From Methanoregula sp. (GTDB lineage Archaea; Halobacteriota; Methanomicrobia; Methanomicrobiales; Methanospirillaceae), in the NCBI GenBank assembly GCA_026625165.1, contig CP112999.1:1864741-1928740 (forward strand): a DNA stretch of 64,000 nucleotides, given 5' to 3'. The notes under the pieces were generated by a model. The model saw only the letters and a program-made list of their open reading frames with translations, searched no databases and was not told the origin of the DNA. Shown piece after piece: positions 1 through 64,000 of the stretch. The translations under genes were made by a program, and so were the position numbers. How positions within the stretch are numbered: the first letter of the stretch is position 1; each line of letters starts with the position of its first letter.

Positions 1-2550
<2,550 letters not shown>

Positions 2551-2669
2551 CTAATACTCCGCTAAACCCATTTAACGTCCTGAGTGCAAACCTTTACACG
2601 GCCTCGCAAAGTCATTGGTTTGACTCTCAGCCCTTCCCTCGTGATTCACATCCCGAGGTGCATCAAATC

Positions 2670-2724
2670 AGCTCTATGGGGATTCGAACCCAATCTCTTT
2701 CGCCCCATTTCCGGCGGTAGAGCT
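2670..2724 (-). pseudogene. tRNA-like remnant in the 16S-23S spacer
   Basis: The minus strand holds a 55-base tRNA-like fold where archaeal rRNA operons usually carry tRNA-Ala. A 7-bp acceptor-like stem pairs AGCTCTA (2718-2724) with TAGAGCT (2670-2676). A T-arm with a TTCGAAT loop lies at 2677-2693 (one mismatch in the stem), and a single short stem-loop CGCC/GGCG takes the place of the D- and anticodon arms. There is no recognisable D-arm, no normal 7-base anticodon loop and no encoded CCA. It is too short for a canonical tRNA. Most likely this is a decayed tRNA-Ala kept as a structural spacer element; a non-canonical minimal tRNA is much less likely. Confidence 0.5.
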
Positions 2725-2755
2725 TTTCTCATTGTTGACACCAGCAATTTTACAG

Positions 2756-2790
2756 TTTGTTTAGTAACCGCGTTCCCGAAATAAAATTCG
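2756..2790 (-). other. 16S processing stem, 3' half, with bulge-helix-bulge
   Basis: Bases 2756-2771 are exactly complementary (16 of 16) to 4309-4324 on the other side of 16S. Next to this stem, 3-base unpaired stretches (2772-2774 and 2781-2783, facing 4306-4308 and 4296-4298) flank a short helix CCGAA/TTCGG (2776-2780 with 4299-4303). This is the bulge-helix-bulge architecture cut by the archaeal tRNA-splicing endonuclease to release pre-16S. Confidence 0.85.
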
Positions 2791-2792
2791 TT

Positions 2793-4261
<1,469 letters not shown>

Positions 4262-4290
4262 TCAAAGAATATACGCACACTTTACTTACT

Positions 4291-4324
4291 GAACTTTATT
4301 CGGAATTAGCGGTTACTAAACAAA
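4291..4324 (-). other. 16S processing stem, 5' half
   Basis: Partner of 2756-2790. GCGGTTACTAAACAAA at 4309-4324 pairs perfectly with the 3' flank, followed by the bulge-helix-bulge (TTA bulges at 4306-4308 and 4296-4298 around TTCGG). Confidence 0.85.
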
Positions 4325-4349
4325 TTTCCGCATTGCCAGTATCAACGTC

Positions 4350-4387
4350 AGACACAAACACCGGTCAGGCCGGTTATCGTTGTGTCT
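4350..4387 (-). other. rRNA leader hairpin
   Basis: AGACACAA (4350-4357) pairs with TTGTGTCT (4380-4387), with an inner ACCGG/CCGGT helix, forming a strong stem-loop in the pre-16S leader. It could take part in folding or processing of the primary transcript. The pairing is seen; the role is inferred. Confidence 0.6.
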
Positions 4388-4465
4388 CCATCAATCGGTG
4401 TGAGATTGAAAATTTTTCGTCGTGTTTTTTTAGTTTAAACACGGGCTTATAGTGTAGGTTTCAAG

Positions 4466-4477
4466 GATATTTATACC
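4466..4477 (-). promoter_or_regulatory. TATA box of the rRNA operon (P1)
   Basis: On the minus strand this reads GGTATAAATATC, a near-ideal archaeal TATA box. A start about 25 bases downstream (near 4443-4448) would give a leader of about 180 bases before 16S. Confidence 0.7.
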
Positions 4478-4635
4478 TTGTTACCGAGCCTTGAGTTCCA
4501 TCAAAAACCGCGCCGGATTTTACCGGGCTTTTGCGGGTTCATCATCGGAATACGAGAACACATTATTAACCGCTCAACCATTTAAAGATAACCCTCGAAG
4601 CACCATATTTTTCCCGTCGGGAAAATTTGAAGAGG

Positions 4636-4644
4636 ATTATATTT
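4636..4644 (-). promoter_or_regulatory. possible second TATA box of the rRNA operon
   Basis: The minus strand reads AAATATAAT, about 170 bases upstream of P1. Tandem promoters are plausible for an rRNA operon, but only the AT-rich box is seen. The rest of 4478-4758 holds no convincing gene. Confidence 0.3.
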
Positions 4645-4758
4645 CTAATGGATACGGCTGTTTTGGCCGATTTGTGCTGGGATCCGGGTTGCTTTTAACT
4701 TCGGGAGAGGCTGCCATCACGGGAGAGATGGGAAGCGCGCAACGTCGTTATGGTATCC

Positions 4759-5265
4759 TCACTTCCTGACCAGCTTTTTATTCCGGATGAGATCGCGCAA
4801 TCCGATGAGATCCACCGCAACAGGCTTTTTGTATCCTGCCTTCACTTCTAGACTCCGGGGGATGCGGTACCTCTGGATCGCATCATCATCGGTAACGAAA
4901 TAATTACAGTCGTACGATATTGCATACCCGAGATGGACCCGGTCCGTGATCTGGTTGGTTATCCTGTTGTCGGTAATGTCCTTTCCCATCTCGTAACAGA
5001 TGTAACTCAATTCATCGTTCGGATAGAGGGTGATTATATTCCATTCCCTTATCATCGCGACGATTTCATTGATGTTATCTACGGCGGCTCTTTCGTCCCG
5101 CAACATCTCGTTAAACGTTTCGCCAAGAACGGTGATCGACGTGACGATGGTAAAATCCTGGTTCCGTGCATGATCAATGACTTTTCTGCATCGATCTTCT
5201 GCAATGCATCTGAAAAAAATGCACGAGTCTAAAAAAATGGTATCGGTTTTGAAAAGATTGATCAT
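4759..5265 (-). CDS. PIN-domain nuclease, VapC-like
   Basis: A 168-residue protein with the PIN fold. Acidic metal-binding positions appear in the usual order: D13 (FLDSCIFF), E49 (GETF), D108 (TDRVHLGYA) and D126-D128 (TDDD). PIN nucleases cut RNA and many act as toxins of toxin-antitoxin pairs. The C-terminus is about 35 residues longer than a minimal VapC. The ATG overlaps the stop of a 57-codon gene upstream (ATGA), the arrangement expected of an antitoxin-toxin pair. It could also be a housekeeping PIN protein. The PIN assignment is firm; the toxin role is inferred from context. Confidence 0.75.
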   Translation of the reverse strand: MINLFKTDTIFLDSCIFFRCIAEDRCRKVIDHARNQDFTIVTSITVLGETFNEMLRDERAAVDNINEIVAMIREWNIITLYPNDELSYICYEMGKDITDNRITNQITDRVHLGYAISYDCNYFVTDDDAIQRYRIPRSLEVKAGYKKPVAVDLIGLRDLIRNKKLVRK

Positions 5266-5435
5266 CGGATCGAGCGCAACCGTTTCATTCTCGCTTCATG
5301 TTCCTCGGTGCTGGTTGCGCTGACAATAATCCCCCGGGAGTCCACACCGCCGCCGAACGGGAGCAGGCCCCGCTCATAGACCTTCCCGATAACAGCCGTG
5401 TGATCATATTCATCTTTCCTGAGCATCTGGCACAT
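5262..5435 (-). CDS. 57-residue protein, candidate antitoxin of the PIN module
   Basis: A small ORF starting at ATG 5433-5435 behind a GGGAGG ribosome site, ending in a TGA that overlaps the PIN start by four bases. The protein (MCQMLRKDEYDH...) has a central VIGKVYERGLLPFGG segment, reminiscent of the short beta-strand antitoxins that use a VYExGxLxPL pattern (AF2212-like), followed by a charged helix-like tail (TEEHEARMKRLRSIR). The similarity is by eye only. Translational coupling and size support a TA partner; no DNA-binding motif is evident. Confidence 0.55.
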   Translation of the reverse strand: MCQMLRKDEYDHTAVIGKVYERGLLPFGGGVDSRGIIVSATSTEEHEARMKRLRSIR

Positions 5436-5513
5436 CAGGATTCCTCCCGGTTTTCTTTATTTATCTTTATTATCTGTCATAATAACTGTTCCTGCATTGC
5501 AGGATCTTCCTGA

Positions 5514-5702
5514 TTAAATAATAGTTTTCTCCCGGATCTTCCGGTATTCATCATCGGAATCCAGTTCGACAAAGTCGCCCTCGCGAACGATCCTGCGTAA
5601 AGGGGCAACAACGTCATTTTCCCCGGATATATCCATGCCATCCTGATCGGTGGACAGGGATGCAGGTTTATTCTTGGTCCGTCGCTTCCGGGATTTTACC
5701 AT
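5514..5702 (-). CDS. small charged hypothetical protein
   Basis: A 62-residue ORF with a basic start (MVKSRKRRTKNK) and an acidic end (ELDSDDEYRKIREK). ATG at 5702 lies behind an AAGGAAGG-like site. It is on the same strand as the PIN pair, 78 bases upstream, so it may be the first gene of that unit. No family was recognised. It may be an accessory antitoxin or a regulator, or it may not be translated. Confidence 0.4.
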   Translation of the reverse strand: MVKSRKRRTKNKPASLSTDQDGMDISGENDVVAPLRRIVREGDFVELDSDDEYRKIREKTII

Positions 5703-6268
5703 AAACAGCCTTCCTTCCGGATTTTCATAGTTTGATAGTGTTGCTATACACCTTTTCCGCTTGCCAATCTAACGTGAAGATCTCCTTAGGGATATCTTCT
5801 CAAGTCCGCTTATGCGGCTTTCAGCCGGTCTTAACCCCCCCACCCCTTTTTGAAAAAATCCTAAGCAGGGGGTGGCATGATGGGGGATTGTACCTGCACT
5901 ACCACCCATGACCCCCCTTGCCCCTCCGACCCCATCCAAAACCAAATTTCTCGTCTTAAAACCACACCAAAATCAGGGCCGGAAACAAAGGGGGGTTGGG
6001 GGGGTCGCACCACTTTTTGCGGGTGGGGGGAGGGGGGTGCCCCCCCCCCACAGCCGCACCATGCCCGGCAATGGCCTGCCTCGGTTTCAACGCCGGTGAT
6101 TGTTGGAAAATGGGGGATTATGACCCGTCCGGAACAGTACACCGGGAAGGCCGCGACCGGAGCTGCGTGACCCCCTGTGACCCCCCCACCAACCACCAAG
6201 GATTTATCGAAACCTCTCGTTGTCCTTTATCACACTTTGTTATCAAAGAATACAGAACGAGTTGAACC
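5703..6268. other. gene-free stretch with long G and C tracts
   Basis: No convincing gene: the ORFs in both strands are low-complexity products of G/C runs. The region holds a dense G-tract block at about 5991-6050 (runs of 6, 7, 3, 6 and 6 G, then a run of about 10 C) and further C-runs at 6167-6190. GAAGAT...ATCTTC at 5776-5799 is an imperfect member of the hairpin family seen elsewhere in the window. An AT-rich box near 6205-6215 may serve the plus-strand gene at 6269. Homopolymer lengths could be affected by sequencing error. Confidence 0.5.
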
Positions 6269-6772
6269 ATGGCAAAATTCCGGCAGAAGAAGGGAACGAA
6301 CAGCTCAGTCCGCACGCTGAAGCGGCCTGTTCCCGATATATCGGCATTCGAGTCTGTAATCCAGTCACTGATCCTGAAAAACCCGTTCGGGTGCACATCT
6401 TACATGAGCGGGAAGAAGAACCACCCGCCGATTGAGAAGGTGCGGGAGATGTACACCGCGAAGTTTGTGTACGAGAATAAGAAGGGGAAGCGGATTGGGA
6501 CAGGCTCGGAGACCTACAACACGATCGACGGCTACCATACCGGCATCGCAGCGGTGATCTCGAACATGGCAAACATCGCTTCCCATGGCGGGAAACCGCA
6601 GCACACCCCCGGCGCCGACCTCTTTTCCGTGACCCTGAAATGCAATAACCCCAAAAGCGGGCTGTATTTCCTGAGCATCGCCCGTAACCGGGTCACGCTC
6701 TCATCGTACAACGACGAGGGGATTCGGAAACGGGTCGAGAAATGGGCAAACGGTGTGCCGGAGCTGATGTAA
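6269..6772 (+). CDS. uncharacterised 167-residue protein
   Basis: The ORF starts with a basic tail (MAKFRQKKGTN) and is soluble, with no signal or membrane segment. I see no catalytic motif. The middle contains GxGSETYNTIDGYHTGI and a strand-rich C-terminal half (SVTLKC, GLYFLSIARNRVTLSSY). Codon use looks like the neighbouring genes, so it is probably real. It stands alone between the G-tract region and the convergent scpA, and nothing in the context suggests a function. Confidence 0.7.
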   Translation: MAKFRQKKGTNSSVRTLKRPVPDISAFESVIQSLILKNPFGCTSYMSGKKNHPPIEKVREMYTAKFVYENKKGKRIGTGSETYNTIDGYHTGIAAVISNMANIASHGGKPQHTPGADLFSVTLKCNNPKSGLYFLSIARNRVTLSSYNDEGIRKRVEKWANGVPELM

Positions 6773-6836
6773 GATACAGAAAGAGAGGAGCTGGGTCATC
6801 CGGGAATGCCCTGCTCTTCAGGGCTGAATAAAAAGA

Positions 6837-7739
6837 TCAGGTGCTGTCCTGCAAGGCCTTTTCCATTGAATCGCCCGCTTTACACACCTGCACGAAAACA
6901 TCCCCGAAGAACTCGTCCTGCCTGAGAGCGCACTGGCCTTCGAGCATTAAAAAGAGCAGCGGGATGTAGACTTCCGGGACGTCCCAGCCCAGTTTCCGGC
7001 AGAGCTCGGCAAGCGTCATCTCCTCCTCGCGGATCATGCATTTTAAACATTCCTGGTACACGGTTGTTGCCGAATCCTGGTACCCCTCATCATGGGCGAT
7101 GCCTACAACATCGTCCGCTTCGATAAGGCACACATCGGACTCGGTCAGCCTGCGGCGCCGGCGCTCCTCCTTTTCGAGGTTCTTGAGCTCGATGATCAGC
7201 TCAAAGAGCGTGACCGGGCTCCTGCGCAGGTTTTTCCGGTCCAGCCGCCGCTGTATCTCGCGCTCGAGCTGCTCGATAGGGCCGAGCCTGCCTTCATACT
7301 CGAACTCCGAGTCAAGTGAAATGTCAAAGTCATCGCCAAACCCTGCATCTTCGTCCCCGCTGTCTCCCCCCTCATCCGTTGCATCCGCGAGGTGTTCGGA
7401 TTTCATTCGTAACAGAGTAGATGCATAAAAAAGCGTGCGCCCGGATACCCGGAGATTCAGCTGCCGGCAACGCTCCAGCTCGTTTAAGAACCGGTCGGTT
7501 ACTTCGAGAATATTGATGTTCCACGGGTCGATCTCCCCCCGTTCTGCCATCCCGACAAGGATCTCAACCGGGTCTTCCACAACGGGGAGATTATCCGGCA
7601 CATCCTGCTGGCTGGCTACGGGATTTCTCTCACCGGTTACCCCATTATTTTCTAAAGTTTTGTCCCGCGTTTCATCCGGAGTGGTTCCGGCAGAAGGGGT
7701 TTTCTCTTCTGTTAGGCCGTGGGCCTGTTCCTCACTCAT
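6837..7739 (-). CDS. scpA: segregation and condensation protein A (kleisin)
   Basis: A kleisin that bridges the SMC heads in the chromosome-organising complex. The 300-residue protein has an acidic N-terminal extension of about 45 residues, then the ScpA core with the hallmark DPWNINILEVTDRFL, a variable acidic linker (DEGGDSGDEDAG) and a C-terminal winged-helix region. The ATG overlaps the smc stop by 8 bases, so the two are translationally coupled. No scpB follows; the next gene is convergent. Confidence 0.93.
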   Translation of the reverse strand: MSEEQAHGLTEEKTPSAGTTPDETRDKTLENNGVTGERNPVASQQDVPDNLPVVEDPVEILVGMAERGEIDPWNINILEVTDRFLNELERCRQLNLRVSGRTLFYASTLLRMKSEHLADATDEGGDSGDEDAGFGDDFDISLDSEFEYEGRLGPIEQLEREIQRRLDRKNLRRSPVTLFELIIELKNLEKEERRRRRLTESDVCLIEADDVVGIAHDEGYQDSATTVYQECLKCMIREEEMTLAELCRKLGWDVPEVYIPLLFLMLEGQCALRQDEFFGDVFVQVCKAGDSMEKALQDST

Positions 7740-10700
7740 TTGCCTTTACCCCGGTGACAAGCGTGCTCTTGTCAGGCCGCAGCGTGACGCCCATGATCCG
7801 CTGTGCCTCGGTGATCATCGGCTTTCTGAGGGAAACGATCACAAACTGTGAGGTCGAAGAAAGTTCTTTGATCATCAGGGCGATCCGCTCCACGTTCGAC
7901 CCGTCCAGAGACATATCCACCTCGTCGAACGCATAGAACGGCGCCGGGATATGTTGCTGGATCGAGAAGATGAATGCGAGAGTCGTGAGCGACTTTTCAC
8001 CGCCGGAGAGCGATGAGAGGAGATGCACGGTCTTGTCCCGGGGCTGGACCGCAAACGTCAGCCCCCCGGCAAACGGGTCCTCTTCGTTCTCCAGCACGAG
8101 GTGACCGCTACCGCTCGTGAGGCGTGCAAAAACCTCCCGGAAATTGGCGTCGATCGCTGTGAATGCAGTAGTGAACGCCTCGTACTTCATCTGTTCGAAT
8201 TTCTGGATCCGCTCGAGGATATTGGTCCGCTCGCGGGAGAGGGTCTCCTTCTTCTCGGTCCGTTCATCGACCTGCTTCTGGACCTTCTCGTACTCCTCAA
8301 TGGCGAGCATGTTCACAGCCCCGATCTTCCGAATCGCCCCGTCCGCCTCTGCAATCTTCCCTTCAATCTCAGAGAGCGTGAGATCGGTCTTTGCCTCCCC
8401 TACCTGCTGCCGCAGCGTCTCGACTTCGATACCCAGTCCCCGTGCACGCTCTTCAATTGCAGACATCTGAACATGAAGCCGTTCTTTTTCCGTGTCGAAC
8501 TTTAAGAGTTTCTGCTCTGACTCGGAGATGTGTCCCGAGACCTCGGTGCGTTTGCCCCGCAATTCGTCAAGTTCGCCTGAGAACTCCTTCTGCCTTCCTT
8601 CGAGTGATGCGATCTGCGTCTTGTGGGTGGCGATCTGCTCATTCTGGGTCCCGATATCGGTATCAATCTGCCGGTTGCGCTCCTCCTGCCGGTTCCGGTC
8701 ATCGGTGAGTTCCCCAAGCCTCGAATTGAAATGAGACCGTTCCCGGGTGACGTCATTTATGTCGGCGTCCTTGTTCCTGAGGCGGCGGTCAAGCTCCTCG
8801 ATCTCGCGCTTCTTCTTTTCCAGCTGCTCGGTGAGCTGCGGGATGTTTGTATCGTCAAGACGCCGCTTGATCTCCTCGATCTCTCCATTCAGTGCGTTGA
8901 TGGCGCCTGTTGTTGAGTCCAGTTCGGCTTCAAGAGAGCCGAGCTCGTCTGCTCCCCCCTTCGTTTCACCCTGTTGGCGTGCGACAGCCTGTTCAATGGT
9001 CTGTTTCTCGACCGAGATCGCCTCGAACCTCCGGTTGAACTCTTCGGTGAACATCCCGAACCGGGCGACTTTCTGGTCGATCTCCCCTCGGGCTGTCCGC
9101 TTTGCATCCACCTCTTCGGTAAGCCGTTTTACCGCCGCTTCGATCACCGATGCCTCGCTGACCAGTTCCGTAAGGTGTGCACGGATGCGGACAATCTCGT
9201 CATCAACCGCAGCGCCGAATCCCCTGAGAGGCTTTTTTGTGGCGCCGCCGGTCATTGCACCGCTCCGTTCGAGGAGTTCCCCTTCGAGCGTCACCATCCG
9301 GTACTTCCCGATCAGTTTCCGTGCCCGTTCGAGCGTATCGACGACCACAGTACCCCCAAGCGCAACGGCAAATGCCTTGTCGTATTTCGGGTCGTACTCG
9401 ATCAGGTTCACGGCGTAACCTATGACACCCGGCTCCTTTACCGGGGGAAGCGCTGGCGGCTTGAGCTTATTGAGAGGGAGGAAGGTAACCCGCCCGAGCT
9501 TCTCGTTCTTGAGGTACTGGATTGCCTCTGCCGCTACATGGTCCGTGTCAACGATTACAAACTGTAGTTTGTTGCCGGCAGCAATGTTGAGCGCGGTCGC
9601 GTATTCCCCGGGTGCCTTCCCAAGGGACGCAACCGTACCGTGCACCCCCTCCATCGCACAGACTGCTTCGATCGCCCTGCCGCCGGACTCCCCCCGTGCC
9701 TGCTGAGCCGCCTCGAGCCGGAACGCGTCCTGCTCCGCCTCTTTGATCTCCCCCCGCAACCTTTCCAGCATTGAGCGCTGTGCAAAAAGCGTGCCTTCGA
9801 GTTCGGACAGGGTACGGTCGAGCGCTTTTTTCTCTTTTGCGAGGTCAGAGACACTCTTTTGTGAATCCGTCAGCTGGGTGTTCTTTGAAGTGTACTCCTC
9901 ATCAAGTTGCCGGAGCAATGCGGTAAGGCGTTCGAGCTCCGAGGTCCTCATCCGGCTCTTCTCGATAAGCATGTCCTGCTGGTGTAGGAGCGAGGAGCGT
10001 GCACCCTTCTTCTCCTCGACCTGCTGGAGCAGGGCGAAGAGCTTGTCACGGGCCCCCTGGGTATCCTCGCTGTGGGACCGTATCTCGGCATCGGTCTTTT
10101 CCAGCTGCGCCTTTGCGGTCGCCAGTTCCATCGCGATATTAGTCCGGTCAATGGAGAGTGTCCGTACCTGTTCGGTGCACTCCGCAACCCGCCCCTCCGC
10201 CCGCTTTGTGTCCATGTAGACGCGGTTGATGGTCTCGAGGTTTGTCTCTTTTTCCTTTTTGAGGCGTAATATTGCCTGTTCGGCGACCTTGATCCCGCCC
10301 TTTGCCTCCTCAAGCTCGGCGATCAGTTTCAGGTAGTCAGACCCGCTCTTTTTATTTATCGCTTCGTCGATGTCCTTTAGGTCTGCCCGGAGATAGGAGA
10401 GCTCGTTTTCCTCAAGGCCCCGGTCGGCTTCAATCCGGGAGAGCGAGATCTTCTGCTCCTCGCTCACCCTTATCAGGGTGCCAAGTTCCTTTTCCCGGTC
10501 ATGGAGCTGGGCGGCTGACCGGCAGTTCTGGAAAAAGGTGAGCTCTTTTTGCCATTTCTGGTACTCGAGGGCATGCTCCCTTTCCCGCTTCAACTCGTTT
10601 GTCCGCTTCTGGAGCTCGAGCAGAAGCAGCTCCTCGCGTTCGATCCGCTCCCGCACGATGTCCAGTTCCCGCAGCGCCTGCTCTTTTTTGGAGTCAAACT

Positions 10701-11172
10701 CGGCGACACCGGCAATCTCATCGATGATCTTCCTACGCTCGAAATCGCTCATCTCCATGATCCGGGTGACATCTCCCTGCATCACGACGTTGTACCCATG
10801 GGGTTTGATGCCATGTTTTGAGAGGTGGTCAACGATGTCACTCTGCTTGCACACGCGGTCATTCAGGTAATTGTAACTGTAATACCCGTTACCCGTCCGC
10901 TTGATACGGCGCCGGATCTTTGTACCGTCCGAAAACTCCAGCGCGACTTCAGCGGTATTTTTACCGGAATTGAGGTTGATGAGGTCGGTCAGCTTTTCCG
11001 CTCTCAGGTTCCGTGCGGTTGAGAGGGCAAGGACAAAAAGGATCGAGTCGATGATATTGCTCTTTCCCGAACCGTTGGGCCCGGAGATGACGGTGAACCC
11101 TTCAAGAAAAGGAATTTTTGTCTTTTTTGAAAAAGACTTGAAATTATCGATCTCCAGCTCTGTGATATGCAA
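7732..11172 (-). CDS. smc: chromosome segregation protein SMC
   Basis: An SMC ATPase of 1146 residues that compacts and segregates DNA as a dimer with ScpA. Walker A GPNGSGKS is at 31-38. Two long coiled coils flank a hinge near 500-680 with the typical glycine-rich hinge pattern (YAVNLIEYD, GGTVVVDTLE). The ABC signature LSGGEKS is at about 1055-1061 and Walker B FYAFDEVDMSLD just after. Length and order are complete. It is the middle gene of a three-gene operon: a coiled-coil protein ends 16 bases upstream and scpA overlaps downstream. Confidence 0.97.
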   Translation of the reverse strand: MHITELEIDNFKSFSKKTKIPFLEGFTVISGPNGSGKSNIIDSILFVLALSTARNLRAEKLTDLINLNSGKNTAEVALEFSDGTKIRRRIKRTGNGYYSYNYLNDRVCKQSDIVDHLSKHGIKPHGYNVVMQGDVTRIMEMSDFERRKIIDEIAGVAEFDSKKEQALRELDIVRERIEREELLLLELQKRTNELKREREHALEYQKWQKELTFFQNCRSAAQLHDREKELGTLIRVSEEQKISLSRIEADRGLEENELSYLRADLKDIDEAINKKSGSDYLKLIAELEEAKGGIKVAEQAILRLKKEKETNLETINRVYMDTKRAEGRVAECTEQVRTLSIDRTNIAMELATAKAQLEKTDAEIRSHSEDTQGARDKLFALLQQVEEKKGARSSLLHQQDMLIEKSRMRTSELERLTALLRQLDEEYTSKNTQLTDSQKSVSDLAKEKKALDRTLSELEGTLFAQRSMLERLRGEIKEAEQDAFRLEAAQQARGESGGRAIEAVCAMEGVHGTVASLGKAPGEYATALNIAAGNKLQFVIVDTDHVAAEAIQYLKNEKLGRVTFLPLNKLKPPALPPVKEPGVIGYAVNLIEYDPKYDKAFAVALGGTVVVDTLERARKLIGKYRMVTLEGELLERSGAMTGGATKKPLRGFGAAVDDEIVRIRAHLTELVSEASVIEAAVKRLTEEVDAKRTARGEIDQKVARFGMFTEEFNRRFEAISVEKQTIEQAVARQQGETKGGADELGSLEAELDSTTGAINALNGEIEEIKRRLDDTNIPQLTEQLEKKKREIEELDRRLRNKDADINDVTRERSHFNSRLGELTDDRNRQEERNRQIDTDIGTQNEQIATHKTQIASLEGRQKEFSGELDELRGKRTEVSGHISESEQKLLKFDTEKERLHVQMSAIEERARGLGIEVETLRQQVGEAKTDLTLSEIEGKIAEADGAIRKIGAVNMLAIEEYEKVQKQVDERTEKKETLSRERTNILERIQKFEQMKYEAFTTAFTAIDANFREVFARLTSGSGHLVLENEEDPFAGGLTFAVQPRDKTVHLLSSLSGGEKSLTTLAFIFSIQQHIPAPFYAFDEVDMSLDGSNVERIALMIKELSSTSQFVIVSLRKPMITEAQRIMGVTLRPDKSTLVTGVKANE

Positions 11173-11187
11173 AGACTTTCGGCTCCG

Positions 11188-11673
11188 TTACTTCTTTGCA
11201 GGATTGGCTTTCTCATCGTCAACCGCATAGATGAGGTCGCCTGATTTTTTTGCAGAGTCTTTGCCCTTTTTCCTGCCATAACCCGCTGACGCAACGATAT
11301 AATTCTTCTCTCCCCGCCGTGGTTCGAGCTTCATGGTGCCGTCCGTCTGCATGATCATGTCCATTGCCGGTTCCGCCGGTGCTGACGGTTCCTGCCGTGC
11401 GGATTTGGGGCGCATCACGACGGTGCTCCCGCCGGAAGGCGCTGCGCCCCCGGCTGCCGGTTGCTGGGCGCCCTGCACGACAGGCTGCACACGCTTGAGC
11501 TCCTGCCGGCTGCGCTCCTCGCTTGCCTTGGCAAGCTTCATGACAATCGATTTCATATCGAGGAGCTCTTCCGTGATTCCCTTGATAAGGGCCTCCTGCT
11601 CCTTGTTCTTGCGCTCCAGTGCTGCAATGCGGTCATCGCCTGCAGCCCCGCCTGCTGATCCGTTCATCATCAT
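11188..11673 (-). CDS. coiled-coil hypothetical protein upstream of smc
   Basis: A 161-residue protein starting at the first of three consecutive ATG codons (MMMNGSAGG) behind AAGGTGAAAAGG. A TTG start at 11739 would add 22 residues but is less likely. Residues 14-62 form a predicted coiled coil (ALERKNKEQEALIKGITEEL), followed by a flexible Ala/Gly/Pro region and a basic C-terminus. It belongs to no family I recognise. The tight spacing to smc (16 bases) and shared promoter suggest a job linked to SMC-ScpA. Confidence 0.75.
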   Translation of the reverse strand: MMMNGSAGGAAGDDRIAALERKNKEQEALIKGITEELLDMKSIVMKLAKASEERSRQELKRVQPVVQGAQQPAAGGAAPSGGSTVVMRPKSARQEPSAPAEPAMDMIMQTDGTMKLEPRRGEKNYIVASAGYGRKKGKDSAKKSGDLIYAVDDEKANPAKK

Positions 11674-11776
11674 GATCCTTTTCACCTTTTTGACCGGTTC
11701 ATTTCTGGGATTTGAAATCTTTGCATCCTTATTATGCAATTACACGTCTTTACTGGTCGGTATGGACGTGCTTGTA

Positions 11777-11787
11777 CTTATAAATAA
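11777..11787 (-). promoter_or_regulatory. TATA box of the smc operon
   Basis: The minus strand reads TTATTTATAAG, a good archaeal TATA box about 105 bases upstream of the first ORF. A start near 11755 is expected. The remaining bases up to 11989 are AT-rich and should also hold the divergent glyA promoter, which I could not place with confidence. Confidence 0.5.
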
Positions 11788-11989
11788 TAGTATTGTCGCC
11801 TGTCAAGGAAAAAAGGTTTCTGCTCTTTTCCTCGGAAATTTCCCCAGCAGGGGCATGCATATACTTCTTTTTACTAATGCGCTGTCTTTTCGGTTTCAAA
11901 ATTACGGGTAATAAAATGGTATCGCAATATGGCTTGTGTGGCGGGACGAACAAAACTGTATTACCTGATTGAAGCGAACCCTTTTGCAT

Positions 11990-13228
11990 ATGTCTTATCT
12001 GGATAAAACAGATCCGCAGATAGCAGATATTATCGAAAAGGAGCGGTTGCGGCAGCTCAACGGGCTGGAGCTCATCGCATCGGAGAACCTTGTTTCCCGT
12101 GCAGTACTTGAAGCGATGGGATCGGTCATGACCAACAAGTATGCCGAAGGATACCCCGGCAAGCGATATTATGGCGGGTGCGAGTACCACGATATGGCCG
12201 AGAACCTTGCCCGGGACAGGTTAAAAGTACTATTCGGGGCACAGCATGCAAACGTCCAGCCGCACTCCGGCACCCAGGCAAACATGGCGGTCTATTTTGC
12301 GTTCATGAAACTGGGAGAGGGATTGCTGAGCATGAAACTCACGCAGGGCGGGCATCTTTCCCACGGTTCGCCCGTCAGCTTTACCGGGCAGTTTTATAAA
12401 GTGACCCAGTACAGCCTTGACCCAAAGACCGAGATGCTTGATTACGGCATGGTCGGGGAGATGGCAAAGAAGGAAAAGCCGAAGATCATTGTCTGCGGTG
12501 CATCCGCATACCCCCGCACCATCGACTTTAAGGCATTCCAGGAGATTGCCGATGATGCCGGGGCGTACTGCATGGCAGACATCGCCCATATCGCCGGGCT
12601 CTGTGCGACCGGCGTCCACCCCACTTCTGTCGGCGTCACCAACTTCACCACAACCACAACCCATAAGACGCTCCGCGGACCCCGCGGCGGGGCAATCATG
12701 TGCAATACCGAATATGCACAGGCAATCGACAAGGCAGTATTTCCCGGCATGCAGGGCGGCCCGCTCATGCACACGATCACGGCAAAGGCAGTATGTTTTG
12801 AAGAGGCGCTCCGGCCGTCGTTCAAAGAATACAATAAGCAGATCGTAAAGAATGCAAAGGCGCTCGCTGAGACCTTGATGGACTGCGGGCTGCGCCTTGT
12901 CTCCGGCGGTACGGACAACCACCTGATGCTTGTGGATCTCAGCGAGCAGGGGATCACCGGCCTTGAAGCCGAGAACGCACTGGGTAAAGCCGGCATCACG
13001 GCAAACAAGAACACCATACCCAACGAAACCAAGAGCCCGTTTGTGACAAGCGGCCTGCGGATCGGCACCCCGGCGGTCACTTCCCGCGGCATGAAGGAGG
13101 CAGAGATGCGCCATATAGGGAACTGGATCGCGACTGTCGTCAAAGACATCCACAATGAAGCTGCCATGAAGGACATAAAGACAAGGGTCGCTGCAATGGC
13201 GGGCAGATTCCCGCTCTACCCGGAGTGA
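11990..13228 (+). CDS. glyA: serine hydroxymethyltransferase
   Basis: A PLP enzyme interconverting serine and glycine while moving a one-carbon unit to a tetrahydropterin. The 412-residue protein is collinear with bacterial and archaeal GlyA: SENLVS near 31-36, the substrate region [13 protein letters not shown] at 51-63, the DIAHIAGL loop, and the PLP lysine K226 in [14 protein letters not shown]. The start at ATG 11990 (MSYLDKTDP) fits the family; an upstream in-frame ATG would add 7 residues. It is followed by folD after 26 bases, forming a one-carbon cluster. Confidence 0.96.
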
Positions 13229-13254
13229 CCGTTTCACCCTAAAACCCCCGATTC

Positions 13255-14097
13255 ATGATCCTTGACGGAAAAGCATGCTCGGAACGCCGGCTGGAAATCC
13301 TGCGCGGGGAGATCAGCAAGTCCGGGCTCTCGCCCTGCCTCGCCACCGTGATTGTCGGCAGCGACACTGCCTCTCAGATGTACGTGCGGATGAAACACCG
13401 TGCCTGCGAACAGGTGCACATCGGTTCAGTGGGAATTGAGCTGCCCGCCGATGCGACGGAGAGCAGGGTGCTCGGGTCGATCCGGCAGCTGAATGAGGAT
13501 TCCGGTGTTGATGGCATTCTCGTACAGCTCCCGCTCCCTGCACACATTCATGCCGGGCCCGTGATACAGGCGGTGAGCACCGACAAGGATGTCGATGGGT
13601 TCCACCCGTATAACCTCGGGCTCCTCTTTTCCGGCTCCCCGAATTTTGCCCCCTGCACGCCCCTGGGTATCATGACGCTGCTTGCGGAAAACAGGATCGA
13701 TGTGGCAGGGAAACACGCGGTTGTGGTGGGCAGGAGCATCGATGTCGGGCGGCCGATGGCAGCTCTCCTCACCAACGCCGACGCAACCGTCACAATCTGC
13801 CACAGCAGGACCCGCAACCTTCCTGACGAAACGCGCCGTGCTGACATCCTCATATCATCGGTGGGAAAGGCGCATGTCATCACTGCTGATATGGTCAAAT
13901 CCGGCGCGGTTGTGATCGACGTCGGTATCAACCAGCTCGATGGCAGGCTGGTGGGAGATGTGGACTTTGCGGCAGTCAAAGAGGTAGCTTCAGCGATCAC
14001 CCCTGTGCCCGGTGGTGTCGGCCCGATGACGATCGCAACACTCATGGAGAACACCTATCGTGCAGCGAAGATGAGGTCATGCAACACTGTACGGTAA
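13255..14097 (+). CDS. folD: bifunctional methylene-tetrahydrofolate dehydrogenase/cyclohydrolase
   Basis: FolD oxidises 5,10-methylene-THF and hydrolyses the methenyl form to 10-formyl-THF, feeding purine synthesis. The 280-residue protein shows the substrate motif [10 protein letters not shown] with the catalytic lysine, ILVQLPLP, the NAD(P) fold [14 protein letters not shown] and the C-terminal [14 protein letters not shown] signature. FolD implies a working THF pool beside the tetrahydromethanopterin of methanogenesis. The end overlaps the next gene by 19 bases. Confidence 0.96.
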
Positions 14098-14891
14098 ACA
14101 AGATCACGGTCGGGGGAACCGCGCCTGTCCGGATCATGGGCGTGATCAACTGCAGCATGGAGTCGTTCTACCCGAATTCATATGTCCCGATGGGATCCAT
14201 CCACGCAAAGGCAGTCGAGATGGTGGAGCAGGGTGCCGCAATTATCGATGTCGGCGCACGCAGCACCGCACCCAATGTCCAGCAGATCAGCGGGAAAGAA
14301 GAGGCAACGCGGATCGATGAAGCGCTTAAGGAACTGGACGGGAGCGGGATCACCGTATCTGTTGACACCATGCACCCGGGCGTGCTCGCGGTCTGCCTGA
14401 AACATGATGTCCACCTTGTCAATGACATCGGCGGGTTTGCATCTGAAACATACGCAAAGATGGTCGCGGAGTCCCGGTTACCCGCCGTACTGATGGCATC
14501 GGTTTCGCGGCCGGGTGATGCTGTTGGCGTGGAGGCAACAATCCATGCCCTCTCCATTGTAAAACAACGCTGTGAACATGCCGGTGTCACGGACTATATC
14601 CTTGACCCCGGTATCGGGATCTGGACACCCCTGCGTTCTGTCGAGGATGACTGGCAGCTCTGTACCCGGTTCGATGAGTTCCAGCGGTTTGACCGCCCCC
14701 TGCTTGCCGCCATCTCCCGTAAGACATTCATCGGCACCCTCCTTGACAAATACCCGGAGGACCGGTTGTACGGTTCCCTTGCCGTCACCATGATGCTTCT
14801 TTTGAAAGGTGCGTCGCTTGTCCGCACCCATGACGTGGTAGCCACTGCCGATGTCGTGAAGGTCTGTGATCGGATGGTGAAGGGGGCGTGA
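14079..14891 (+). CDS. dihydropteroate synthase family protein
   Basis: A 270-residue TIM-barrel protein of the DHPS family. Motifs are recognisable but divergent: [14 protein letters not shown] for the usual GILNxTPDSF, DVGARSTAP for DIGGESTRP, VSVDT, and SRKTFIG near the end. In methanogens, DHPS homologues have been linked to tetrahydromethanopterin synthesis. With folD and glyA beside it, a folate role is equally possible. It overlaps folD by 19 bases and cofE by 4 (GTGA). The family call is firm; the substrate is open. Confidence 0.85.
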
Positions 14892-15685
14892 ACCCCTCTT
14901 TTGCTGTCTTTGGGCTTGCAACCGGGCTGATCACACCGGGCGATGATGTTGCTGAACGGATCGTTGCCGTTGCGAAAGCCTCGGAATGCTCAGGTATTGT
15001 GGACGGGGACATCCTGGTGCTCGCCGAATCGATGGTCGCAACTGCGGAGGGGAGAGTTGTCAGCCTCTCTGCCGTAACCCCATCACTGCAGGCAGTAGAA
15101 CTGGCAAAAACCTATGAAATGGACCCCTGCACTGCAGAGGTCGTGCTGCGGGAGAGCGACGAAGTTGTCGGGGGGATTCCGCACTTCCTGCTCTGCATGA
15201 CTAACGGCACCCTGCTCCCCAATGCCGGTGTCGATGGTTCCAATGCCCCGCCCGGATGCCTTGTTCCGCTACCGGAAGACCCCGATGCGAGTGCGGTGCG
15301 GATCCGCAAATCAGTCGAACAGCGGTGCAATGCAAAGGTCGCCGTGATCATCGCCGACAGCCGCACCCATGCAATGCGTTCCGGCTGCAGCGGTGTCGCG
15401 ATAGGGTGTGCCGGCATTGTTTCTGTGATAGATGACCGGGGCAGGAGCGACCTGTACGGCAGGAAACTCGAAGTAACAAAACGAGCGGTTGCCGATAACA
15501 TCGCATCCGCTGCGGAACTGGTCATGGGTGAAGCAGACGAGGGAATGCCGGCGGCAATCGTGCGGGGACTGGGACTTCCCATCTCAGATGACGCTGTCGG
15601 TGTTGAGTCGATCAATGCGGACGAGTGTTTGTTTATGGGGTTGCTCCAAAAGAGACCAAATGAGAAAGAGAGTTTTCTGAATTGA
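14888..15685 (+). CDS. cofE: coenzyme F420-0:L-glutamate ligase-like protein
   Basis: A 265-residue protein resembling CofE, which adds gamma-linked glutamates to F420-0 with GTP. Supporting features are the N-terminal GLITPGDDVAERI, DGDILVLAESMVATAEGR, GVDGSNAPPG and ADSRTHAMRSGCSGVAIG, with the metal/substrate loops in family order. The GTG start overlaps the upstream stop (GTGA), so expression is coupled. With cofC and cofG nearby, three F420 genes lie within about 8 kb. Confidence 0.87.
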   Translation: MNPSFAVFGLATGLITPGDDVAERIVAVAKASECSGIVDGDILVLAESMVATAEGRVVSLSAVTPSLQAVELAKTYEMDPCTAEVVLRESDEVVGGIPHFLLCMTNGTLLPNAGVDGSNAPPGCLVPLPEDPDASAVRIRKSVEQRCNAKVAVIIADSRTHAMRSGCSGVAIGCAGIVSVIDDRGRSDLYGRKLEVTKRAVADNIASAAELVMGEADEGMPAAIVRGLGLPISDDAVGVESINADECLFMGLLQKRPNEKESFLN

Positions 15686-15860
15686 TGCTATCAACGGATA
15701 TCTGATCTTTTAAACGTCCTGATCATGAGAGGACAGTCTTGGTCCCTTCCTCATTTTATTCAGGTTCAAACTCCTTGAAAATACAAATAATAATACTCCC
15801 GGCAAGAACCTGGTGATTATTGTAATATAAAATTTTTAAAAGTAAGAATGGCTTTCAATT

Positions 15861-17216
15861 TTAATTATCCTCATCGGTTTTTTTAATGTCGCTTGCGATG
15901 TAAATTTCAATCGTTTTTACAAGAGTATCAAGATGTTTTTCCAATGGAGGTGTTATTGCATCGAGCCAGTGCGGGATACCAATAAGATATTCCATTGATT
16001 TTGTGGGTTCTACATTTTCAATTCTGAAGGGAATAATAATCAACTCGTTCTTGACTGCAGTTGTAAGTTCCCGCAATACGTGCTGGGATTTGTTCGAATG
16101 TGATGAGAAGATCAATACCATTATCCTGCTTCCTTCAATTCCCCGAACAATTGCCTCAGGGAAATTTTTCCCGGGAGGTACATCCCGTGGCGCAATCCAG
16201 CACCTGATATTCCGGGACTCAATTTTTGCACATGCAGCATCTGCAACCGGTTTGTTCACCTGCGCATAACTGATAAAGACATCGTGGTGGGATTTTGCCG
16301 GGGGGGAACCGGGTACAGTGGAGGCTGAAACCGGTGGGTGAGGGAGTGTCACTGGAGTTTTTTGCTTATGGTTCCTATATGCATATATTCCCCCGCCAAG
16401 AGCAATTACAAGCATGACAATAACCAGCGGCAAAAACAACGCTCGAAGGTTGGGCACGGGAGGGGTTACATCCTGGGAAGCCGTTCCAGCCATGGGCTGA
16501 GCTGTTGAACCTGAGATTGTGACAGGCACGGCGGTCTTCTTGGGGTTTGTGCTATTCGGGAGCAGGTACGAGATGATGATCTGCCTGTTGTCTGCTGCCA
16601 TCTCGAGATTCGGATCGAGCGAAAGGGCTTTGTCATAAGCTGCCAGCGCTTCCTTGTATTTTCCAAGGTTCTGCAGTGCATAGCCTTTGTTCCCCCAGGA
16701 TTTTGCATAGGATGGGTTGATGGAAATCGACATGTCAGCAGCATCAATAGCATCCTGGTACCGGTTGAGTTTTGAAAGTGAAACGGCCTTAAGATCCCAG
16801 CCGGTGTAACTGTTGGGGTCAAGGGAAATTGCTTTTTGTGCAGCATCAAGACCGTCCTTGTGTCGTCCCAGTGAATTAAGAATAGCAGATTTCATTACCC
16901 ATGCATTGATAAAATCCGGGTCAATCGATAAGGCTTTTTCACAAGCATCGAGTGCCTCCTGGTCCCGGTTAAGGTTCTTCAGTGCATTTGCCTTATTGAG
17001 CCATGCATTTTTATTGCCGGAATCAATGGCGAGCGCTTTTTCCGCGGCATCAAGAGACTCGTCCCATCTTCCGGAGTTTGCAAATGATTTGCTTGCCTGC
17101 ACCCAGTAAACTGCAGTCTCAGCACAGGCATGCGGGACAAGGGCAGACAATATCAGAAAAAGGACAAGGAGGCGGGTTGACTGCAGCCCCGTCCCGCAGT
17201 TTTGAAGAGTCATCAC
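15861..17216 (-). CDS. membrane TPR protein with cytoplasmic TIR domain
   Basis: A 451-residue protein. A signal peptide spans 1-32 (LLVLFLILSALVPHACA). About five TPR units of 34 residues cover 36-205 (repeating ALxIDPxNxxAWxxKAxAL). A Thr/Pro/Ser linker is followed by one TM helix at 259-280 and a basic stop-transfer (RNHKQK). A TIR domain spans 309-438: HDVFISYA, the BB-loop-like CWIAPRDVPPG, and VLRELTTAV, whose E383 aligns with the catalytic glutamate of NAD-cleaving TIRs. Predicted topology puts the TPR solenoid outside and the TIR inside. It is a single gene with its own promoter. It could be a cell-surface sensor or an immune effector. Confidence 0.85.
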   Translation of the reverse strand: MMTLQNCGTGLQSTRLLVLFLILSALVPHACAETAVYWVQASKSFANSGRWDESLDAAEKALAIDSGNKNAWLNKANALKNLNRDQEALDACEKALSIDPDFINAWVMKSAILNSLGRHKDGLDAAQKAISLDPNSYTGWDLKAVSLSKLNRYQDAIDAADMSISINPSYAKSWGNKGYALQNLGKYKEALAAYDKALSLDPNLEMAADNRQIIISYLLPNSTNPKKTAVPVTISGSTAQPMAGTASQDVTPPVPNLRALFLPLVIVMLVIALGGGIYAYRNHKQKTPVTLPHPPVSASTVPGSPPAKSHHDVFISYAQVNKPVADAACAKIESRNIRCWIAPRDVPPGKNFPEAIVRGIEGSRIMVLIFSSHSNKSQHVLRELTTAVKNELIIIPFRIENVEPTKSMEYLIGIPHWLDAITPPLEKHLDTLVKTIEIYIASDIKKTDEDN

Positions 17217-17289
17217 TCACCCAAATTGTTCAATGGCAAGTCTCAAGCATCAGGGTATTAACCTTTCCTTTTTAGGGGCCGGTTCCAAA

Positions 17290-17304
17290 CCTTATATCTT
17301 AAAG
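17290..17304 (-). promoter_or_regulatory. TATA box of the TPR-TIR gene
   Basis: The minus strand reads CTTTAAGATATAAGG about 75 bases upstream of the ATG; the transcript would start near 17268 with a leader of about 50 bases. Confidence 0.45.
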
Positions 17305-17453
17305 GGTATAGTTCATTCCGAACATCGGTTTTGTATAATAAATAAAAAACTGAAAGGTGTGGACGCTCCTGCATGTCGTTCTCCTTTTCATTATGTCCAT
17401 ATGAAATAATTTAGTGAACATATTCAAAAGTACATTATCCGGAGCCTGATCCA

Positions 17454-18671
17454 ATGCCTGTTATGAGTGAAGACCCCGCAGCCCGGAAATCAAAAGCGTA
17501 CCGGCTCATCATCCTCTTTGGCATCGTTGCCATGCTCGGAGATGTCGTGTATGAAGGGGGACGGAGCGTTGCCGGCCCGTTCCTCTTCACGCTGGGCGCG
17601 TCTGCCTTTACCGTTGCGTTCGTTGCCGGGTTCGGTGAATTTGCAGGATACGCGATCCGTATTGCCACGGGATATCTCGCGGACAAGTCAAAGCAGTACT
17701 GGGCATTTGTGATCGCCGGCTACCTGATGATCGGGGCGATCCCGCTCCTCGTGTGGGCCGGCAACTGGGAGATCGCGGCACTCCTGCTCATCGCAGAGCG
17801 GATCGGAAAGGCCCTCCGTTCACCTTCAAAGGATGCAATACTGTCGCATGCTACCTCAGCGGTAGGGAGGGGGTGGGGCTTTGGTCTCCATGAGGCGCTT
17901 GACCAGATCGGCGCTGTTGCCGGGCCGATGCTCTTTGTGCTCGCCCTTGCAACTGGAGGGGGATACAGGGGCGGGTTTGGACTTCTTGCCATCCCGTTTG
18001 CACTTCTTCTCGTTGCGTTACTCATTGCATGGAGGAGCATGCCGGATCCTGCCGCATTCGAACCTGCAGCCGGTTCCGTACCCGGTGAGAGAAAAAGAAA
18101 GGGCAGCTCGCGCCAGATCCGGCTGTATGCAGTCTTTACTGCGCTGACAATGGCGGGATTTGTGGTCTTTCCCCTGCTCGCGTTCCATTTCAAGGCACTT
18201 TCGATCGTGTCCGATGCAGAGATCCCTGCGTTCTACGCGATCGCCATGGCGGTCGATGCCATCGTGGCACTCGGTGCCGGCAGGGCGTACGACCGGTACG
18301 GGCTCGCAGTGCTCGGGGCAATCCCGGTTGTCGGCCTTGCCATCCCGCTTATCGTGTTCTTTCCATTATATAGTGCAGCACTGGCCGGTGCGGTGCTCTG
18401 GGGTGCTTCCATGGGTATGCAGGAGACGGTGCTCCGCGCTGCAGTCGCTGATTTTACGCCACCGGGTGGCCGGGGATTTGCCTACGGTGTCTTCAACACG
18501 ATCTATGGCGGCTCATGGTTTGCCGGCAGTCTTGTCATCGGGGCATTGTATGAATTCAACATCAGCTATGCCGCTGCCTTCATGGTCGTCATGCAGTGTG
18601 CTGCGCTCCCGGTCCTGTGGCAGGTGGCAAAAACACAGAAAAACCTGTCAGAGCAAGAGCCGGACCGGTAA
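17454..18671 (+). CDS. MFS transporter
   Basis: A 405-residue integral membrane protein with about 12 hydrophobic segments in two halves joined by a charged loop near residues 200-225 (PGERKRKGSS). The loop between helices 2 and 3 has the MFS-like GYLADKSKQYW. The substrate cannot be read from sequence. The start is ATG 17454 or the second ATG at 17463. It is divergent from the TIR gene and convergent with RNase III, so probably a single-gene unit. Confidence 0.88.
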   Translation: MPVMSEDPAARKSKAYRLIILFGIVAMLGDVVYEGGRSVAGPFLFTLGASAFTVAFVAGFGEFAGYAIRIATGYLADKSKQYWAFVIAGYLMIGAIPLLVWAGNWEIAALLLIAERIGKALRSPSKDAILSHATSAVGRGWGFGLHEALDQIGAVAGPMLFVLALATGGGYRGGFGLLAIPFALLLVALLIAWRSMPDPAAFEPAAGSVPGERKRKGSSRQIRLYAVFTALTMAGFVVFPLLAFHFKALSIVSDAEIPAFYAIAMAVDAIVALGAGRAYDRYGLAVLGAIPVVGLAIPLIVFFPLYSAALAGAVLWGASMGMQETVLRAAVADFTPPGGRGFAYGVFNTIYGGSWFAGSLVIGALYEFNISYAAAFMVVMQCAALPVLWQVAKTQKNLSEQEPDR

Positions 18672-18672
18672 A

Positions 18673-19269
18673 CTATACGGGTTTAGCCGCGAGGTGTTCC
18701 AGCGCAAGGCGGGCGGCTTCCTGCTTTGCACCTGTTTTATTTCCGCCACTTCCTACACCGCACCGCCCGTCGGCAAGCGCGACCTGAAACGTAAATGTCG
18801 GCTTGTGAGGGGGGCCGTCAGAACGTATCAATTCATACTGAGGGGGAGCATCTCCATGCCTCTGAAAATATTCCTGAAGGATGCCGATATAATTTCGTTC
18901 AGGATCGAATCGATCGATCTCCTCTGACATCAGCATCAGAACAGATTCTTTCACCCTTAAGATCCCCTCGGAAAGATAAAGCATGCCGATCCATGCCTCA
19001 AAATCATCTGATGTGACAGCTGTGACCTGCCCCCGCCTATGCAATAAAAAACCAGGAGAACATTTGTCAATAAACGGCCTGAAATCCGGCACAATCATGT
19101 CGAGATATGCATTTGAAACCACCACCATCCTCTTTGTCATCTCCCCTTCCGAGAGTGTGGGATAATTCCGGTAGAGGTACTCGGAGATAATAAGGTTAAG
19201 GACGCGATCTCCGAGGAACTCCAGTCGCTCAAAATCCGGCCCGGTATTGTTGCCTGAATCCATATCCAT
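18673..19269 (-). CDS. rnc: ribonuclease III
   Basis: A double-strand-specific endoribonuclease of 198 residues. The RNase III signature ERLEFLGDRVL carries E14, E17 and D21 (equivalents of E. coli E38, E41 and D45). The second metal site D88-E91 lies in DDFEAWIGMLYL. A double-stranded RNA-binding domain follows at about 126-193 (ending KTGAKQEAARLALEHL). All catalytic acids are present, but the first helix normally preceding the signature is missing: only 13 residues precede it, and an in-frame TAA sits 6 bases before the ATG. RNase III is rare in archaea. It lies 24 bases behind cofC on the same strand. Confidence 0.9.
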   Translation of the reverse strand: MDMDSGNNTGPDFERLEFLGDRVLNLIISEYLYRNYPTLSEGEMTKRMVVVSNAYLDMIVPDFRPFIDKCSPGFLLHRRGQVTAVTSDDFEAWIGMLYLSEGILRVKESVLMLMSEEIDRFDPERNYIGILQEYFQRHGDAPPQYELIRSDGPPHKPTFTFQVALADGRCGVGSGGNKTGAKQEAARLALEHLAAKPV

Positions 19270-19293
19270 TTCCGGTTAAGATTGCATCTACTT

Positions 19294-19929
19294 TTACGGG
19301 GAACGCCTCTCGACCCCGACCCGGCCTTTGTCGTCGGTTATGATCGCAAAACCCCGTTCAAGAAGGAACGCCCGGCTCTTCCCAGTCCCGTGGATCAGGA
19401 GCTCAACAAGGTCTTCCTTTTCATCGATGTCCGTGTGCAGCAGAAAAGAGTCGATAACCTCACAGGAGAGCCCGCACTCCTGCGCAATCTTCATGTGCTT
19501 TAAAAAGCTCCCGCCATAATAATCGACATGATACTTTGAGGGTTCCTTGAGGTAGATCACATTGGTGCCCCCGCCACGCCCCGGCACGATTGCCATATCC
19601 TTTTGTGTGGAAAGCACCTGTTGAATCGATGCCTCGTCCGCGAGCGGGATATCTGCCATGATGATAAGGACTTTGCTTATTGCACAGGCAAGGTATTCAT
19701 TCAGGGCGTCGGATAGTCCCTTTTCCTGAATCGTAACCTGCACCAGTTCGGAGTCAAATAGCTCGGTGCTGAGGATTACTGGCTGGCAGTCTGCATCTTT
19801 TACTGCAGCGACCACATCTGAGAGCATCGATTCGGCAAACGCTTCCCGTTCCTGTTCGTCAAGAACGCACGAGAGTCGGGTCTTGGGATTTTTCGGCTTG
19901 AACGGGATGACTGCCACTGCCACGGTCAT
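19294..19929 (-). CDS. cofC: 2-phospho-L-lactate guanylyltransferase
   Basis: CofC activates 2-phospholactate (or phosphoenolpyruvate) with GTP in F420 biosynthesis. The 211-residue nucleotidyltransferase-fold protein has the N-terminal VIPFKPKNPKTRLS, the metal-binding IIMADIPLAD and the product loop GRGGGTNVIY, all typical of CofC. It is co-directional with rnc downstream, with no gap for a separate promoter. Complete. Confidence 0.93.
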   Translation of the reverse strand: MTVAVAVIPFKPKNPKTRLSCVLDEQEREAFAESMLSDVVAAVKDADCQPVILSTELFDSELVQVTIQEKGLSDALNEYLACAISKVLIIMADIPLADEASIQQVLSTQKDMAIVPGRGGGTNVIYLKEPSKYHVDYYGGSFLKHMKIAQECGLSCEVIDSFLLHTDIDEKEDLVELLIHGTGKSRAFLLERGFAIITDDKGRVGVERRSP

Positions 19930-20027
19930 GGTATGTTCTGTACTACGGGAAAGGAAAAAAAGGTGTTGAACCGGTCACGCAGCCGGACGTGGTACAGGAT
20001 CCCCGGTCATTCCGGTAAATCCGGATG

Positions 20028-20798
20028 TCAGGTGCGGACAGGGCCGGTTCCTATCCGTATACGCTCTGCAGGGATCCGTATCTCAAAACACGCACCGGCT
20101 CCTGCGGTGCCCGTCTCCTTAATAGTCATGCCGTTTGCCGCAAGGATGTCGCGGGCGACAAAGAGACCCCATCCCGTATATTTCCCGAAGCCTTTGTCAA
20201 AGATTTTCTCTTTATCTCCGTCATGCACCCCGACACCGTCATCTTCGATACATAGCACTGCATCCTGACCGTTCTGCCGGAGCCGGATCTGAATTCCGGT
20301 CGTGCTCTTCCCATGCCTGGCCGCGTTGTCAAAGAGATACACAAGAACTTTTACAAAGAGGGGGGCAGCAAATACCGAGCAGGCATCCACGTCCGACCGG
20401 ATCGCGACGTTACCAGTATCCACCTCATCCCGGGCAAACCTGATCAGCATCCCGAAATTCTGCCAGACGGGCGGTTCAAGTCCGATACTCTGGTATACTT
20501 TCGAGTACGCAAAGATCCGCCGCATCTTTTCTGATGACCTGCGTTCGATCTCAAGGAAATTCTGTTGTTCCTTATCCTGCACCATGGTGCCCAGAAGCTC
20601 GTTATAGCCCATAATCGCGGTGAGCTGGTTAAGCGCATCGTGCCGGGTGACACTGCCTACGATCTCCAGTTTCTTTTCCGCAAGTGCAAGTGCCCGCAGA
20701 AGGTCTTCACGATCCGGCTCGCCGGAGCCAGACGTTGCACTCGGTTCATCATATCTTGTCGGATTCCGGGAGTCGGGAAGGTTCGGAGACATGTTCAC
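20028..20798 (-). CDS. soluble sensor histidine kinase
   Basis: A 256-residue kinase without membrane segments or a sensory domain. The phospho-acceptor histidine H53 sits in SVTRHDALNQLTAIMGY. The ATPase domain has the N-box LFDNAARHG, G1 EDDGVGV and G2 GWGLFVARDIL. The same H-box type is in the PAS kinase at 43100-44911. No response regulator is adjacent. The first 30 residues are polar and probably disordered. The signal and partner are unknown. Confidence 0.85.
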   Translation of the reverse strand: MNMSPNLPDSRNPTRYDEPSATSGSGEPDREDLLRALALAEKKLEIVGSVTRHDALNQLTAIMGYNELLGTMVQDKEQQNFLEIERRSSEKMRRIFAYSKVYQSIGLEPPVWQNFGMLIRFARDEVDTGNVAIRSDVDACSVFAAPLFVKVLVYLFDNAARHGKSTTGIQIRLRQNGQDAVLCIEDDGVGVHDGDKEKIFDKGFGKYTGWGLFVARDILAANGMTIKETGTAGAGACFEIRIPAERIRIGTGPVRT

Positions 20799-20887
20799 CC
20801 GTTTTTAATGTTGTTCCATGAAGTTGCCGCAGGGGAGTGCTCGTATACACTACTTATTACACCCGGTTATTAAACTAACGATGAATA

Positions 20888-21156
20888 GGCTCTGTAGAAA
20901 TCATCGTTTTTCATAACGTTCTTGGGGGTGTTTGCCGTTCCCTGCAGGGAAGGGCAAACTGAAGAAGATGTCCCGATGGACATCTTCGAGTTACATTGCC
21001 CCCGCCACTGCGGCACTTAAAAAAAGGTCTGACGACCATTTTTACGAGTCCGCCATCCTTTAAGGATAGCAGACATCCCCCCTTACGATATCCGTCGAAA
21101 ACCGGTTCATCATGGGTCTTTGATAATGAGGTGAGATCAGGGATTTCTACAGAGCC
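20888..21156. mobile_element. MITE-like element with 15-bp terminal inverted repeats
   Basis: GGCTCTGTAGAAATC at 20888-20902 is repeated exactly in inverted orientation at 21142-21156, bounding 269 bases without a transposase. The flanking 8 bases are GATGAATA on the left and GATAAATA on the right, a target-site-duplication-like match of 7 of 8. Inside are hairpins: GTTTGCC/GGCAAAC (20930-20959), a perfect 10-bp GAAGATGTCC/GGACATCTTC (20964-20987) and ATCCTTTAAGGAT (21056-21068). Such terminal repeats are typical of IS elements, so this looks like a non-autonomous derivative inserted ahead of cofG. Confidence 0.6.
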
Positions 21157-21280
21157 GATAAATAAAAAAATGGCTTTTTGGAAAGGCGCCTCCGGAAATT
21201 TCGGCCTGATATCCGGCAGAAAAAGAACTATTGCACGGCAGATCAAAAACTACCGGGGCCAAAAGCTGCGTGATACTCCC

Positions 21281-22267
21281 ATGGCGCACCGCACCATAAC
21301 CTATTCCCGAAATATATTTCTCCCGCTCACCACCGTCTGCCGGAACCGGTGCGGGTACTGCTGCTTCCGGACACCGGTACAGGACGGGTGCCTGCTTGCG
21401 CCGGAGGTTGTGGAAGAGACGATAAAAAAAGGGGCTGTGCTGGGGTGCACCGAGGCTCTTTTTACCTTTGGCGAACGCCCCGAACTGGAGCCCGGGTTCA
21501 TCCCCTGTCTCCAAAAGGCCGGGTACGGGAGGTTCCTTGACTATGTGTACGAAATGTGCAGGAAGTCTATTCATTACGGTTTGCTCCCTCACACCAATGC
21601 CGGCATCCTGACGTATAATGAGATGGACAGGCTCCGTGAAGTGAACGCAAGCATGGGGATCATGCTCGAGACCACTGCTGATGTCCCCGCCCACCATAAC
21701 TCCCCGGGAAAAAAACCGGAAGTCCGGATTGAAATGATGGAGGATGCCGGAAGGCTTAAGATTCCGTTTACCACCGGGCTCCTGCTGGGCATCGGTGAGA
21801 CACCGGTGGATCGGGAGGAATCCCTTGAAGTGATCCGCGCCATGCACCGGCGTTTCGGGCACATTCAGGAAGTGATCATCCAGAATTTCTGCCCCAAGCC
21901 CGGAACGCCGATGGAGGGCACCCCCGAACCGACAACCCGCGAGATCTGCGCAACCATCAGGCAGGCCCGCGAGATCCTCCCCCGCGATATCGCCATCCAG
22001 ATCCCCCCCAACCTGATCGATGCGCAGGCGCTCATCCCCTGCGGGGTGGATGACCTTGGGGGCGTCTCCCCGCTCACGATCGATTACGTGAACCCGGAGC
22101 ACCCGTGGCCGGAGATCGGCCGGCTCAAAGAAATTGTCGGCGACGCGGAACTCAAAGAGCGCCTATGCATCTACCCGCACTTCATCGAGCGTGGGTGGTA
22201 CCCCCCTGTCCTGCAACCCCTAATAAACAGGCTCGCACATACATTAGATAAGAGGAAAAATCCGTGA
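21281..22267 (+). CDS. cofG: 7,8-didemethyl-8-hydroxy-5-deazariboflavin synthase subunit CofG
   Basis: A radical SAM enzyme that, with CofH, builds the deazaflavin chromophore (Fo) of F420. The CxxxCxxC cluster motif is in VCRNRCGYCCF near the N-terminus, followed by GCTEALFTFGERPE and the CofG-like IQNFCPKPGTPM. ATG 21281 (MAHRTITYSRNIF) gives 328 residues, the family size. The frame stays open upstream to 20996, but that part crosses the MITE-like element. The end overlaps purC by four bases (GTGA). Confidence 0.94.
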   Translation: MAHRTITYSRNIFLPLTTVCRNRCGYCCFRTPVQDGCLLAPEVVEETIKKGAVLGCTEALFTFGERPELEPGFIPCLQKAGYGRFLDYVYEMCRKSIHYGLLPHTNAGILTYNEMDRLREVNASMGIMLETTADVPAHHNSPGKKPEVRIEMMEDAGRLKIPFTTGLLLGIGETPVDREESLEVIRAMHRRFGHIQEVIIQNFCPKPGTPMEGTPEPTTREICATIRQAREILPRDIAIQIPPNLIDAQALIPCGVDDLGGVSPLTIDYVNPEHPWPEIGRLKEIVGDAELKERLCIYPHFIERGWYPPVLQPLINRLAHTLDKRKNP

Positions 22268-22968
22268 AGCAGCGCGAACTGTTATACGAGGGCAAGGCGA
22301 AGTCCGTGTACCGCACGGAAAAAAAAGGCAGGCTGATCGTCAGGTTCCGTGACGACATCACAGCATTTGACGGCAGTAAAAAGGATGTGCTGGAGGATAA
22401 GGGCAGTTACAATGCCCGCGTCTCCGCATTCTTTTTTGAATACCTTGAAAAGCACGGGATAAAGACCCATTTTGTGAGCATGATTGACGACTGCACCATG
22501 GTCGTGCGGGAACTTGCCATGATCCCGTTCGAGGTGATTGTCCGGAACGTTGCTGCAGGGTCGATTGTCCGCAACTACCCGATAAAAGAGGGTACAAAAC
22601 TCGATCCGCCCGTCATTGTCATTGATTACAAGGACGACACCCGGCACGACCCGATGCTCAACGACGACATTATTGCCGCCCTCAGGCTCTGCACCCCGGC
22701 AGAACTCAAAAAGATCAAGAATACGGCACTCAAAGTCAACGACCTGCTCTTTTCCCTTCTTGCAGAACAGGGCATCACGCTCGTTGACTTCAAGATGGAG
22801 TTTGGCAGGCAGGGAAAGGTGATCTACCTTGGCGATGAGATCTCGATGGACTCGATGCGCCTCTGGGACAAAAAGACCGGAGAATCGCTGGACAAGGACG
22901 TGTACCGGTTCGACAAGGGCGACGTCATGGCGACCTACAACCGTGTGGCAAAGAGGATCATCGAATAA
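22264..22968 (+). CDS. purC: phosphoribosylaminoimidazole-succinocarboxamide synthase
   Basis: SAICAR synthetase, which joins aspartate to CAIR with ATP in purine synthesis. The 234-residue protein has YEGKAKSVYRT, the DDITAFDGSKKD loop, VRNVAAGS and DFKMEFGRQG, all typical of PurC. The GTG start lies inside the cofG stop (GTGA), so translation is coupled. Complete. Confidence 0.96.
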   Translation: MKQRELLYEGKAKSVYRTEKKGRLIVRFRDDITAFDGSKKDVLEDKGSYNARVSAFFFEYLEKHGIKTHFVSMIDDCTMVVRELAMIPFEVIVRNVAAGSIVRNYPIKEGTKLDPPVIVIDYKDDTRHDPMLNDDIIAALRLCTPAELKKIKNTALKVNDLLFSLLAEQGITLVDFKMEFGRQGKVIYLGDEISMDSMRLWDKKTGESLDKDVYRFDKGDVMATYNRVAKRIIE

Positions 22969-23037
22969 CAGAGGGGATGCCGGTAATAAAGAAGGATTTT
23001 AATTCCATGATCCAGTGCATCGAGCGCAAAGCATAAC

Positions 23038-23388
23038 GTGTCAGATAAAATACAATCCACAGGTAAAAGGGATAGAATGAAGAATTCTAATAAAGTTCGC
23101 GATACCATGCCGGATGAAGATACTTCCGGAGCGGATATGCTGAAATGGGCGAAGGGCTATGCACAGCAGCATAACCTTGTCCTTAACCCGGATGAAAAAC
23201 AGCTTGCGACGGTGATCCGTGGGCTTGTCAGGAACAGGGAAAAGTTCGGGCACAAGTACTGTCCCTGCCGGCTCCGCAGCGGGGACGAGGAGAAAGACCG
23301 GGCGATCGAGTGCCCGTGCGTGTACCATACGGACGAGATCGCAAACGAAGGCAGCTGCCACTGCAAGCTCTACTTTAAAAAAGACTGA
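23038..23388 (+). CDS. ferredoxin-thioredoxin reductase catalytic-chain-like protein
   Basis: A 116-residue protein with the three cysteine pairs of the FTR catalytic subunit in order: CPCRLRSG, ECPCVYH and SCHCKLYF. In this family they hold a 4Fe-4S cluster next to a redox disulfide, passing electrons from ferredoxin to thioredoxin-like proteins. The first 25-30 residues (GTG start 23038) are polar; an internal ATG at 23077 or 23107 is also possible. No thioredoxin or variable chain is adjacent. Confidence 0.85.
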   Translation: MSDKIQSTGKRDRMKNSNKVRDTMPDEDTSGADMLKWAKGYAQQHNLVLNPDEKQLATVIRGLVRNREKFGHKYCPCRLRSGDEEKDRAIECPCVYHTDEIANEGSCHCKLYFKKD

Positions 23389-23424
23389 TATCCGGAGATT
23401 TTACCGCACACATCCTTTTTTCCT

Positions 23425-23937
23425 ATGGCTCCCCCAAGTTCCGGCACTGGTTCCCTGAGGTGTAAAGGGCTGAAACCGGTAATTGGCAGTGCGCCTGTCA
23501 TTCTCATTCTCGGCAGTTTCCCTGGCGAAACGTCCCTTGCCGCCCTCAGGTACTATGCTCACCCGCAGAACCAGTTCTGGCAGATAACAGAACATCTCTT
23601 TAGCGTTGACCGTCACCAGGACTATGCACAGCGCACCGGGGAGCTGGTCCGGCGCGGCATTGCCCTCTGGGACGTCATTTCCTCCTGCAGGAGGGAAGGG
23701 AGCGCCGACCACAGGATCAGGGACCCGGTTTTTAATCCCATAGAACGCCTGCTCACATCCCACCCGACAATCCGCGCCGTTGCATTCAACGGGGCTGCCG
23801 CTGCACGGTATGGGGCAGGGATCCGGCTCCTGGAATGCATCTGCCGGATTCCGTTGCCATCCACGAGCCCGGCAAACACAAGGTTTACCCTTGCAGAAAA
23901 GGCGGGATACTGGGAAGTGCTCAGGGAATTCCTCTGA
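23425..23937 (+). CDS. hypoxanthine/uracil-DNA glycosylase, UDG superfamily family 6
   Basis: A 170-residue base-excision enzyme. ILGSFPGETS (28-37) is the UDG motif, followed by YYAHPQNQFW (44-53) and LPSTSPANTR near the C-terminus. This pattern is known from the HDG family described in methanogens, which removes hypoxanthine (deaminated adenine) from DNA. The start may be a few residues downstream, since the first ten residues are low complexity. It stands between the FTR-like gene and the convergent ubiB-like gene. Confidence 0.85.
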   Translation: MAPPSSGTGSLRCKGLKPVIGSAPVILILGSFPGETSLAALRYYAHPQNQFWQITEHLFSVDRHQDYAQRTGELVRRGIALWDVISSCRREGSADHRIRDPVFNPIERLLTSHPTIRAVAFNGAAAARYGAGIRLLECICRIPLPSTSPANTRFTLAEKAGYWEVLREFL

Positions 23938-23977
23938 ATAACGAGAGAGAACATCGGAGCAATAAATAAAAAAAAGT

Positions 23978-25630
23978 CTACCGTTCCAGCCTGAACTTCA
24001 GGAATATGACATGGTAGATCGCATAGAACCCGACGAGCACCGCGGCGCTGTAACCGAGGATTGCGAGCCAGAACACTTCGTTTGGCAGGGTCAGGGAGGA
24101 AGAGATCAGGACAAGCGATGAACCGACCACGAGCGCTGCCACGACCAGCCCGATCATCAGCTTGTCGCTCGCACGGTCAAGTGCCATCTGGAGCTTCTGG
24201 ATATCGGTATCGACGACTTCGAGCCTGACGGTACCGGTGGATAGGCGTTTTAACATCAGGTTCACGTTGCGCGGCAGGTCAAACATCCCGTCGACCGCCT
24301 CCATCATCGAGTTGGACGCCCGTTTCAGGTACGCGGCGGAAAGGTTGTTGGTGTCGGCAAGCTTGGTCAGGTAGGGCGTGATCTCCTTTCCGAAATTAAA
24401 GAACGGATCAAGCCGAATCCCGATATCCAGCACCATTACAAAGACCTTTAATAAAAGCATCAGGTTCATTGGCACTCTGAGCCGGTACCGCCGCATCGTA
24501 TCGGTGAGCTCGGTAACCATCAGACCGAAATTGAACTGCTGCACCTGGTCGCCCCCGAAATCGTGGATCATGATATAGAGGTCGTCACGAAGTGCCTCTC
24601 GGTCGCTCTCGTTGATCTGGATGCCGAACCCTTCAAGGGACTTGAGCATCAGCTCGATATCGTCGGTCACCAGTGCAAAGAGCAGGTTGATAAAGAGCTG
24701 CCGCTTTTCAGGGCGCAGGACACCGACAATGCCAAAGTCGAGGAATATAACGTCGCCCTCTTTTGTAACCAGCAGGTTCCCCGGGTGTGGATCACCGTGG
24801 AAGAAACCGTCCTCAAAGATCATCTTGAGGTACGCGTGGAAACCCCGGACACCGACCTCGTGGGGGTCAATGCCCAGGTCCCGGATCGCTTCAACATTGT
24901 CGATCCGCACTCCTTCGACATACTCCATCACCATTACGCGGGACGAGCAGTACTCCCAGTATATCTTCGGGAACCGGATGCCGGGAACGTTAACGAAATT
25001 GCGGGACATCCTCTCGGCGTTGCGGGCGTCCCGCATGAAGTCGAGTTCCTTTCGTATCTGCTGGGCAAAGTCCTCGACCATGCCGATGGGATTGTATAAC
25101 CGAACCTCGGGAAAGACTGCATCAAATCGCTCTGCCATCGACATAAGGATTGCAAGGTCGGTCTCGATAACATCGGGAATGCCGGGGCGCTGGACTTTGA
25201 CTGCAACCCTCGTCCCGTCCTTAAGCACGGCGCAGTGGACCTGCCCGATTGATGCGGATGCAAGCGGTGCCTCGTCAATCTCGAGGAACCAGTCATCTAT
25301 ATCCGGGCAGGTCTGGAGGATCACGCCCTTGACATCAGAAAAGGGCAGCGGTTTGGCATGGTCCTGCAGTTTTTTGAGCTCTTCGATGAGCTCCGGCGGC
25401 AGGAGCTCCGTCCTCGTGCTCATGATCTGCCCGAACTTGACAAACGTCGGGCCGAGCTCTTCGACTGCGAGACGTATCCTCTCGTAAACGGTTGAGGTCT
25501 CAGACGGGCCGCCGGGGGTGGGGAGACGGAACCGGGATTTTCCCGGGAACAATTTCTCCAGCGCTATGCCAAAACCGTATTTGCCCAAGATGTCCACGAT
25601 CTGGGCGTACCGCCGGATCTGTGTGACCAT
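23978..25630 (-). CDS. ABC1/UbiB-type atypical kinase, membrane-anchored
   Basis: A 550-residue UbiB-family protein. It shows the FVKFGQIMSTRTELLP (KxGQ) motif, the alanine-rich loop ASASIGQVH, AVKVQRPG, the catalytic FHGDPHPGNLLV and the metal-binding FLDFGIVG. The C-terminus has two TM helices (LMIGLVVAALVVGSSLVL and VFWLAILGYSAAVLVGFYAI). In bacteria and mitochondria the family supports ubiquinone synthesis or lipid homeostasis. Methanogens in this group lack ubiquinone, so a link to other isoprenoid lipids is only inferred. Confidence 0.9.
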   Translation of the reverse strand: MVTQIRRYAQIVDILGKYGFGIALEKLFPGKSRFRLPTPGGPSETSTVYERIRLAVEELGPTFVKFGQIMSTRTELLPPELIEELKKLQDHAKPLPFSDVKGVILQTCPDIDDWFLEIDEAPLASASIGQVHCAVLKDGTRVAVKVQRPGIPDVIETDLAILMSMAERFDAVFPEVRLYNPIGMVEDFAQQIRKELDFMRDARNAERMSRNFVNVPGIRFPKIYWEYCSSRVMVMEYVEGVRIDNVEAIRDLGIDPHEVGVRGFHAYLKMIFEDGFFHGDPHPGNLLVTKEGDVIFLDFGIVGVLRPEKRQLFINLLFALVTDDIELMLKSLEGFGIQINESDREALRDDLYIMIHDFGGDQVQQFNFGLMVTELTDTMRRYRLRVPMNLMLLLKVFVMVLDIGIRLDPFFNFGKEITPYLTKLADTNNLSAAYLKRASNSMMEAVDGMFDLPRNVNLMLKRLSTGTVRLEVVDTDIQKLQMALDRASDKLMIGLVVAALVVGSSLVLISSSLTLPNEVFWLAILGYSAAVLVGFYAIYHVIFLKFRLER

Positions 25631-25763
25631 GCGTAGTGGTTGGTTGTCAGCCTACTTAACCATCACTTCTTAAATATCGTGTTGAATACAACAATTATGA
25701 CCAATCGTAGCCTCAAACGAGGCGGAGATTTGTCTATTTAGGGATTGGCTGTGTTAACACTAC

Positions 25764-26050
25764 TTCGAAGAACTCTGATGAGTTCTTCTCCAGTCTCACC
25801 ACTTCGTGGTTCGACAATTCAAAGATTCTTTTAGAATATTCTCGTGTCTTATCTCTCCGATATTCGGCAATTCGAAGAACTCTGATGAGTTCTTCTCCAG
25901 TCTCACCACTTCGTGGTTCGACAATTCTAAGATTCTTTTAGAATATTCTCGTGTCTCATCTCTCCGATATTCGGCAATTCGAAGAACTCTGATGAGTTCT
26001 TCTCCAGTCTCACCACTTCGTGGTTCGACAATTCAAAGAACCTGCGGGTT
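25764..26050. repeat. 107-bp tandem repeat array of hairpins, about 2.7 copies
   Basis: Units begin at 25764, 25871 and 25978, an exact 107-base period. Each unit holds a perfect 9-bp hairpin GAAGAACTC-TGAT-GAGTTCTTC (first copy 25767-25788), a 5-bp hairpin ACCAC-TTC-GTGGT (25798-25810) and a weaker ATTCT/AGAAT hairpin. The last copy breaks off and ends in AAGAACC-TGCG-GGTTCTT. The units are almost identical, pointing to recent amplification. No protein is encoded. The array fills the gap upstream of the UbiB-like gene and downstream of the methyltransferase. Confidence 0.9.
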
Positions 26051-26163
26051 CTTCTTGTGACCGTTTGCTCCGGCTGTCGGAAACAACCATTTGAAAAAAC
26101 CCAAGTTGTATTAATATAAGGGTTTTTTTATTAAAATTATGATCGGAAAACGGCAAAACCGGA

Positions 26164-27405
26164 TCAGGGCTCTTTTCTGAACACCACGATCCGGTTCGTG
26201 TTGGTGCCACAGCCCATATTATCCACACCCCAGATATGGGAAGTCTTGGTGAATGCCTGTGCATTGATCATCACCGCTTTGCAGGAAAATCCGGCACTCA
26301 TCCCGATCGGGACGACGTGCTCTTCAAGCCGTACTGTCCCTTTTCTCACCTCGCCGACTTCAAATGCCACCCACCCGCCGGGCGCTGTGACCCTGTATAG
26401 TTCATCAAACACCTTTCCCATGACCGATTTCCACCCATCCACCGTCCGCGCCATCGTGATAGCCTTTCCTATTGCATCGCTTTCAAGACCATTGAACCAG
26501 CACCGGAGCCAGTTGTCATCACGGTACTGCACGATGTCAAGGAACGGGGGGGATGTAACCGTGAGCTGCACAGAATTATCAGGTATTTCAGGAGTCTCCC
26601 GTGCGTCGCAGGTCAGGAACCTTGCCCGTTTTCCGGCAGTTTTCAGGGCGCGTGTACGGGGAGTTGTCAGTGTGCGCAAGAGGCTCTTTGTTTTTTTTTC
26701 AACCAGACGGTGCGTGTCCCGGTACTCCGGCACCTGTTTTCTTTGCGTATTGATACGTTTCTGGCTATCCCGCGATACTGCCTGGTTGGGCGGCAGAGTG
26801 TAGACGGAAAAGAACCCTGACGAATGCCCGGTCAGCCGGTTGGTCGCAACCATCGCGATCCACCGGTCAACCATATCTTCTGATCCCTGCTCCCGTTTCC
26901 CGCACAGGTACTCCCGGATCGCGATAATCTCGCGTTTGGTCCTTGGGTGATAAAACATCGAAAGGTCGACAGAATCATTTCCTGTGTTGCGGGGGATCGC
27001 ACGCAGCCGCCCCTCAACTGTCACGATCTGCGGGGGAAAGAACCGGGGTTCGGTCACGATTCTGGAAAGAGGGTTTGCGTCATTTGCAATAACATTGCGG
27101 CCAAGGAGCCCCGCTTCGATGACTGTTGTCCCTCTCCCGGAAAACGGGTCGTACACGGTATCGCCTCTTTTGGTCAGTAACCCGATGAAAAACCGGGGGA
27201 GCTGGGGTTTGAAACAGGCGCGATAGGAGATCTCGTGGATCGAGCATGCCTGCCGCTGTCCCGCTGTCCAGAACTCGTTGCTATAACAAGGTACAGCCTG
27301 CCCGCCACAGGTAACCGTGCCCGCCCGGGTCGGGACTTTTTTGGGTGCCGGGCTCACAAAACCTGCAAGATACTTTTCAAGATCTGGGGGGCTCAAACCT
27401 GCCAT
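26164..27405 (-). CDS. DNA methyltransferase, N4-cytosine/N6-adenine type
   Basis: A 413-residue SAM-dependent DNA modification enzyme. The SAM motif DPFSGRGTT is at 86-94 and the catalytic motif TSPPF at 284-288 (the S/TPPY/F type common in N4-cytosine enzymes). The order with the SAM motif first separates it from beta-class enzymes. The region between (about 130-270) may hold target recognition. No restriction endonuclease is adjacent, so it appears to be an orphan. The specificity cannot be read. Confidence 0.87.
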   Translation of the reverse strand: MAGLSPPDLEKYLAGFVSPAPKKVPTRAGTVTCGGQAVPCYSNEFWTAGQRQACSIHEISYRACFKPQLPRFFIGLLTKRGDTVYDPFSGRGTTVIEAGLLGRNVIANDANPLSRIVTEPRFFPPQIVTVEGRLRAIPRNTGNDSVDLSMFYHPRTKREIIAIREYLCGKREQGSEDMVDRWIAMVATNRLTGHSSGFFSVYTLPPNQAVSRDSQKRINTQRKQVPEYRDTHRLVEKKTKSLLRTLTTPRTRALKTAGKRARFLTCDARETPEIPDNSVQLTVTSPPFLDIVQYRDDNWLRCWFNGLESDAIGKAITMARTVDGWKSVMGKVFDELYRVTAPGGWVAFEVGEVRKGTVRLEEHVVPIGMSAGFSCKAVMINAQAFTKTSHIWGVDNMGCGTNTNRIVVFRKEP

Positions 27406-27526
27406 ATGGATCGATCGTTAAAGATAGATGGGGAGGGGAAACGTATAGCCTCTGTGATAATATACCGGGATACGCGGGCAGGGAATGAAAGACTCTTTCT
27501 GTACTGGCCGGAATGATCCCTTCCGT

Positions 27527-28063
27527 TCATTTTCCTTGCCCGGAGACCGCGTCAAACCCGCCCGGGTACCGTACCGTCCCGCGTATCCCGTCAAGCGCCC
27601 CTTCGTCCAGCCCCAGAACCATGAACGCTTCATCCGGGACGGGAAACGGTGCTTCAATACCATACCTGCGGGCCGGCATAAAGCCGAACCGGAGATAGTA
27701 ATCCGGGTGGCCGACCAGGACCACAATATGGTGCCCGAGCCGCCTGCACGCCGCAAGCCCGTGCCGTACTAGCTGCGAGCCGATCCCACGGTGCTGGTAC
27801 TCCGGGAGCACCGCCATCGGCGCAAGGGCGAGTGCGGGGACCCGTCCGGCAGGTGAATCAATGGAGATCGGCGGAAAAAGGATATGCCCTGCAATAATCC
27901 CGCCGTCAACCGCAACCATTGAGAGTTCAGGAATGAAATCCCCCTCACGTCGCAATGCATTGACCAGCTCTGCTTCGGCAGGTTGCCCGAATGCCCTGAG
28001 GTTCACATTGAAAATGGCAGGGATGTCAGCAGGGATTTCCGGTCGGATGGTGATGGCACTCAT
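27527..28063 (-). CDS. GNAT-family N-acetyltransferase
   Basis: A 178-residue acetyl-CoA-dependent acyltransferase. The acetyl-CoA loop is VLPEYQHRGIGSQLVRHG, preceded by the beta-strand ALALAPMAVLP, and LVGHPDYYLRFGF follows, a pattern common in YhbS-type GNATs. The substrate is unknown. It follows the UbiA-like gene by about 90 bases on the same strand but has no evident functional link. Confidence 0.87.
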   Translation of the reverse strand: MSAITIRPEIPADIPAIFNVNLRAFGQPAEAELVNALRREGDFIPELSMVAVDGGIIAGHILFPPISIDSPAGRVPALALAPMAVLPEYQHRGIGSQLVRHGLAACRRLGHHIVVLVGHPDYYLRFGFMPARRYGIEAPFPVPDEAFMVLGLDEGALDGIRGTVRYPGGFDAVSGQGK

Positions 28064-28151
28064 GAATGATTCCTCCGGGTCGGCAAACCGTTATCAACAC
28101 TTTCTGTCGCAAAACACCATAACGGCATCGAACACGCCTTGGCATACCCGG

Positions 28152-29156
28152 TCAGAACAACCCGATCCGGATTGCGGAGTCCAGAATAAGCGAACCCGCA
28201 TAGATCACCATTGTAATGTGAAACAATGGCAGCACCTTCATTGCAGTGTCCGGGTCCCTGTTCTGCAGGATCACCACGTTTGCTGCCCCCATCAGGAACA
28301 GCCCGATCAGGATGCCCCCCCGGGCTATCGTGCCGATTTGGTGGAACATGAGCGCCGCGGCAACGGCATGCAGGAGAGTGAAACCGGCGATCCAGTATAC
28401 CGTCCCGTTGATCCCGTAGAGCAGGGGGATCGTCCTGAGCTCACGGGCACGGTCGTTTGCGATATCGATTAAGTCGTTTGCGCCAAGGTGCGCCATTGCA
28501 AACGGGTAGAAGAAGACAAAATAGGCAAGCGCAGTTCCGTCAGGGTATCCTGCACAGAGGTATCCGGCGACAGGAAAGAGCGCGAAGTCCATGCGCCCGA
28601 CAAGCTGGGAGACCGGAAACGACTGGTGTCGCTTTTTTATCTGGTAAAACACCTCGGCCGCGTAGGAGAAGAGCATGATGGCAAAGACAAAGAGGCAGTT
28701 GGGAAACGGGAGGGTCGCTACCAAAAACAAGGTCGTAACAAAGAGCAGCGCGAACAACCGGAATGCCGCCTGCGGGGTTACGAAACCGGCGGGAATCGGG
28801 CGGTTCCCAAAGAGCCGCCAGTATTTTGTGAGCCGGTAATTCTCGATATCGCGGCGGTCATAGTCCCGGTCAATGTAATCGTTGAGCACCAGCCCGGCTT
28901 CAAACCCGAAAAACCCGATTAATGCTCCCTTGAAAAGCAGCCACCACGAGAATGTCCCATAGGCGGCAGCCGCGAGCATTAGCCCAGAACAGAACAGGAG
29001 CGGCCACGCAAAGAAGAAGTGGATGCGGGTGAGGTCCGCGTACGCCTTGAGCACCGGCACGAAACCATCCGGTGCGCCATCCGGTGACGGCGCCGCTGCA
29101 CCTGCGGCAGCCGTGACATGCGTATCCTCGGCCGGTTGCAGGGGACTATCGTTCAT
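28152..29156 (-). CDS. UbiA-family prenyltransferase
   Basis: A 334-residue integral membrane protein with about eight hydrophobic segments. The two Asp-rich prenyl-diphosphate motifs are NDYIDRDYDRRD and, later, NDLIDIANDRARE. It ends the isoprenoid part of the long minus-strand gene run, after prenyl synthase and GluRS. A role such as digeranylgeranylglyceryl-phosphate synthase is possible, but the substrate is not determined. The start is set at ATG 29156 (MNDSPLQ); an in-frame ATG at 29303, right after gltX, would add 49 residues without conserved features. Confidence 0.85.
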   Translation of the reverse strand: MNDSPLQPAEDTHVTAAAGAAAPSPDGAPDGFVPVLKAYADLTRIHFFFAWPLLFCSGLMLAAAAYGTFSWWLLFKGALIGFFGFEAGLVLNDYIDRDYDRRDIENYRLTKYWRLFGNRPIPAGFVTPQAAFRLFALLFVTTLFLVATLPFPNCLFVFAIMLFSYAAEVFYQIKKRHQSFPVSQLVGRMDFALFPVAGYLCAGYPDGTALAYFVFFYPFAMAHLGANDLIDIANDRARELRTIPLLYGINGTVYWIAGFTLLHAVAAALMFHQIGTIARGGILIGLFLMGAANVVILQNRDPDTAMKVLPLFHITMVIYAGSLILDSAIRIGLF

Positions 29157-29311
29157 ACCTGTATCATATCTCCCCGGAAGATCGGGAAAATTCCACCCGG
29201 TATTTGTGTCGCACCGGGTAATAATACGGTCGAATGCCCAGCCGTATACTGGGGATGTACCTGGAATGGGATGGGGGGATGACCCGTTTTCCAGCCGCTC
29301 CATTTAGAGTA

Positions 29312-31003
29312 TCACTTGTGTGTGAAATACGCAACGACACCGGTGGTTGAGACCGCATCGACCCGTGCAAACCCGACGCGCTCGAACTGCACAACCTTCC
29401 CGAGCTCCTGCCGCACAGCCGGCTCGCACATGCCCTGCTGTTCGCCGTCCTGAGTGACGAGCGTGCACGGGATGCAGCCCTGTGCCGGCAGCCACTGGAT
29501 AATCGGCGCCTTTGCCGCCCGTGCTTCCGCGAGCGCATCGCCCGCGTACTCCATCTTCGGGATTCCACCATTCCATTTGACCTTCACATTGAAGAGGTCC
29601 TTGAGCCTTACCATCGCCATTGTAAAAGAGATCTCCGCTTTGGGGAGCAGCACCGTCCCGGTGAACACAAGCGTCCGCACCCCGCGTGCAGGATCAGAAG
29701 GGTGGAGCATCGCATGAGCAGTGTGGTCCGGCGCTCCTTTAATTGTCACTGATACCGGGCCGGGCACAAAGAAGTACCGGTTCGCGACAGGGTCGACAAG
29801 TTTCCTGCTCTCCGCGTACAGGTTGTCCCAGGAGAACGAGATGTCAGTCTCGCCAATCCCGATTGCAAGCATCGCGTTCTTCACTGCCTCCGGCGAGATC
29901 CCGCGGCGGGCGAGCGCCCGGAGCGTGCCGAGCCGGATGTCGTCCCAGCCGGTATAGGTCCCCTCCTTTATACCGAGCCGCATCTGCGAAGTGGAGAGCA
30001 CAACACCCTCGATTCCCATCCTGCCATAGTGCCGGTACACGGGCACCTTCCAGCCGAAATGGTCGTAGATGAAACGCTGCCGACGGGTGTTTGCTATGTG
30101 GTCTTTTCCCCGGATCACGTGCGTTACACCGAGGAGATGGTCATCGGCAACAACCGAGAAGTTCATGAGCGGGTAGACATGTGCTTTTACCTTCGGGTGC
30201 GGCGGGGAGTCAAGGATACGGAACGCAGGGAAGTCCCGCATCGCCGGGTCGGGGTGGTGAAGATCGGTCTTTACCCTGACAGACGCTTCCCCTTCGCGGA
30301 AGGTGTGATCGAGCATCTTCTCCCAGAGTATCAGGTTCTTTTCAGCAGAATGCCCCCGGCACGGGCAGGCGGTCTTTGCCCCTTTAAGTTCCTTAAAGCG
30401 CTCGTTGTCGCACGTGCAGACATATGCCCCACCCGTCTCGATCAGCTGCCTGCAGAGGTCGTAATAGAGCGGCAGCCGGTCGCTCTGTGTAACCGTTTCG
30501 GTGATGCCAAGGCCGAGCCATGCTATATCTTCTCTCACCGTATCGTACGCTTCCGGGTCAACCCGCTTGGGGTCGGTATCTTCAATACGAAGGATATACC
30601 TGCCGCCGTACTGCTTCACGTACGCGTCGTTGAGCACCGCGGCCCGTGCATGCCCGATATGGAGCGGCCCGGAGGGGTTGGGCGCAAACCGCATGACGAC
30701 GCCGTTTTCCGCTCCCTCAAGGTCCGGGAGGACTTTTTTGCGTTCGTGCTTCTCAGAGAGCGCTGCATACATGTCCGGGGCAAGCGCCTGCAGTTTTGCC
30801 ACCCTCTCACCCGGGGTAAGCCCTGCAACTTCTGAGATCACTTCCCGGGCAAGCGTGGAAATCTCCTTTGCCCGGCTCCGCAGTTCAGGGTGGGCTCCCA
30901 TCACCATACCGATAACGGCACCTGCCTGTGGGACCCCGCCATGCTTCACCGCGTTCTGGAGCGCACAGCACAAGAGCAACTCCTTTGGCTCCTGCCCTGC
31001 CAT
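29312..31003 (-). CDS. gltX: glutamate--tRNA ligase
   Basis: Archaeal-type GluRS of 563 residues. An alpha-helical N-terminal region of about 100 residues is followed by the class I motif PSGPLHIGHARAA, a Cys-containing insertion (CTCDNERFKELKGAKTACPC), the KMSKS-equivalent STSQMRLG, and a beta-barrel anticodon-binding domain like GlnRS. In archaea without GlnRS it also charges tRNA-Gln for the amidotransferase route. It is immediately downstream of the prenyl synthase (no intergenic bases). Confidence 0.96.
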   Translation of the reverse strand: MAGQEPKELLLCCALQNAVKHGGVPQAGAVIGMVMGAHPELRSRAKEISTLAREVISEVAGLTPGERVAKLQALAPDMYAALSEKHERKKVLPDLEGAENGVVMRFAPNPSGPLHIGHARAAVLNDAYVKQYGGRYILRIEDTDPKRVDPEAYDTVREDIAWLGLGITETVTQSDRLPLYYDLCRQLIETGGAYVCTCDNERFKELKGAKTACPCRGHSAEKNLILWEKMLDHTFREGEASVRVKTDLHHPDPAMRDFPAFRILDSPPHPKVKAHVYPLMNFSVVADDHLLGVTHVIRGKDHIANTRRQRFIYDHFGWKVPVYRHYGRMGIEGVVLSTSQMRLGIKEGTYTGWDDIRLGTLRALARRGISPEAVKNAMLAIGIGETDISFSWDNLYAESRKLVDPVANRYFFVPGPVSVTIKGAPDHTAHAMLHPSDPARGVRTLVFTGTVLLPKAEISFTMAMVRLKDLFNVKVKWNGGIPKMEYAGDALAEARAAKAPIIQWLPAQGCIPCTLVTQDGEQQGMCEPAVRQELGKVVQFERVGFARVDAVSTTGVVAYFTHK

Positions 31004-31966
31004 CTAGAAACTCCGTGTCACAAAGAATTCGCCGATGTCCATTAAGAGCTGGCGTTCCTGTGTCGGGGGGAGGAGCGCTAGGTGCCTGTTGCTGTCGGCG
31101 ACAAGGTCTGCTGCAACCTTCCTGACATCGGCAATAACACCTGCGTCGGTGAGCTCCCGGATTGCCGCTTCGATATCAGCATCCGTGAGGTCGCGTTTGT
31201 ATTTTAAAAGATCGACCCCTTTTTCCCTCGCCTTGATTGAAATAAGCGTCTGCTTTCCTTCGCGGAGATCGGAGGCACGGTCTTTCCCGCTCTTTTCCGA
31301 AGAAGTTAAAAGATCGATGAGATCGTCCTGGATCTGGAACGCGATTCCGGTGTTGAGCCCGAAGTTATAGAGCGTTTTTGTCTGCTGTGCGTTGCCGCCG
31401 CCAAGGATCGCCCCGATCCCTGCAGCTGCTGCATACAGGACGCCGGTCTTCTTCTTGACCATCTCCATATATTCGTACTCGTTCACATCGTCCCGCCTCT
31501 CAAACGACATGTCCATATGCTGCCCCTCGCAGATATCGGCACAGGCGCGGGCAAGCATCGATACCGCACGGGCCTTTGCATTGCCATCGGCATTCGAAAG
31601 GCAGATGAACTCGAATGCACGGGCATAGAGGACATCGCCGGCCAGAATACCGGTCGGGACGTCCCATCTGGTATGAACGGTCTGCACTCCCCGCCGCAGG
31701 GAATCGTCGTCCATGATGTCGTCATGGATGAGGGTGAAGGTATGCGTGAGCTCGAGCGCGAGAGCCGCCTGCATAATATCATAGGAGCTCCCGGGCTTCA
31801 CCGCATCCGCTGCAAGCATGACAACCGCGGGGCGCAGCCTCTTTCCCCCGGCAGCGAGGAGATGTGCGGATGCCATGTTCAGCTCACCGACCCGGCAGGT
31901 AAAATACCGGTCAATCATGTGGTTTATCTGTTCTGCGACGGATGAAAGGTAAGGTTCAAGCTCCAT
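31004..31966 (-). CDS. idsA: polyprenyl (geranylgeranyl/farnesyl) diphosphate synthase
   Basis: A 320-residue class I prenyl synthase that condenses IPP with allylic diphosphates for archaeal lipid chains. GGKRLRP, the first Asp-rich motif DDIMDDD and the second DDLIDLL are in place. It lies in the isoprenoid cluster, 12 bases after RNase J and directly before gltX. Product length (C15/C20) cannot be fixed by eye. Confidence 0.94.
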   Translation of the reverse strand: MELEPYLSSVAEQINHMIDRYFTCRVGELNMASAHLLAAGGKRLRPAVVMLAADAVKPGSSYDIMQAALALELTHTFTLIHDDIMDDDSLRRGVQTVHTRWDVPTGILAGDVLYARAFEFICLSNADGNAKARAVSMLARACADICEGQHMDMSFERRDDVNEYEYMEMVKKKTGVLYAAAAGIGAILGGGNAQQTKTLYNFGLNTGIAFQIQDDLIDLLTSSEKSGKDRASDLREGKQTLISIKAREKGVDLLKYKRDLTDADIEAAIRELTDAGVIADVRKVAADLVADSNRHLALLPPTQERQLLMDIGEFFVTRSF

Positions 31967-31978
31967 GGCACAATTCCC

Positions 31979-33316
31979 CTAGTTCAGTTTGAGGCGCTGC
32001 CCGTTCCTGAGCATATGCAGGTCAGAATGGAGCGTGTACCCCATGTCCGATGCAAAGTCCGCATAGCTCGCGGTCATTTTCATGGATCCGTGCGCAGGGA
32101 TGACATGCTGCGGGTTGAGTATCTGGACCATCTCGTAGTGGTCTTCGCGGTACGCGTGGCCGCTGACATGCAGGTCTTCAAATATACGCACTCCCGCAAG
32201 TTTCAGGTGCGCTTCGATCATGTACCGCTGCCCGAAGTTCATCGGGTTGGGGATGACGTTTGCCGAGAAAACGACCTTGTCTCCTTTGGCAAGCAGGTAG
32301 GGAGTGTCTCCCGTGGCGACACGGGTCAGGATCGAACCGGGTTCGCCCTGGTGGCCTGTGACAATCGGCATGAATTTTTCCTTTCCCTCCTTCATCATCC
32401 TTCGCATTGTCCGGTCGACGGTGCGCCGGTTGCCAAAGACGCTGGTCGTAGACGGGAACGAAACAAGCTTCATCTGCTCGGCAGTTACCGAGTACCGCTC
32501 CATCGACCTGCCAAGGAGCACCGGTTTTCTCCCGATCTCGTGGGCGCATTCCGCAATGGTTTTGACACGCGAGATATGGGAGGAGAATGTGGAAACAAGG
32601 ATTGCATTCTTGTCGTCCTCGTAACTCGTGATTGTGTCCCGCACAAGGTTGCGGGCAATCCTCTCGCTGGGACACCTTCCTGACCGTTCGATGTTGGTGC
32701 ATTCCACAATCAGGGCGATTACTCCTTCCTTCCCGATCTGCCGGAGCCGCGCAAAGTCCGGCGGTTCACCGATCACCGGGGTCCGGTCCAGCTTGAAGTC
32801 CAGCGCATAAACAATCGCGCCGTGCGGGGTGTGGAGCACCGCGACCACCGTATCGATGATCGAGTGCTGCATCCGCACAAACTCAAGCACCAGTGTCTGC
32901 GAGAGCGTGTACCGCTGCCCGGACTTCAGCGGGAAGAGCTTGTTGTTGACCCCGAATTTCTGCTCGCCCGATATCTGCTGGCGGATCAGCTCGGTGGTGT
33001 ACGGGGTTGATATGATCGGCGCGTTGTACCTGTGCGCCAGTTTGGGGATTGCACCGATATGGTCAAGGTGCCCATGGGTGCAGACAATCGCTTTCACGGT
33101 CCCCTCGACCGAGTTCATCATCGTGTCGTCCGGTATCGCCTTGATCTTTATCAGGTCAAGGGAGTGCATATTCTCGATCTCCGCGTCTTCGTGGATCATC
33201 ACCTGATCCAGGCGGAGTCCCATGTCAAAGATGACAATTTCCTTTCCGCAGCGGACGGCGGTCATATTCCGCCCGACTTCATCATACCCGCCCACTGCGA
33301 TAATCTCGATATCCAT
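31979..33316 (-). CDS. rnj: archaeal RNase J
   Basis: A metallo-beta-lactamase/beta-CASP ribonuclease of 445 residues, a 5'-3' exoribonuclease family. The metal-binding THGHLDHIGAIP is near residue 80. Further motifs are ALDFKLD, the beta-CASP VSTFSSHISR, and the C-terminal HVSGHAYREDH and IPAHG histidines. Its place between fni and idsA is a conserved arrangement in related methanogens. A Ski2-like helicase, known in other archaea as a partner of aRNase J, is coded at 58861-60987. Confidence 0.95.
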   Translation of the reverse strand: MDIEIIAVGGYDEVGRNMTAVRCGKEIVIFDMGLRLDQVMIHEDAEIENMHSLDLIKIKAIPDDTMMNSVEGTVKAIVCTHGHLDHIGAIPKLAHRYNAPIISTPYTTELIRQQISGEQKFGVNNKLFPLKSGQRYTLSQTLVLEFVRMQHSIIDTVVAVLHTPHGAIVYALDFKLDRTPVIGEPPDFARLRQIGKEGVIALIVECTNIERSGRCPSERIARNLVRDTITSYEDDKNAILVSTFSSHISRVKTIAECAHEIGRKPVLLGRSMERYSVTAEQMKLVSFPSTTSVFGNRRTVDRTMRRMMKEGKEKFMPIVTGHQGEPGSILTRVATGDTPYLLAKGDKVVFSANVIPNPMNFGQRYMIEAHLKLAGVRIFEDLHVSGHAYREDHYEMVQILNPQHVIPAHGSMKMTASYADFASDMGYTLHSDLHMLRNGQRLKLN

Positions 33317-33370
33317 GTATACTGTCTCCTGTTCTCGTTTTGTTGTGTGTGAATAAAAAAAATTTAAAAA
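33317..33370 (-). promoter_or_regulatory. T-rich spacer between fni and RNase J
   Basis: Just after the fni stop, the minus strand reads TTTTTAAATTTTTTTTATT. It could act as a poly-U terminator for part of the upstream transcripts or as an internal TATA-type promoter. A CAGGAGA ribosome site precedes the RNase J ATG. It marks the most likely break in the long gene run. Confidence 0.4.
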
Positions 33371-34462
33371 TTATTTCCTGATGCCCGCCGGATTATCCCT
33401 GTCGATCATCTGCCGGGTCTTTCCGGTGACAAACATCCGCGCTTTCCTAAGGTCTGTGACGCGGGCTGATCCTGTAAGGAACATTGCAGCATCCAGTTGC
33501 CGGTGAACCGCATCGATCTTTTGTCCGAGCGCCTCGTCGCTTTCAAGAGCGGCGGGAAGGAGCGGGAGCGCCATCCCGCAGAGGTCGGCCCCGAGCGCGA
33601 GCGCTTTTGCCATGTCCAGACCACTACGTATGCCTCCTGATGCAATTACTGAACCCGGGGACGCCAGCACTTCGCACAGGCTCACAACCGTGGGGATCCC
33701 CCAGTCTGCAAAGTCCTCGCCGAGGGCCATTTTATTCCTGTCTGCAGGGTTCCGGTTCTTTTTTGCCCGTACACTTTCTACCGCAGCCCACGACGTCCCG
33801 CCTGCCCCGCCTACATCAAGTACTACAACTCCCGCACCACGACACTTCCGCGCAGTCTCTGCCGAGATACCGGAACCGGTCTCTTTCACAATCACCGGCG
33901 TCTTTGTGTCCTTGCAGAGCGCCCGTATGGCATCGAGACATCCGGCCGCGTTATGGTCTCCTTCCGGCTGGATTGCTTCCTGCAGGAAGTTAAGGTGGAT
34001 TGCGATTGCATCTGCACCGATCATCGCGACAGCCTGCTCCGCCCATTCGATGCCATGGTCGCGGAGCTGGACGGCGCCGAGGTTTGCCACAAGAAACGCA
34101 TGCGGCGCCTCATCCCGCACCACCGAGAATGTGTCGGCAAGGCCGGGGTTTTCAAGGGCAGCCCGCTGGGAGCCGACACCCATGCCGATCCCAAAGCGCT
34201 CTGCTGCCCGCGCAAGCCTGGCATTCACCTCTTTTGTCTCCGGGTGCCCGCCGGTCATTGCAGAGATAAAAAGAGGAGATGAGAATGTCCGGGACAAAAA
34301 ACGAGTGCGCCGGTCAATCGCTGCCATATCGCACTCCGGCAGCGCGTTGTGTACGAACCGTATGTCGGAAAAACCGGCATCGCCACGCTCGATATCCTCC
34401 TCTGCGCAGATCCGCAGGTGGTCAAGCTTCCGTGACGATGTAAAATGTTTTTTGTCTCCCAT
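33371..34462 (-). CDS. fni: type 2 isopentenyl-diphosphate delta-isomerase
   Basis: An FMN-dependent isomerase (363 residues) interconverting IPP and DMAPP, the last step before chain elongation. SSRKLDHLRIC and DIRFVHNALPE lie at the N-terminus, ISAMTGGH, GVGSQR, then GGAGGTSWAAVE and the FMN phosphate loop SGGIRSGLDMAKALALGAD. It follows the IPK gene after 15 bases. Complete. Confidence 0.95.
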   Translation of the reverse strand: MGDKKHFTSSRKLDHLRICAEEDIERGDAGFSDIRFVHNALPECDMAAIDRRTRFLSRTFSSPLFISAMTGGHPETKEVNARLARAAERFGIGMGVGSQRAALENPGLADTFSVVRDEAPHAFLVANLGAVQLRDHGIEWAEQAVAMIGADAIAIHLNFLQEAIQPEGDHNAAGCLDAIRALCKDTKTPVIVKETGSGISAETARKCRGAGVVVLDVGGAGGTSWAAVESVRAKKNRNPADRNKMALGEDFADWGIPTVVSLCEVLASPGSVIASGGIRSGLDMAKALALGADLCGMALPLLPAALESDEALGQKIDAVHRQLDAAMFLTGSARVTDLRKARMFVTGKTRQMIDRDNPAGIRK

Positions 34463-34477
34463 GGTCTCCCTCCCTTT

Positions 34478-35230
34478 TTATTTTCTCACTTTTGTCCCGC
34501 CGCAGTCCCTTCCGATAAGGAAATCGGGGACGCGTGAGACATGGAAAATTTCAGACCCGACACCCGCACGCGCGAGGTCGAGCAGTTCATTGATCTTCCC
34601 TCTCATTCCACCGGTGACATCGGTAAATGTCGAGCTGCCGATATCGAGGGCGCGGGCAGATGCCGGTGTAATCTCCGGCACAACCGTCCCCCCATTCAGC
34701 ACTCCCGGTACATCGGTGGCGAGCCCCACACGGTCAATGCTGATCAGCGGTGCGAGATAGCGCACAAGCTGGTCACCTGACACGATGCAGGCGCCCCGGG
34801 ACTTGTCCATCACCACATCGCCGTGGATCACCGGAACCATCCCGAGGGTTAACATTTTTTCAAGCTGCCGCTTCTCGAATGCGACCAGCCTCCCGTTATC
34901 TGCAAACGCGACATGAAGCGGGTGGATTCCCAGCGCCTCCACGCCATGCCCCTGCAGCGCTGCTACTACCGCATCATTCAGCCGGGCAACCGCATGGTGC
35001 GTGACCGCGATGCCTTCCGCATGCCCCGCGTTTGCACCGCGGTCGAGATGATACCGCTTTGCTTCCGGATGGCCGCATGAGCCGGCGCCGTGCACGATTA
35101 CCAGGCCCGGTACCGGGTTTTCTGCCACTGCCAGTGCAATGTCAGCGACCTGCGCATGGTTGATCGCACAGTCGCCGCTCTTGTCGGTGATCACGCTCCC
35201 GCCAAGCTTGAGCATTACACGGTCAGACAT
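34478..35230 (-). CDS. ipk: isopentenyl phosphate kinase
   Basis: An amino-acid-kinase-fold enzyme that phosphorylates isopentenyl phosphate to IPP in the archaeal version of the mevalonate pathway. The 250-residue protein has LKLGGSVITDKS and VHGAGSCGHPEAKR, whose histidine matches the substrate-phosphate-binding histidine of IPK. The start is ATG 35230 (MSDRV), behind AAAGGAG and overlapping the mvk stop by 8 bases; an upstream in-frame start adds 6 residues but lacks a ribosome site. Confidence 0.94.
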   Translation of the reverse strand: MSDRVMLKLGGSVITDKSGDCAINHAQVADIALAVAENPVPGLVIVHGAGSCGHPEAKRYHLDRGANAGHAEGIAVTHHAVARLNDAVVAALQGHGVEALGIHPLHVAFADNGRLVAFEKRQLEKMLTLGMVPVIHGDVVMDKSRGACIVSGDQLVRYLAPLISIDRVGLATDVPGVLNGGTVVPEITPASARALDIGSSTFTDVTGGMRGKINELLDLARAGVGSEIFHVSRVPDFLIGRDCGGTKVRK

Positions 35231-36092
35231 GTTTCTCCTTTCGTGCACCTTCGGTGTCGATACCGGTCACGATCGCCCGGGCATTGCATGCCTCGATTGC
35301 CTTTGCCACCCGGTGCTTGAGCCCTTTTGGGGTTACAGCGACCATGCATCCCCCGCCACCCGCACCGGTCAGCTTTGCGCCAAACGCACCTGCCGCCCTT
35401 GCAGCAAGCACGAGACGCGAGAGCGCCGGGTGACCCACCCCGAGGGCATCGAGCAATGCATGGTTCATATCCATGTACCTGCCCAGTTCCTGCGGGTTGT
35501 TGAGGTGGTGGATCGCGTTCAGGCTCACCCCCTCGATCGCATCGAGCAGGTGGCTGACAATCTCCGGATGTTTTTTTTTGAGATCGCTTACCTGCTCTAC
35601 CATCTGGGAGGTGTTGTGCGATACGAGGGTGTCGCCGATTACGATGTGGAGGTTCTGCGGGGGAAGGCGCCGGCGGGAGGAGCCGGTGATCAGGACAATC
35701 CCGCCATAGGATGATACGGTGGTATCGGTGGGGCTTGCCCTGCCTTTCTGCACCTTCTTTTCGATCCCAAATGCCATGTCGGCGATCTCTTCCCGCGTTT
35801 TGCCCAGATGGAATTCATCGTTGATGGCGCAAAGCGTGGCAACCGTCACTGCTGCAGACGACCCAAGACCGGACGAACTCGGGATCTGCGAGTTGATGTA
35901 CACGCTGCCATTGACACCCAACTCGGTAAAGCAGTTGTGGATGTAAGGTGAACCCGCTGACTGGGGACGTTTGCTCTGGCGCACGGTCACATAGACGCGG
36001 GGCTTGATCGCCATCGCAATTCCGGGTTTGCCGTACACCACCGCATGCTCGCCGAACAAAAAGACCTTGCCCGGCGCACTCCAAGTTGCCAA
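35223..36092 (-). CDS. mvk: mevalonate kinase
   Basis: A GHMP kinase of 289 residues that phosphorylates mevalonate. SAPGKVFLFGEHAVVYGKP is at the N-terminus, the ATP loop SSSGLGSSAAVT is near the middle, and the C-terminal KLTGAGGGGCMVAV motif is intact. It overlaps ipk by 8 bases and follows the MEMO gene by one base. With IPK and Fni next to it, the archaeal mevalonate route is nearly contiguous here; HMG-CoA reductase is not in the window. Confidence 0.96.
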   Translation of the reverse strand: MATWSAPGKVFLFGEHAVVYGKPGIAMAIKPRVYVTVRQSKRPQSAGSPYIHNCFTELGVNGSVYINSQIPSSSGLGSSAAVTVATLCAINDEFHLGKTREEIADMAFGIEKKVQKGRASPTDTTVSSYGGIVLITGSSRRRLPPQNLHIVIGDTLVSHNTSQMVEQVSDLKKKHPEIVSHLLDAIEGVSLNAIHHLNNPQELGRYMDMNHALLDALGVGHPALSRLVLAARAAGAFGAKLTGAGGGGCMVAVTPKGLKHRVAKAIEACNARAIVTGIDTEGARKEKHV

Positions 36093-36093
36093 C

Positions 36094-36882
36094 CTATATC
36101 ACCGCAATGGCCGCATACCCCACGACTTCAGCCCGGTCACCGGTTACATCCCCGCTTGTCGCGTACTTAAGGAGCCTGCCCTGAGTTGCCCCCATCGCCC
36201 GGCACGCTTCCACCATGGCCGCAATCGGGCCGTACCCGCAGGCAGAGACCTTCCGCCTTTCAATGCGTAAAAAGAACTCCCCGATGTCAAGCGACTGCAG
36301 GGATTCGATCGCATACAGGTCATTTTCCCGGGCGAGCGCCTCCGGAATATAATGGGAGAAATCGCTTGACGCAACGACCCGCACGTCCCGCCTGGTAGCC
36401 CTGGCTGCGGCAGTTATTTTCCTGCCAAGGTGCATCGCGCTCTCTTCGTCCTGCCCGCCCATCATCACCGGTGCAACCCTGGCCCGGGGGAACCGGAACT
36501 TGATAAACGGCATCTGGACTTCAAGCGAATGCTCATCTGCATGCGAAAACTCGTCAGTTTCGATATCGAGGGCTTTTACAAATGCTTCGTCCGTATCGAT
36601 CACACCGAGCGGTGTTTCCCATGGGACTGCCGACGCTGCTGTCATGTACCCCCGGTGGGACGGGCCTATCACCACGAATGTGCCCGAGAAGTCAGAGGGG
36701 ATTGCGGCATATGCCCGCGCCGCAACCTCCCCTGAATAGATATACCCTGCATGGGGTGCAACAATACCCAGTGCATCCACCGGTTCGCCGCCTTTTGCAA
36801 AGAACCGGGTGAGCAGCTGCTCAAGATGATTGGGTTCCCGCGGGTAGAACATCCCCGCCACTGCGCATGCACGCATCTTCAT
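36094..36882 (-). CDS. MEMO1-family protein (AmmeMemoRadiSam protein B)
   Basis: A 262-residue protein of the MEMO family, related to non-heme-iron dioxygenases. The fold markers are VAGMFYPREP, VAPHAGYIYSGEVAA, VVIGPSHRGY, VASSDFSHY and the C-terminal ACGYGPIAAM. The conserved His and Cys positions are present. Its function is not settled. It is commonly coded between rpsB and mvk in methanogens, as here. Confidence 0.93.
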   Translation of the reverse strand: MKMRACAVAGMFYPREPNHLEQLLTRFFAKGGEPVDALGIVAPHAGYIYSGEVAARAYAAIPSDFSGTFVVIGPSHRGYMTAASAVPWETPLGVIDTDEAFVKALDIETDEFSHADEHSLEVQMPFIKFRFPRARVAPVMMGGQDEESAMHLGRKITAAARATRRDVRVVASSDFSHYIPEALARENDLYAIESLQSLDIGEFFLRIERRKVSACGYGPIAAMVEACRAMGATQGRLLKYATSGDVTGDRAEVVGYAAIAVI

Positions 36883-36948
36883 CGGATAAACCCTCTGGTC
36901 AAACTGGTATATCCAGATATCGGTTGCCAGAAAAGCCGGGCAGCCGGA

Positions 36949-37560
36949 TCAGATATCAGTCTCAAAGTCTTCGGGGGCCAGTGCCGTGGATATGCCGCGG
37001 AGCCGGAGCATCTCGCGGGTGAGCAGGAAGTAGACCATCGAGAGCGCTTTTCTCCCCTTGTTGTTGGTCGGGATCACAAGGTCGACAAACTTGGTCATAT
37101 TGTTGGTATCGCAGAGCGCGATGACCGGAATGCCGCACTGGACGCCCTCGTGGATAACCTGTGCATCGCCGATAGGGTCAGTGACGACAATCACTTCAGG
37201 TTCGATGTAGCCGTCAAGTACCGGGTTGGTGAGGAGGCCGGGTATGAATCGTCCGGTAGCTGACATTGCGCCGATCGTGTCGGCAAACTTCTTTGCCGGG
37301 TACTGCCCGTACTGGCGGGAGGTGACGACAAGGATATTCGGGGGCTCATAATGGTTCAGGAAGTTTGCCACGGTCTTGATACGTGCGTCGGTCTCCCGGA
37401 TATCCAGGATATAGAGCCCATCACCGCGGACGCGGTAGATGAACCTCTTCATGTCTTCGCTCTTCTGCTGGGTGCCGATGTGGACACCTGCCGCAAGATA
37501 ATCTTCGACAGGGACGAGCGGTTCTTTTAATTCAATTTCCATCTCGGTAACTTGGGTCAT
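36949..37560 (-). CDS. rpsB: 30S ribosomal protein uS2
   Basis: Small-subunit protein S2, 203 residues. Signatures are [55 protein letters not shown] and IALCDTNN. The ATG overlaps the enolase stop (ATGA). The archaeal form ends with a short acidic tail (APEDFETDI). It belongs to the long r-protein/RNAP run. Confidence 0.97.
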
Positions 37561-38756
37561 ATCTGTTCCTCTATGCGAATCAGTTCGTTCAGTTTTGCAA
37601 TGCGTTCCCCGCCAACCACACCGGTTTTTAAGAAAACACAGGAGAACGCGGTTGCGAGGTGTGCAATTGTCGTATCAGTGGTCTCACCGGACCGGTGGCT
37701 CATCACCGTGTCCAACCCCTGGGTATGGGCAAGCCTGACCGCGTCAAAGGTGTCAGTCAGGGTGCCCACCTGGTTGGGTTTGATCAGTACGCAGTTCGCG
37801 GATGCCGATTCGATGCCCTGCAGGATACGGTCGACCTGCGTGACAAAGATGTCGTCACCGCAGACAAGGCACCGGTCACCGACCTGTGCGTTGAGATCGG
37901 CAAAGCCGGAAAAGTCCTCTTCATGCATCGGGTCTTCGACATAGACAAGCTTGTATTTGTCCACAAGCTCCGCGATGTACGCGACCTGATCTTCGGTGGA
38001 GCGCTTCTTCCTGCGGTACTTGTAATGCCCATCGCTCCAGAGCTGGCTTGCCGCAACATCGATGCCCATATCTACAGATACGTTCATCTCGTCGGCAACG
38101 GTACTGCAGGCTTCGGCAATAATATCGAATGCAAGGGCGTCATCTATCTGGGGCGCCCATGCACCCTCGTCTCCCTTGCCGCATGCCTTGCCCTTCTTGT
38201 TCAGGATCTCTTTGACGGTGCGGTGCACTGCTGCGTTAGCAAATACTGCTTCCTGCACATCGGCAGCATCGCCCGTGACCACCAGGAACTCCTGGATCTC
38301 GGTCGCATCTGCAGCGTGCGCACCGCCGCCGATCACGTTCCCGAGCGGGAGCGGCATCTCGGTAACAAACGCCCCGGCAAGGTACCGGAAGAGGGGCATG
38401 CCCCCTGCCGACGCAGCGGCTTTTGCGTTTGCAAGCGACAGGGCGACGGCGACATTTGCACCGATGCCGGAGAAGTTGTCTGTCCCGTCAATATCCCGGA
38501 GCTGCTCGTCAAACCCCGCCTGATCGGATGCGTCCAGGCCGATAAGGGCCGGCAGAAGGTTTGCCATTGCGCTCTCGACTGCATCCCCCGGGGGAAGGAC
38601 TTTTGCCTCCCGTGACCCGGTGCTTGCACCGGCAGGGGCTGCTGCCCGGCCGAACCCTGATGTCGTGAGGATATCGGCTTCGACTGTCGGGTTCCCCCGG
38701 CTGTCCAGGATAACCCGGAGCTCGACTGCTTCAATCAACGTCATGGGTGTGTTCAC
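37557..38756 (-). CDS. eno: enolase
   Basis: Phosphopyruvate hydratase (2-phosphoglycerate to PEP), 399 residues. [12 protein letters not shown] is at the N-terminus, with FSGIGANVA, the metal/active-site segments [10 protein letters not shown] and [11 protein letters not shown], and the C-terminal [17 protein letters not shown] start (38756) overlaps the rpoK stop (GTGA); an ATG four codons later is the alternative. ApgM, the preceding glycolytic enzyme, is coded at 55669-56904. Confidence 0.97.
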
Positions 38757-38926
38757 TTCCTCTTTACGGTAATGGGTATTTTGTTTTGGGTGAATTCGTC
38801 GATCGCAATCTCCAGCGGATCGATCCTTTCGGTTTTGATGAGTAATGGTGCACCCATTGATATCTGCAGAGCACGGGCTCCGATAATCCGCGCCCGTTCA
38901 TACCGGGTATATTGTGGTGTCTGCAT
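38753..38926 (-). CDS. rpoK: DNA-directed RNA polymerase subunit K
   Basis: The omega/Rpb6 counterpart, a 57-residue subunit starting [20 protein letters not shown], with the conserved GAPLLI and [10 protein letters not shown] segments and a basic C-terminus (PITVKRK). It helps assemble the polymerase clamp. It sits between tRNA-Pro and enolase, overlapping the latter by four bases. Confidence 0.95.
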
Positions 38927-38956
38927 GTGTCTTCCTCAGAATGGTCTAAATTAAAA

Positions 38957-39031
38957 TGGGGTCGCTGAGATTCGAACTCAGGTCACTGCGTCCCGAACGC
39001 AATAGGATGGACCAGGCTACCCTACGACCCC
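38957..39031 (-). tRNA. tRNA-Pro (CGG)
   Basis: A 75-base cloverleaf on the minus strand: acceptor GGGGTCG/CGACCCC with discriminator A, D-arm, and anticodon stem TTGCG/CGCAG around the loop TTCGGGA (anticodon CGG). The T-arm has TTCGAAT. CCA is not encoded. It is embedded between rpoN and rpoK, so it must be cut out of, or initiated inside, the r-protein transcript. Confidence 0.93.
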
Positions 39032-39046
39032 CCATAAATGCGCCTC

Positions 39047-39235
39047 TCACTGGTACGGGTTGAGCTCATCGATGATCTCATTGTGCGTGAGCAGCATGCG
39101 CCGGCAGCAGTAGCGGGTAAGACCGAGGTCATCGAGGATCTTTTTGGGATCCTCGCCAGCTGCCCGCCTCAATTTAAACTCTTCAAACGCTGTGGAGACT
39201 GGTTTTCCACAGGTGAAGCATCGTACGGGTATCAC
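39047..39235 (-). CDS. rpoN: DNA-directed RNA polymerase subunit N
   Basis: The Rpb10 counterpart, 62 residues ([13 protein letters not shown]). Zinc ligands are C6 and C9 of CFTC and the YCCRRM pair at about 43-44. It is a small structural subunit of the archaeal RNA polymerase. It lies 30 bases after rpsI and 15 bases before tRNA-Pro. Confidence 0.97.
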
Positions 39236-39265
39236 GATTGTCGACCTCTCATTCTTTCTTTTATC

Positions 39266-39667
39266 CTAACGATAAGACTTTTGGAACTTCTTGCGTGCAC
39301 CGCGCCCGTGCGGCTTTTTCGTTTCCTTCTGCCGCGAATCGTTGACAAGCAGCGTCCGGTCGTACAGCAGGTACGTGTCTTTCATCTGGGGATCGTTATG
39401 CCATTCGACAATTCCCCTCGCGAGAGCAGTGCGGATGGCTTCCGCCTGCCCCATCGAACCCCCTCCTTCAACATCGATAGCGACATCGATGCCGTTCACC
39501 GCGTTGGGCACAAGCAGGAGCGGTTCGGAGATCTTCATCCGTGTAACCTCGGTCCCGTACTTGTCCAGCGGGACGGAGTTGATCCGGATGATGCCCTTAC
39601 CGGCCTTGAGCGTAGCCCGTGCGATTGCCGTCTTGCGTTTTCCACTTGTGTTGATGATCTTGACCAT
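39266..39667 (-). CDS. rpsI: 30S ribosomal protein uS9
   Basis: S9, 133 residues from ATG 39667 ([18 protein letters not shown]). A GTG three codons upstream is less likely. The N-terminal [10 protein letters not shown] and the C-terminal [12 protein letters not shown] that reaches the P site are conserved, as is [17 protein letters not shown]. It directly follows rplM. Confidence 0.96.
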
Positions 39668-39679
39668 AATGACCACCCG

Positions 39680-40102
39680 TTAGAACTTTGCCCCCAGAAA
39701 GGTGCAGACTGCACCAAGGGTGACAAACTGTACATTGTTCAGCCGGTTCATGTGTGCCTCGTCAGGCACCTCCATCTCTTTACCCACGAAATCGACCGGG
39801 ATGCCCACGTAGCACCGGATACGCCTCATCGCGTCAACGCCACGGGGGCGTTTGTACGGCAGCATACCGCGGATCGTTCTCTTCATTAAGTGGTCCGGCC
39901 TGCGCGGGAGGAACGGCCCCCAGCCGGTTGAACCCCGGCTGCGCTTGGTCTGGTAATTGGAAAGCACCCGCGCCCGGCTGCCTGAAATGATTGCCTTTTC
40001 CGCGTTGACGACCGCGATCTCCTCTCCGGCAAGCGCCCGCTGTGCGACAACGCTTGCAAGCCGTCCAAGGAGCATGCCATCACCGTTGATTACTGTCACC
40101 AT
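39680..40102 (-). CDS. rplM: 50S ribosomal protein uL13
   Basis: L13, 140 residues: [20 protein letters not shown] at the N-terminus, then [20 protein letters not shown] and PYKRPRG. The archaeal-type length is complete. It is part of the L18e-L13-S9 trio. Confidence 0.96.
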
Positions 40103-40109
40103 CGTATGT

Positions 40110-40475
40110 TCACCTCAGGATACGGACACCGCTTCCCTTCGGGTTGTCCTGCAGGAGCTGTTCGATTGTCATGCACTGCCCTTTCGCGTCCCGGATCTTG
40201 CTTGTCGCTGATGCCGAGAAGTTCAGTGCCGCCACTTTCACCGATTGTGAAAGGGCGCCGCTGCCCAGCACCTTTCCGGGGACGATGATCGTCTCACCTT
40301 TCTGGGCGTAGCGCTCGATCTTGGAAAGGTTGACCTCGGCATGGTTCCTGTTGGAGGTCTCCAGCCTGCTTGCGATCTCGCGCCAGATCTTTGCCTCATT
40401 CTCGCGTGATGTATTCTTTAAGAGCGATATGAGATTGGTAAGACGGGGGTTCGTCTTTTCCACGGTTCTTGTCAT
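40110..40475 (-). CDS. rpl18e: 50S ribosomal protein eL18 (L18e)
   Basis: An archaeal/eukaryotic-specific large-subunit protein, 121 residues. [34 protein letters not shown] and [11 protein letters not shown] are family features. The ATG overlaps the rpoD stop by four bases. Confidence 0.95.
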
Positions 40476-41302
40476 TTCTTGTCATCCCCTGAAATTTCGC
40501 GTGTCTGTTTCTCCAGCTCGTCTGACTGTCCTTTGATGTGTTGCAGCGCCTGGCGCAGGATCTCTTTTACCGGAAGCGACCCGTCGCCTTCGACCACGAA
40601 AATATACCGGTCGGGCTCTGCTGAGACCTTGATTGCCGGTTCGTCCCCGATGCCGGTTGCCACGCATGCCCGTTCGCAGAGCCTGCACATGGAGCAATCG
40701 GATAGCTTGCCCTCAATAACCTCGACCTTCTTGCCTTTTGCGGCAAGGATTTCCCGCGGGCATTCCTCAATGCACATCCCGCACGCATCGCAGGCATCTG
40801 AAATCGCAATGACGGGATGGTTCTTGTACCCGCAGACATTCGTCGGCTGCCATTTGGCATGCTCTTTTCCGGTGTTGAGTTCCGCCCGCGCCTCGAGCAC
40901 GAGCTTCTGCCCCTTGGTGAGTTTTACGATTGGGATATTATCATGCACCGGGACCGCTTTGGGGTCCTGCGGGATCAGGTCGCTTGACTTGACCATTTTG
41001 GGGCCTTCTACACTCAGGGTATAAGTGACCGAACAGCTCGGGCACCCCGCACCACCGCATGCACAGGTCTCCTTGCGGGAGTACGTGGCAAGGTCGGTGA
41101 TGATCGGGATCAGCCCGAGCCGGTGGGCAAGCATCTCGTCGAAGAGTGCGCTTGTATTGTCATAGATGCGCACTTCGTCGATCGCAAGCGTCGGCACTTC
41201 AGAGATCATCGCCCTGCGCAGTGCATTTGCAAATGAGGGGGGGGCACCGATAAGTGTGAATCGCGCAATAGTATCGTCAAGACTTGCAAACTGGATCTCC
41301 AT
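40472..41302 (-). CDS. rpoD: DNA-directed RNA polymerase subunit D with two 4Fe-4S motifs
   Basis: The alpha/Rpb3 counterpart, 276 residues from ATG 41302 ([10 protein letters not shown]). The dimerisation core has FANALRRAMISEVPTLAIDEV. CACGGAGCPSC (80-90) resembles the Rpb3 zinc loop. The inserted ferredoxin-like domain carries two complete cluster motifs, CDACGMCIEEC (C171, C174, C177, C181) and CSMCRLCERAC (C203, C206, C209, C213). Some archaea keep one or none, so this is the full iron-sulfur form. The start shares one base with the rpsK stop (TGATG). Confidence 0.95.
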   Translation of the reverse strand: MEIQFASLDDTIARFTLIGAPPSFANALRRAMISEVPTLAIDEVRIYDNTSALFDEMLAHRLGLIPIITDLATYSRKETCACGGAGCPSCSVTYTLSVEGPKMVKSSDLIPQDPKAVPVHDNIPIVKLTKGQKLVLEARAELNTGKEHAKWQPTNVCGYKNHPVIAISDACDACGMCIEECPREILAAKGKKVEVIEGKLSDCSMCRLCERACVATGIGDEPAIKVSAEPDRYIFVVEGDGSLPVKEILRQALQHIKGQSDELEKQTREISGDDKK

Positions 41303-41700
41303 CACACTCTCCTTCCTCGTCTGCCACCCTTCGGACGGCATGAGTCGTGGGGGATAGGCGTGACGTCTTCAATCCTGCCGATGCGCATGCCGGCACGGGC
41401 GAGCGCACGGATTGCTGCCTGCGCTCCGGGCCCGGGGCTGCGCTGCTTGCCCTGCCCGGGTGCACGCACCTTGACATGGACACCAACGATTCCCTTCTCT
41501 TTTGCAGCAGCCGCAACATTTCCGGCCATCTGCATCGCTGCATACGGCGAGCTTTCGTTACGGTCCTGCTTGACCACCATGCCTCCTGAGCTCTTGGTCA
41601 CCGTCTCTGCGCCTGATAGGTCGGTGATGGTGATGATGGTGTTGTTAAACGATGCGAAGATATGGGCAATGCCCCACTTCTCCTTGTCTGATGCTGCCAT
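41302..41700 (-). CDS. rpsK: 30S ribosomal protein uS11
   Basis: S11, 132 residues. [22 protein letters not shown], the [23 protein letters not shown] core and the C-terminal [10 protein letters not shown] are typical. It lies one base after rpsD in the S13-S4-S11-RpoD order characteristic of archaea. Confidence 0.97.
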
Positions 41701-41701
41701 C

Positions 41702-42253
41702 TTATCTCACTCCCGGGGCTTTGGTGATACGCGCTTTTTCTGCATGGGAGTCCGCAACAAACGGCGATTTGCCGTAGTAGCTGATCTGCCCTTCTTCGGT
41801 GCGGCTAACCCGGTAACCGGGGATGCTCACGCGCCTTCCGCCGACCGCGATATGCCCGTGGGTGATGAGCTGCCGTGCCTGCTTTGGCGACCGTGCAAGG
41901 CCTTTGCGGTACACCAGCGTCTGGAGCCGTCGCTCGAGCTCGGTCTGGATCTTGAGGGAGAGGATGTCATCGATATCCGCATCCGGGCCGAGCAGTCCTC
42001 CCCTTTGCATGGAAGTGATAAGTTCAGACCTTTTCGCTTCAAAGAGCGGCCGGTCAGTACTGCTTGACATGAGCGCAAGCAGGTTGCGTGCCCCTTTCCG
42101 GTACTTGCGCAGGATGCTCTGCGCCTTCCACACTTCCCGCTTGTTCCGTAGCCCGTACTCGATGACAAGCCGTGTCTCCTGCTCAATCCGCGTCTTTTCA
42201 AACGGGCGTTTGGGAGTCTGGTATGATTTATGGTTCTTTCCCGGGTATCCCAT
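41702..42253 (-). CDS. rpsD: 30S ribosomal protein uS4
   Basis: S4, 183 residues, archaeal type. It starts [20 protein letters not shown] and contains the S4 RNA-binding domain ([32 protein letters not shown]). Complete; 4 bases after rpsM. Confidence 0.97.
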
Positions 42254-42257
42254 GGTT

Positions 42258-42719
42258 TTACGCGCCTCCCTCTTTGGTCTTCTTCACACCAACGGTCGCG
42301 CCGGTTCTGCCCGTGGACTTGGTGCGCTGCCCGCGGACTTTCTGCCCGGTCTCGTGGCGGATTCCCTTGTAGCAGCGAATCTTTCTCATCATGTTGACAT
42401 CGTCATCTCTGGCCATCGTCACATCGATGCCTAACAGGTGTTTTGCTTCACCGGTGTAGACATCCTTGGGCCGGTTCGTCATCCATGACGGCACTTTGGT
42501 GCCATAATGGTCGATGACGGCACGGAGCCGGTTGACCCCGTCCTCATCCAGACGCCCCAGCGTCGTATATTCGTTGACTTTTGCCATGCGGGAGATAACG
42601 CTTGACGTATGCCTGCCCACACCCTTGATCCCGGTGAGGGCGACACGGACGGATTTTGTCCCGTCCAGATCGGTGGTGCCAATCCGTACAAAGTATTTTA
42701 TGTCTTCTTCCTGAGCCAT
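42258..42719 (-). CDS. rpsM: 30S ribosomal protein uS13
   Basis: S13, 153 residues: [16 protein letters not shown], the helix-hairpin-helix [13 protein letters not shown] and the C-terminal basic tail ([20 protein letters not shown]). It is the first protein gene of the alpha-type operon, 35 bases after tRNA-Ser. Confidence 0.97.
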
Positions 42720-42754
42720 CCAATCCCCTCGTTTTTGTGAGATTTTCTCTGAAG

Positions 42755-42839
42755 CGCTGAGGGAGGGATTTGAACCCTCGAGTCCCAGGGGGACACAGGT
42801 TTAGCAAACCTGCGCCATACCAGGCTTGGCTACCTCAAC
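42755..42839 (-). tRNA. tRNA-Ser (GCT)
   Basis: An 85-base tRNA with a long variable arm, as expected for serine. Acceptor GTTGAGG pairs with CCTCAGC, discriminator G. Anticodon stem GCAGG/CCTGT-type encloses a loop with GCT. The T-loop reads TTCAAAT. CCA is not encoded. It heads the r-protein run, 35 bases before rpsM on the same strand. Confidence 0.93.
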
Positions 42840-42899
42840 AGAGGAATCTCGCATCTTTTACAGACACTCGCAGCAGATATCCGCTGCTCCATGAATGGT

Positions 42900-42930
42900 G
42901 CTTTATAATATGGTTGGGTCGGGATTATAA
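42900..42930 (-). promoter_or_regulatory. TATA boxes for tRNA-Ser and the alpha-type operon
   Basis: The minus strand offers TTATAATC (42923-42930) and TATTATAAAG (42901-42910). Starts 25 bases on, near 42900 or 42881, would precede tRNA-Ser by 40-60 bases. No other clear box is seen before rpsM, so the tRNA and r-proteins probably share this promoter. Confidence 0.5.
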
Positions 42931-42977
42931 GTGTTTGTGTTATATGAATCCCGAATGTAATGAGGGATGAATATCGA

Positions 42978-43057
42978 GAAGATTTTCATCAGAAAATCTT
43001 CGCTGTGTCGAACCCCCCTCGGGGGTGAGCTTGAGAAGATTTCCGAAGGAATTCTTC
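42978..43057. repeat. cluster of three intergenic hairpins
   Basis: A perfect 10-bp stem GAAGATTTTC/GAAAATCTTC (42978-43001), then ACCCCC/GGGGGT (43012-43026), then GAAGATTTCC/GGAATTCTTC with one mismatch (43035-43057). The first and third belong to the GAAGA...TCTTC family also seen at 5776, 20964 and 25767. They lie downstream of the PAS kinase and upstream of the tRNA-Ser promoter, and might also terminate transcription. Confidence 0.75.
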
Positions 43058-43099
43058 GAGTGTGCAATATAAGCCCGCCATGAACCGCAATTTTACCGG

Positions 43100-44911
43100 C
43101 TATTGTTCATCGGCCGGTGACACGGACTGCCGGTACCTGTCTTTTGGTACGTTGATCTCGAACCTTGCTCCTTTTCCATATTCCCCGGTCTCTGCAATCG
43201 TGATACCTGTGATGGAAAGGATCTCCCGGATCAAAAACAGCCCGAGGCCTGTGTGTTTGCCAAACCCGCGGATAAAGATCTTCTCCTTGTTTTCTGAAGG
43301 GATGCCGGTCCCGTTATCCTCATACACGATTGTCAGCCCGCCCGGGGATTCCTGCGAGAAGAGTGAGATGGCAGTCACACGATCCCCGTGCCGTACCGAG
43401 TTTTCCATAAGATTGTAAAAGACTTTCTCGATTAAGGGGTCAGAGAATATCGAAATGCCGTCAAGGTGCACATTGAGAGCAACCTCTTTGAGGGGGAGCT
43501 GGACTGCAGCCCTCCTGATGGTTGACGGGAGGTCCTGCCATTCCGGTGACCGCACCCCGATATCCTCGTAGTATTTTGTAAATTCGATCTGGCGCTCGAT
43601 GGACAGTACCGTATCGATCTCCTTATGCATGTATTCAAGGAGGGCAGGATCGCGTGTCAGTTCCTGGGAGAGTTCAAGGTAGGCAAGCAACGCCGTGATT
43701 TTGTTGAGGATGTCATGGCGGGTAACCGAAGACAGTATATTGAGTTTTTTGTTTGCATGCGCCAGCGCTTCGTTAATGCGCTCCAGTTCCCGGTTGTGGT
43801 AAGCCATCTCCTGCTGTAACGCCCTGCGTTCCGTGATGTCCTCGATGACCCCGTCCACCCATTCAACTTCACCGTTTTCATTGCATTTCGGTCTGGCATT
43901 CACCGAGACCCAGATCAGTGTCCCGTCCTTCTTTTTTAATTGGAGGACCCGGCCCTTATAAATTCCACATGCATTGAGGTCTGATAGGAATTTTTTCCTC
44001 TCTTCAGGATTAGGATACAGATCCATGACCGGTACTTGTAATAATTCCTCGACAGAGTCGTAGCCCAGCATATGTGCCTGGGCAGTGTTTGCCCAAAGGA
44101 ACCTGCCTTCAGAATCTGCAGTGTTCCTGTACACGCCGACATTCAGGTTCTCCATCAGAGTACGGAATTTCTCTTCACTCTGACGCAGGGATTCGACAGC
44201 CCGCTTGCGCTCTGTTATGTCGCGTGCGACATGCACGCTGCCGATCATGATTCCGTTTGCGTTACGCAGAGGTGATACGGTAACAAGGAAGTCTCCCCCG
44301 AGACGATCCTCGTGGACTTCGCTCGTGTGTTCATTCCCATCACGTATGAGCTTGATGTGGGGGCAGATATCTGGCGGGGCATCTGTACAGTGCATCACTT
44401 CATAACAATGCAGACCGACTGCCTGTTCAGGTGTGATGCAGAGCTTTGCTGCGAGGGCCCGGTTGACCCGTAAGATTTTTTGATTCTGGTCAATGAGCGC
44501 GATAAGATCCGGTACCGCATCAAATGTCCGTTCCCATTCCTCTTTTGCAAAGATCAAGTTTTGTTCATTTTCCTTCAGGCGCAGGGAGAGGTACGAGACG
44601 ACAAACGCGATCACAATGAACATGCCGCACCGGGCTGCTGCCGAGCCAAGGTCTTCAGGAAACCCTGAACGGGTTGCTACCACCATCATAAAATAGATTG
44701 CAGAAATTCCCCCGCCAAACCATATGCCACGGCGGGGATAATAGAACGATGCGAGAATTATGGGGAGATACAGGAGATGTGAAGTGACAACGGTGATCCC
44801 GATAAGCAGGCCGTACAGGTTGAGCGCAAGGGCGAACACTGCTGTCCCTGACACAAGAATAAGGGAGGTGCGTGGATCGGCTCGGAAATGGTCGATCAAC
44901 GGGACAGCCAT
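43100..44911 (-). CDS. membrane PAS sensor histidine kinase
   Basis: A 603-residue kinase. Four or so N-terminal membrane helices (about 16-110) precede two PAS domains (about 122-235 and 248-362). The phospho-acceptor H399 is in SVTRHDILNKITALLAY. The ATPase domain has N-box NLMENSVRHG (500-509), EDNGTGIP and GKHTGLGLFLIREIL. The first PAS has a Cys cluster (C169, C175, C183) in CYEVMHCTDAPPDICPH, a pattern frequent in methanogen PAS domains, possibly for ligand or redox sensing. No response regulator is adjacent. Confidence 0.92.
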   Translation of the reverse strand: MAVPLIDHFRADPRTSLILVSGTAVFALALNLYGLLIGITVVTSHLLYLPIILASFYYPRRGIWFGGGISAIYFMMVVATRSGFPEDLGSAAARCGMFIVIAFVVSYLSLRLKENEQNLIFAKEEWERTFDAVPDLIALIDQNQKILRVNRALAAKLCITPEQAVGLHCYEVMHCTDAPPDICPHIKLIRDGNEHTSEVHEDRLGGDFLVTVSPLRNANGIMIGSVHVARDITERKRAVESLRQSEEKFRTLMENLNVGVYRNTADSEGRFLWANTAQAHMLGYDSVEELLQVPVMDLYPNPEERKKFLSDLNACGIYKGRVLQLKKKDGTLIWVSVNARPKCNENGEVEWVDGVIEDITERRALQQEMAYHNRELERINEALAHANKKLNILSSVTRHDILNKITALLAYLELSQELTRDPALLEYMHKEIDTVLSIERQIEFTKYYEDIGVRSPEWQDLPSTIRRAAVQLPLKEVALNVHLDGISIFSDPLIEKVFYNLMENSVRHGDRVTAISLFSQESPGGLTIVYEDNGTGIPSENKEKIFIRGFGKHTGLGLFLIREILSITGITIAETGEYGKGARFEINVPKDRYRQSVSPADEQ

Positions 44912-44928
44912 AGGACACCTTGTTCTGG

Positions 44929-44950
44929 TTTCAACACCGCTGTGTTGAAA
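44929..44950. promoter_or_regulatory. 22-bp palindrome, candidate operator
   Basis: TTTCAACAC-CGCT-GTGTTGAAA is a perfect 9-bp inverted repeat with a 4-base centre. It lies 18 bases upstream of the PAS kinase ATG and 12 bases upstream of the small plus-strand ORF, so a bound regulator could affect both. It could also be a hairpin in either leader. Confidence 0.45.
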
Positions 44951-44962
44951 GGATTAAAGATC

Positions 44963-45079
44963 ATGGATCACCAGTCATTATATAATATCGCCACTGGTGT
45001 GCTGGAGGAGGAGAAATACCGGAAAGATACCCAAAAACCGGAACAATATGCCCGTGTAAATGGTCTGATGGATGATTGA
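44963..45079 (+). CDS. possible 38-residue small protein
   Basis: The ORF MDHQSLYNIATGVLEEEK... ends after NGLMDD. AAAGGATTAAAGATC precedes the ATG and gives a weak ribosome site. It is hydrophilic and acidic with a likely single helix. Placement between a palindrome and a divergent kinase is suggestive, but there is no independent support for translation. Confidence 0.3.
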   Translation: MDHQSLYNIATGVLEEEKYRKDTQKPEQYARVNGLMDD

Positions 45080-45103
45080 AAAACCGGCTTTATCAGGAGA
45101 ACA

Positions 45104-45123
45104 GGAAAAAAGGGGGAAATTTT
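45104..45123 (-). terminator. T-rich terminator after the CBS operon
   Basis: On the minus strand, right after the stop of the last CBS gene, AAAAATTTCCCCCTTTTTTC provides two T-tracts, as in archaeal intrinsic termination. Confidence 0.5.
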
Positions 45124-45900
45124 TTATAACGCATTTACAAGGGACCTGCGGGTCACCATGCCTATCAACCTGCCCTTGTCTGCAACCGGTACTGAGCTGA
45201 TGTTTTTCTTCAGCATCATCTCCACGATCTCGGCAGCCTTTGCCGCAGGTTCGATCGAGATGACCGGGGCGCTCATGATGTCTTTTACCAGCAGGTTGCG
45301 GATCCGGTGGTCCTGGTGTTTTCCGGTTACCGCTTCACGAAACCTCCGCATGGCAACCGCTACATCCGTCTCGGTCACGATGCCAATTATTTTACCGTTC
45401 TCAGTCACCACAAACCGGGTGATGTTGTCGTCCAGCATCCGGCGGCGGAGATGGACCACCCGTTCATCGGCTTCAATCGTGACCGCAACCTCCATTACCC
45501 CGTCAGCCGTTCCCTCCGGCTTTACCTTTTTGAGCAGGTCACCGGCACCCACCTGTCCGATGAGTTTGTGGTCACTGTCAAATACGACCACCATCTTGTA
45601 GCGCTGGAGCAGCGGCACAAGGACGTTGATGTCCTGATCGGGATAGATGCTCGTATAGTCCTCGTCGATAACGCTTGCAACATGGATTGCAGTCGGGGTG
45701 AGCCCGGAGTTTTGTTTGCTCCCAAGCTTCTCGGCGATCGCCTTTCGGGAGACAGTGCCGGCAACGCTTGTATTGTGCACCGCGATCAGCGGGTCAATGC
45801 CCTCGTCAAGCATTTTATCGAGCGCCTCGGTTACTTTCGCGGATTTTGCGATTGTTACCGGCTTTGCCATTATATCTTTTATAAACAGTTCTTTTGTCAT
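45124..45900 (-). CDS. four-CBS protein (CBS operon, gene 5)
   Basis: 258 residues with four CBS motifs: ELFIKDIMAKPVTI, an atypical second motif around IDEDYTSIYPDQDI, DGVMEVAVTIEADERV, and VKDIMSAPVISIEPAAKAAE. CBS pairs (Bateman modules) bind adenine nucleotides or SAM and usually regulate another domain, but none is attached here. The start overlaps the previous gene's stop by four bases. It is the last gene of the operon, followed by a T-rich terminator. Confidence 0.9.
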   Translation of the reverse strand: MTKELFIKDIMAKPVTIAKSAKVTEALDKMLDEGIDPLIAVHNTSVAGTVSRKAIAEKLGSKQNSGLTPTAIHVASVIDEDYTSIYPDQDINVLVPLLQRYKMVVVFDSDHKLIGQVGAGDLLKKVKPEGTADGVMEVAVTIEADERVVHLRRRMLDDNITRFVVTENGKIIGIVTETDVAVAMRRFREAVTGKHQDHRIRNLLVKDIMSAPVISIEPAAKAAEIVEMMLKKNISSVPVADKGRLIGMVTRRSLVNAL

Positions 45901-46745
45901 TTCGCCACTTCCCTGATAATATCATCCCGTTTTATTATACCTGCAATGTCGTTTTTGTCTACTATCACAAGGCTGTTGATCTGATGTCTGTTCATGCTTG
46001 AAACCGCCCGGTTCACCGGAGTGTCCAAAGATGCGGTGATGACCGGGGATGTCATTATGTCCTGAGCAATAACAGGGGCAAGGAACAGTGTGCCTGCCCC
46101 CCGCGTGCCCCGCGGCTGCTTCCTCCTCCTGACTGGCACGCCCCGCTCCACAACACCGGCGATTTTCTGCTCGTTGTCAAAGAACGCGAGGTTGGTTTCA
46201 GTTATTATACCTGCAATGGACTCATCGTTGTTGGTGACCACCACCTTGTCATTGCGCTCGCTCATCACATCAATGACATGGTCGAGCGAATGGTACCTGC
46301 TCACTGTTGCCACATCCTCCATCATGTCTGCAACCGGGCAGGTAAAACTGTTTATCATTGCAGACTTCATCAGGTCTGACTTGGTAACGATGCCGATCAC
46401 CGCATCACCGTCTGTTACCGGCACGCTGCTGATGTTGTTATTTACAAGGATACGGGCGATCTCCCGGATGCCGGTGTCCGGCCTTACCGTAATCGGGTCG
46501 GGCACGGCAAGCACGCTCACCGGGATTCTGTCGATCGGGCGCCGCCGCCACGCAGGTTCGCTCTGCCGGAGCCGGTATGCAAGATCCTTTTTGGTGATAA
46601 TTCCTGACAGCATCCCATCCTCCATGACCAGCAGCCGGGATATCCGGTGCCTGACCATCAGGTTACGGGCGTGCGCCACGGTTTCTGAAGGGCTTATAAC
46701 GTGGACCGGTGCGGACATTACATCTGAAGCTTTCATCACACTCAC
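45897..46745 (-). CDS. four-CBS protein (CBS operon, gene 4)
   Basis: 282 residues with four CBS motifs: ASDVMSAPVHVISPSETVAH, PDPITVRPDTGIREIARIL, VADMMEDVATVSRYHSLDHV and AQDIMTSPVITASLDTPVNR. A basic loop (RRRKQPRGTRG) separates motifs three and four and could contact nucleic acid or a partner. There is no catalytic domain. Four-base overlaps on both sides make it part of a coupled operon. Confidence 0.9.
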   Translation of the reverse strand: MSVMKASDVMSAPVHVISPSETVAHARNLMVRHRISRLLVMEDGMLSGIITKKDLAYRLRQSEPAWRRRPIDRIPVSVLAVPDPITVRPDTGIREIARILVNNNISSVPVTDGDAVIGIVTKSDLMKSAMINSFTCPVADMMEDVATVSRYHSLDHVIDVMSERNDKVVVTNNDESIAGIITETNLAFFDNEQKIAGVVERGVPVRRRKQPRGTRGAGTLFLAPVIAQDIMTSPVITASLDTPVNRAVSSMNRHQINSLVIVDKNDIAGIIKRDDIIREVAK

Positions 46746-47683
46746 CCCTGTGCAAATGCCCGGACAAGGTCGAACTCGGTGACAAGCCCTACGAGGCGCG
46801 TGTCTTTTATGACCGGGAGGGCGCCGATGTTCTTTTCCAGCATCTCCCGGGCTGCCACGTTGATGCTCTTATCCGGGGTTATTGTAAAGAGGTCACCGGT
46901 GATCAGCGTCCGCACAGGCAGCCCCATCACCTCCCCGATATCACCGGTCGAGAGCCGGCTGAACACCTCCCGGCTGCCGAGATACCGCATAATATCTGTT
47001 GCGGTAATCATACCATACAGCACATCGTCGCTCACAACCGGGAGCCGCCGGAACCGGAATTTTGTCATGTCGCGGGTTGCCTCCCCGATCGTGCAGTCCG
47101 GTCCGGTAACACGGAGAGAGCCGGTCATGATGTCTCCCACGGCGAACCTGCTCTTTTCTGCCGCGAGAACCCCCATGACATCCCGCTCGGTCACAATCCC
47201 GGTAAGGACATCTCCCTCATCCACCACCGGGATCCCCCCGATCCTCTTATGGACGATGATCCCGGTTGCATCTGCAATCTTCGCAGTGTCCGGGAGCGTT
47301 TCAGGCTTCTGGGTCATGATCGCCCGGACACTCTCGTTTACTGCGGCAATCAGGTTGCCCCTGTGCTTTACCTGCACGAGCCGGTACTTGTCCCCGCCGC
47401 CCAGTAAATTGATAATATCCCCCGATGTGAAAATCCCCCGAAGTTTCTTTGTCCCGGCATCAGTCACGGGCAGTCTCCTGAACCCGCATCCCGTCATTTT
47501 CTCCACCGCCCCCATGATCGTAGTTGTCGGAGGTACCGATACCACATCGCGGGTTGCGATCGCCATGATCTCGCCTTCCTGCTCCACGATATGGGACTTG
47601 AACCCGACAGGCCCCCTGTCGAATTTGCCATGCATCTTGAGCAGTTTGTCGCCCTGCTTGACGCCAGGGTCTTTTTTCTCCAT
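46742..47683 (-). CDS. four-CBS protein (CBS operon, gene 3)
   Basis: 313 residues. An N-terminal motif of about 40 residues (MHGKFDRGPVGFKSH, VEQEGEIMAIATRDVVSV) is typical of a CBS subfamily in methanogens. Four CBS motifs follow (TRDVVSVPPTTTI, VRAIMTQKPETLPDTAKI, VGDIMTGSLRVTGPDCTI, VRTLITGDLFTITPDKSI), with glycine-rich FTSGDIINLLGGGDKY after the first. No effector domain. A 108-base gap separates it from gene 2. Confidence 0.9.
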   Translation of the reverse strand: MEKKDPGVKQGDKLLKMHGKFDRGPVGFKSHIVEQEGEIMAIATRDVVSVPPTTTIMGAVEKMTGCGFRRLPVTDAGTKKLRGIFTSGDIINLLGGGDKYRLVQVKHRGNLIAAVNESVRAIMTQKPETLPDTAKIADATGIIVHKRIGGIPVVDEGDVLTGIVTERDVMGVLAAEKSRFAVGDIMTGSLRVTGPDCTIGEATRDMTKFRFRRLPVVSDDVLYGMITATDIMRYLGSREVFSRLSTGDIGEVMGLPVRTLITGDLFTITPDKSINVAAREMLEKNIGALPVIKDTRLVGLVTEFDLVRAFAQG

Positions 47684-47791
47684 CTTTTTACCCCTTTTTT
47701 TTAAAAAACTTTTCCAAATTCCTTTGAAATATGGCTGGATTTTTTATGGTCCAACGATATCCCGATCCTCCCTGAACTTATTGATCCGGTT

Positions 47792-48541
47792 TCACGCGAG
47801 CCCGGCAAGGACATCATGCCGGTCGACAATACCCACAACAGACTCCCCGTCCATGACAGGCAGGCGGCTCACATCGTGCTGCACGAGCAGCCTTGCCGCG
47901 GTGCTGATCAGGTCATCCGGTTTGAGCGTGATGACCTCCCGGGTCATGATCTTCCTGACGGGCATATGTTCCGCGCTGGCCCGTGCGGTCCTTGTCCGGC
48001 CACTGCGGAGAAGGTCGCGCCGGGATACAATCCCGACCAGTTTCTTCTTCCTGACCACAGGGAACGCGGAGAAACCACTCTGCACGATCAGGGTGTAGAT
48101 GTGCTGTACAGGGCTGTTTTCCTCCGCAGTCACGACGTTTCCGGACATACAGTCGGCAACGGTGCCGGAAATCTCGTGGCGCGAGATGATGGCGGGGAAG
48201 AGGTCTGACAGCAGGACACCCCCTGTAATATGCCGCTTTTCATCCACCACCGCGGCACTGTCGGTTCGGAACTTTTTTATCTCCCGTGCAATGTGCTCAA
48301 TGGGATCGGATGCATGCACTTCCGCAGCATCCTTGACATACCCTTCCACGGTGACGTTTGACCGCGTTGCGGTCACTCTGAGACCATCCGTGATATCGAC
48401 ATAGCCGAGGAGCTTTTTCTCATCGTTTACGACATATATTTCACGGAACCGGTCGTCGCGGAGGATCTGCCGTGCTTTTGTTATCTGGTCTGTGATACGG
48501 AGCACAGGGATCTCAATTCTGAAATCCTGCGCAACGCTCAT
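47792..48541 (-). CDS. four-CBS protein (CBS operon, gene 2)
   Basis: 249 residues from ATG 48541, which overlaps the stop of gene 1 (ATGA). Four CBS motifs: FRIEIPVLRITDQITKARQ, VEGYVKDAAEVHASDPIEH, VADCMSGNVVTAEENSPVQ and VRKIMTREVITLKPDDLIS. The loop GRTRTARASAEH between motifs three and four is basic. No catalytic domain. A 108-base T/A-rich gap follows before gene 3. Confidence 0.9.
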   Translation of the reverse strand: MSVAQDFRIEIPVLRITDQITKARQILRDDRFREIYVVNDEKKLLGYVDITDGLRVTATRSNVTVEGYVKDAAEVHASDPIEHIAREIKKFRTDSAAVVDEKRHITGGVLLSDLFPAIISRHEISGTVADCMSGNVVTAEENSPVQHIYTLIVQSGFSAFPVVRKKKLVGIVSRRDLLRSGRTRTARASAEHMPVRKIMTREVITLKPDDLISTAARLLVQHDVSRLPVMDGESVVGIVDRHDVLAGLA

Positions 48542-49104
48542 GCGATATTTTCCTCCTCGCGGCAACGGGCGCAGAGCATCTGGTTGTCGATCCGCTTGAG
48601 CTCATCAGACATCTGACTGCACCGGTTGCACATGCCCATCTCAACAACATCCTCACGGTTGATCTCGATAAGATCCGCCAGCAGTTCGTTGAGCTCATTG
48701 GAAACGGTAAGGAGGTCACGGACTGTAACAATCCCGATCACCTTGTTGCCTTCATCGACAACAGGGAGCCTCCTTACACGGTGCTTCACCATCATATGGG
48801 CAGCGTCCCCTACAGTCTTTTCAGCACTCACCGTAATCAGAGGAGTGCTCATGATCTCGTTTACATGTACTTTGCTCGGTTTGAGATCCTTTGCCACTAC
48901 CTTGCAGTTGATGTCCTGCTCGGTAACAATCCCGATGGGGAGGTTCTTTGCAAGAACAATGCAGCTTCCCACATCGTCATGGCACATGGCCGCTGCAGCC
49001 TTTGCAACGGTGGCATTGCTGGCAATCGTTGTCGGGTGGCTCCGCATCACCTCGTTTAAGGGAACGCGGGTCTCGAACCGGATTTCGTTGGTAGTCTTTT
49101 TCAA
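48538..49104 (-). CDS. two-CBS protein with C-terminal zinc ribbon (CBS operon, gene 1)
   Basis: 188 residues: a CBS pair (LNEVMRSHPTTIASNATV, VNEIMSTPLITVSAEKTV), then a Cys-rich tail with CNRCSQM and MLCARCREEE, a four-cysteine zinc ribbon. The zinc ribbon is the only non-CBS domain in the five-gene set, so it may be the output or docking element. It is the first gene behind a TATA box at 49163-49176. Confidence 0.9.
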   Translation of the reverse strand: MKKTTNEIRFETRVPLNEVMRSHPTTIASNATVAKAAAAMCHDDVGSCIVLAKNLPIGIVTEQDINCKVVAKDLKPSKVHVNEIMSTPLITVSAEKTVGDAAHMMVKHRVRRLPVVDEGNKVIGIVTVRDLLTVSNELNELLADLIEINREDVVEMGMCNRCSQMSDELKRIDNQMLCARCREEENIA

Positions 49105-49162
49105 ATGAGATCACCTCCGTGCTTTTTGAGCCTGATGTTTACAATCTACCAATACTTACCAA

Positions 49163-49176
49163 CTTTGATATAAAGG
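49163..49176 (-). promoter_or_regulatory. TATA box of the CBS operon
   Basis: The minus strand reads CCTTTATATCAAAG. A start near 49143 gives a leader of about 40 bases. Two TACCAA direct repeats (49147-49162) lie just downstream of it on the template side. Confidence 0.5.
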
Positions 49177-49238
49177 ATTGGGCAGTGGCAAGTGGCAATG
49201 CGTCAAAGTAATAAGGGGCGGGTATCCCTGATCGTGAG

Positions 49239-49248
49239 ATTTATAAAC
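49239..49248 (+). promoter_or_regulatory. TATA box of the GTPase gene
   Basis: ATTTATAAAC, about 120 bases upstream of ATG 49367. A second AT-rich box near 49295-49306 is an alternative giving a shorter leader. Confidence 0.4.
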
Positions 49249-49366
49249 CGCCCGGATGCAGATTTTTTGCCCGGAAGAAACATAATAAAGGTCGCATTCT
49301 ATACATTACTTACGAGTTGAGGGCACCACCGTGCGACGATGTGTGGTTATTGCCCGAGGTGTTTTA

Positions 49367-50020
49367 ATGAGAATATTTTATCAGACATATGGCAGAATAA
49401 AAAAGAAATTTTCCGGTTTCCTTGCCCGTTTTTTTAAAAAGAAGCGGACCCGTATCGGCATTTACGGTCCCCCTAATGCAGGAAAGACCACGCTTGCAAA
49501 CCGCATTGCCCGAGACTGGACGGGGGACGCTGTCGGCCCGGTGAGCGAGATCCCGCATGAGACCCGCAGGGCACGCAAAAAGGAGGATATAATCATCTCC
49601 GGTGCAAACGGTGCAACTGTCACAATCGATATCGTGGATACCCCCGGGGTTACGACCCGGATTGACTACCACGAGTTTCTGGAATTCGGGCTCGATAAGG
49701 ACGAGGCAGTCATCCGTGCCCGCGAGGCGACCGAGGGTGTTGCCGAGGCCATGCACTGGCTCCGAGAGGACATCGATGGTGTCATCTACATGCTCGATTC
49801 CACGCTCGACCCCTTCATGCAGGTCAACATCATGATGGTCGGCATTATCGAGAGCAGGAAGCTCCCCGTCCTCATTGTCGCAAACAAGATCGACCTGCCA
49901 AAAGCTGCACCGGCCCGCATCCGCAGTGCATTCCCCCAGCACCCGGTTATCGCCATTTCGGGTCTGGAGGGAAGAAATGTCGAAGAGCTGTACGAGACGA
50001 TGATCGAACACTTCGGATAA
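49367..50020 (+). CDS. Era/Ras-like GTPase of the OapA/ArvA type
   Basis: 217 residues starting at ATG 49367 behind GAGGTG. A basic amphipathic N-terminus (YGRIKKKFSGFLARFFKKKR) suggests membrane contact. G1 GPPNAGKT is at 34-41, G3 DTPG at 91-94 and G4 NKID at 173-176; SGLEG near 198 acts as G5. Archaeal GTPases of this type, coded with a Zn-ribbon protein, have been called origin-associated OapA and more recently ArvA, with a role in extracellular vesicle formation in haloarchaea. Assignment rests on motif pattern and neighbour. Confidence 0.8.
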   Translation: MRIFYQTYGRIKKKFSGFLARFFKKKRTRIGIYGPPNAGKTTLANRIARDWTGDAVGPVSEIPHETRRARKKEDIIISGANGATVTIDIVDTPGVTTRIDYHEFLEFGLDKDEAVIRAREATEGVAEAMHWLREDIDGVIYMLDSTLDPFMQVNIMMVGIIESRKLPVLIVANKIDLPKAAPARIRSAFPQHPVIAISGLEGRNVEELYETMIEHFG

Positions 50021-50048
50021 TTTTTAAAAAGTAGCTGGGAAGACTCAC

Positions 50049-50441
50049 ATGCCACACAAGTGCACCAAGTGCGGGCGGGAATACAGGGACGGGTCTACCG
50101 AGATCCTCAAGGGCTGTGCGAGCTGCGGCGGCAAGAAGTTCCTCTATGTAAAGGAGGCGGACCTCAACAAGGACGTTTTAGAGGAGAAGTCGATCGAAGA
50201 GATCACCGATGAGACGCACCAGGAAGTCCTCGAAGTCAGGGCTGAGCCTAAAAAAGATGTGGAGATGTACGACCGTGTTGAGACGATCCGCATCGTGGGG
50301 CCCGGCTCGTACGAGCTGAACATCGAGAAGATGGCAAAGGACGACGAACGGATCATCTCTGTCGGAAAAGACGGCGTGTACAATATCGATCTCCTCTCGT
50401 TTACCAAAGATACCCGGAAAAAGAGAGGGAAGAAGAGATAA
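50049..50441 (+). CDS. Zn-ribbon protein of the OapC/ArvC type
   Basis: 130 residues: an N-terminal zinc ribbon (C5, C8, C23, C26 in CTKC and CASC), an acidic linker, and a C-terminal beta-rich domain (VGPGSYELNIEKMAKDDER, ISVGKDGVYNIDL) ending in a basic tail. This matches the archaeal zinc-ribbon family paired with the GTPase just upstream (28-base gap). The third protein often found with the pair, the DUF2073/OapB type, is not between them. Confidence 0.78.
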   Translation: MPHKCTKCGREYRDGSTEILKGCASCGGKKFLYVKEADLNKDVLEEKSIEEITDETHQEVLEVRAEPKKDVEMYDRVETIRIVGPGSYELNIEKMAKDDERIISVGKDGVYNIDLLSFTKDTRKKRGKKR

Positions 50442-50491
50442 ACCGGATTTACTTTTTAAAAAAACTTCTCTTTGGAGAACTCCGGAAGGCT

Positions 50492-51229
50492 CTATCGGGT
50501 CAATAACTCATTTTTTATACCGTCATAGGGTGCGGACAGCCCAAGCCGGGAGAAAAATTCAACTGTCAGGACAAGGCTGTTGATAACCGCCCATTCCGCA
50601 CACCCGTGCCCGAGGCACTTGTCCGGGAAGAACGGCCGGTTTTTATGGGCGAACGGATTTTCTTTGAAGGCGTGTTTTAAAGCCTCTTCAAATTTTAATC
50701 CCCGCGTTTCATGACCGCCGCGAAGATTCCGGCTTTGTGCAAGGACCACCCACTCGCGCCGGTAATGCATCAGGAAGTTGCGGATCTCAACAAGGCTCTT
50801 CACGTTCAAAAACGCCGGATCGGTTTCCGCAAACGTGGGCCTGTCTGTATATAAGAGGATCTTCTGGTATTTGGTTAAAACCGGGGCGCGATCAAAATTT
50901 TTCTCATTTGTCCAACGCTCACGGATCTTCCGGAACAGCTCCGCGTTCTTCTCATCAGCAGAAAGGGGAGTGTTGTCCGCCGCATCCGAGTAGAGTTCGT
51001 TGATGGTGGACTCCAGAAATACAACAGATGAAAGGATCGAGTTGAGGATGAATGCCTCATAGGAGAGGATCGATTCCTGCGATACCTGCCCGGACTCCGC
51101 ATAGTCCTTCTCGATGGCATACCCGAGCCTGCACAGCAATGCAGCAGACTGGATGTACCGGACGGAGAAGCAGTCCCTGAACCGGATCTCTGAGTCCTCA
51201 TCTATTGTTTCGAGGGGAAATTTGTTCAT
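50492..51229 (-). CDS. HEPN-like hypothetical protein
   Basis: 245 residues, soluble and mostly helical. R150-N-F-L-M-H155 in VEIRNFLMHYRREW matches the R-X4-H catalytic motif of HEPN ribonucleases, preceded by helices rich in Leu/Ile. A C-terminal segment has CLGHGCAEWAVINS. HEPN proteins are often RNases in toxin or defence systems. No nucleotidyltransferase partner is adjacent. The HEPN assignment is by motif only and needs a profile search. Confidence 0.5.
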   Translation of the reverse strand: MNKFPLETIDEDSEIRFRDCFSVRYIQSAALLCRLGYAIEKDYAESGQVSQESILSYEAFILNSILSSVVFLESTINELYSDAADNTPLSADEKNAELFRKIRERWTNEKNFDRAPVLTKYQKILLYTDRPTFAETDPAFLNVKSLVEIRNFLMHYRREWVVLAQSRNLRGGHETRGLKFEEALKHAFKENPFAHKNRPFFPDKCLGHGCAEWAVINSLVLTVEFFSRLGLSAPYDGIKNELLTR

Positions 51230-51350
51230 CTGTACTATCCCGTTTTTCCTGCGAGGCTAAAAAGGCAGGGGAGTCCGTAATTAAGGCATTGGCCAGCCAT
51301 GAGGATTCACCAACACCCTTATTATTCCTCCAGCACAATACACGTAAGCA

Positions 51351-51360
51351 CTTTTAAATC
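51351..51360 (+). promoter_or_regulatory. TATA box of the rpsO operon
   Basis: CTTTTAAATC. Expected transcription start is about 51378-51382; an upstream box near 51318-51328 (CCTTATTATTCC) would start earlier, near 51350. Confidence 0.45.
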
Positions 51361-51374
51361 AAGTGCTGGCAGAA

Positions 51375-51461
51375 GTAAGTCCGACGTGCACTATTGCGTG
51401 CACTGCCCAACAGGGCTTGGGATTACCGGGAGTCAGCAACCGCTGCTCTTTTTGGACTTAC
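51375..51461 (+). promoter_or_regulatory. structured leader upstream of rpsO
   Basis: An 8-bp closing stem GTAAGTCC (51375-51382)/GGACTTAC (51454-51461) encloses three hairpins: GTGCAC/GTGCAC (51386-51403), CCCAA/TTGGG or GCCC/GGGC (51405-51421) and CAGC/GCTG (51434-51445). It ends 10 bases before the ribosome site. Bacterial S15 represses its own mRNA through junction-containing leaders, so an archaeal equivalent is a reasonable idea. If the transcript starts at about 51380, the closing stem would be partly lost. Confidence 0.45.
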
Positions 51462-51485
51462 ATAATGTCGTAAGGAGGTTATACT

Positions 51486-51947
51486 TTGGCAAGAATGCAT
51501 GCCCGCAGAAGGGGCAAGTCATGTTCCGTCCGCCCCTACCGGAAGGAGGCGCCCTCGTGGTCCAACACGGACATCAAGGGGATCGAGAAAGTGATCATCG
51601 AGCTCCGGAAGGAAGGCGTATCTAGCAGCAAAATCGGTCTGATCCTGCGGGACCGTTACGGAGTCCCTGACATCAAACTCGTGACCGGGGGGAAGCGTAT
51701 CGGCGATATCCTCAAGGCCCACCAGATTGAGTCAGCAATTCCTGAGGACCTGCGCGATCTCATGGTAAAGGCGCTCGGGCTGCGCAAGCACCTGAGTGAG
51801 AACAAAAACGACCTGCACAACAAACGCCAGCTCCACCTGGTCGAGTCAAAGATCCGGAGGCTCGTTAAGTATTACACCGGCAGTGGCAGGCTGCCCGCAG
51901 GCTGGGTCTACAAACCGGAGAACACGGAAATCCTGCTGTCCCGTTAA
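51486..51947 (+). CDS. rpsO: 30S ribosomal protein uS15
   Basis: Archaeal S15, 153 residues, starting at TTG 51486 (ARMHARRRGKSCSVRP), seven bases after AAGGAGG (51472-51478). The ATG at 51495 sits too far from that site for a typical fit. The core VPDIKLVTGGKRIGDIL and the C-terminal rRNA-binding part ESKIRRLVKYY are conserved. First gene of the rpsO-recJ-pcc1-serS-eS1 cluster. Confidence 0.95.
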   Translation: MARMHARRRGKSCSVRPYRKEAPSWSNTDIKGIEKVIIELRKEGVSSSKIGLILRDRYGVPDIKLVTGGKRIGDILKAHQIESAIPEDLRDLMVKALGLRKHLSENKNDLHNKRQLHLVESKIRRLVKYYTGSGRLPAGWVYKPENTEILLSR

Positions 51948-51963
51948 CATTGTCTGCATCCCT

Positions 51964-53184
51964 ATGTCACTTGAAACCGCCGCGAACCTTGTCGCAGAGC
52001 AGATACAGAGGCAGAAGTACGTCGAGGTGGTCGCACACCATGACGCTGACGGTATCGCTGCCGGTTCCATCCTCTGCCATGCGATGATGCGGGCGGGGGT
52101 CCGGTTCCGGCTCAGGATCCGCCGGGAGATCCAGCCAGCAGAGATCACCAAGGAGCAGGTATACCTGCTCTGCGACCTCGGCGCCGGAACAGAAGACCTC
52201 CCGGAAACAACGATAGTCGTGGACCACCACAACCCTAGCTTTACCGGAGACTTCCATGCAAACCCCCGTCTTTTTGGCATTGACGGGGATCATGACCTGT
52301 CTGCATCAGCAATTGCATACATTGTCGCCCAGAAAATGGGCGACAACCGCGACCTTGCAGGGCTTGCGATGCTGGGGGTTATCGGGGACGGCCAGCTGCT
52401 CTCCGGAAAAAACCTCGGTATTTTCAACGAAGCAGTGGGAAACGGCATCGTCAACCCGAGCCGGGGCTTAAGACTTGCGGGAAGGGATATGGCCGAACGC
52501 TGGCTCATGGCCATCAATCCGTATCTCGATGGGATTAGCGGAGATGAAAACGTGGTGAATGCAATTTTGAAGCAGTCAGCCGGAAAAGATGCTGTGCGCC
52601 CTGACATGCTCCTATCACTCTCGGTACTGCAGGTGATCCAGACCGCAGGTGCCGGGTGCATCGAGGAGATCTACGGGGACACCTACGCGCTCGAACGTGA
52701 AGTGATCCCTGACGCCCACGCACTGGCATCGGTCATCGATGCCTGCGGAAAATCCGGGCACGGGGAGATCGGCGCTTCACTATGCCTGCGGTATTCCCGG
52801 GATGCAGAGACTGCATGGGAGATTGCAAAGAAGCACCGGCTCAGCGTCATCAGTGCCATCCGTGCACTGGCCGGTGCTCCGGCAGCACAGGACGGGGTTT
52901 ACGAAGTGCCGGATGCGATGCTTATCAGCGACGTTGCCGACGCGCTCGCCTGCCAGTCTACCCATGCGACGCCCATCGCGGTTGTGGCTCCCGAAGGCGA
53001 CCGGTGCCGTATCTCAGCAAGGTGCCCGACCGGCATCGATGCGGACCTTGGCACCATGATACGCGGCATAGCAGAGAGCTGCGGCGGTTCTGGAGGGGGG
53101 CACAGGCTCAGGGCGGGAGCGACCATTCCATGCGCCCGGCTTGATATGTTCAGGAAAAGCTGGCAGACTGTGGTGGCGGCATGA
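51964..53184 (+). CDS. RecJ-like DHH phosphoesterase
   Basis: 406 residues from ATG 51964. Motifs: VVAHHDADGIAAG, LCDLGAG, the DHH box VVDHHNP, and the C-terminal DHHA1 loop CGGSGGGHRLRAGATIP. Archaeal proteins of this type are RecJ-like single-strand nucleases, some acting with GINS at the replication fork. The frame stays open further upstream but overlaps rpsO, so the ATG after it is preferred. The stop overlaps pcc1 by four bases. Confidence 0.92.
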   Translation: MSLETAANLVAEQIQRQKYVEVVAHHDADGIAAGSILCHAMMRAGVRFRLRIRREIQPAEITKEQVYLLCDLGAGTEDLPETTIVVDHHNPSFTGDFHANPRLFGIDGDHDLSASAIAYIVAQKMGDNRDLAGLAMLGVIGDGQLLSGKNLGIFNEAVGNGIVNPSRGLRLAGRDMAERWLMAINPYLDGISGDENVVNAILKQSAGKDAVRPDMLLSLSVLQVIQTAGAGCIEEIYGDTYALEREVIPDAHALASVIDACGKSGHGEIGASLCLRYSRDAETAWEIAKKHRLSVISAIRALAGAPAAQDGVYEVPDAMLISDVADALACQSTHATPIAVVAPEGDRCRISARCPTGIDADLGTMIRGIAESCGGSGGGHRLRAGATIPCARLDMFRKSWQTVVAA

Positions 53185-53405
53185 TGCAGATAGACGGCGT
53201 CATCGCTTCAACCCACCGCCACCCCGCCTGCGTGGCAGATGCGATCTGCCCGGACAACCTCTCATCCATGAAGACGGTTGCGACCGAGACTGGGGTAACA
53301 ACCAGCATCACCGGCACAAAGCTGAGCTCGGTGATCGCATCGGTAGACGATTATCTGACAAACCTTGCAATTGCGGAGGAAACATGTTCGTTCGTTTCGC
53401 ACTGA
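53181..53405 (+). CDS. pcc1: KEOPS complex subunit Pcc1
   Basis: 74 residues. AICPDNLSSMKT and the helix SSVIASVDDYLTNLAIAEE are the Pcc1 features. Pcc1 is the dimerisation subunit of KEOPS, which makes t6A37 on ANN-decoding tRNAs. It overlaps recJ by four bases (ATGA) and the next gene by 22 bases. Other KEOPS genes are outside the window. Confidence 0.92.
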   Translation: MMQIDGVIASTHRHPACVADAICPDNLSSMKTVATETGVTTSITGTKLSSVIASVDDYLTNLAIAEETCSFVSH

Positions 53406-54937
53406 CAGCAGAACTCGGCTTCAACAGCGAGATCCCGGAGGAGGCGAAAAGATCTGTTGAGACGACCGTGGCAGAATCGAACACGGTGCTTTTCAAAAAG
53501 GGTGTTCCCAAAGGTGTTGACGACCGGGAGATCGGCAGGATCACGGACTGGAGCGTGGAATCAAACGTTGTCAGGCTCACCATAGAAAGCGGCACATATA
53601 CGAGAGCGCATGACGCCCTCTTCCGGTTTAAAAAACAGGCCGCTGCTGCTCTGGGGAAGTTCCGGCTCGGGCTGAGGGGGATCTCGATCGGTGAATACCG
53701 AATCGTTATGACCGGGGAGATCCCGGACGGTATTCATGTACCCAGCCTGCCGTTCATCCGGTCTTATGACTTAAAAAAGGACCAGCTGTCACTCGACCTC
53801 GCGGTAAGCGCAGCTGACCTTGAGAACAAGGTACCGGACCGGATCCTCAAGCTGATCGAAGAAAAGATACAGGCTTCTGCGTACGGGGGCAAGGGAGAGC
53901 ACTGGGAACTTGTCTTTGCAAGCGCACCGAAACCCCGGTTGTTTTCCCGCGATCCGACAGAGGAGATGGTGAAGCGCAACTGGATCCGGCACGGTGCGTC
54001 CCGGGGACAGTGGATACACGGGCCGCAATCGGTGCAGCTCTTCCGTGCGTTCGAGCAGATCGTAATTGAACAGATCATCAGGCCGCTTGGGTTTGCCGAG
54101 ATGATCTTTCCCAAGCTCACCCCGTGGGCGGTCTGGATGCGGTCAGGGCACGCAAAAGGCGTGTATCCCGAGATTTACTATGTCTGCACCCCCAAGACCC
54201 GCGACCCTGCCTTCTGGGAGGATGTCGGCGACTATTTCAAGGTGACCGGAGAGGTGCCCGTTGAGATGATCCGCGACAAGATCGACGGCCCGATCGGCGG
54301 GTTGTGCTATGCCCAGTGCCCATCGTTCTGGCCGTTTGTACAGGGCGAGACGCTCGGGACTGCAAGCCTGCCGATCAGGGTCTTTGACCGCAGCGGCACA
54401 TCCCACAGGTATGAGAGCGGCGGCATCCACGGGATCGAGCGGGTTGACGAGTTCCACCGTATCGAGATCGTCTGGCTGGGCACTGCCGAACAGACTGTTG
54501 CGATGGCAGACAGACTCCATGAGGCATACCATACTGTATTCGAGGAGATCCTCGAGCTCGAATGGCGGTGCGCCCGGGTGACGCCCTGGTTCATGGCGCA
54601 GGAAGGCATGGTTGACGGCGGCAAGACAGCGCAGAAAATTGAAGAGGGGGCATGCGGGTGTGGCGAGCGGATCGGCACGACTGATTACGAAGCCTACCTG
54701 CCCTACAGCGACAGCTGGCTTGAGTTCCAGAACGTGAGCATCAACGGCGACAAGTACCCCAAAGGTTTCAATGTAAAAATCCAGAGCGGAGCAGACTGCT
54801 GGTCGGGCTGCTCGGGCGTCGGGCTCGAGCGCTGGACGGCGGCGTTTTTAGCCCAGAAAGGGCTTGATGTGGAAGGGTGGCCGGACAAGGTAAGGAAACT
54901 TGTCGGCGAACCAAACGAGATATTTAAATTCATGTAG
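53384..54937 (+). CDS. serS: type-2 (methanogen-type) serine--tRNA ligase
   Basis: 517 residues from ATG 53384, behind GGAGG and 22 bases inside pcc1. It has the rare zinc-dependent SerRS layout known from methanogens: an N-terminal mixed domain (LFKKGVPKGVDDR), then class II motifs around RGQWIHGPQSVQLFR, CYAQCPSFWPF, FDRSGTSHRYESGG and VGLERW. The invariant zinc-site cysteines are in CYAQC and SGCSG. It is unrelated in its N-domain to the bacterial-type coiled-coil SerRS. It charges tRNA-Ser, such as the tRNA coded at 42755-42839. Confidence 0.93.
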   Translation: MFVRFALTAELGFNSEIPEEAKRSVETTVAESNTVLFKKGVPKGVDDREIGRITDWSVESNVVRLTIESGTYTRAHDALFRFKKQAAAALGKFRLGLRGISIGEYRIVMTGEIPDGIHVPSLPFIRSYDLKKDQLSLDLAVSAADLENKVPDRILKLIEEKIQASAYGGKGEHWELVFASAPKPRLFSRDPTEEMVKRNWIRHGASRGQWIHGPQSVQLFRAFEQIVIEQIIRPLGFAEMIFPKLTPWAVWMRSGHAKGVYPEIYYVCTPKTRDPAFWEDVGDYFKVTGEVPVEMIRDKIDGPIGGLCYAQCPSFWPFVQGETLGTASLPIRVFDRSGTSHRYESGGIHGIERVDEFHRIEIVWLGTAEQTVAMADRLHEAYHTVFEEILELEWRCARVTPWFMAQEGMVDGGKTAQKIEEGACGCGERIGTTDYEAYLPYSDSWLEFQNVSINGDKYPKGFNVKIQSGADCWSGCSGVGLERWTAAFLAQKGLDVEGWPDKVRKLVGEPNEIFKFM

Positions 54938-54945
54938 GTGATTTC

Positions 54946-55551
54946 ATGGCAAAAAAACAGGTTGGAAGAAGAGTAGAGGGCTGGAAAGCCAAGAGCTGGT
55001 TCAAGGTGCACGTCCCCGAAAACCTCGGCAAGGCGTACATCGGTGACACCATAGCAAACGACACCGAGAGTGTGGTCGGCAGGATCATGCAGGCAACTCT
55101 CGGCGAGATCACAAATGACTATGCAAAGCAGCACATCAAGATGCGTTTTAAGGTTTCATCCGTGACAGGCGATGCAGCATACACCGAGTTCGTCGGTCAT
55201 GAGGTGACACGGGACTACCTGCGCGGGCTCATCAAGCGCCGGAGCACCCGTGTGGACTGCCTCGTCCCCATCATAACAAAGGACCAGAAGAAAGTCCGGC
55301 TTACGATCAGCTGCTACACGCTCGCACGGGCGAACGTCGGGCAGATCCACGCAATCCGGAACGCGATCACGGCTAATGTTCAGGCACAGGCCGCATCATG
55401 GGACCTCAACACGCTCGTGACCGGTATTGTGACCGGTGAGATCTCCCGCGACCTGTTCAAGGTCGTAAAACTGCTCTACCCGGTCCGCAGGATTGAGGTC
55501 ATCAAGTCAAAGGTCGAACCGGTGGCAACAGCTGCCCCGGAAAACGTATAA
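54946..55551 (+). CDS. rps3ae: 30S ribosomal protein eS1 (S3Ae)
   Basis: 201 residues: MAKKQVGRRVEGWKAKSWF, then IGDTIANDTESVVGR and the C-terminal FKVVKLLYPVRRIEVIKSKV. This is an archaeal/eukaryotic small-subunit protein near the mRNA exit. It follows serS by eight bases and ends the cluster. Confidence 0.95.
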   Translation: MAKKQVGRRVEGWKAKSWFKVHVPENLGKAYIGDTIANDTESVVGRIMQATLGEITNDYAKQHIKMRFKVSSVTGDAAYTEFVGHEVTRDYLRGLIKRRSTRVDCLVPIITKDQKKVRLTISCYTLARANVGQIHAIRNAITANVQAQAASWDLNTLVTGIVTGEISRDLFKVVKLLYPVRRIEVIKSKVEPVATAAPENV

Positions 55552-55668
55552 ATTTTTTATCAGGTGAAATTTTTCTTTTTCTCATATTTCATTTCCGGCC
55601 CGCGTATATGCCTGACCCGTTTTTCTGACCGTTGAGCATAAAAGCTCCCCCGACAAACAATTCCGGTA

Positions 55669-56904
55669 ATGACCGCACGCAAGATCCTCTTTTTGGTCCT
55701 TGACGGCATCTCCGACCGGCCATGCCCGGAGCTTGCCGGCAAGACCCCGCTGCAGGCGGCAAAAAAACCAAACCTCGATGCCTTTGCCCGCGAAGGTGTC
55801 TGCGGGATTATGGACACGATTGCTCCCGGTATCCGCCCGGGTTCAGATACCGCCCACCTCTCCCTGCTTGGATATGATCCGCACACGTATTATACCGGAA
55901 GAGGCCCCCTCGAATGCGTGGGAACCGGTATCACCATGGAACCCGGCATGATCGGGTTCCGGTGCAACTATGCGACGCTCACAAAAGACGGGCATGTGAG
56001 CGACCGTCGGGCAGGACGGATCCATGATACCGCGGCACTGTCTGCGGCAATACAGGAAGGTGTCGACCTCAGGAGATTCGGCGTGGAGTTTGTGTTCAGG
56101 TCCGGCGCCGGGCACCGTGCTGCACTTGCGCTCAAAGGCGACGGGCTCGGGCACTGCGTCTCGTCTAATGATCCAAAAAAAGAGGGGGTGCCACTGCTTA
56201 ACATCATCCCGTTACTACAGACTGAAAAAGACAAAAAGACCGCATTGGTCTGCAATGAATTTGTCAGTCAGGCCATGCAGATCCTCGCAGACCATAAGGT
56301 AAACCAGGAGCGGATACACCAGGGACTTAACCCCGCCACAGCAGTCCTGATACGGGGGGCAGGGGAGATGGGCAACTTCGAACCCTTTTCCACGAAATAC
56401 GGGCTCTCGGGAAGCGTCATCTGTGCTGCAAGCCTCATCGCCGGTATCGGGACTGCAGTCGGGCTCCGGCGAGTCCATGTCGACGGGATCACCGGCTCGC
56501 AGGACAGCAACCTTACCGGAAAGATCGAAGCAGCTTTACAGGAGCTGCGCTCGCAGGACTTCGTGCTGGTCAATATCAAGGGGGCTGACGAATCCGGGCA
56601 TGACGGACTCGCAAAACAGAAAACGGCCTTTATTGAAAAGATTGATACCGCAATCTCTCCCTTACGTACATTAAAGGACACCATTATCGTGATCTGCGCC
56701 GATCACAGCACCCCCTGCACGGTCAGGGACCATAGTGCAGACCCGGTGCCGGTTGTCATCGCTGGCGAGGGCGTCCGCACTGATGACGTTGAGAGGTTCG
56801 ATGAGATCTCCTGTGCACAGGGAGGGCTCAACCGCACTCAGGGATTATCACTGCTCCCGATCGCGCTTGACCTGATCAACCGATCCCACAAATACGGCGC
56901 GTGA
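55669..56904 (+). CDS. apgM: 2,3-bisphosphoglycerate-independent phosphoglycerate mutase
   Basis: Archaeal-type iPGM (ApgM), 411 residues, an alkaline-phosphatase-superfamily enzyme interconverting 3- and 2-phosphoglycerate. [10 protein letters not shown] holds the first metal aspartate, and [14 protein letters not shown] the nucleophile serine. GADESGHDG and [19 protein letters not shown] complete the metal site. It supplies the substrate of enolase (coded at 37557-38756). Confidence 0.95.
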
Positions 56905-56914
56905 GGAGACATAA

Positions 56915-57775
56915 GTGGCAAAGGCGAAGCGACCCAAAAAACGCGTGGAAGACTGGCACCGGCACTGCCTTCTCCCGGACGGCACCGAGCTGCAGGAGCA
57001 CAGCATCAAGACCGACCGTAACATCGTGATAGGCGAGTTCTGCCAGATCGATTACGGGCTCCGGGGAGCGGATGTGATCGTCGGTGACTCGACAAAGATC
57101 CGGGAATACATATGGGCGGACGGTGACGCCCGGGTAGGCAATTGGTGTGAGATCGGCAGCGACGTGGTCGCAAAACAGGACGCCTATATCGGCGAAGGGG
57201 CAAAGATCCTTGGCAAATTAAAAGTCGCCGGGACGCTGGACATAGGGGAACGGGTCGAGATACGGGAAGGCTTTGAAGCGACCGGGGCAATCGAGGTCAG
57301 GAACCCGATGCCGGTCATCATGTTCATCCTCATCTATTTCATGACGCTCATGCGGATCCAGCGGGAGGAGGACGTCGACCGGATCCTCGCTGACCTGTTC
57401 TCGGATGACGACGAGGAGTTCGAGATGCCGCTCATGATCCCGTCCCGTTCAAAGCTGAACATGAAGCTCTTCTCGGTGCCTTCGACCATGAAGATCGGGA
57501 AAGGGTGCCGGCTCCATGGAAATATCCGGGCGGGCTCGATCGACGTCCAGCCGGACACCGTGATCTTCGGGAGCCTCCGGGCAAAGAGAGGGGTCACGGT
57601 TACCAGCGGGGTGGAGGTTCACGGGAACGTGGAAAGTGGCGACGAGGTGTACGTGAAAAAGGGCGCCCATATACTCGGGGATGTTATTGCAAAGACCATC
57701 CGGCTCCATGAGGACGCGAGGATTGACGGGACTATTCAGGCCCCCCACGGGCTCCATATCGAGCGGGACTCATGA
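56915..57775 (+). CDS. two-lobed beta-helix protein (bactofilin/hexapeptide-like) with hydrophobic hinge
   Basis: 286 residues from a GTG start. Two blocks of short beta-helix repeats (about 35-130: IVIGEFCQIDYGL, VIVGDSTKIREYI, AYIGEGAKILGKL; and about 185-280: MKIGKGCRLHGNI, TVIFGSLRAKRGVTV, HILGDVIAKTIRL) are split by a hydrophobic stretch PVIMFILIYFMTLM (133-146) and an acidic linker (FSDDDEEFE). It resembles bactofilin-like polymer-forming or acyltransferase-type left-handed helices, without catalytic residues I can identify. Coupled to the methyltransferase downstream (ATGA). Confidence 0.65.
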   Translation: MAKAKRPKKRVEDWHRHCLLPDGTELQEHSIKTDRNIVIGEFCQIDYGLRGADVIVGDSTKIREYIWADGDARVGNWCEIGSDVVAKQDAYIGEGAKILGKLKVAGTLDIGERVEIREGFEATGAIEVRNPMPVIMFILIYFMTLMRIQREEDVDRILADLFSDDDEEFEMPLMIPSRSKLNMKLFSVPSTMKIGKGCRLHGNIRAGSIDVQPDTVIFGSLRAKRGVTVTSGVEVHGNVESGDEVYVKKGAHILGDVIAKTIRLHEDARIDGTIQAPHGLHIERDS

Positions 57776-58608
57776 GAGCGGATGAGATTCTCGGGGTCGG
57801 GGCGGTCCGGTTCATCGAGCCGTCATTTGCCGATCTGACCGACAGCCATTTTACTTCGGTGCTTGCTTCGTTCCCGGGTGACCAGGCGCGCCTGCTGATA
57901 GATGAACAGGAGGACCCGCTCGCCTTAGCGTTCCATAATGACGGGGTATGGAATGTGGGAACGTTCCTCTGCCGGAAACCTTCCGCGGCTGCTATCGAGC
58001 GCTTCGAAGAGGTCAATGGCGAGATCTACCAGGAAGACCGCGTAGTCTGGGCGGCGGCGGTCAGGGAATATTTCAGCAGGGATATCGCCGATAATGTCAC
58101 TCCGGCTCTGGACGACCTCAATAAAGACCGGCCTGCAATCATCGAAGATCTTGTCATGAAGTTCTGGAGCAGCGGGGCAGGGGAGACCTGTCTTGACTTC
58201 TGCTGCGGTTCTGGCGTCGGTTCACAGGTCCTGCGAAATCTGGGGTATTCACTGCTGTCCTGCGACAACGACCCCTCCCTGATCTCCCTTGGGCTCTCCA
58301 CGCAAAGGCTGCTGCCGGAAGAGACGATCTGTATCAATGCGACCATCGCTTCAGATTACCTTGACCCTGTACCGCGTGGCATCGGCATCATGATGGGAGA
58401 TATCAACCTGTTATCACAGGAACTCTGGCAACAGCTTGTCTCTGAATTGTTCTCGCTCACGGAGGAGACGCTGATCACGGTAGGCACAGAGCCCGAAGCA
58501 GAACTGATCAGGAGATGGGGAGAGGAACAGGAACGCACCGTTGAGGTTCATGAGAACCCAAAAGATCCGATCTATGACCGGTGGGTGTGTATCGCACAGA
58601 GAGAATAA
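57772..58608 (+). CDS. SAM-dependent methyltransferase-like protein
   Basis: 278 residues. The Rossmann motif I CLDFCCGSGVGSQVL begins near 140, and LLSCDNDPSL supplies the acidic residue for the SAM ribose. The first 130 residues form a separate domain (FIEPSFADLTDSHF, FEEVNGEIYQEDR). The substrate is unknown. Four-base overlap with the beta-helix gene indicates a coupled pair. Confidence 0.7.
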   Translation: MRADEILGVGAVRFIEPSFADLTDSHFTSVLASFPGDQARLLIDEQEDPLALAFHNDGVWNVGTFLCRKPSAAAIERFEEVNGEIYQEDRVVWAAAVREYFSRDIADNVTPALDDLNKDRPAIIEDLVMKFWSSGAGETCLDFCCGSGVGSQVLRNLGYSLLSCDNDPSLISLGLSTQRLLPEETICINATIASDYLDPVPRGIGIMMGDINLLSQELWQQLVSELFSLTEETLITVGTEPEAELIRRWGEEQERTVEVHENPKDPIYDRWVCIAQRE

Positions 58609-58860
58609 AGGTTTTCTTGAGATCTAAAAGTGTCTCCTGTTTTAATTGAGTATCATTAATTTTCCATCACTCATTATTCAACCTAAACCCCGCCCCTGTA
58701 AACGTCATCGGGATTGTCTGGATATACTGACAGTATTGGTCCGGAAAGACTTCTTTAAAACAGAAGATACAAGGATTTTCAAGGGGGGGGAATTATCAAA
58801 AATACACTTCCTTTGATCTGATTGGATCCCCCCGGTTCGATTCCCACAACGATTCAATTA
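58609..58860. other. intergenic region between convergent genes
   Basis: About 250 AT-rich bases with no convincing gene, repeat or RNA. AAGGGGGGGG at 58779-58791 is a short G-run. Both flanking genes end here, so it probably only holds terminators. Confidence 0.5.
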
Positions 58861-60987
58861 TTAATGCCGCCCTTTTTTACTCCTTCCCCGGTGAACGGCC
58901 GGGTTATGGCGGGGGGGTTGCGCAGGTCTCCTGTCCCGGTTCCGTTTGTCCTGCTGTTCCGGTTTCTGTCCGGCGTCCTCCGCCTCGACACAGTTGAGTT
59001 CCGCAATGATCTCCAGCGGGTCGTCCATCTTCTCTGAAAGTTTCACCACCCGCAGCAGCCGGTTAATCCCGATGAAATGCTCCGCCATGACGCGGGCGAG
59101 CGGCATGAGTTCGATCGTCCCTTTCTCCGTCCGTTTCACTAACCGGTGGGAGACGAGCTCGGGCAGCACCGGTTCCATCGTCCCGACCATCATCGTGTTG
59201 ATGCGCTCAAGTTCCGCCTCGTTCCCGTTGCAGACCACGGCATTTGCGACATACTCTTCCGAGCTGCCTTCCTCGTCATGCTCGGGTGCGACCTCTTCCA
59301 TTACGCCTTTTAAGAGCCGCATCGCTATCTCTTCTTCGGTGAAATTGCTCTCCCGCGAGTAACTGCCCCCGGGCTCGGCAAGGATCACGACCCTGCCCAG
59401 ATCGTGGAAATCGGGCCGCCCTGCCCGGCCCCCCATCTGGTTGAACTCCTGCACCGAGAGCCATTCCCTCCCCATTGCAAGGGAGTCAAAGATCACCTGT
59501 GAAGCGGGGAAATCGACACCTGCACCGAGTGCCGCTGTTGTCACAACTGCCATCAGCTTACCCTGCGCGAATTTTGTTTCCACGTCCCGGCGCTCCTGAG
59601 ACGTGAGCCCGGCATGGTACGCCGCAGCCCGCATCCCTAGCGCCTCGGCAATCGTGTGGCAGCGTGCCCGTGCATTGGTGAAGATGATGCTCTGCCCACG
59701 GTAACCCTTGGACGAGGTTCGCTTGTACTCGTCGGTCGTCAGGTGCTTGATCGTCGGGATCTTCTGCTTCCGCTCCACAAAGAGAAGGTACCGCTCCAGC
59801 CCGACCGGACGGGCATCATACCGGACCAGCGTGCAGTTGAGCTTTTTCGCAAGGAGGTTCGGGAGCCCGATTGTTGCAGAGAGATAAAGGAACTGTGCCT
59901 GCGGGCAAAGGTACTTGAGCCGGGCGATCATCCCATCGAGCCGGTGTCCCCGTTCCGGGTCCTCGAGCATCTGGACCTCATCAATTACAACCGTCCCGAT
60001 GTTCTTCATTTTCTGCCCGCACCGTATCATGTGGTCGACACCTTCGTAAGTCCCGACAACGATCGGGGATTCAGGGTTCCGGTCACCGACTTTGCGGGTC
60101 TCGGGAAGGTTGAGCCGGCTCACGCCCGTGAGAAGACCGCACCGTGCAAATGCACTGTACCGTTCAAAAAAGCGCTCGTATTTCTGGTTGGCAAGCGCGA
60201 CGAGCGGCACAAGGAACAGCATCCTCCCCCTCCCTTCAAGGTAATTTTTCACTCCGGCCATCTCGCCGATGAACGTCTTGCCGCTTGCAGTTGCGGCCAC
60301 GACCAGCAGGTCCTTTCCATACAAAAGCCCCGCTTCAACGGCAAGCTGCTGGGCCGGCATAAGCGCCCCGACACCGGATGCCTGCACGAATTGGCCGGGT
60401 AGGGGGAGCTCGGTGATGCCCTGTGTCGCGAGCGCCGGATGGGGTTCGAGCCGGTCAAAGAGCGTCTGCGCAAACGAAAGCGTATCCGGTTGCAGCGTGG
60501 CGAGCACCCGGTCCAGGTTCCGGAACTCATCGAGCAGCACTTCGAGGTGGGCGATCGCATCCCTGCCCAGCCGTCCGACCTGCGTCGCTTCCCTGCGCAG
60601 TTCCCGCCGTGCGCAGTCCATGCAGATCCGCTCCCCCTTCCCGAAAATCACCGACGTCTGGTCATCGAGCAGGGTGAACCGCTCATCCATGAGGCACATC
60701 CGGCAGGCATACGCCCTTCCCGCAACTATCTGGAAGCCGGAGAGAAACGCTTCGAACGGGGGATCGGGCTTTGTCAGCTGCACCTCGCCCTGCCGGAGCT
60801 GGGCGATCAGGTCTTTTGAAGGGGTATGCTTGAACTCTTTTTTCCCGCCCCAGCGGAGCCGGTACCGGGTCGGCCGGGGTCCTTTTGGCGTTTCGGAAAG
60901 TTCGCAGATGCCGGCTCCGCAGACGTGCTTCCCGTCATAAAAAAGGATACGGTAACTGCCCTTGGCGGGCTGGACGATGATCTTCAT
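58861..60987 (-). CDS. Ski2-like DEAD/DEAH helicase with N-terminal C4 zinc finger
   Basis: 708 residues. The N-terminal domain holds a zinc finger (C95, C98 in CRMC; C122, C125 in CMDC). Helicase motifs are ATASGKT (232-238), DEVQ (336-339), LSATIG, FTNARA and QMGGRAGRP. A C-terminal domain and a basic Pro/Arg tail follow. The layout matches the archaea-specific Ski2-family helicase (ASH-Ski2) found with aRNase J in other euryarchaea. The ATG overlaps the upstream regulator's stop (ATGA). Confidence 0.85.
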   Translation of the reverse strand: MKIIVQPAKGSYRILFYDGKHVCGAGICELSETPKGPRPTRYRLRWGGKKEFKHTPSKDLIAQLRQGEVQLTKPDPPFEAFLSGFQIVAGRAYACRMCLMDERFTLLDDQTSVIFGKGERICMDCARRELRREATQVGRLGRDAIAHLEVLLDEFRNLDRVLATLQPDTLSFAQTLFDRLEPHPALATQGITELPLPGQFVQASGVGALMPAQQLAVEAGLLYGKDLLVVAATASGKTFIGEMAGVKNYLEGRGRMLFLVPLVALANQKYERFFERYSAFARCGLLTGVSRLNLPETRKVGDRNPESPIVVGTYEGVDHMIRCGQKMKNIGTVVIDEVQMLEDPERGHRLDGMIARLKYLCPQAQFLYLSATIGLPNLLAKKLNCTLVRYDARPVGLERYLLFVERKQKIPTIKHLTTDEYKRTSSKGYRGQSIIFTNARARCHTIAEALGMRAAAYHAGLTSQERRDVETKFAQGKLMAVVTTAALGAGVDFPASQVIFDSLAMGREWLSVQEFNQMGGRAGRPDFHDLGRVVILAEPGGSYSRESNFTEEEIAMRLLKGVMEEVAPEHDEEGSSEEYVANAVVCNGNEAELERINTMMVGTMEPVLPELVSHRLVKRTEKGTIELMPLARVMAEHFIGINRLLRVVKLSEKMDDPLEIIAELNCVEAEDAGQKPEQQDKRNRDRRPAQPPRHNPAVHRGRSKKGRH

Positions 60988-61793
60988 GGAGCGATCAGGT
61001 CATGGATCGTGTAGCCGAGCTCCACGCTCTCCAGCCGTTTTAAAAAGTCGGTAAACTCTTCATCGACGATCACGATCACGCACTCGAGCCCATGAAACGC
61101 TGCCTCGATCACACCCTCCCGTGCACCAAAGAACATGTCCGGTTTCTGCCCTGCTGCCCGTAGCGCAATGTACGCTTCGACGCCGACAGCGGCAACCACA
61201 TCTGCCCCCTTGAGGACTTCTGAGAGACGCTTCCGGTTCACCTTGCGCGAACCCCCGTGCTGGATCCGTGGCACCTTGCAGACCCGTATGCTGCCCTCCC
61301 GGTGCTCGATGATACCATTGAGACGGGCGACACCCACGTCCGAGTCCTTCTTTGCATCCATTACCACGGTGCCTGTCGCGGCGTGTTTTTTCTTGCCGGC
61401 ATAGAGCCACCCGCCCTTCATGTAAACTCCAACCTCATCGCCTTCAGAAAGGTCTTCGGCAGCGATCGCCGCCCAGACCGCGACCTGCTGGATGATATCG
61501 CGCCGGATATGGCGGGCATATGCTTCAAGGGACTCAGCATTGGCAAGGATCCATTCCACCCCGGATTTTGTCACCTCGTAATTGCCCCTGCCGCTTGCTG
61601 CGACCATTCCTTCCTCGACGAGTTCGCGGATGTACTCCGAGATCGCCTGCGGCGTGACGCCGAGTTTTCCTGCGATCTCCTGCTGCCTGACCGCCGGCTG
61701 GTGTTCGGCAATCTCGACTAAAATCTGGAGGCGGGTGACCTCCCGTTTGCTGCGCAGAATCGTATAAAGGGGGTCTTTAGCGCCCGGAATCAA
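60984..61793 (-). CDS. winged-helix transcriptional regulator (COG1497-like)
   Basis: 269 residues from TTG 61793, the only start in a good position. A MarR/ArsR-like winged helix covers 15-75 (RQQEIAGKLGVTPQAISEYIRELVEE). The rest is an alpha/beta sensor domain conserved in archaea (VGVYMKGGWLYAGKKKHA, GVARLNGIIEHREGS). It overlaps the upstream regulator by 17 bases and the helicase by four, so all three are probably co-expressed. Ligand unknown. Confidence 0.75.
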   Translation of the reverse strand: MIPGAKDPLYTILRSKREVTRLQILVEIAEHQPAVRQQEIAGKLGVTPQAISEYIRELVEEGMVAASGRGNYEVTKSGVEWILANAESLEAYARHIRRDIIQQVAVWAAIAAEDLSEGDEVGVYMKGGWLYAGKKKHAATGTVVMDAKKDSDVGVARLNGIIEHREGSIRVCKVPRIQHGGSRKVNRKRLSEVLKGADVVAAVGVEAYIALRAAGQKPDMFFGAREGVIEAAFHGLECVIVIVDEEFTDFLKRLESVELGYTIHDLIAP

Positions 61794-62307
61794 GCCGCAC
61801 CAGTCCCTGCCCCTTCACATCGAGATGGGGGATACGTTTTGCGAGCCCTTTGATAAATACCGGGCTGACTGCGAATTTGCGGGAAAGGTCGTTGATGGAT
61901 GTCAGCCCTCCGCCCATCTGGTCTTCGATCTGCTCGACCACGGCGCGGAGGTTTTCGTCATTGGAAAGGGAGATGTAAAGGATATCAGAGAGGTCCTGCA
62001 GGTTGCACTGGAAGTTCGCCCTGAACTTGTTATAGGTCGCCCGGTACTCCTTGATCGGTTTCTCGCCCCGCTTTGGCATGCGCCACTGTTCCTCGACAAG
62101 GTTTCCTTTTTTGAGGATCTGGAGGCAGACCGGAATGGAGTCAGAGTCGATCTGGGAGGTGAGTTCTTCTTCGGTCATCCATGATTTGCTCAGGAGTTCG
62201 TAGACCTTTTTAAACGAGGGGTCATTGAACGTCATGAGGAGCGGAACAAGTTCCACGGGATCGTTTACTATCCTGATATGGCCCGGCACTGATAAAACCC
62301 TACACAT
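61777..62307 (-). CDS. ArsR-like winged-helix regulator
   Basis: 176 residues from ATG 62307 (MCRVLSVPGHIRIVNDP). A longer frame upstream would run into the hypF leader and is not favoured. The helix-turn-helix region is FKKVYELLSKSWMTEEELTS, with a wing in IPVCLQILKKGNLVEEQWRM. The C-terminal part (NDLSRKFAVSPVFIKGLAKR) may be a second helix-turn-helix. No SD is near the ATG, so the mRNA may be leaderless. Divergent from hypF, which it could regulate. Confidence 0.72.
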   Translation of the reverse strand: MCRVLSVPGHIRIVNDPVELVPLLMTFNDPSFKKVYELLSKSWMTEEELTSQIDSDSIPVCLQILKKGNLVEEQWRMPKRGEKPIKEYRATYNKFRANFQCNLQDLSDILYISLSNDENLRAVVEQIEDQMGGGLTSINDLSRKFAVSPVFIKGLAKRIPHLDVKGQGLVRLDSGR

Positions 62308-62346
62308 ATATCGCCGCTTAAAATCAATAAGGTTTTGTGGCACACG

Positions 62347-64000
62347 ATGCGTAAAAAGGGCAGGGTCTTGGTCAGGGGGATCGTGCAGGGCGTCGGTTTC
62401 CGCCCGTTTGTCTATGCAAAAGCACATGAGATGAAAATTTCCGGTACGGTAAAAAATCTCGGGAGCGAAGTGGAGATCCTTGCTGCCGGCGACCGGTTTG
62501 AGGATTTTGTCTCTGCAATTACGCAGGGCCCGCCGCTTGCACGGATCGATTCGGTGCAGGTATTTGATTTCCAGGAGCCGATCGGGAAGGGGTTTGGGAT
62601 CCTCCCGAGCGCCAGCGGGGCGATGACTGGCATGATCCCGCCGGACGTCGCGATCTGTGACGCCTGCATCACTGATATCTTCCGGAAAGGAAGCAGGTAC
62701 GAAAATTACTGGGCAACCTCGTGCGTGAACTGCGGTCCGCGGTACAGCATCATCGAACAGCTCCCGTATGACCGCGAGCGCACGTCCATGTCAGCCTTTC
62801 AGGTATGTCCCGCATGTGCGGCAGAATACAACGACCCGCAGTGCCGGCGCCACCATGCGCAGACCATCGCCTGCAATGAATGCGGGCCTCACATCACCCT
62901 GTTCGATGCGCAGGGCAGGCGCATGGACTGCTGCGACCCGGTCACGGAAACGGCTGCACTGCTCGATGCCGGGAGGATCGTGGGTGTGCGGGGGATGGGG
63001 GGGTTCCACATTGCCTGCATTGAGGAGTCCGCCGATGAGCTGAAGCGCAGGCTGGGGAGGATCGAGCAGCCATTTGCCATAATGGTCCGCCCGGATGCCA
63101 TCGACAGGATCGCGCATGTGTCGGCAGACGAACGGGCGCTCCTGTACAGCCCGGTGCACCCCATCGTGGTGCTCACCAAAAACGACCCGCTCGCACACGC
63201 CTCGATCAGCAACCTCCATACCATCGGCTGCATGCTCCCGTATACCGGGCTCCACCACCTGCTGTTCGCAAAGATTACCCATCCCCTCCTGATCATGACG
63301 AGCGCGAACATGCCCGGCTACCCGATGATCACCTCTATTGACCATGCGATGGGCCGGCTCTCCCGCGATGTTGACTTCTTCCTCTCGCACAACCGAACGA
63401 TTGTGAACCGGTGCGACGACTCGGTAATGCGGGACGGTTACATCATCCGGCTCTCCCGGGGGATTGCCCCGAAGCGTACGGCGATCGACCTCGGCAAACG
63501 CTGCATCCTCGGAGTCGGTCCGGAACTGAACGCGAATGCAACCGTATACCGTGACGGGTTTGCCGTCACCTCGCCCCACGTGGGCAATGTCCGCAATCCC
63601 TCCACCCTCGATTACCTGAAAGAGACCGTTGGACGCCTCCGCCGGCTGCTGGGTGCGGACTTTGAGGTCGTCGCCCATGACCTTCACCCCCAGTTCCTCT
63701 CAACGCGCTTTGCACAGGATCTTGCAGATGAGGTGAAGGTGGAGCGGGTCCCGGTACAGCACCACCGTGCCCATATTGCTGCAACGACTACAAAACCCTG
63801 TATCGGGATTGCAATCGACGGTGTTGGGTACGGCGATGACGGTACGGTGTGGGGCGGAGAGGTCTTCTGCGGGCAGGTGCCCGATTTCAGGCGCGTAGCG
63901 CACCTCGCACCGGTGGGGATGCCTGGCGGCGACCTCGCGACCCGGTTTCCCGAACGGATGTTGTATGGCATCCTCCCCGAAGAAGAAGTCCTTGGCCTGC
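62347..64000 (+). CDS. hypF: hydrogenase maturation carbamoyltransferase HypF, 3' end outside the window
   Basis: 551 codons from ATG 62347 to the window edge with no stop. In order: an acylphosphatase domain (VRGIVQGVGFRPFVY), two zinc fingers (CDACITD with CVNCGPRYS; CPACAAEY with CNECGP), a YrdC-like domain (RIVGVRGMGGFHIAC, LIMTSANMPG) and the start of the Kae1-like domain (VQHHRAHIAA). HypF turns carbamoyl phosphate into the cyanide ligands of NiFe hydrogenases, used by methanogens. It faces the ArsR-like gene across 39 bases. Confidence 0.95.
   Translation, partial: MRKKGRVLVRGIVQGVGFRPFVYAKAHEMKISGTVKNLGSEVEILAAGDRFEDFVSAITQGPPLARIDSVQVFDFQEPIGKGFGILPSASGAMTGMIPPDVAICDACITDIFRKGSRYENYWATSCVNCGPRYSIIEQLPYDRERTSMSAFQVCPACAAEYNDPQCRRHHAQTIACNECGPHITLFDAQGRRMDCCDPVTETAALLDAGRIVGVRGMGGFHIACIEESADELKRRLGRIEQPFAIMVRPDAIDRIAHVSADERALLYSPVHPIVVLTKNDPLAHASISNLHTIGCMLPYTGLHHLLFAKITHPLLIMTSANMPGYPMITSIDHAMGRLSRDVDFFLSHNRTIVNRCDDSVMRDGYIIRLSRGIAPKRTAIDLGKRCILGVGPELNANATVYRDGFAVTSPHVGNVRNPSTLDYLKETVGRLRRLLGADFEVVAHDLHPQFLSTRFAQDLADEVKVERVPVQHHRAHIAATTTKPCIGIAIDGVGYGDDGTVWGGEVFCGQVPDFRRVAHLAPVGMPGGDLATRFPERMLYGILPEEEVLGL

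Follow-up and report, generated by a model that had tools for sequence, protein, structure and literature searches.

A TPR-TIR membrane protein of Toll-like predicted layout in a Methanoregula, and RyR-domain genes beside some of its relatives

The 64,000-nucleotide stretch of Methanoregula sp. DNA analysed here (the whole of it is called the window) encodes a protein in which TPRs are predicted to lie outside the cell and a TIR domain in the cytoplasm, with a single transmembrane (TM) helix between them; this topology, read from sequence, is well supported. We propose, with about an even chance of being right, that this single-pass protein is a receptor which makes an NAD-derived signal that a RyR-domain protein reads or tunes. 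It is one form of a larger receptor family, as TIRs of this subfamily are widely distributed among bacteria, where the domains mostly stand in the reverse order. More tentatively, and well short of an even chance, archaeal and bacterial members may be modular surface TIR receptors that convert an outside cue into a cyclic ADP-ribose (cADPR)-type messenger for RyR proteins, some of them membrane proteins with a TrkA_N (RCK-like) domain. The RyR neighbourhood of some relatives appears to be a new observation and is the part that could make the window protein matter; in the parts of the literature covered, neither TIR-RyR gene pairs nor a family of membrane-bound TIR receptors in prokaryotes was found described. 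RyR domains are reportedly treated in a 2015 survey from Burroughs, Aravind and co-workers.

The window protein and its predicted topology

The gene and its parts are the following:

15861..17216, minus strand: whole gene, 451 aa from GTG (open reading frame (ORF) call); an ATG in codon 2 (17213) gives 450 aa
17118..17216, minus strand: predicted signal peptide, aa 1-33, with an ACA|ET-type end (hydropathy and AxA motif; low-confidence helix in AlphaFold2)
16563..17114, minus strand: TPR ectodomain of five repeats and a capping helix, aa 35-218 (Pfam, AlphaFold2)
16374..16436, minus strand: TM helix, aa 261-281 (hydropathy 2.66; AlphaFold2 helix, pLDDT ~57)
16293..16373, minus strand: basic stop-transfer and flexible linker, aa 282-308 (charge count; pLDDT <50)
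15894..16292, minus strand: TIR domain, aa 309-441 (Pfam; pLDDT 91.5 when aa 309-447 were modelled alone with 80 alignment rows; fold matches)
16170..16202, minus strand: BB-loop motif CWIAPRDVPPG, aa 339-349, with a box-2-like RDxxPG (TIR alignment)
16068..16070, minus strand: candidate catalytic Glu383, codon gaa (invariant in 80/80 aligned rows)

Pfam matches the protein with TPR_1 (5.9e-34) and TIR_2 (4.6e-20). Its orthologue L053, from a Methanoregula sp. record, aligns from the Met of the codon-2 ATG onwards; the two are 74% identical with a dN/dS of 0.19 (0.20 for the TPR and 0.095 for the TIR part, from this single pair), which argues that the ORF is not there by chance. The AlphaFold2 model, built with seven sequences, is numbered from the ATG, so that adding one gives the numbering of the first-pass annotation of this DNA; it contains ten TPR helices (34-199) making up five TPRs, a capping helix (204-217), the TM helix (260-280) and the TIR fold from 312. 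Confidence is low in the signal region and in the linkers 219-259 and 282-308, and at a pTM of 0.48 the relative placement of the domains carries no meaning. The signal peptide, five TPRs, TM helix, basic stop-transfer and TIR with E383 that the first-pass annotation had described are borne out by Pfam, AlphaFold2, hydropathy and charge; the strand, which it had left unstated, is minus.

That annotation had also likened the layout to animal Toll receptors, and prediction supports the comparison. Looking for the same architecture elsewhere gave 13 complete ectodomain-first archaeal proteins, the window's among them, and in all 13 there is a hydrophobic segment at the N terminus and the inner flank of the TM is the more basic one, the start having been shifted by the analyst to an inner Met in four; the AxA motif was found by script in seven of the 13 signal regions, and the signal end of the others was judged by eye. 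Nine carry TPRs according to Pfam. The TPR slot is occupied by a ConA/LamG-like (lectin-like) domain in G185 (PF06439, 2.5e-10), by a beta-propeller in G203 and in G142 (the TIR of the latter being of a different class) and by an unclassified domain in G126. Relatives at large were the best 80 of 590 confirmed loci from a genome-wide contig scan with the pattern CWIAPRD. A TM near the TIR was present in 70 of these best 80 of 590, with more Lys and Arg on its TIR side in 58, equal numbers in eight and fewer in four; among the reversed-order relatives within the same best 80, 51 of 63 agree in predicted sidedness (equal in eight, opposite in four). TPR_1 matched 16 of the 77 proteins in the relatives set, seven of which are ectodomain-first, and one TIR-first protein (G064) has its TPRs behind the TM. 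For a module that swaps ends yet keeps the membrane between itself and the TIR, the best explanation is an outer sensor coupled to a TIR on the inner side. A propeller behind the TM, read by eye in L127 and L201, was dropped; Pfam finds TIR alone in L127.

Relatives, domain order and RyR-domain neighbours

Among 392 genomes sampled from the phylum, 17 carry the TIR subtype (E 1e-15). TIR_2 of any kind is found in 45 of the 150 genomes of the order, in 39 of them above the cut-off, and 55 of the 60 above-cut-off TIR_2 places were examined (omitted were G022, cut by a contig end, and four places at 28.5 to 33.4 bits). Among the loci examined (best 80 of 590), the ectodomain-first order is confined to archaea, where one further protein is cut by a contig end; 54 of the 62 bacterial loci of this set are TIR-first with the TM after the TIR, and by hydropathy none of the 62, three of them end-cut, has the order ectodomain-TM-TIR. 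The five other TPR-type relatives compared are 25-30% identical to the window protein in the ectodomain and 60-65% in the TIR. In a tree of 34 TIRs, from which archaeal L030, L034, L035, L125 and L144 (long or distant) and all but five bacterial rows were omitted, the window protein and L053 are nested in a clade (98/93) that also holds TIR-first and multi-TM proteins from the same genus and family. A single origin of the ectodomain-first order was rejected by AU tests with p values that are not fully a priori, a quick tree having been inspected beforehand (0.014 for 13 rows, namely 12 complete proteins and the partial L066, with G142, whose TIR is of a different class, outside the tree; 0.036 for the 10 TPR rows), and was found in 0/200 bootstrap trees. 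From these sequences, the domain order appears to have been reversed on more than one occasion.

Other arrangements were seen as well. Within the order there is a complete TPR-TIR protein with a long TPR array and without a TM (L144 in G112), and two more have long TPR arrays and no TM in their 5'-cut sequence (L030 in G074; L032 in G120:5262). Three tandem genes in L152 (G118:C62, 1-10000) combine a zinc-ribbon-like start (by eye) with a centrally placed TIR and downstream TM segments. The giant TPR proteins of the window's genome were considered as a source of the ectodomain and set aside; in L218, at 1623-10077, the one of 2454 aa has by eye no evident signal peptide and follows a DnaJ-like membrane protein with TPRs. 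ORFs for giant TPR proteins are found repeatedly in the genus.

A profile search for RyR domains located 26 ORFs, spread over 24 of the 80 TIR loci (best 80 of 590), namely 11 of the 18 archaeal and 13 of the 62 bacterial ones. The profile had been made from 22 PF02026 matches, some of which are genes that also lie in the archaeal loci. The other 56 of these best 80 are without RyR in the locus DNA examined, and no RyR ORF turned up in 31 control loci (0.19 Mb; the window and archaeal TPR loci). Again among the best 80 of 590, the gap between the RyR and TIR genes is at most 279 bp in 23 of the 24 loci, and both lie on the same strand in 19; at two ectodomain-first TPR receptors (L063 and L067) the genes appear to overlap by a few bases, small gaps and overlaps being approximate as the RyR starts were picked by script. 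TIR and RyR also co-occur across the phylum (both in 12 of 392 genomes, TIR only in 5, RyR only in 9, neither in 366; p 7e-14) and across the order (both in 12 of 150, TIR only in 6, RyR only in 6, neither in 126; p 1.6e-9), by Fisher tests that ignore the relatedness of the genomes; in the phylum set, RyR is present in three of the five TIR-bearing genomes that lie outside the order.

Pfam confirmed PF02026 in 18 of the 18 RyR proteins scanned, one from the window's genome and 17 encoded next to or near a TIR gene (17/17; 16 from the loci and one from G019), and found TrkA_N in 11. The 17 partners, as assigned by Pfam, are:

L063, L064, L067, L076, L079, L084, L099, L101, L125, L126 (weak) and G019: RyR and TrkA_N
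L054: RyR and PAS-HisKA
L069 and L114: RyR and AAA (weak matches)
L104, 2119-4695: RyR and RelA/SpoT, with LSDAT (SLOG) matched weakly; the TIR-TM neighbour is planctomycete
L087, 2124-4970: RyR (1.1e-31), TPR-S and a cyclase-like match within a single ORF; the TIR neighbour is from Chloroflexi
L123: RyR alone

The fusion in L104 is a possible link between (p)ppGpp-type and NAD-type signalling. At L146-L147 (G064:C1:198000-219000), five TIR places lie within ~17 kb together with two RyR ORFs, and one TIR is fused to a protein-kinase-like region (by eye).

Beside the window gene itself there is no RyR ORF, nor does the profile search find one in the whole window. The sole PF02026 match of its genome is ~155 kb distant and adjoins the gene of a paralogous TIR receptor; for the window gene, the RyR link is thus one of kinship and would act in trans. 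There, a PAS-HisKA-RyR protein (RyR 2.4e-18) is encoded ~130 bp before a TIR-zinc ribbon-TM protein. The locus (L133, G000:C1:2026000-2044000) has on one strand, at 7577-13085, genes for a multi-TM TIR, a DDE transposase, the PAS-HisKA-RyR protein and the TIR-zinc ribbon-TM-ectodomain protein.

What such a domain might bind is suggested by viral RyR-domain proteins, described in a preprint as binding or cleaving 2'cADPR and 3'cADPR (Lopez Rivera et al. 2026, PMC13232231). The ligand residues given there for phage RyDEP are H75, W78, H100 and D117, and hydrolysis of 2'/3'-cADPR is ascribed to a His/Asp pair; six of eight tested viral homologues bound signals, and those tested, except for DyoEdafos RyDEP, did not cleave them (PMC13232231). 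The portions of this source that were consulted mention neither TrkA nor archaea. H, W, H and D stand at RyDEP spacing in 15 of our 26 RyR ORFs, and in 11 of the 12 archaeal ones; one or more of the four is missing at that spacing in the remaining 11 of the 26. The PAS-HisKA-RyR protein of the window's genome has all four (counted by eye).

A putative signalling pathway and its alternatives

The closest solved folds to the window TIR are SARM1 (Z 18.6, 1.9 A, 126 residues), SPARTA TIR-APAZ (18.1) and the Hydra Toll-related TRR-2 (18.0), which are tied, rows within 1 Z being counted as ties. Glu383 and an HW pair are invariant in all 80 rows of the alignment (the window protein and 79 of the best 80 of 590 loci; L056, cut by a contig end, was excluded). 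CWIAPRD is invariant too, in part by construction as this pattern had been used to find the loci; in a separate TIR set chosen without it, the alpha-C Glu is kept in 19 of 19. At the position of the SARM1 Trp, the residue in the 80 TIRs is Q (46), H (29), D (2) or P, Y and N (one each), and none has W. Other active TIRs share with SARM1 this Trp four residues before the Glu. In SARM1 it binds ligand, and Toshchakov and Neuwald describe the alpha-C Glu as critical for NADase activity where present; its frequency, according to the same source, need not track that activity, and it exceeds 90% at the 383-equivalent site of the TLR1/2/6/10 TIRs (PMC7075850). The TIR by itself cannot reveal whether the domain is active. 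TcpO, a TIR of Methanobrevibacter olleyae, is described as a producer of v-cADPR with an effect in plants that requires the alpha-C Glu (PMC10022894), and by this analogy NAD-to-cADPR-type chemistry is plausible in methanogens. The NAD cleavage suggested by the first-pass annotation is thus upheld in part: the invariant Glu and the RyR genes adjacent to relatives speak for it, and the presence of the Glu in TLRs and the missing Trp speak against it.

In the pathway we favour, a signal peptide would direct the export of the TPR solenoid, which would then lie on the membrane's outer face, with one TM and a cytoplasmic TIR; this is the step that prediction supports well. The TPRs might then sense a ligand or a change in the envelope and cause the TIRs to cluster, upon which these would turn NAD into an ADP-ribose-type nucleotide. 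This could be read or tuned by a RyR protein; in related loci the candidate, judged by gene neighbourhood, is the TrkA_N-RyR or PAS-HisKA-RyR protein of the adjacent gene, and in the window's genome it is perhaps the single PAS-HisKA-RyR protein beside the paralogous receptor.

Several other readings have to be weighed against this pathway. With the layout as proposed, the TIR might be non-enzymatic and act, as in TLRs, as an assembly module recruiting cytoplasmic proteins. We consider this unlikely, if worth keeping in view: the lack of the SARM1-type Trp in 80/80 TIRs, the retained RDxxPG of the BB loop, the place of Hydra TRR-2 among the top fold matches and the frequency of the Glu in TLRs irrespective of activity (PMC7075850) would fit it, but an invariant Glu and the RyR-domain neighbourhood of the relatives do not. 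Alternatively, the TIR could make or consume an NAD-derived molecule for which the RyR protein is the off switch, as a hydrolase or a sponge, rather than the receiver. The hydrolysis by RyDEP and the recurrence of its four residues at like spacing in 15/26 ORFs are in keeping with such a role; however, the RyR domains are here fused to modules of regulator type (PAS-HisKA, TrkA_N, AAA, RelA/SpoT, or TPR-S with the cyclase-like match), and most viral homologues tested bind (6/8) and, DyoEdafos RyDEP excepted, do not cleave (PMC13232231), so that we regard an off switch as improbable. That the TPRs face the cytoplasm, with the protein anchored in the opposite sense, appears very improbable indeed. 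TPRs are often cytoplasmic, and TM-less TPR-TIR proteins exist in the order (complete in G112; alike but 5'-cut in G074 and G120:5262), but this reading has to contend with the hydrophobic N-terminus and positive-inside bias of 13/13 proteins (four with shifted starts) and with the lectin-like domain that fills the same slot in a relative.

Of a different kind is the question of what is sensed. A phage or neighbour protein had been suggested as the ligand, and nothing pointing to either was found. The gene is flanked by genes for an F420 ligase and an MFS transporter, with pterin-binding and RNase III genes also in its surroundings; none of these flanks is ThsA-like, a search for the STALD domain had no match in the window's genome (G000) or in any control genome, and in 16 neighbourhoods compared no neighbour within 8-26 kb matched, TIR/TPR genes aside. 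Membership of a known defence system was rejected, PADLOC giving partial TIR/TPR matches alone (best 9.7e-7 in the window, 3e-9 in a relative), and of 10 pattern matches in viral contigs 0 were confirmed as relatives. It may well be, with a chance only slightly below even, that the receptor monitors the cell envelope, the surface layer or a syntrophic neighbour and not viruses, any NAD signal being regulatory; the housekeeping surroundings, the PADLOC result, the viral contigs and the regulatory appearance of the PAS-HisKA-RyR protein all favour this. Patchy presence, switched domain order and swapped ectodomains are typical of conflict systems, and all three are seen here (presence in 17/392 phylum genomes), which argues against it.

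Should the proposed receptor pathway hold, membrane TIR receptors with interchangeable ectodomains would be, by layout, a prokaryotic counterpart of Toll receptors, and the linked RyR-domain genes offer a concrete and testable downstream partner. They also bear on the question of cADPR binding by ryanodine-receptor domains, as the presumed source of the messenger adjoins an RyR domain in many genomes; if true, one prokaryotic pathway would unite the layout of Toll receptors with the animal cADPR-ryanodine-receptor axis. The prokaryotic TIR systems named in the cited papers, as far as the portions consulted go, sense from inside the cell.

Comparison with known systems

With Toll/TLR and IL-1R proteins the window protein has in common a predicted signal peptide, an ectodomain, one TM, a C-terminal cytoplasmic TIR and the RDxxPG of the BB loop, and its TIR fold matches that of Hydra TRR-2. 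It differs in having TPRs (in relatives a lectin-like domain or propeller) in place of LRR or Ig, in its archaeal host and in a TIR nearest to a prokaryotic subfamily. No LRR is found among 25 of the 27 Pfam matches listed for the protein or among the 20 of a further Pfam listing, and for want of LRRs it is, despite its Toll-like layout, not a member of the Toll family; in cnidarian TIR receptors, Ig is described as replacing LRR (PMC7075850). The bacterial TIR-TM-ectodomain proteins share its TIR subfamily, the one TM and mostly the predicted sidedness, but their TIR is N-terminal, whereas that of the window protein and of the 12 other complete archaeal proteins is C-terminal. The NADase TIRs (SARM1, SPARTA TIR-APAZ and AbTir) have the fold and the alpha-C Glu in common with the window TIR, and archaeal TcpO the alpha-C Glu; unlike the NADase TIRs, the window subfamily has the Trp replaced mostly by Q or H and stands in a membrane receptor layout. 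Thoeris (the TIR protein ThsB with ThsA) is similar in having a TIR sensor with a presumed nucleotide signal, but here the ectodomain is at the membrane, the window gene is without a ThsA-like neighbour and RyR genes lie beside some relatives. Phage RyDEP (PF02026, RyR/R12-domain) resembles the presumed partner in its domain and, for 15/26 ORFs, in the spacing of H, W, H and D, whereas the RyR domains described here are cell-encoded, in fusion with TrkA_N, PAS-HisKA, AAA, RelA/SpoT or TPR-S. As to the TIR-RyR gene pair itself, the window gene is without an adjacent RyR half; a RyR gene does stand next to the genome's paralogue, and one is present in 24/80 of the relatives' loci (best 80 of 590).

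What the first reader, a model, noticed from the sequence alone, without database searches (positions are those of the whole stretch)
18673..19269. RNase III in an archaeon, shorter at the N-terminus than usual
The ERLEFLGDRVL signature, all catalytic acids (E14, E17, D21, D88, E91) and a dsRBD are present, although RNase III is uncommon in archaea. The first helix of the nuclease domain is missing and an in-frame stop sits 6 bases before the ATG. It may come from bacterial transfer, now placed behind cofC. Its targets, perhaps the many long hairpins in this window, would be of interest.
Basis: partly seen in the sequence, partly recalled or inferred. Interest (0 to 1): 0.65.

Follow-up and report, generated by a model that had tools for sequence, protein, structure and literature searches.

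The report
Short RNase III in a methanogen
A methane-making archaeon carries a genuine but front-shortened copy of RNase III, the enzyme that cuts double-stranded RNA; the enzyme proves to be nearly universal in this archaeal order rather than a rare import, and the shortened form has persisted in three genomes while its cutting residues stayed largely intact.

Summary
The ORF is real: 198 aa, complete RNase III domain from the signature helix onward, complete dsRBD, all catalytic acids, no helices α1–α2. The N-terminus is not lost to a frameshift: only 24 nt separate it from an intact cofC. An independent genome (G003) has the same short form behind cofC, and a third (G129) has a short form elsewhere.

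RNase III domains occur in 152 of 159 genomes of this order, and the dsRBD-bearing type forms one clade in it, with family labels changing the minimum number of times. The position behind cofC is an old, shared locus.

What is new: neighbouring genes make G005 the window's nearest relative, yet the RNase III tree rejects that pairing (AU p = 3e-5) and joins the window with G003. The long cofC-linked forms have all lost Asp107, and most Glu37; the window and G003 kept all six acids. I infer a working short RNase III that replaced, or outlived, a long form at one locus.

Its targets are probably antisense dsRNA, not pre-rRNA: both rRNA stems keep bulge-helix-bulge motifs, EndA is present, Cas9 absent. 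The window has no long hairpins. No activity is shown.

The parts
18673..19269 (-). short-form RNase III, 198 aa (RNase III domain without α1-α2, plus dsRBD)
19198..19230 (-). signature ERLEFLGDRVL (residues 14-24), with E14, E17, D21
   Evidence: sequence; alignment to Aquifex and E. coli RNase III
18997..19008 (-). second acid pair D88..E91 (DDFE)
   Evidence: alignment
18964..19230 (-). RNase III catalytic domain (residues 14-102)
   Evidence: Pfam PF00636 1-102/102
18691..18891 (-). double-stranded RNA-binding domain (residues 127-193)
   Evidence: Pfam PF00035 1-66/66
19270..19293 (-). 24-nt cofC/RNase III junction with two further in-frame stops; no room for the missing helices
19294..19929 (-). 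cofC (2-phospho-L-lactate guanylyltransferase), intact C-terminus; conserved upstream neighbour
   Evidence: Pfam PF01983; synteny
20028..20798 (-). histidine-kinase-like protein, conserved in the locus
20996..22267 (+). cofG-like radical-SAM gene (start of the ORF is mechanical), divergent from the cofC block
   Evidence: name from established knowledge of the F420 pathway, not tested with a family model here
17454..18671 (+). MFS transporter, convergent with RNase III; the stop codons are 1 nt apart
14888..15685 (+). cofE (F420-0 gamma-glutamyl ligase), conserved in the locus
4321..4336 (-). 5' half of the pre-16S bulge-helix-bulge (GCAAT GCGG AAA TTTG)
2744..2759 (-). 3' half of the pre-16S bulge-helix-bulge (CAAA CTGT AAA ATTGC)
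2567..2584 (-). 5' half of the pre-23S bulge-helix-bulge (CTCAGGA CGTT AAA TGGG); partner lies outside the window, in L202
   Evidence: one A-A mismatch beside the core, read by eye

Best explanation
This is a functional short form of an archaeal class-I RNase III. SHOWN: the protein keeps the RNase III domain from the signature helix on, all catalytic acids and the dsRBD; it lacks α1-α2; it sits in a conserved cofG-HisK-cofC-RNase III-(MFS)-cofE locus; its family is old and nearly universal in the order; the short form also occurs in G003 (same locus) and G129 (another locus); and the window's RNase III does not follow its flanking genes. INFERRED: it dimerises through the signature helix, binds dsRNA with the dsRBD and makes the usual staggered two-metal cut, so α1-α2 are dispensable. 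The short form replaced a long form at the cofC locus, or both existed and lineages kept one or the other. Its main work is clearing sense-antisense dsRNA, perhaps including overlap of its own mRNA with the convergent MFS mRNA, rather than excising pre-rRNA.
For: Full-length Pfam domains over cut-off; all six acids kept in the window and G003 at 42-43% identity (if kept only at the average rate, about 0.43^6 = 0.006); confident fold with helices from residue 12 and best PDB hits E. coli and Aquifex RNase III; three short forms grouping when the N-terminus is left out of the tree (window+G003 98/87; with G129 94/63); window+G005, the sister by flanking genes (96/96), rejected for RNase III (p = 3e-5; genus g1 as one clade p = 2e-4); conserved locus; 152/159 prevalence; BHB motifs in both rRNA stems and EndA present, no Cas9.
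Against: No activity data. G005, the nearest genome by flanking genes, has a cofC-linked RNase III that lost E37, E40, E64 and D107, so the locus tolerates versions that look dead. G129's short form has E37K. The window and G003 branches are long, and placing the window with the long cofC-linked forms but without G003 is not rejected (p = 0.09). α1-α2 are present in the solved RNase III structures I know of (own knowledge).
Confidence: 0.68

Rival explanations
1. The short form is a decaying or repurposed RNase III that binds dsRNA through its dsRBD but no longer cuts.
For: α1-α2 are lost; G005's counterpart has lost four of six acids; the gene evolves fast (35-42% identity where cofC is 75-81%).
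Against: All six acids are kept in both the window and G003 despite 42-43% identity; ORFs are open in three genomes; the fold is predicted with confidence.
Confidence: 0.2
2. A recent bacterial RNase III gene was transferred behind cofC.
For: RNase III is near-universal in bacteria and literature credits archaeal copies to transfer (PMC5303251).
Against: Single clade of the order apart from the sampled bacteria; 152/159 prevalence; nearest relatives are archaeal, 42-46% against about 32-41% for bacterial and phage hits; locus shared by two genera.
Confidence: 0.03
3. Artefact: a frameshift or assembly error removed the first helices.
For: An in-frame stop lies 6 nt before the ATG.
Against: 24-nt junction with intact cofC and no remnant in any frame; the same structure in independent genome G003; single-contig genome, 98.8% complete.
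Confidence: 0.02
4. The enzyme's main job is pre-rRNA excision, as in bacteria.
For: A single rRNA operon has long processing stems; bacterial class-I enzymes do this.
Against: Both stems carry archaeal BHB motifs and the splicing endonuclease EndA is present, so the archaeal pathway looks intact.
Confidence: 0.1
5. As to history, nothing was replaced: an ancestral tandem pair of short and long RNase III stood behind cofC, and lineages lost one or the other. (This concerns origin and is compatible with the main functional reading.)
For: Explains the same junction in the window and G003 without transfer; the lower GC3 than cofC is not specific to short forms and so does not argue for import.
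Against: No genome seen carries both next to cofC; G129 has a short form away from cofC.
Confidence: 0.35

Closest known systems
Bacterial class-I RNase III (E. coli Rnc 7r97; Aquifex 1yyk/2nug)
   Same: Signature helix, acid set, one RNase III domain plus one dsRBD; best fold matches
   Different: Lacks α1-α2 (13 residues before the first signature Glu instead of 36-37); belongs to an archaeal clade
Long-form RNase III of the same cofC locus (Methanoregula and genus-mates)
   Same: Same locus and domain order; sister group in the trees with outgroups
   Different: They keep a diverged α1-α2 without the THRSY motif, have lost D107 (11/11) and mostly have Q at E37 (9/11); the short form is the reverse
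Mini-III and the mini-III-like paralogues of this order
   Same: RNase III domain; widespread in the same genomes
   Different: They lack the dsRBD and keep the N-terminal helices; none found in this genome
Archaeal splicing endonuclease EndA
   Same: Structure-specific RNA endonuclease; does the rRNA stem cuts in archaea (PMC8339473)
   Different: Unrelated fold and mechanism (own knowledge); present separately here

Membership tests
RNase III domain family, class-I architecture | RNase III domain with signature helix (PF00636) | tested here: met
   1-102/102, 53.3 bits, cut-off 27
RNase III domain family, class-I architecture | Catalytic acids E37/E40/D44/D107/E110 (Aquifex numbering) | tested here: met
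   E14, E17, D21, D88, E91
RNase III domain family, class-I architecture | C-terminal dsRBD | tested here: met
   PF00035 1-66/66, 60 bits, cut-off 23
RNase III domain family, class-I architecture | N-terminal helices α1-α2 with the THRSY motif (usual, but outside the PF00636 model, so I treat it as typical rather than defining) | tested here: not met
   Absent in sequence and model; two helices present in the long-form model
RNase III domain family, class-I architecture | Homodimeric Mg2+-dependent dsRNA cleavage with 2-nt 3' overhangs | not testable with these tools
   Needs biochemistry
NCBIfam TIGR02191 (RNaseIII equivalog) | Curated score 166 bits | tested here: not met
   132 bits, from model position 31; two longer archaeal relatives also fail at 134 and 141 bits; not filed under it
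Mini-III | No dsRBD | tested here: not met
   dsRBD present
Recent bacterial transfer | Nests among bacterial sequences | tested here: not met
   bacterial sampling limited to 11 rows or fewer

The most novel reading that the evidence does not exclude
The short form is a distinct working RNase III subfamily whose nuclease domain starts directly at the signature helix, showing that α1-α2 are dispensable for dimerisation and cleavage. It moves between species by replacing the long, acid-poor form at the cofC locus, so that one archaeal locus alternates between two biochemically different RNase IIIs.
Probability: 0.3. Interest if true: 0.55.

Novelty: new variant of a known kind. Interest (0 to 1): 0.42.

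Why it matters
[quoted passage not shown] Here it is near-universal in one archaeal order, beside an apparently intact EndA/bulge-helix-bulge pathway, so what archaea use RNase III for becomes a testable question free of its best-known bacterial duty. The short form would also test how much of the nuclease domain is needed. Databases may already annotate these genes; the review literature read here has not taken note.

Tried and rejected
Frameshift remnant upstream: none in three frames. Recent bacterial, plasmid or phage source: only 32-36% matches in plasmids and phages. Type II CRISPR role: no Cas9 in the genome. rRNA processing role: BHB motifs and EndA kept. Long hairpins as targets: none. 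Composition as a sign of transfer: the window's GC3 is 10 points below cofC, but long-form genes are also mostly lower; only G003 (-13) stands out, so inconclusive. Loss of D107 as proof of a dead enzyme: rejected, since Chloroflexi and Nautiliaceae RNase III also lack it. A fixed-geometry BHB scan of the 23S stem gave only chance-level hits (38 of 60 shuffles had hits) and does not allow the mismatch, so that motif rests on reading the stem by eye; the 16S motif was found exactly (3 of 60 shuffles had any hit). First family-label count mislabelled f27 rows as f2; corrected. First extraction of relatives read the wrong strand or record; corrected. cofC near RNase III in another family of the phylum (L151, L154, L195; about 1.1 kb apart) was seen but not pursued.

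Full report
OBSERVATION. The ORF at 18673-19269 (-) encodes 198 aa. Pfam matches the RNase III domain and the dsRBD over their full lengths, both over cut-off. The aligned acids E37, E40, D44, E64, D107 and E110 of Aquifex are all present. Only 13 residues precede the first signature glutamate, against 36-37 in E. coli and Aquifex. AlphaFold2 (mean pLDDT 89.6) begins with the signature helix, while a long-form relative has two helices before it, so α1 and α2 are both missing. The best solved folds are E. coli and Aquifex RNase III (TM-scores are modest, which may reflect the orientation of the dsRBD relative to the nuclease domain).

NOT A FRAMESHIFT. The upstream cofC reads to its normal C-terminus; the junction is 24 nt with in-frame stops, and no frame holds a helix remnant. 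G003, an independent genome, has the same tight cofC/short RNase III junction.

DISTRIBUTION. A Pfam search found RNase III domains in 152 of 159 genomes of the order and in 154 of 391 of a phylum sample; by my count of that table about 51 of 285 lie outside the order. The control genomes of M. jannaschii, H. volcanii and M. acetivorans, named, are not among those with an RNase III match. Two kinds exist: with dsRBD (the window's) and mini-III-like without. The window's genome has a single match, the gene in question.

PHYLOGENY. The dsRBD kind of the order forms one clade (100/97) apart from the bacteria sampled, with the minimum of four family changes for five families. Whether all archaeal RNase III are one clade is undecided (p = 0.52). 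The locus cofG-HisK-cofC-RNase III-(MFS)-cofE is conserved in the window's genus and in Methanoregula. Flanking genes pair the window with G005 (96/96) and G003 with G001 (89/91). The RNase III gene instead joins the window and G003, both short, in the trees (98/91; 98/87 with the N-terminal region left out), and rejects window+G005 (p = 3e-5) and the genus as a clade (p = 2e-4). A third short form, from G129 in the other genus and away from cofC, joins them with weaker support (94/63).

TWO FORMS. The 11 long cofC-linked proteins keep a diverged N-terminus without the THRSY motif. All lack D107 and nine have Q at E37; G005's has lost E37, E40, E64 and D107. The window's and G003's short forms lack the N-terminus but keep all six acids; G129's has K at E37 (read). 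So the short pair does not look derived from the long form, and replacement by recombination or differential loss of an ancestral pair are the two readings left.

FUNCTION. The genome has one rRNA operon, partly in the window. The 16S stem holds an exact bulge-helix-bulge (GCGG/CTGT core, AAA bulges) and the 23S stem a near-exact one with an A-A mismatch read by eye. EndA is present and Cas9 absent. Hence pre-rRNA excision and tracrRNA processing are unlikely duties. The gene is convergent with an MFS gene, the stops 1 nt apart, so overlapping mRNA ends could form dsRNA; this is inference only.

LITERATURE. [quoted passage not shown] PMC3531473 says it is lacking throughout the archaea; PMC5303251 and PMC4571572 say a few mesophilic archaea acquired it by transfer. 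The prevalence found here disagrees with the first two and extends the others. My full-text searches found no paper studying an archaeal RNase III as such, in an open-licence library only.

LIMITS. No activity data; at most 11 bacterial rows; long branches for the short forms; many relatives are incomplete draft genomes, several of them metagenome-assembled.

Noticed in passing
window 25767-26002: Three tandem intergenic repeats of about 107 bp, each with the hairpin GAAGAACTC-TGAT-GAGTTCTTC and a second small hairpin. Hairpins with the same GAAG...CTTC ends and 4-nt loops occur at 20964-20987 and 42978-43001 (five such hairpins of 9-10 bp against 0-1 in controls) and a similar one after tRNA-Cys in L202.
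   Followed up: partly
window 2670-2724 (-), between 16S and 23S: A 55-nt tRNA-like remnant with a 7-bp acceptor stem and T-arm where a spacer tRNA is often found; neither ARAGORN at the tool's settings nor Rfam calls a tRNA there.
   Followed up: partly
L173 (G005), cofC-linked RNase III: RNase III at the same locus with E37Y, E40A, E64K and D107T: probably catalytically dead but still an open ORF.
   Followed up: no
genomes of the order, e.g. L031, L118, L124: Mini-III-like proteins without dsRBD are widespread in Methanomicrobiales; role unknown.
   Followed up: partly
L151, L154, L195: In another family of the phylum, a different RNase III lies about 1.1 kb downstream of cofC; coincidence or old linkage not tested.
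   Followed up: no
window 15861-17216 (-): TPR-repeat protein with a C-terminal TIR domain, in a stretch of lower GC.
   Followed up: no
L219 (G457): Long-form cofC-linked RNase III split between two frames, i.e. broken, consistent with turnover at this locus.
   Followed up: no
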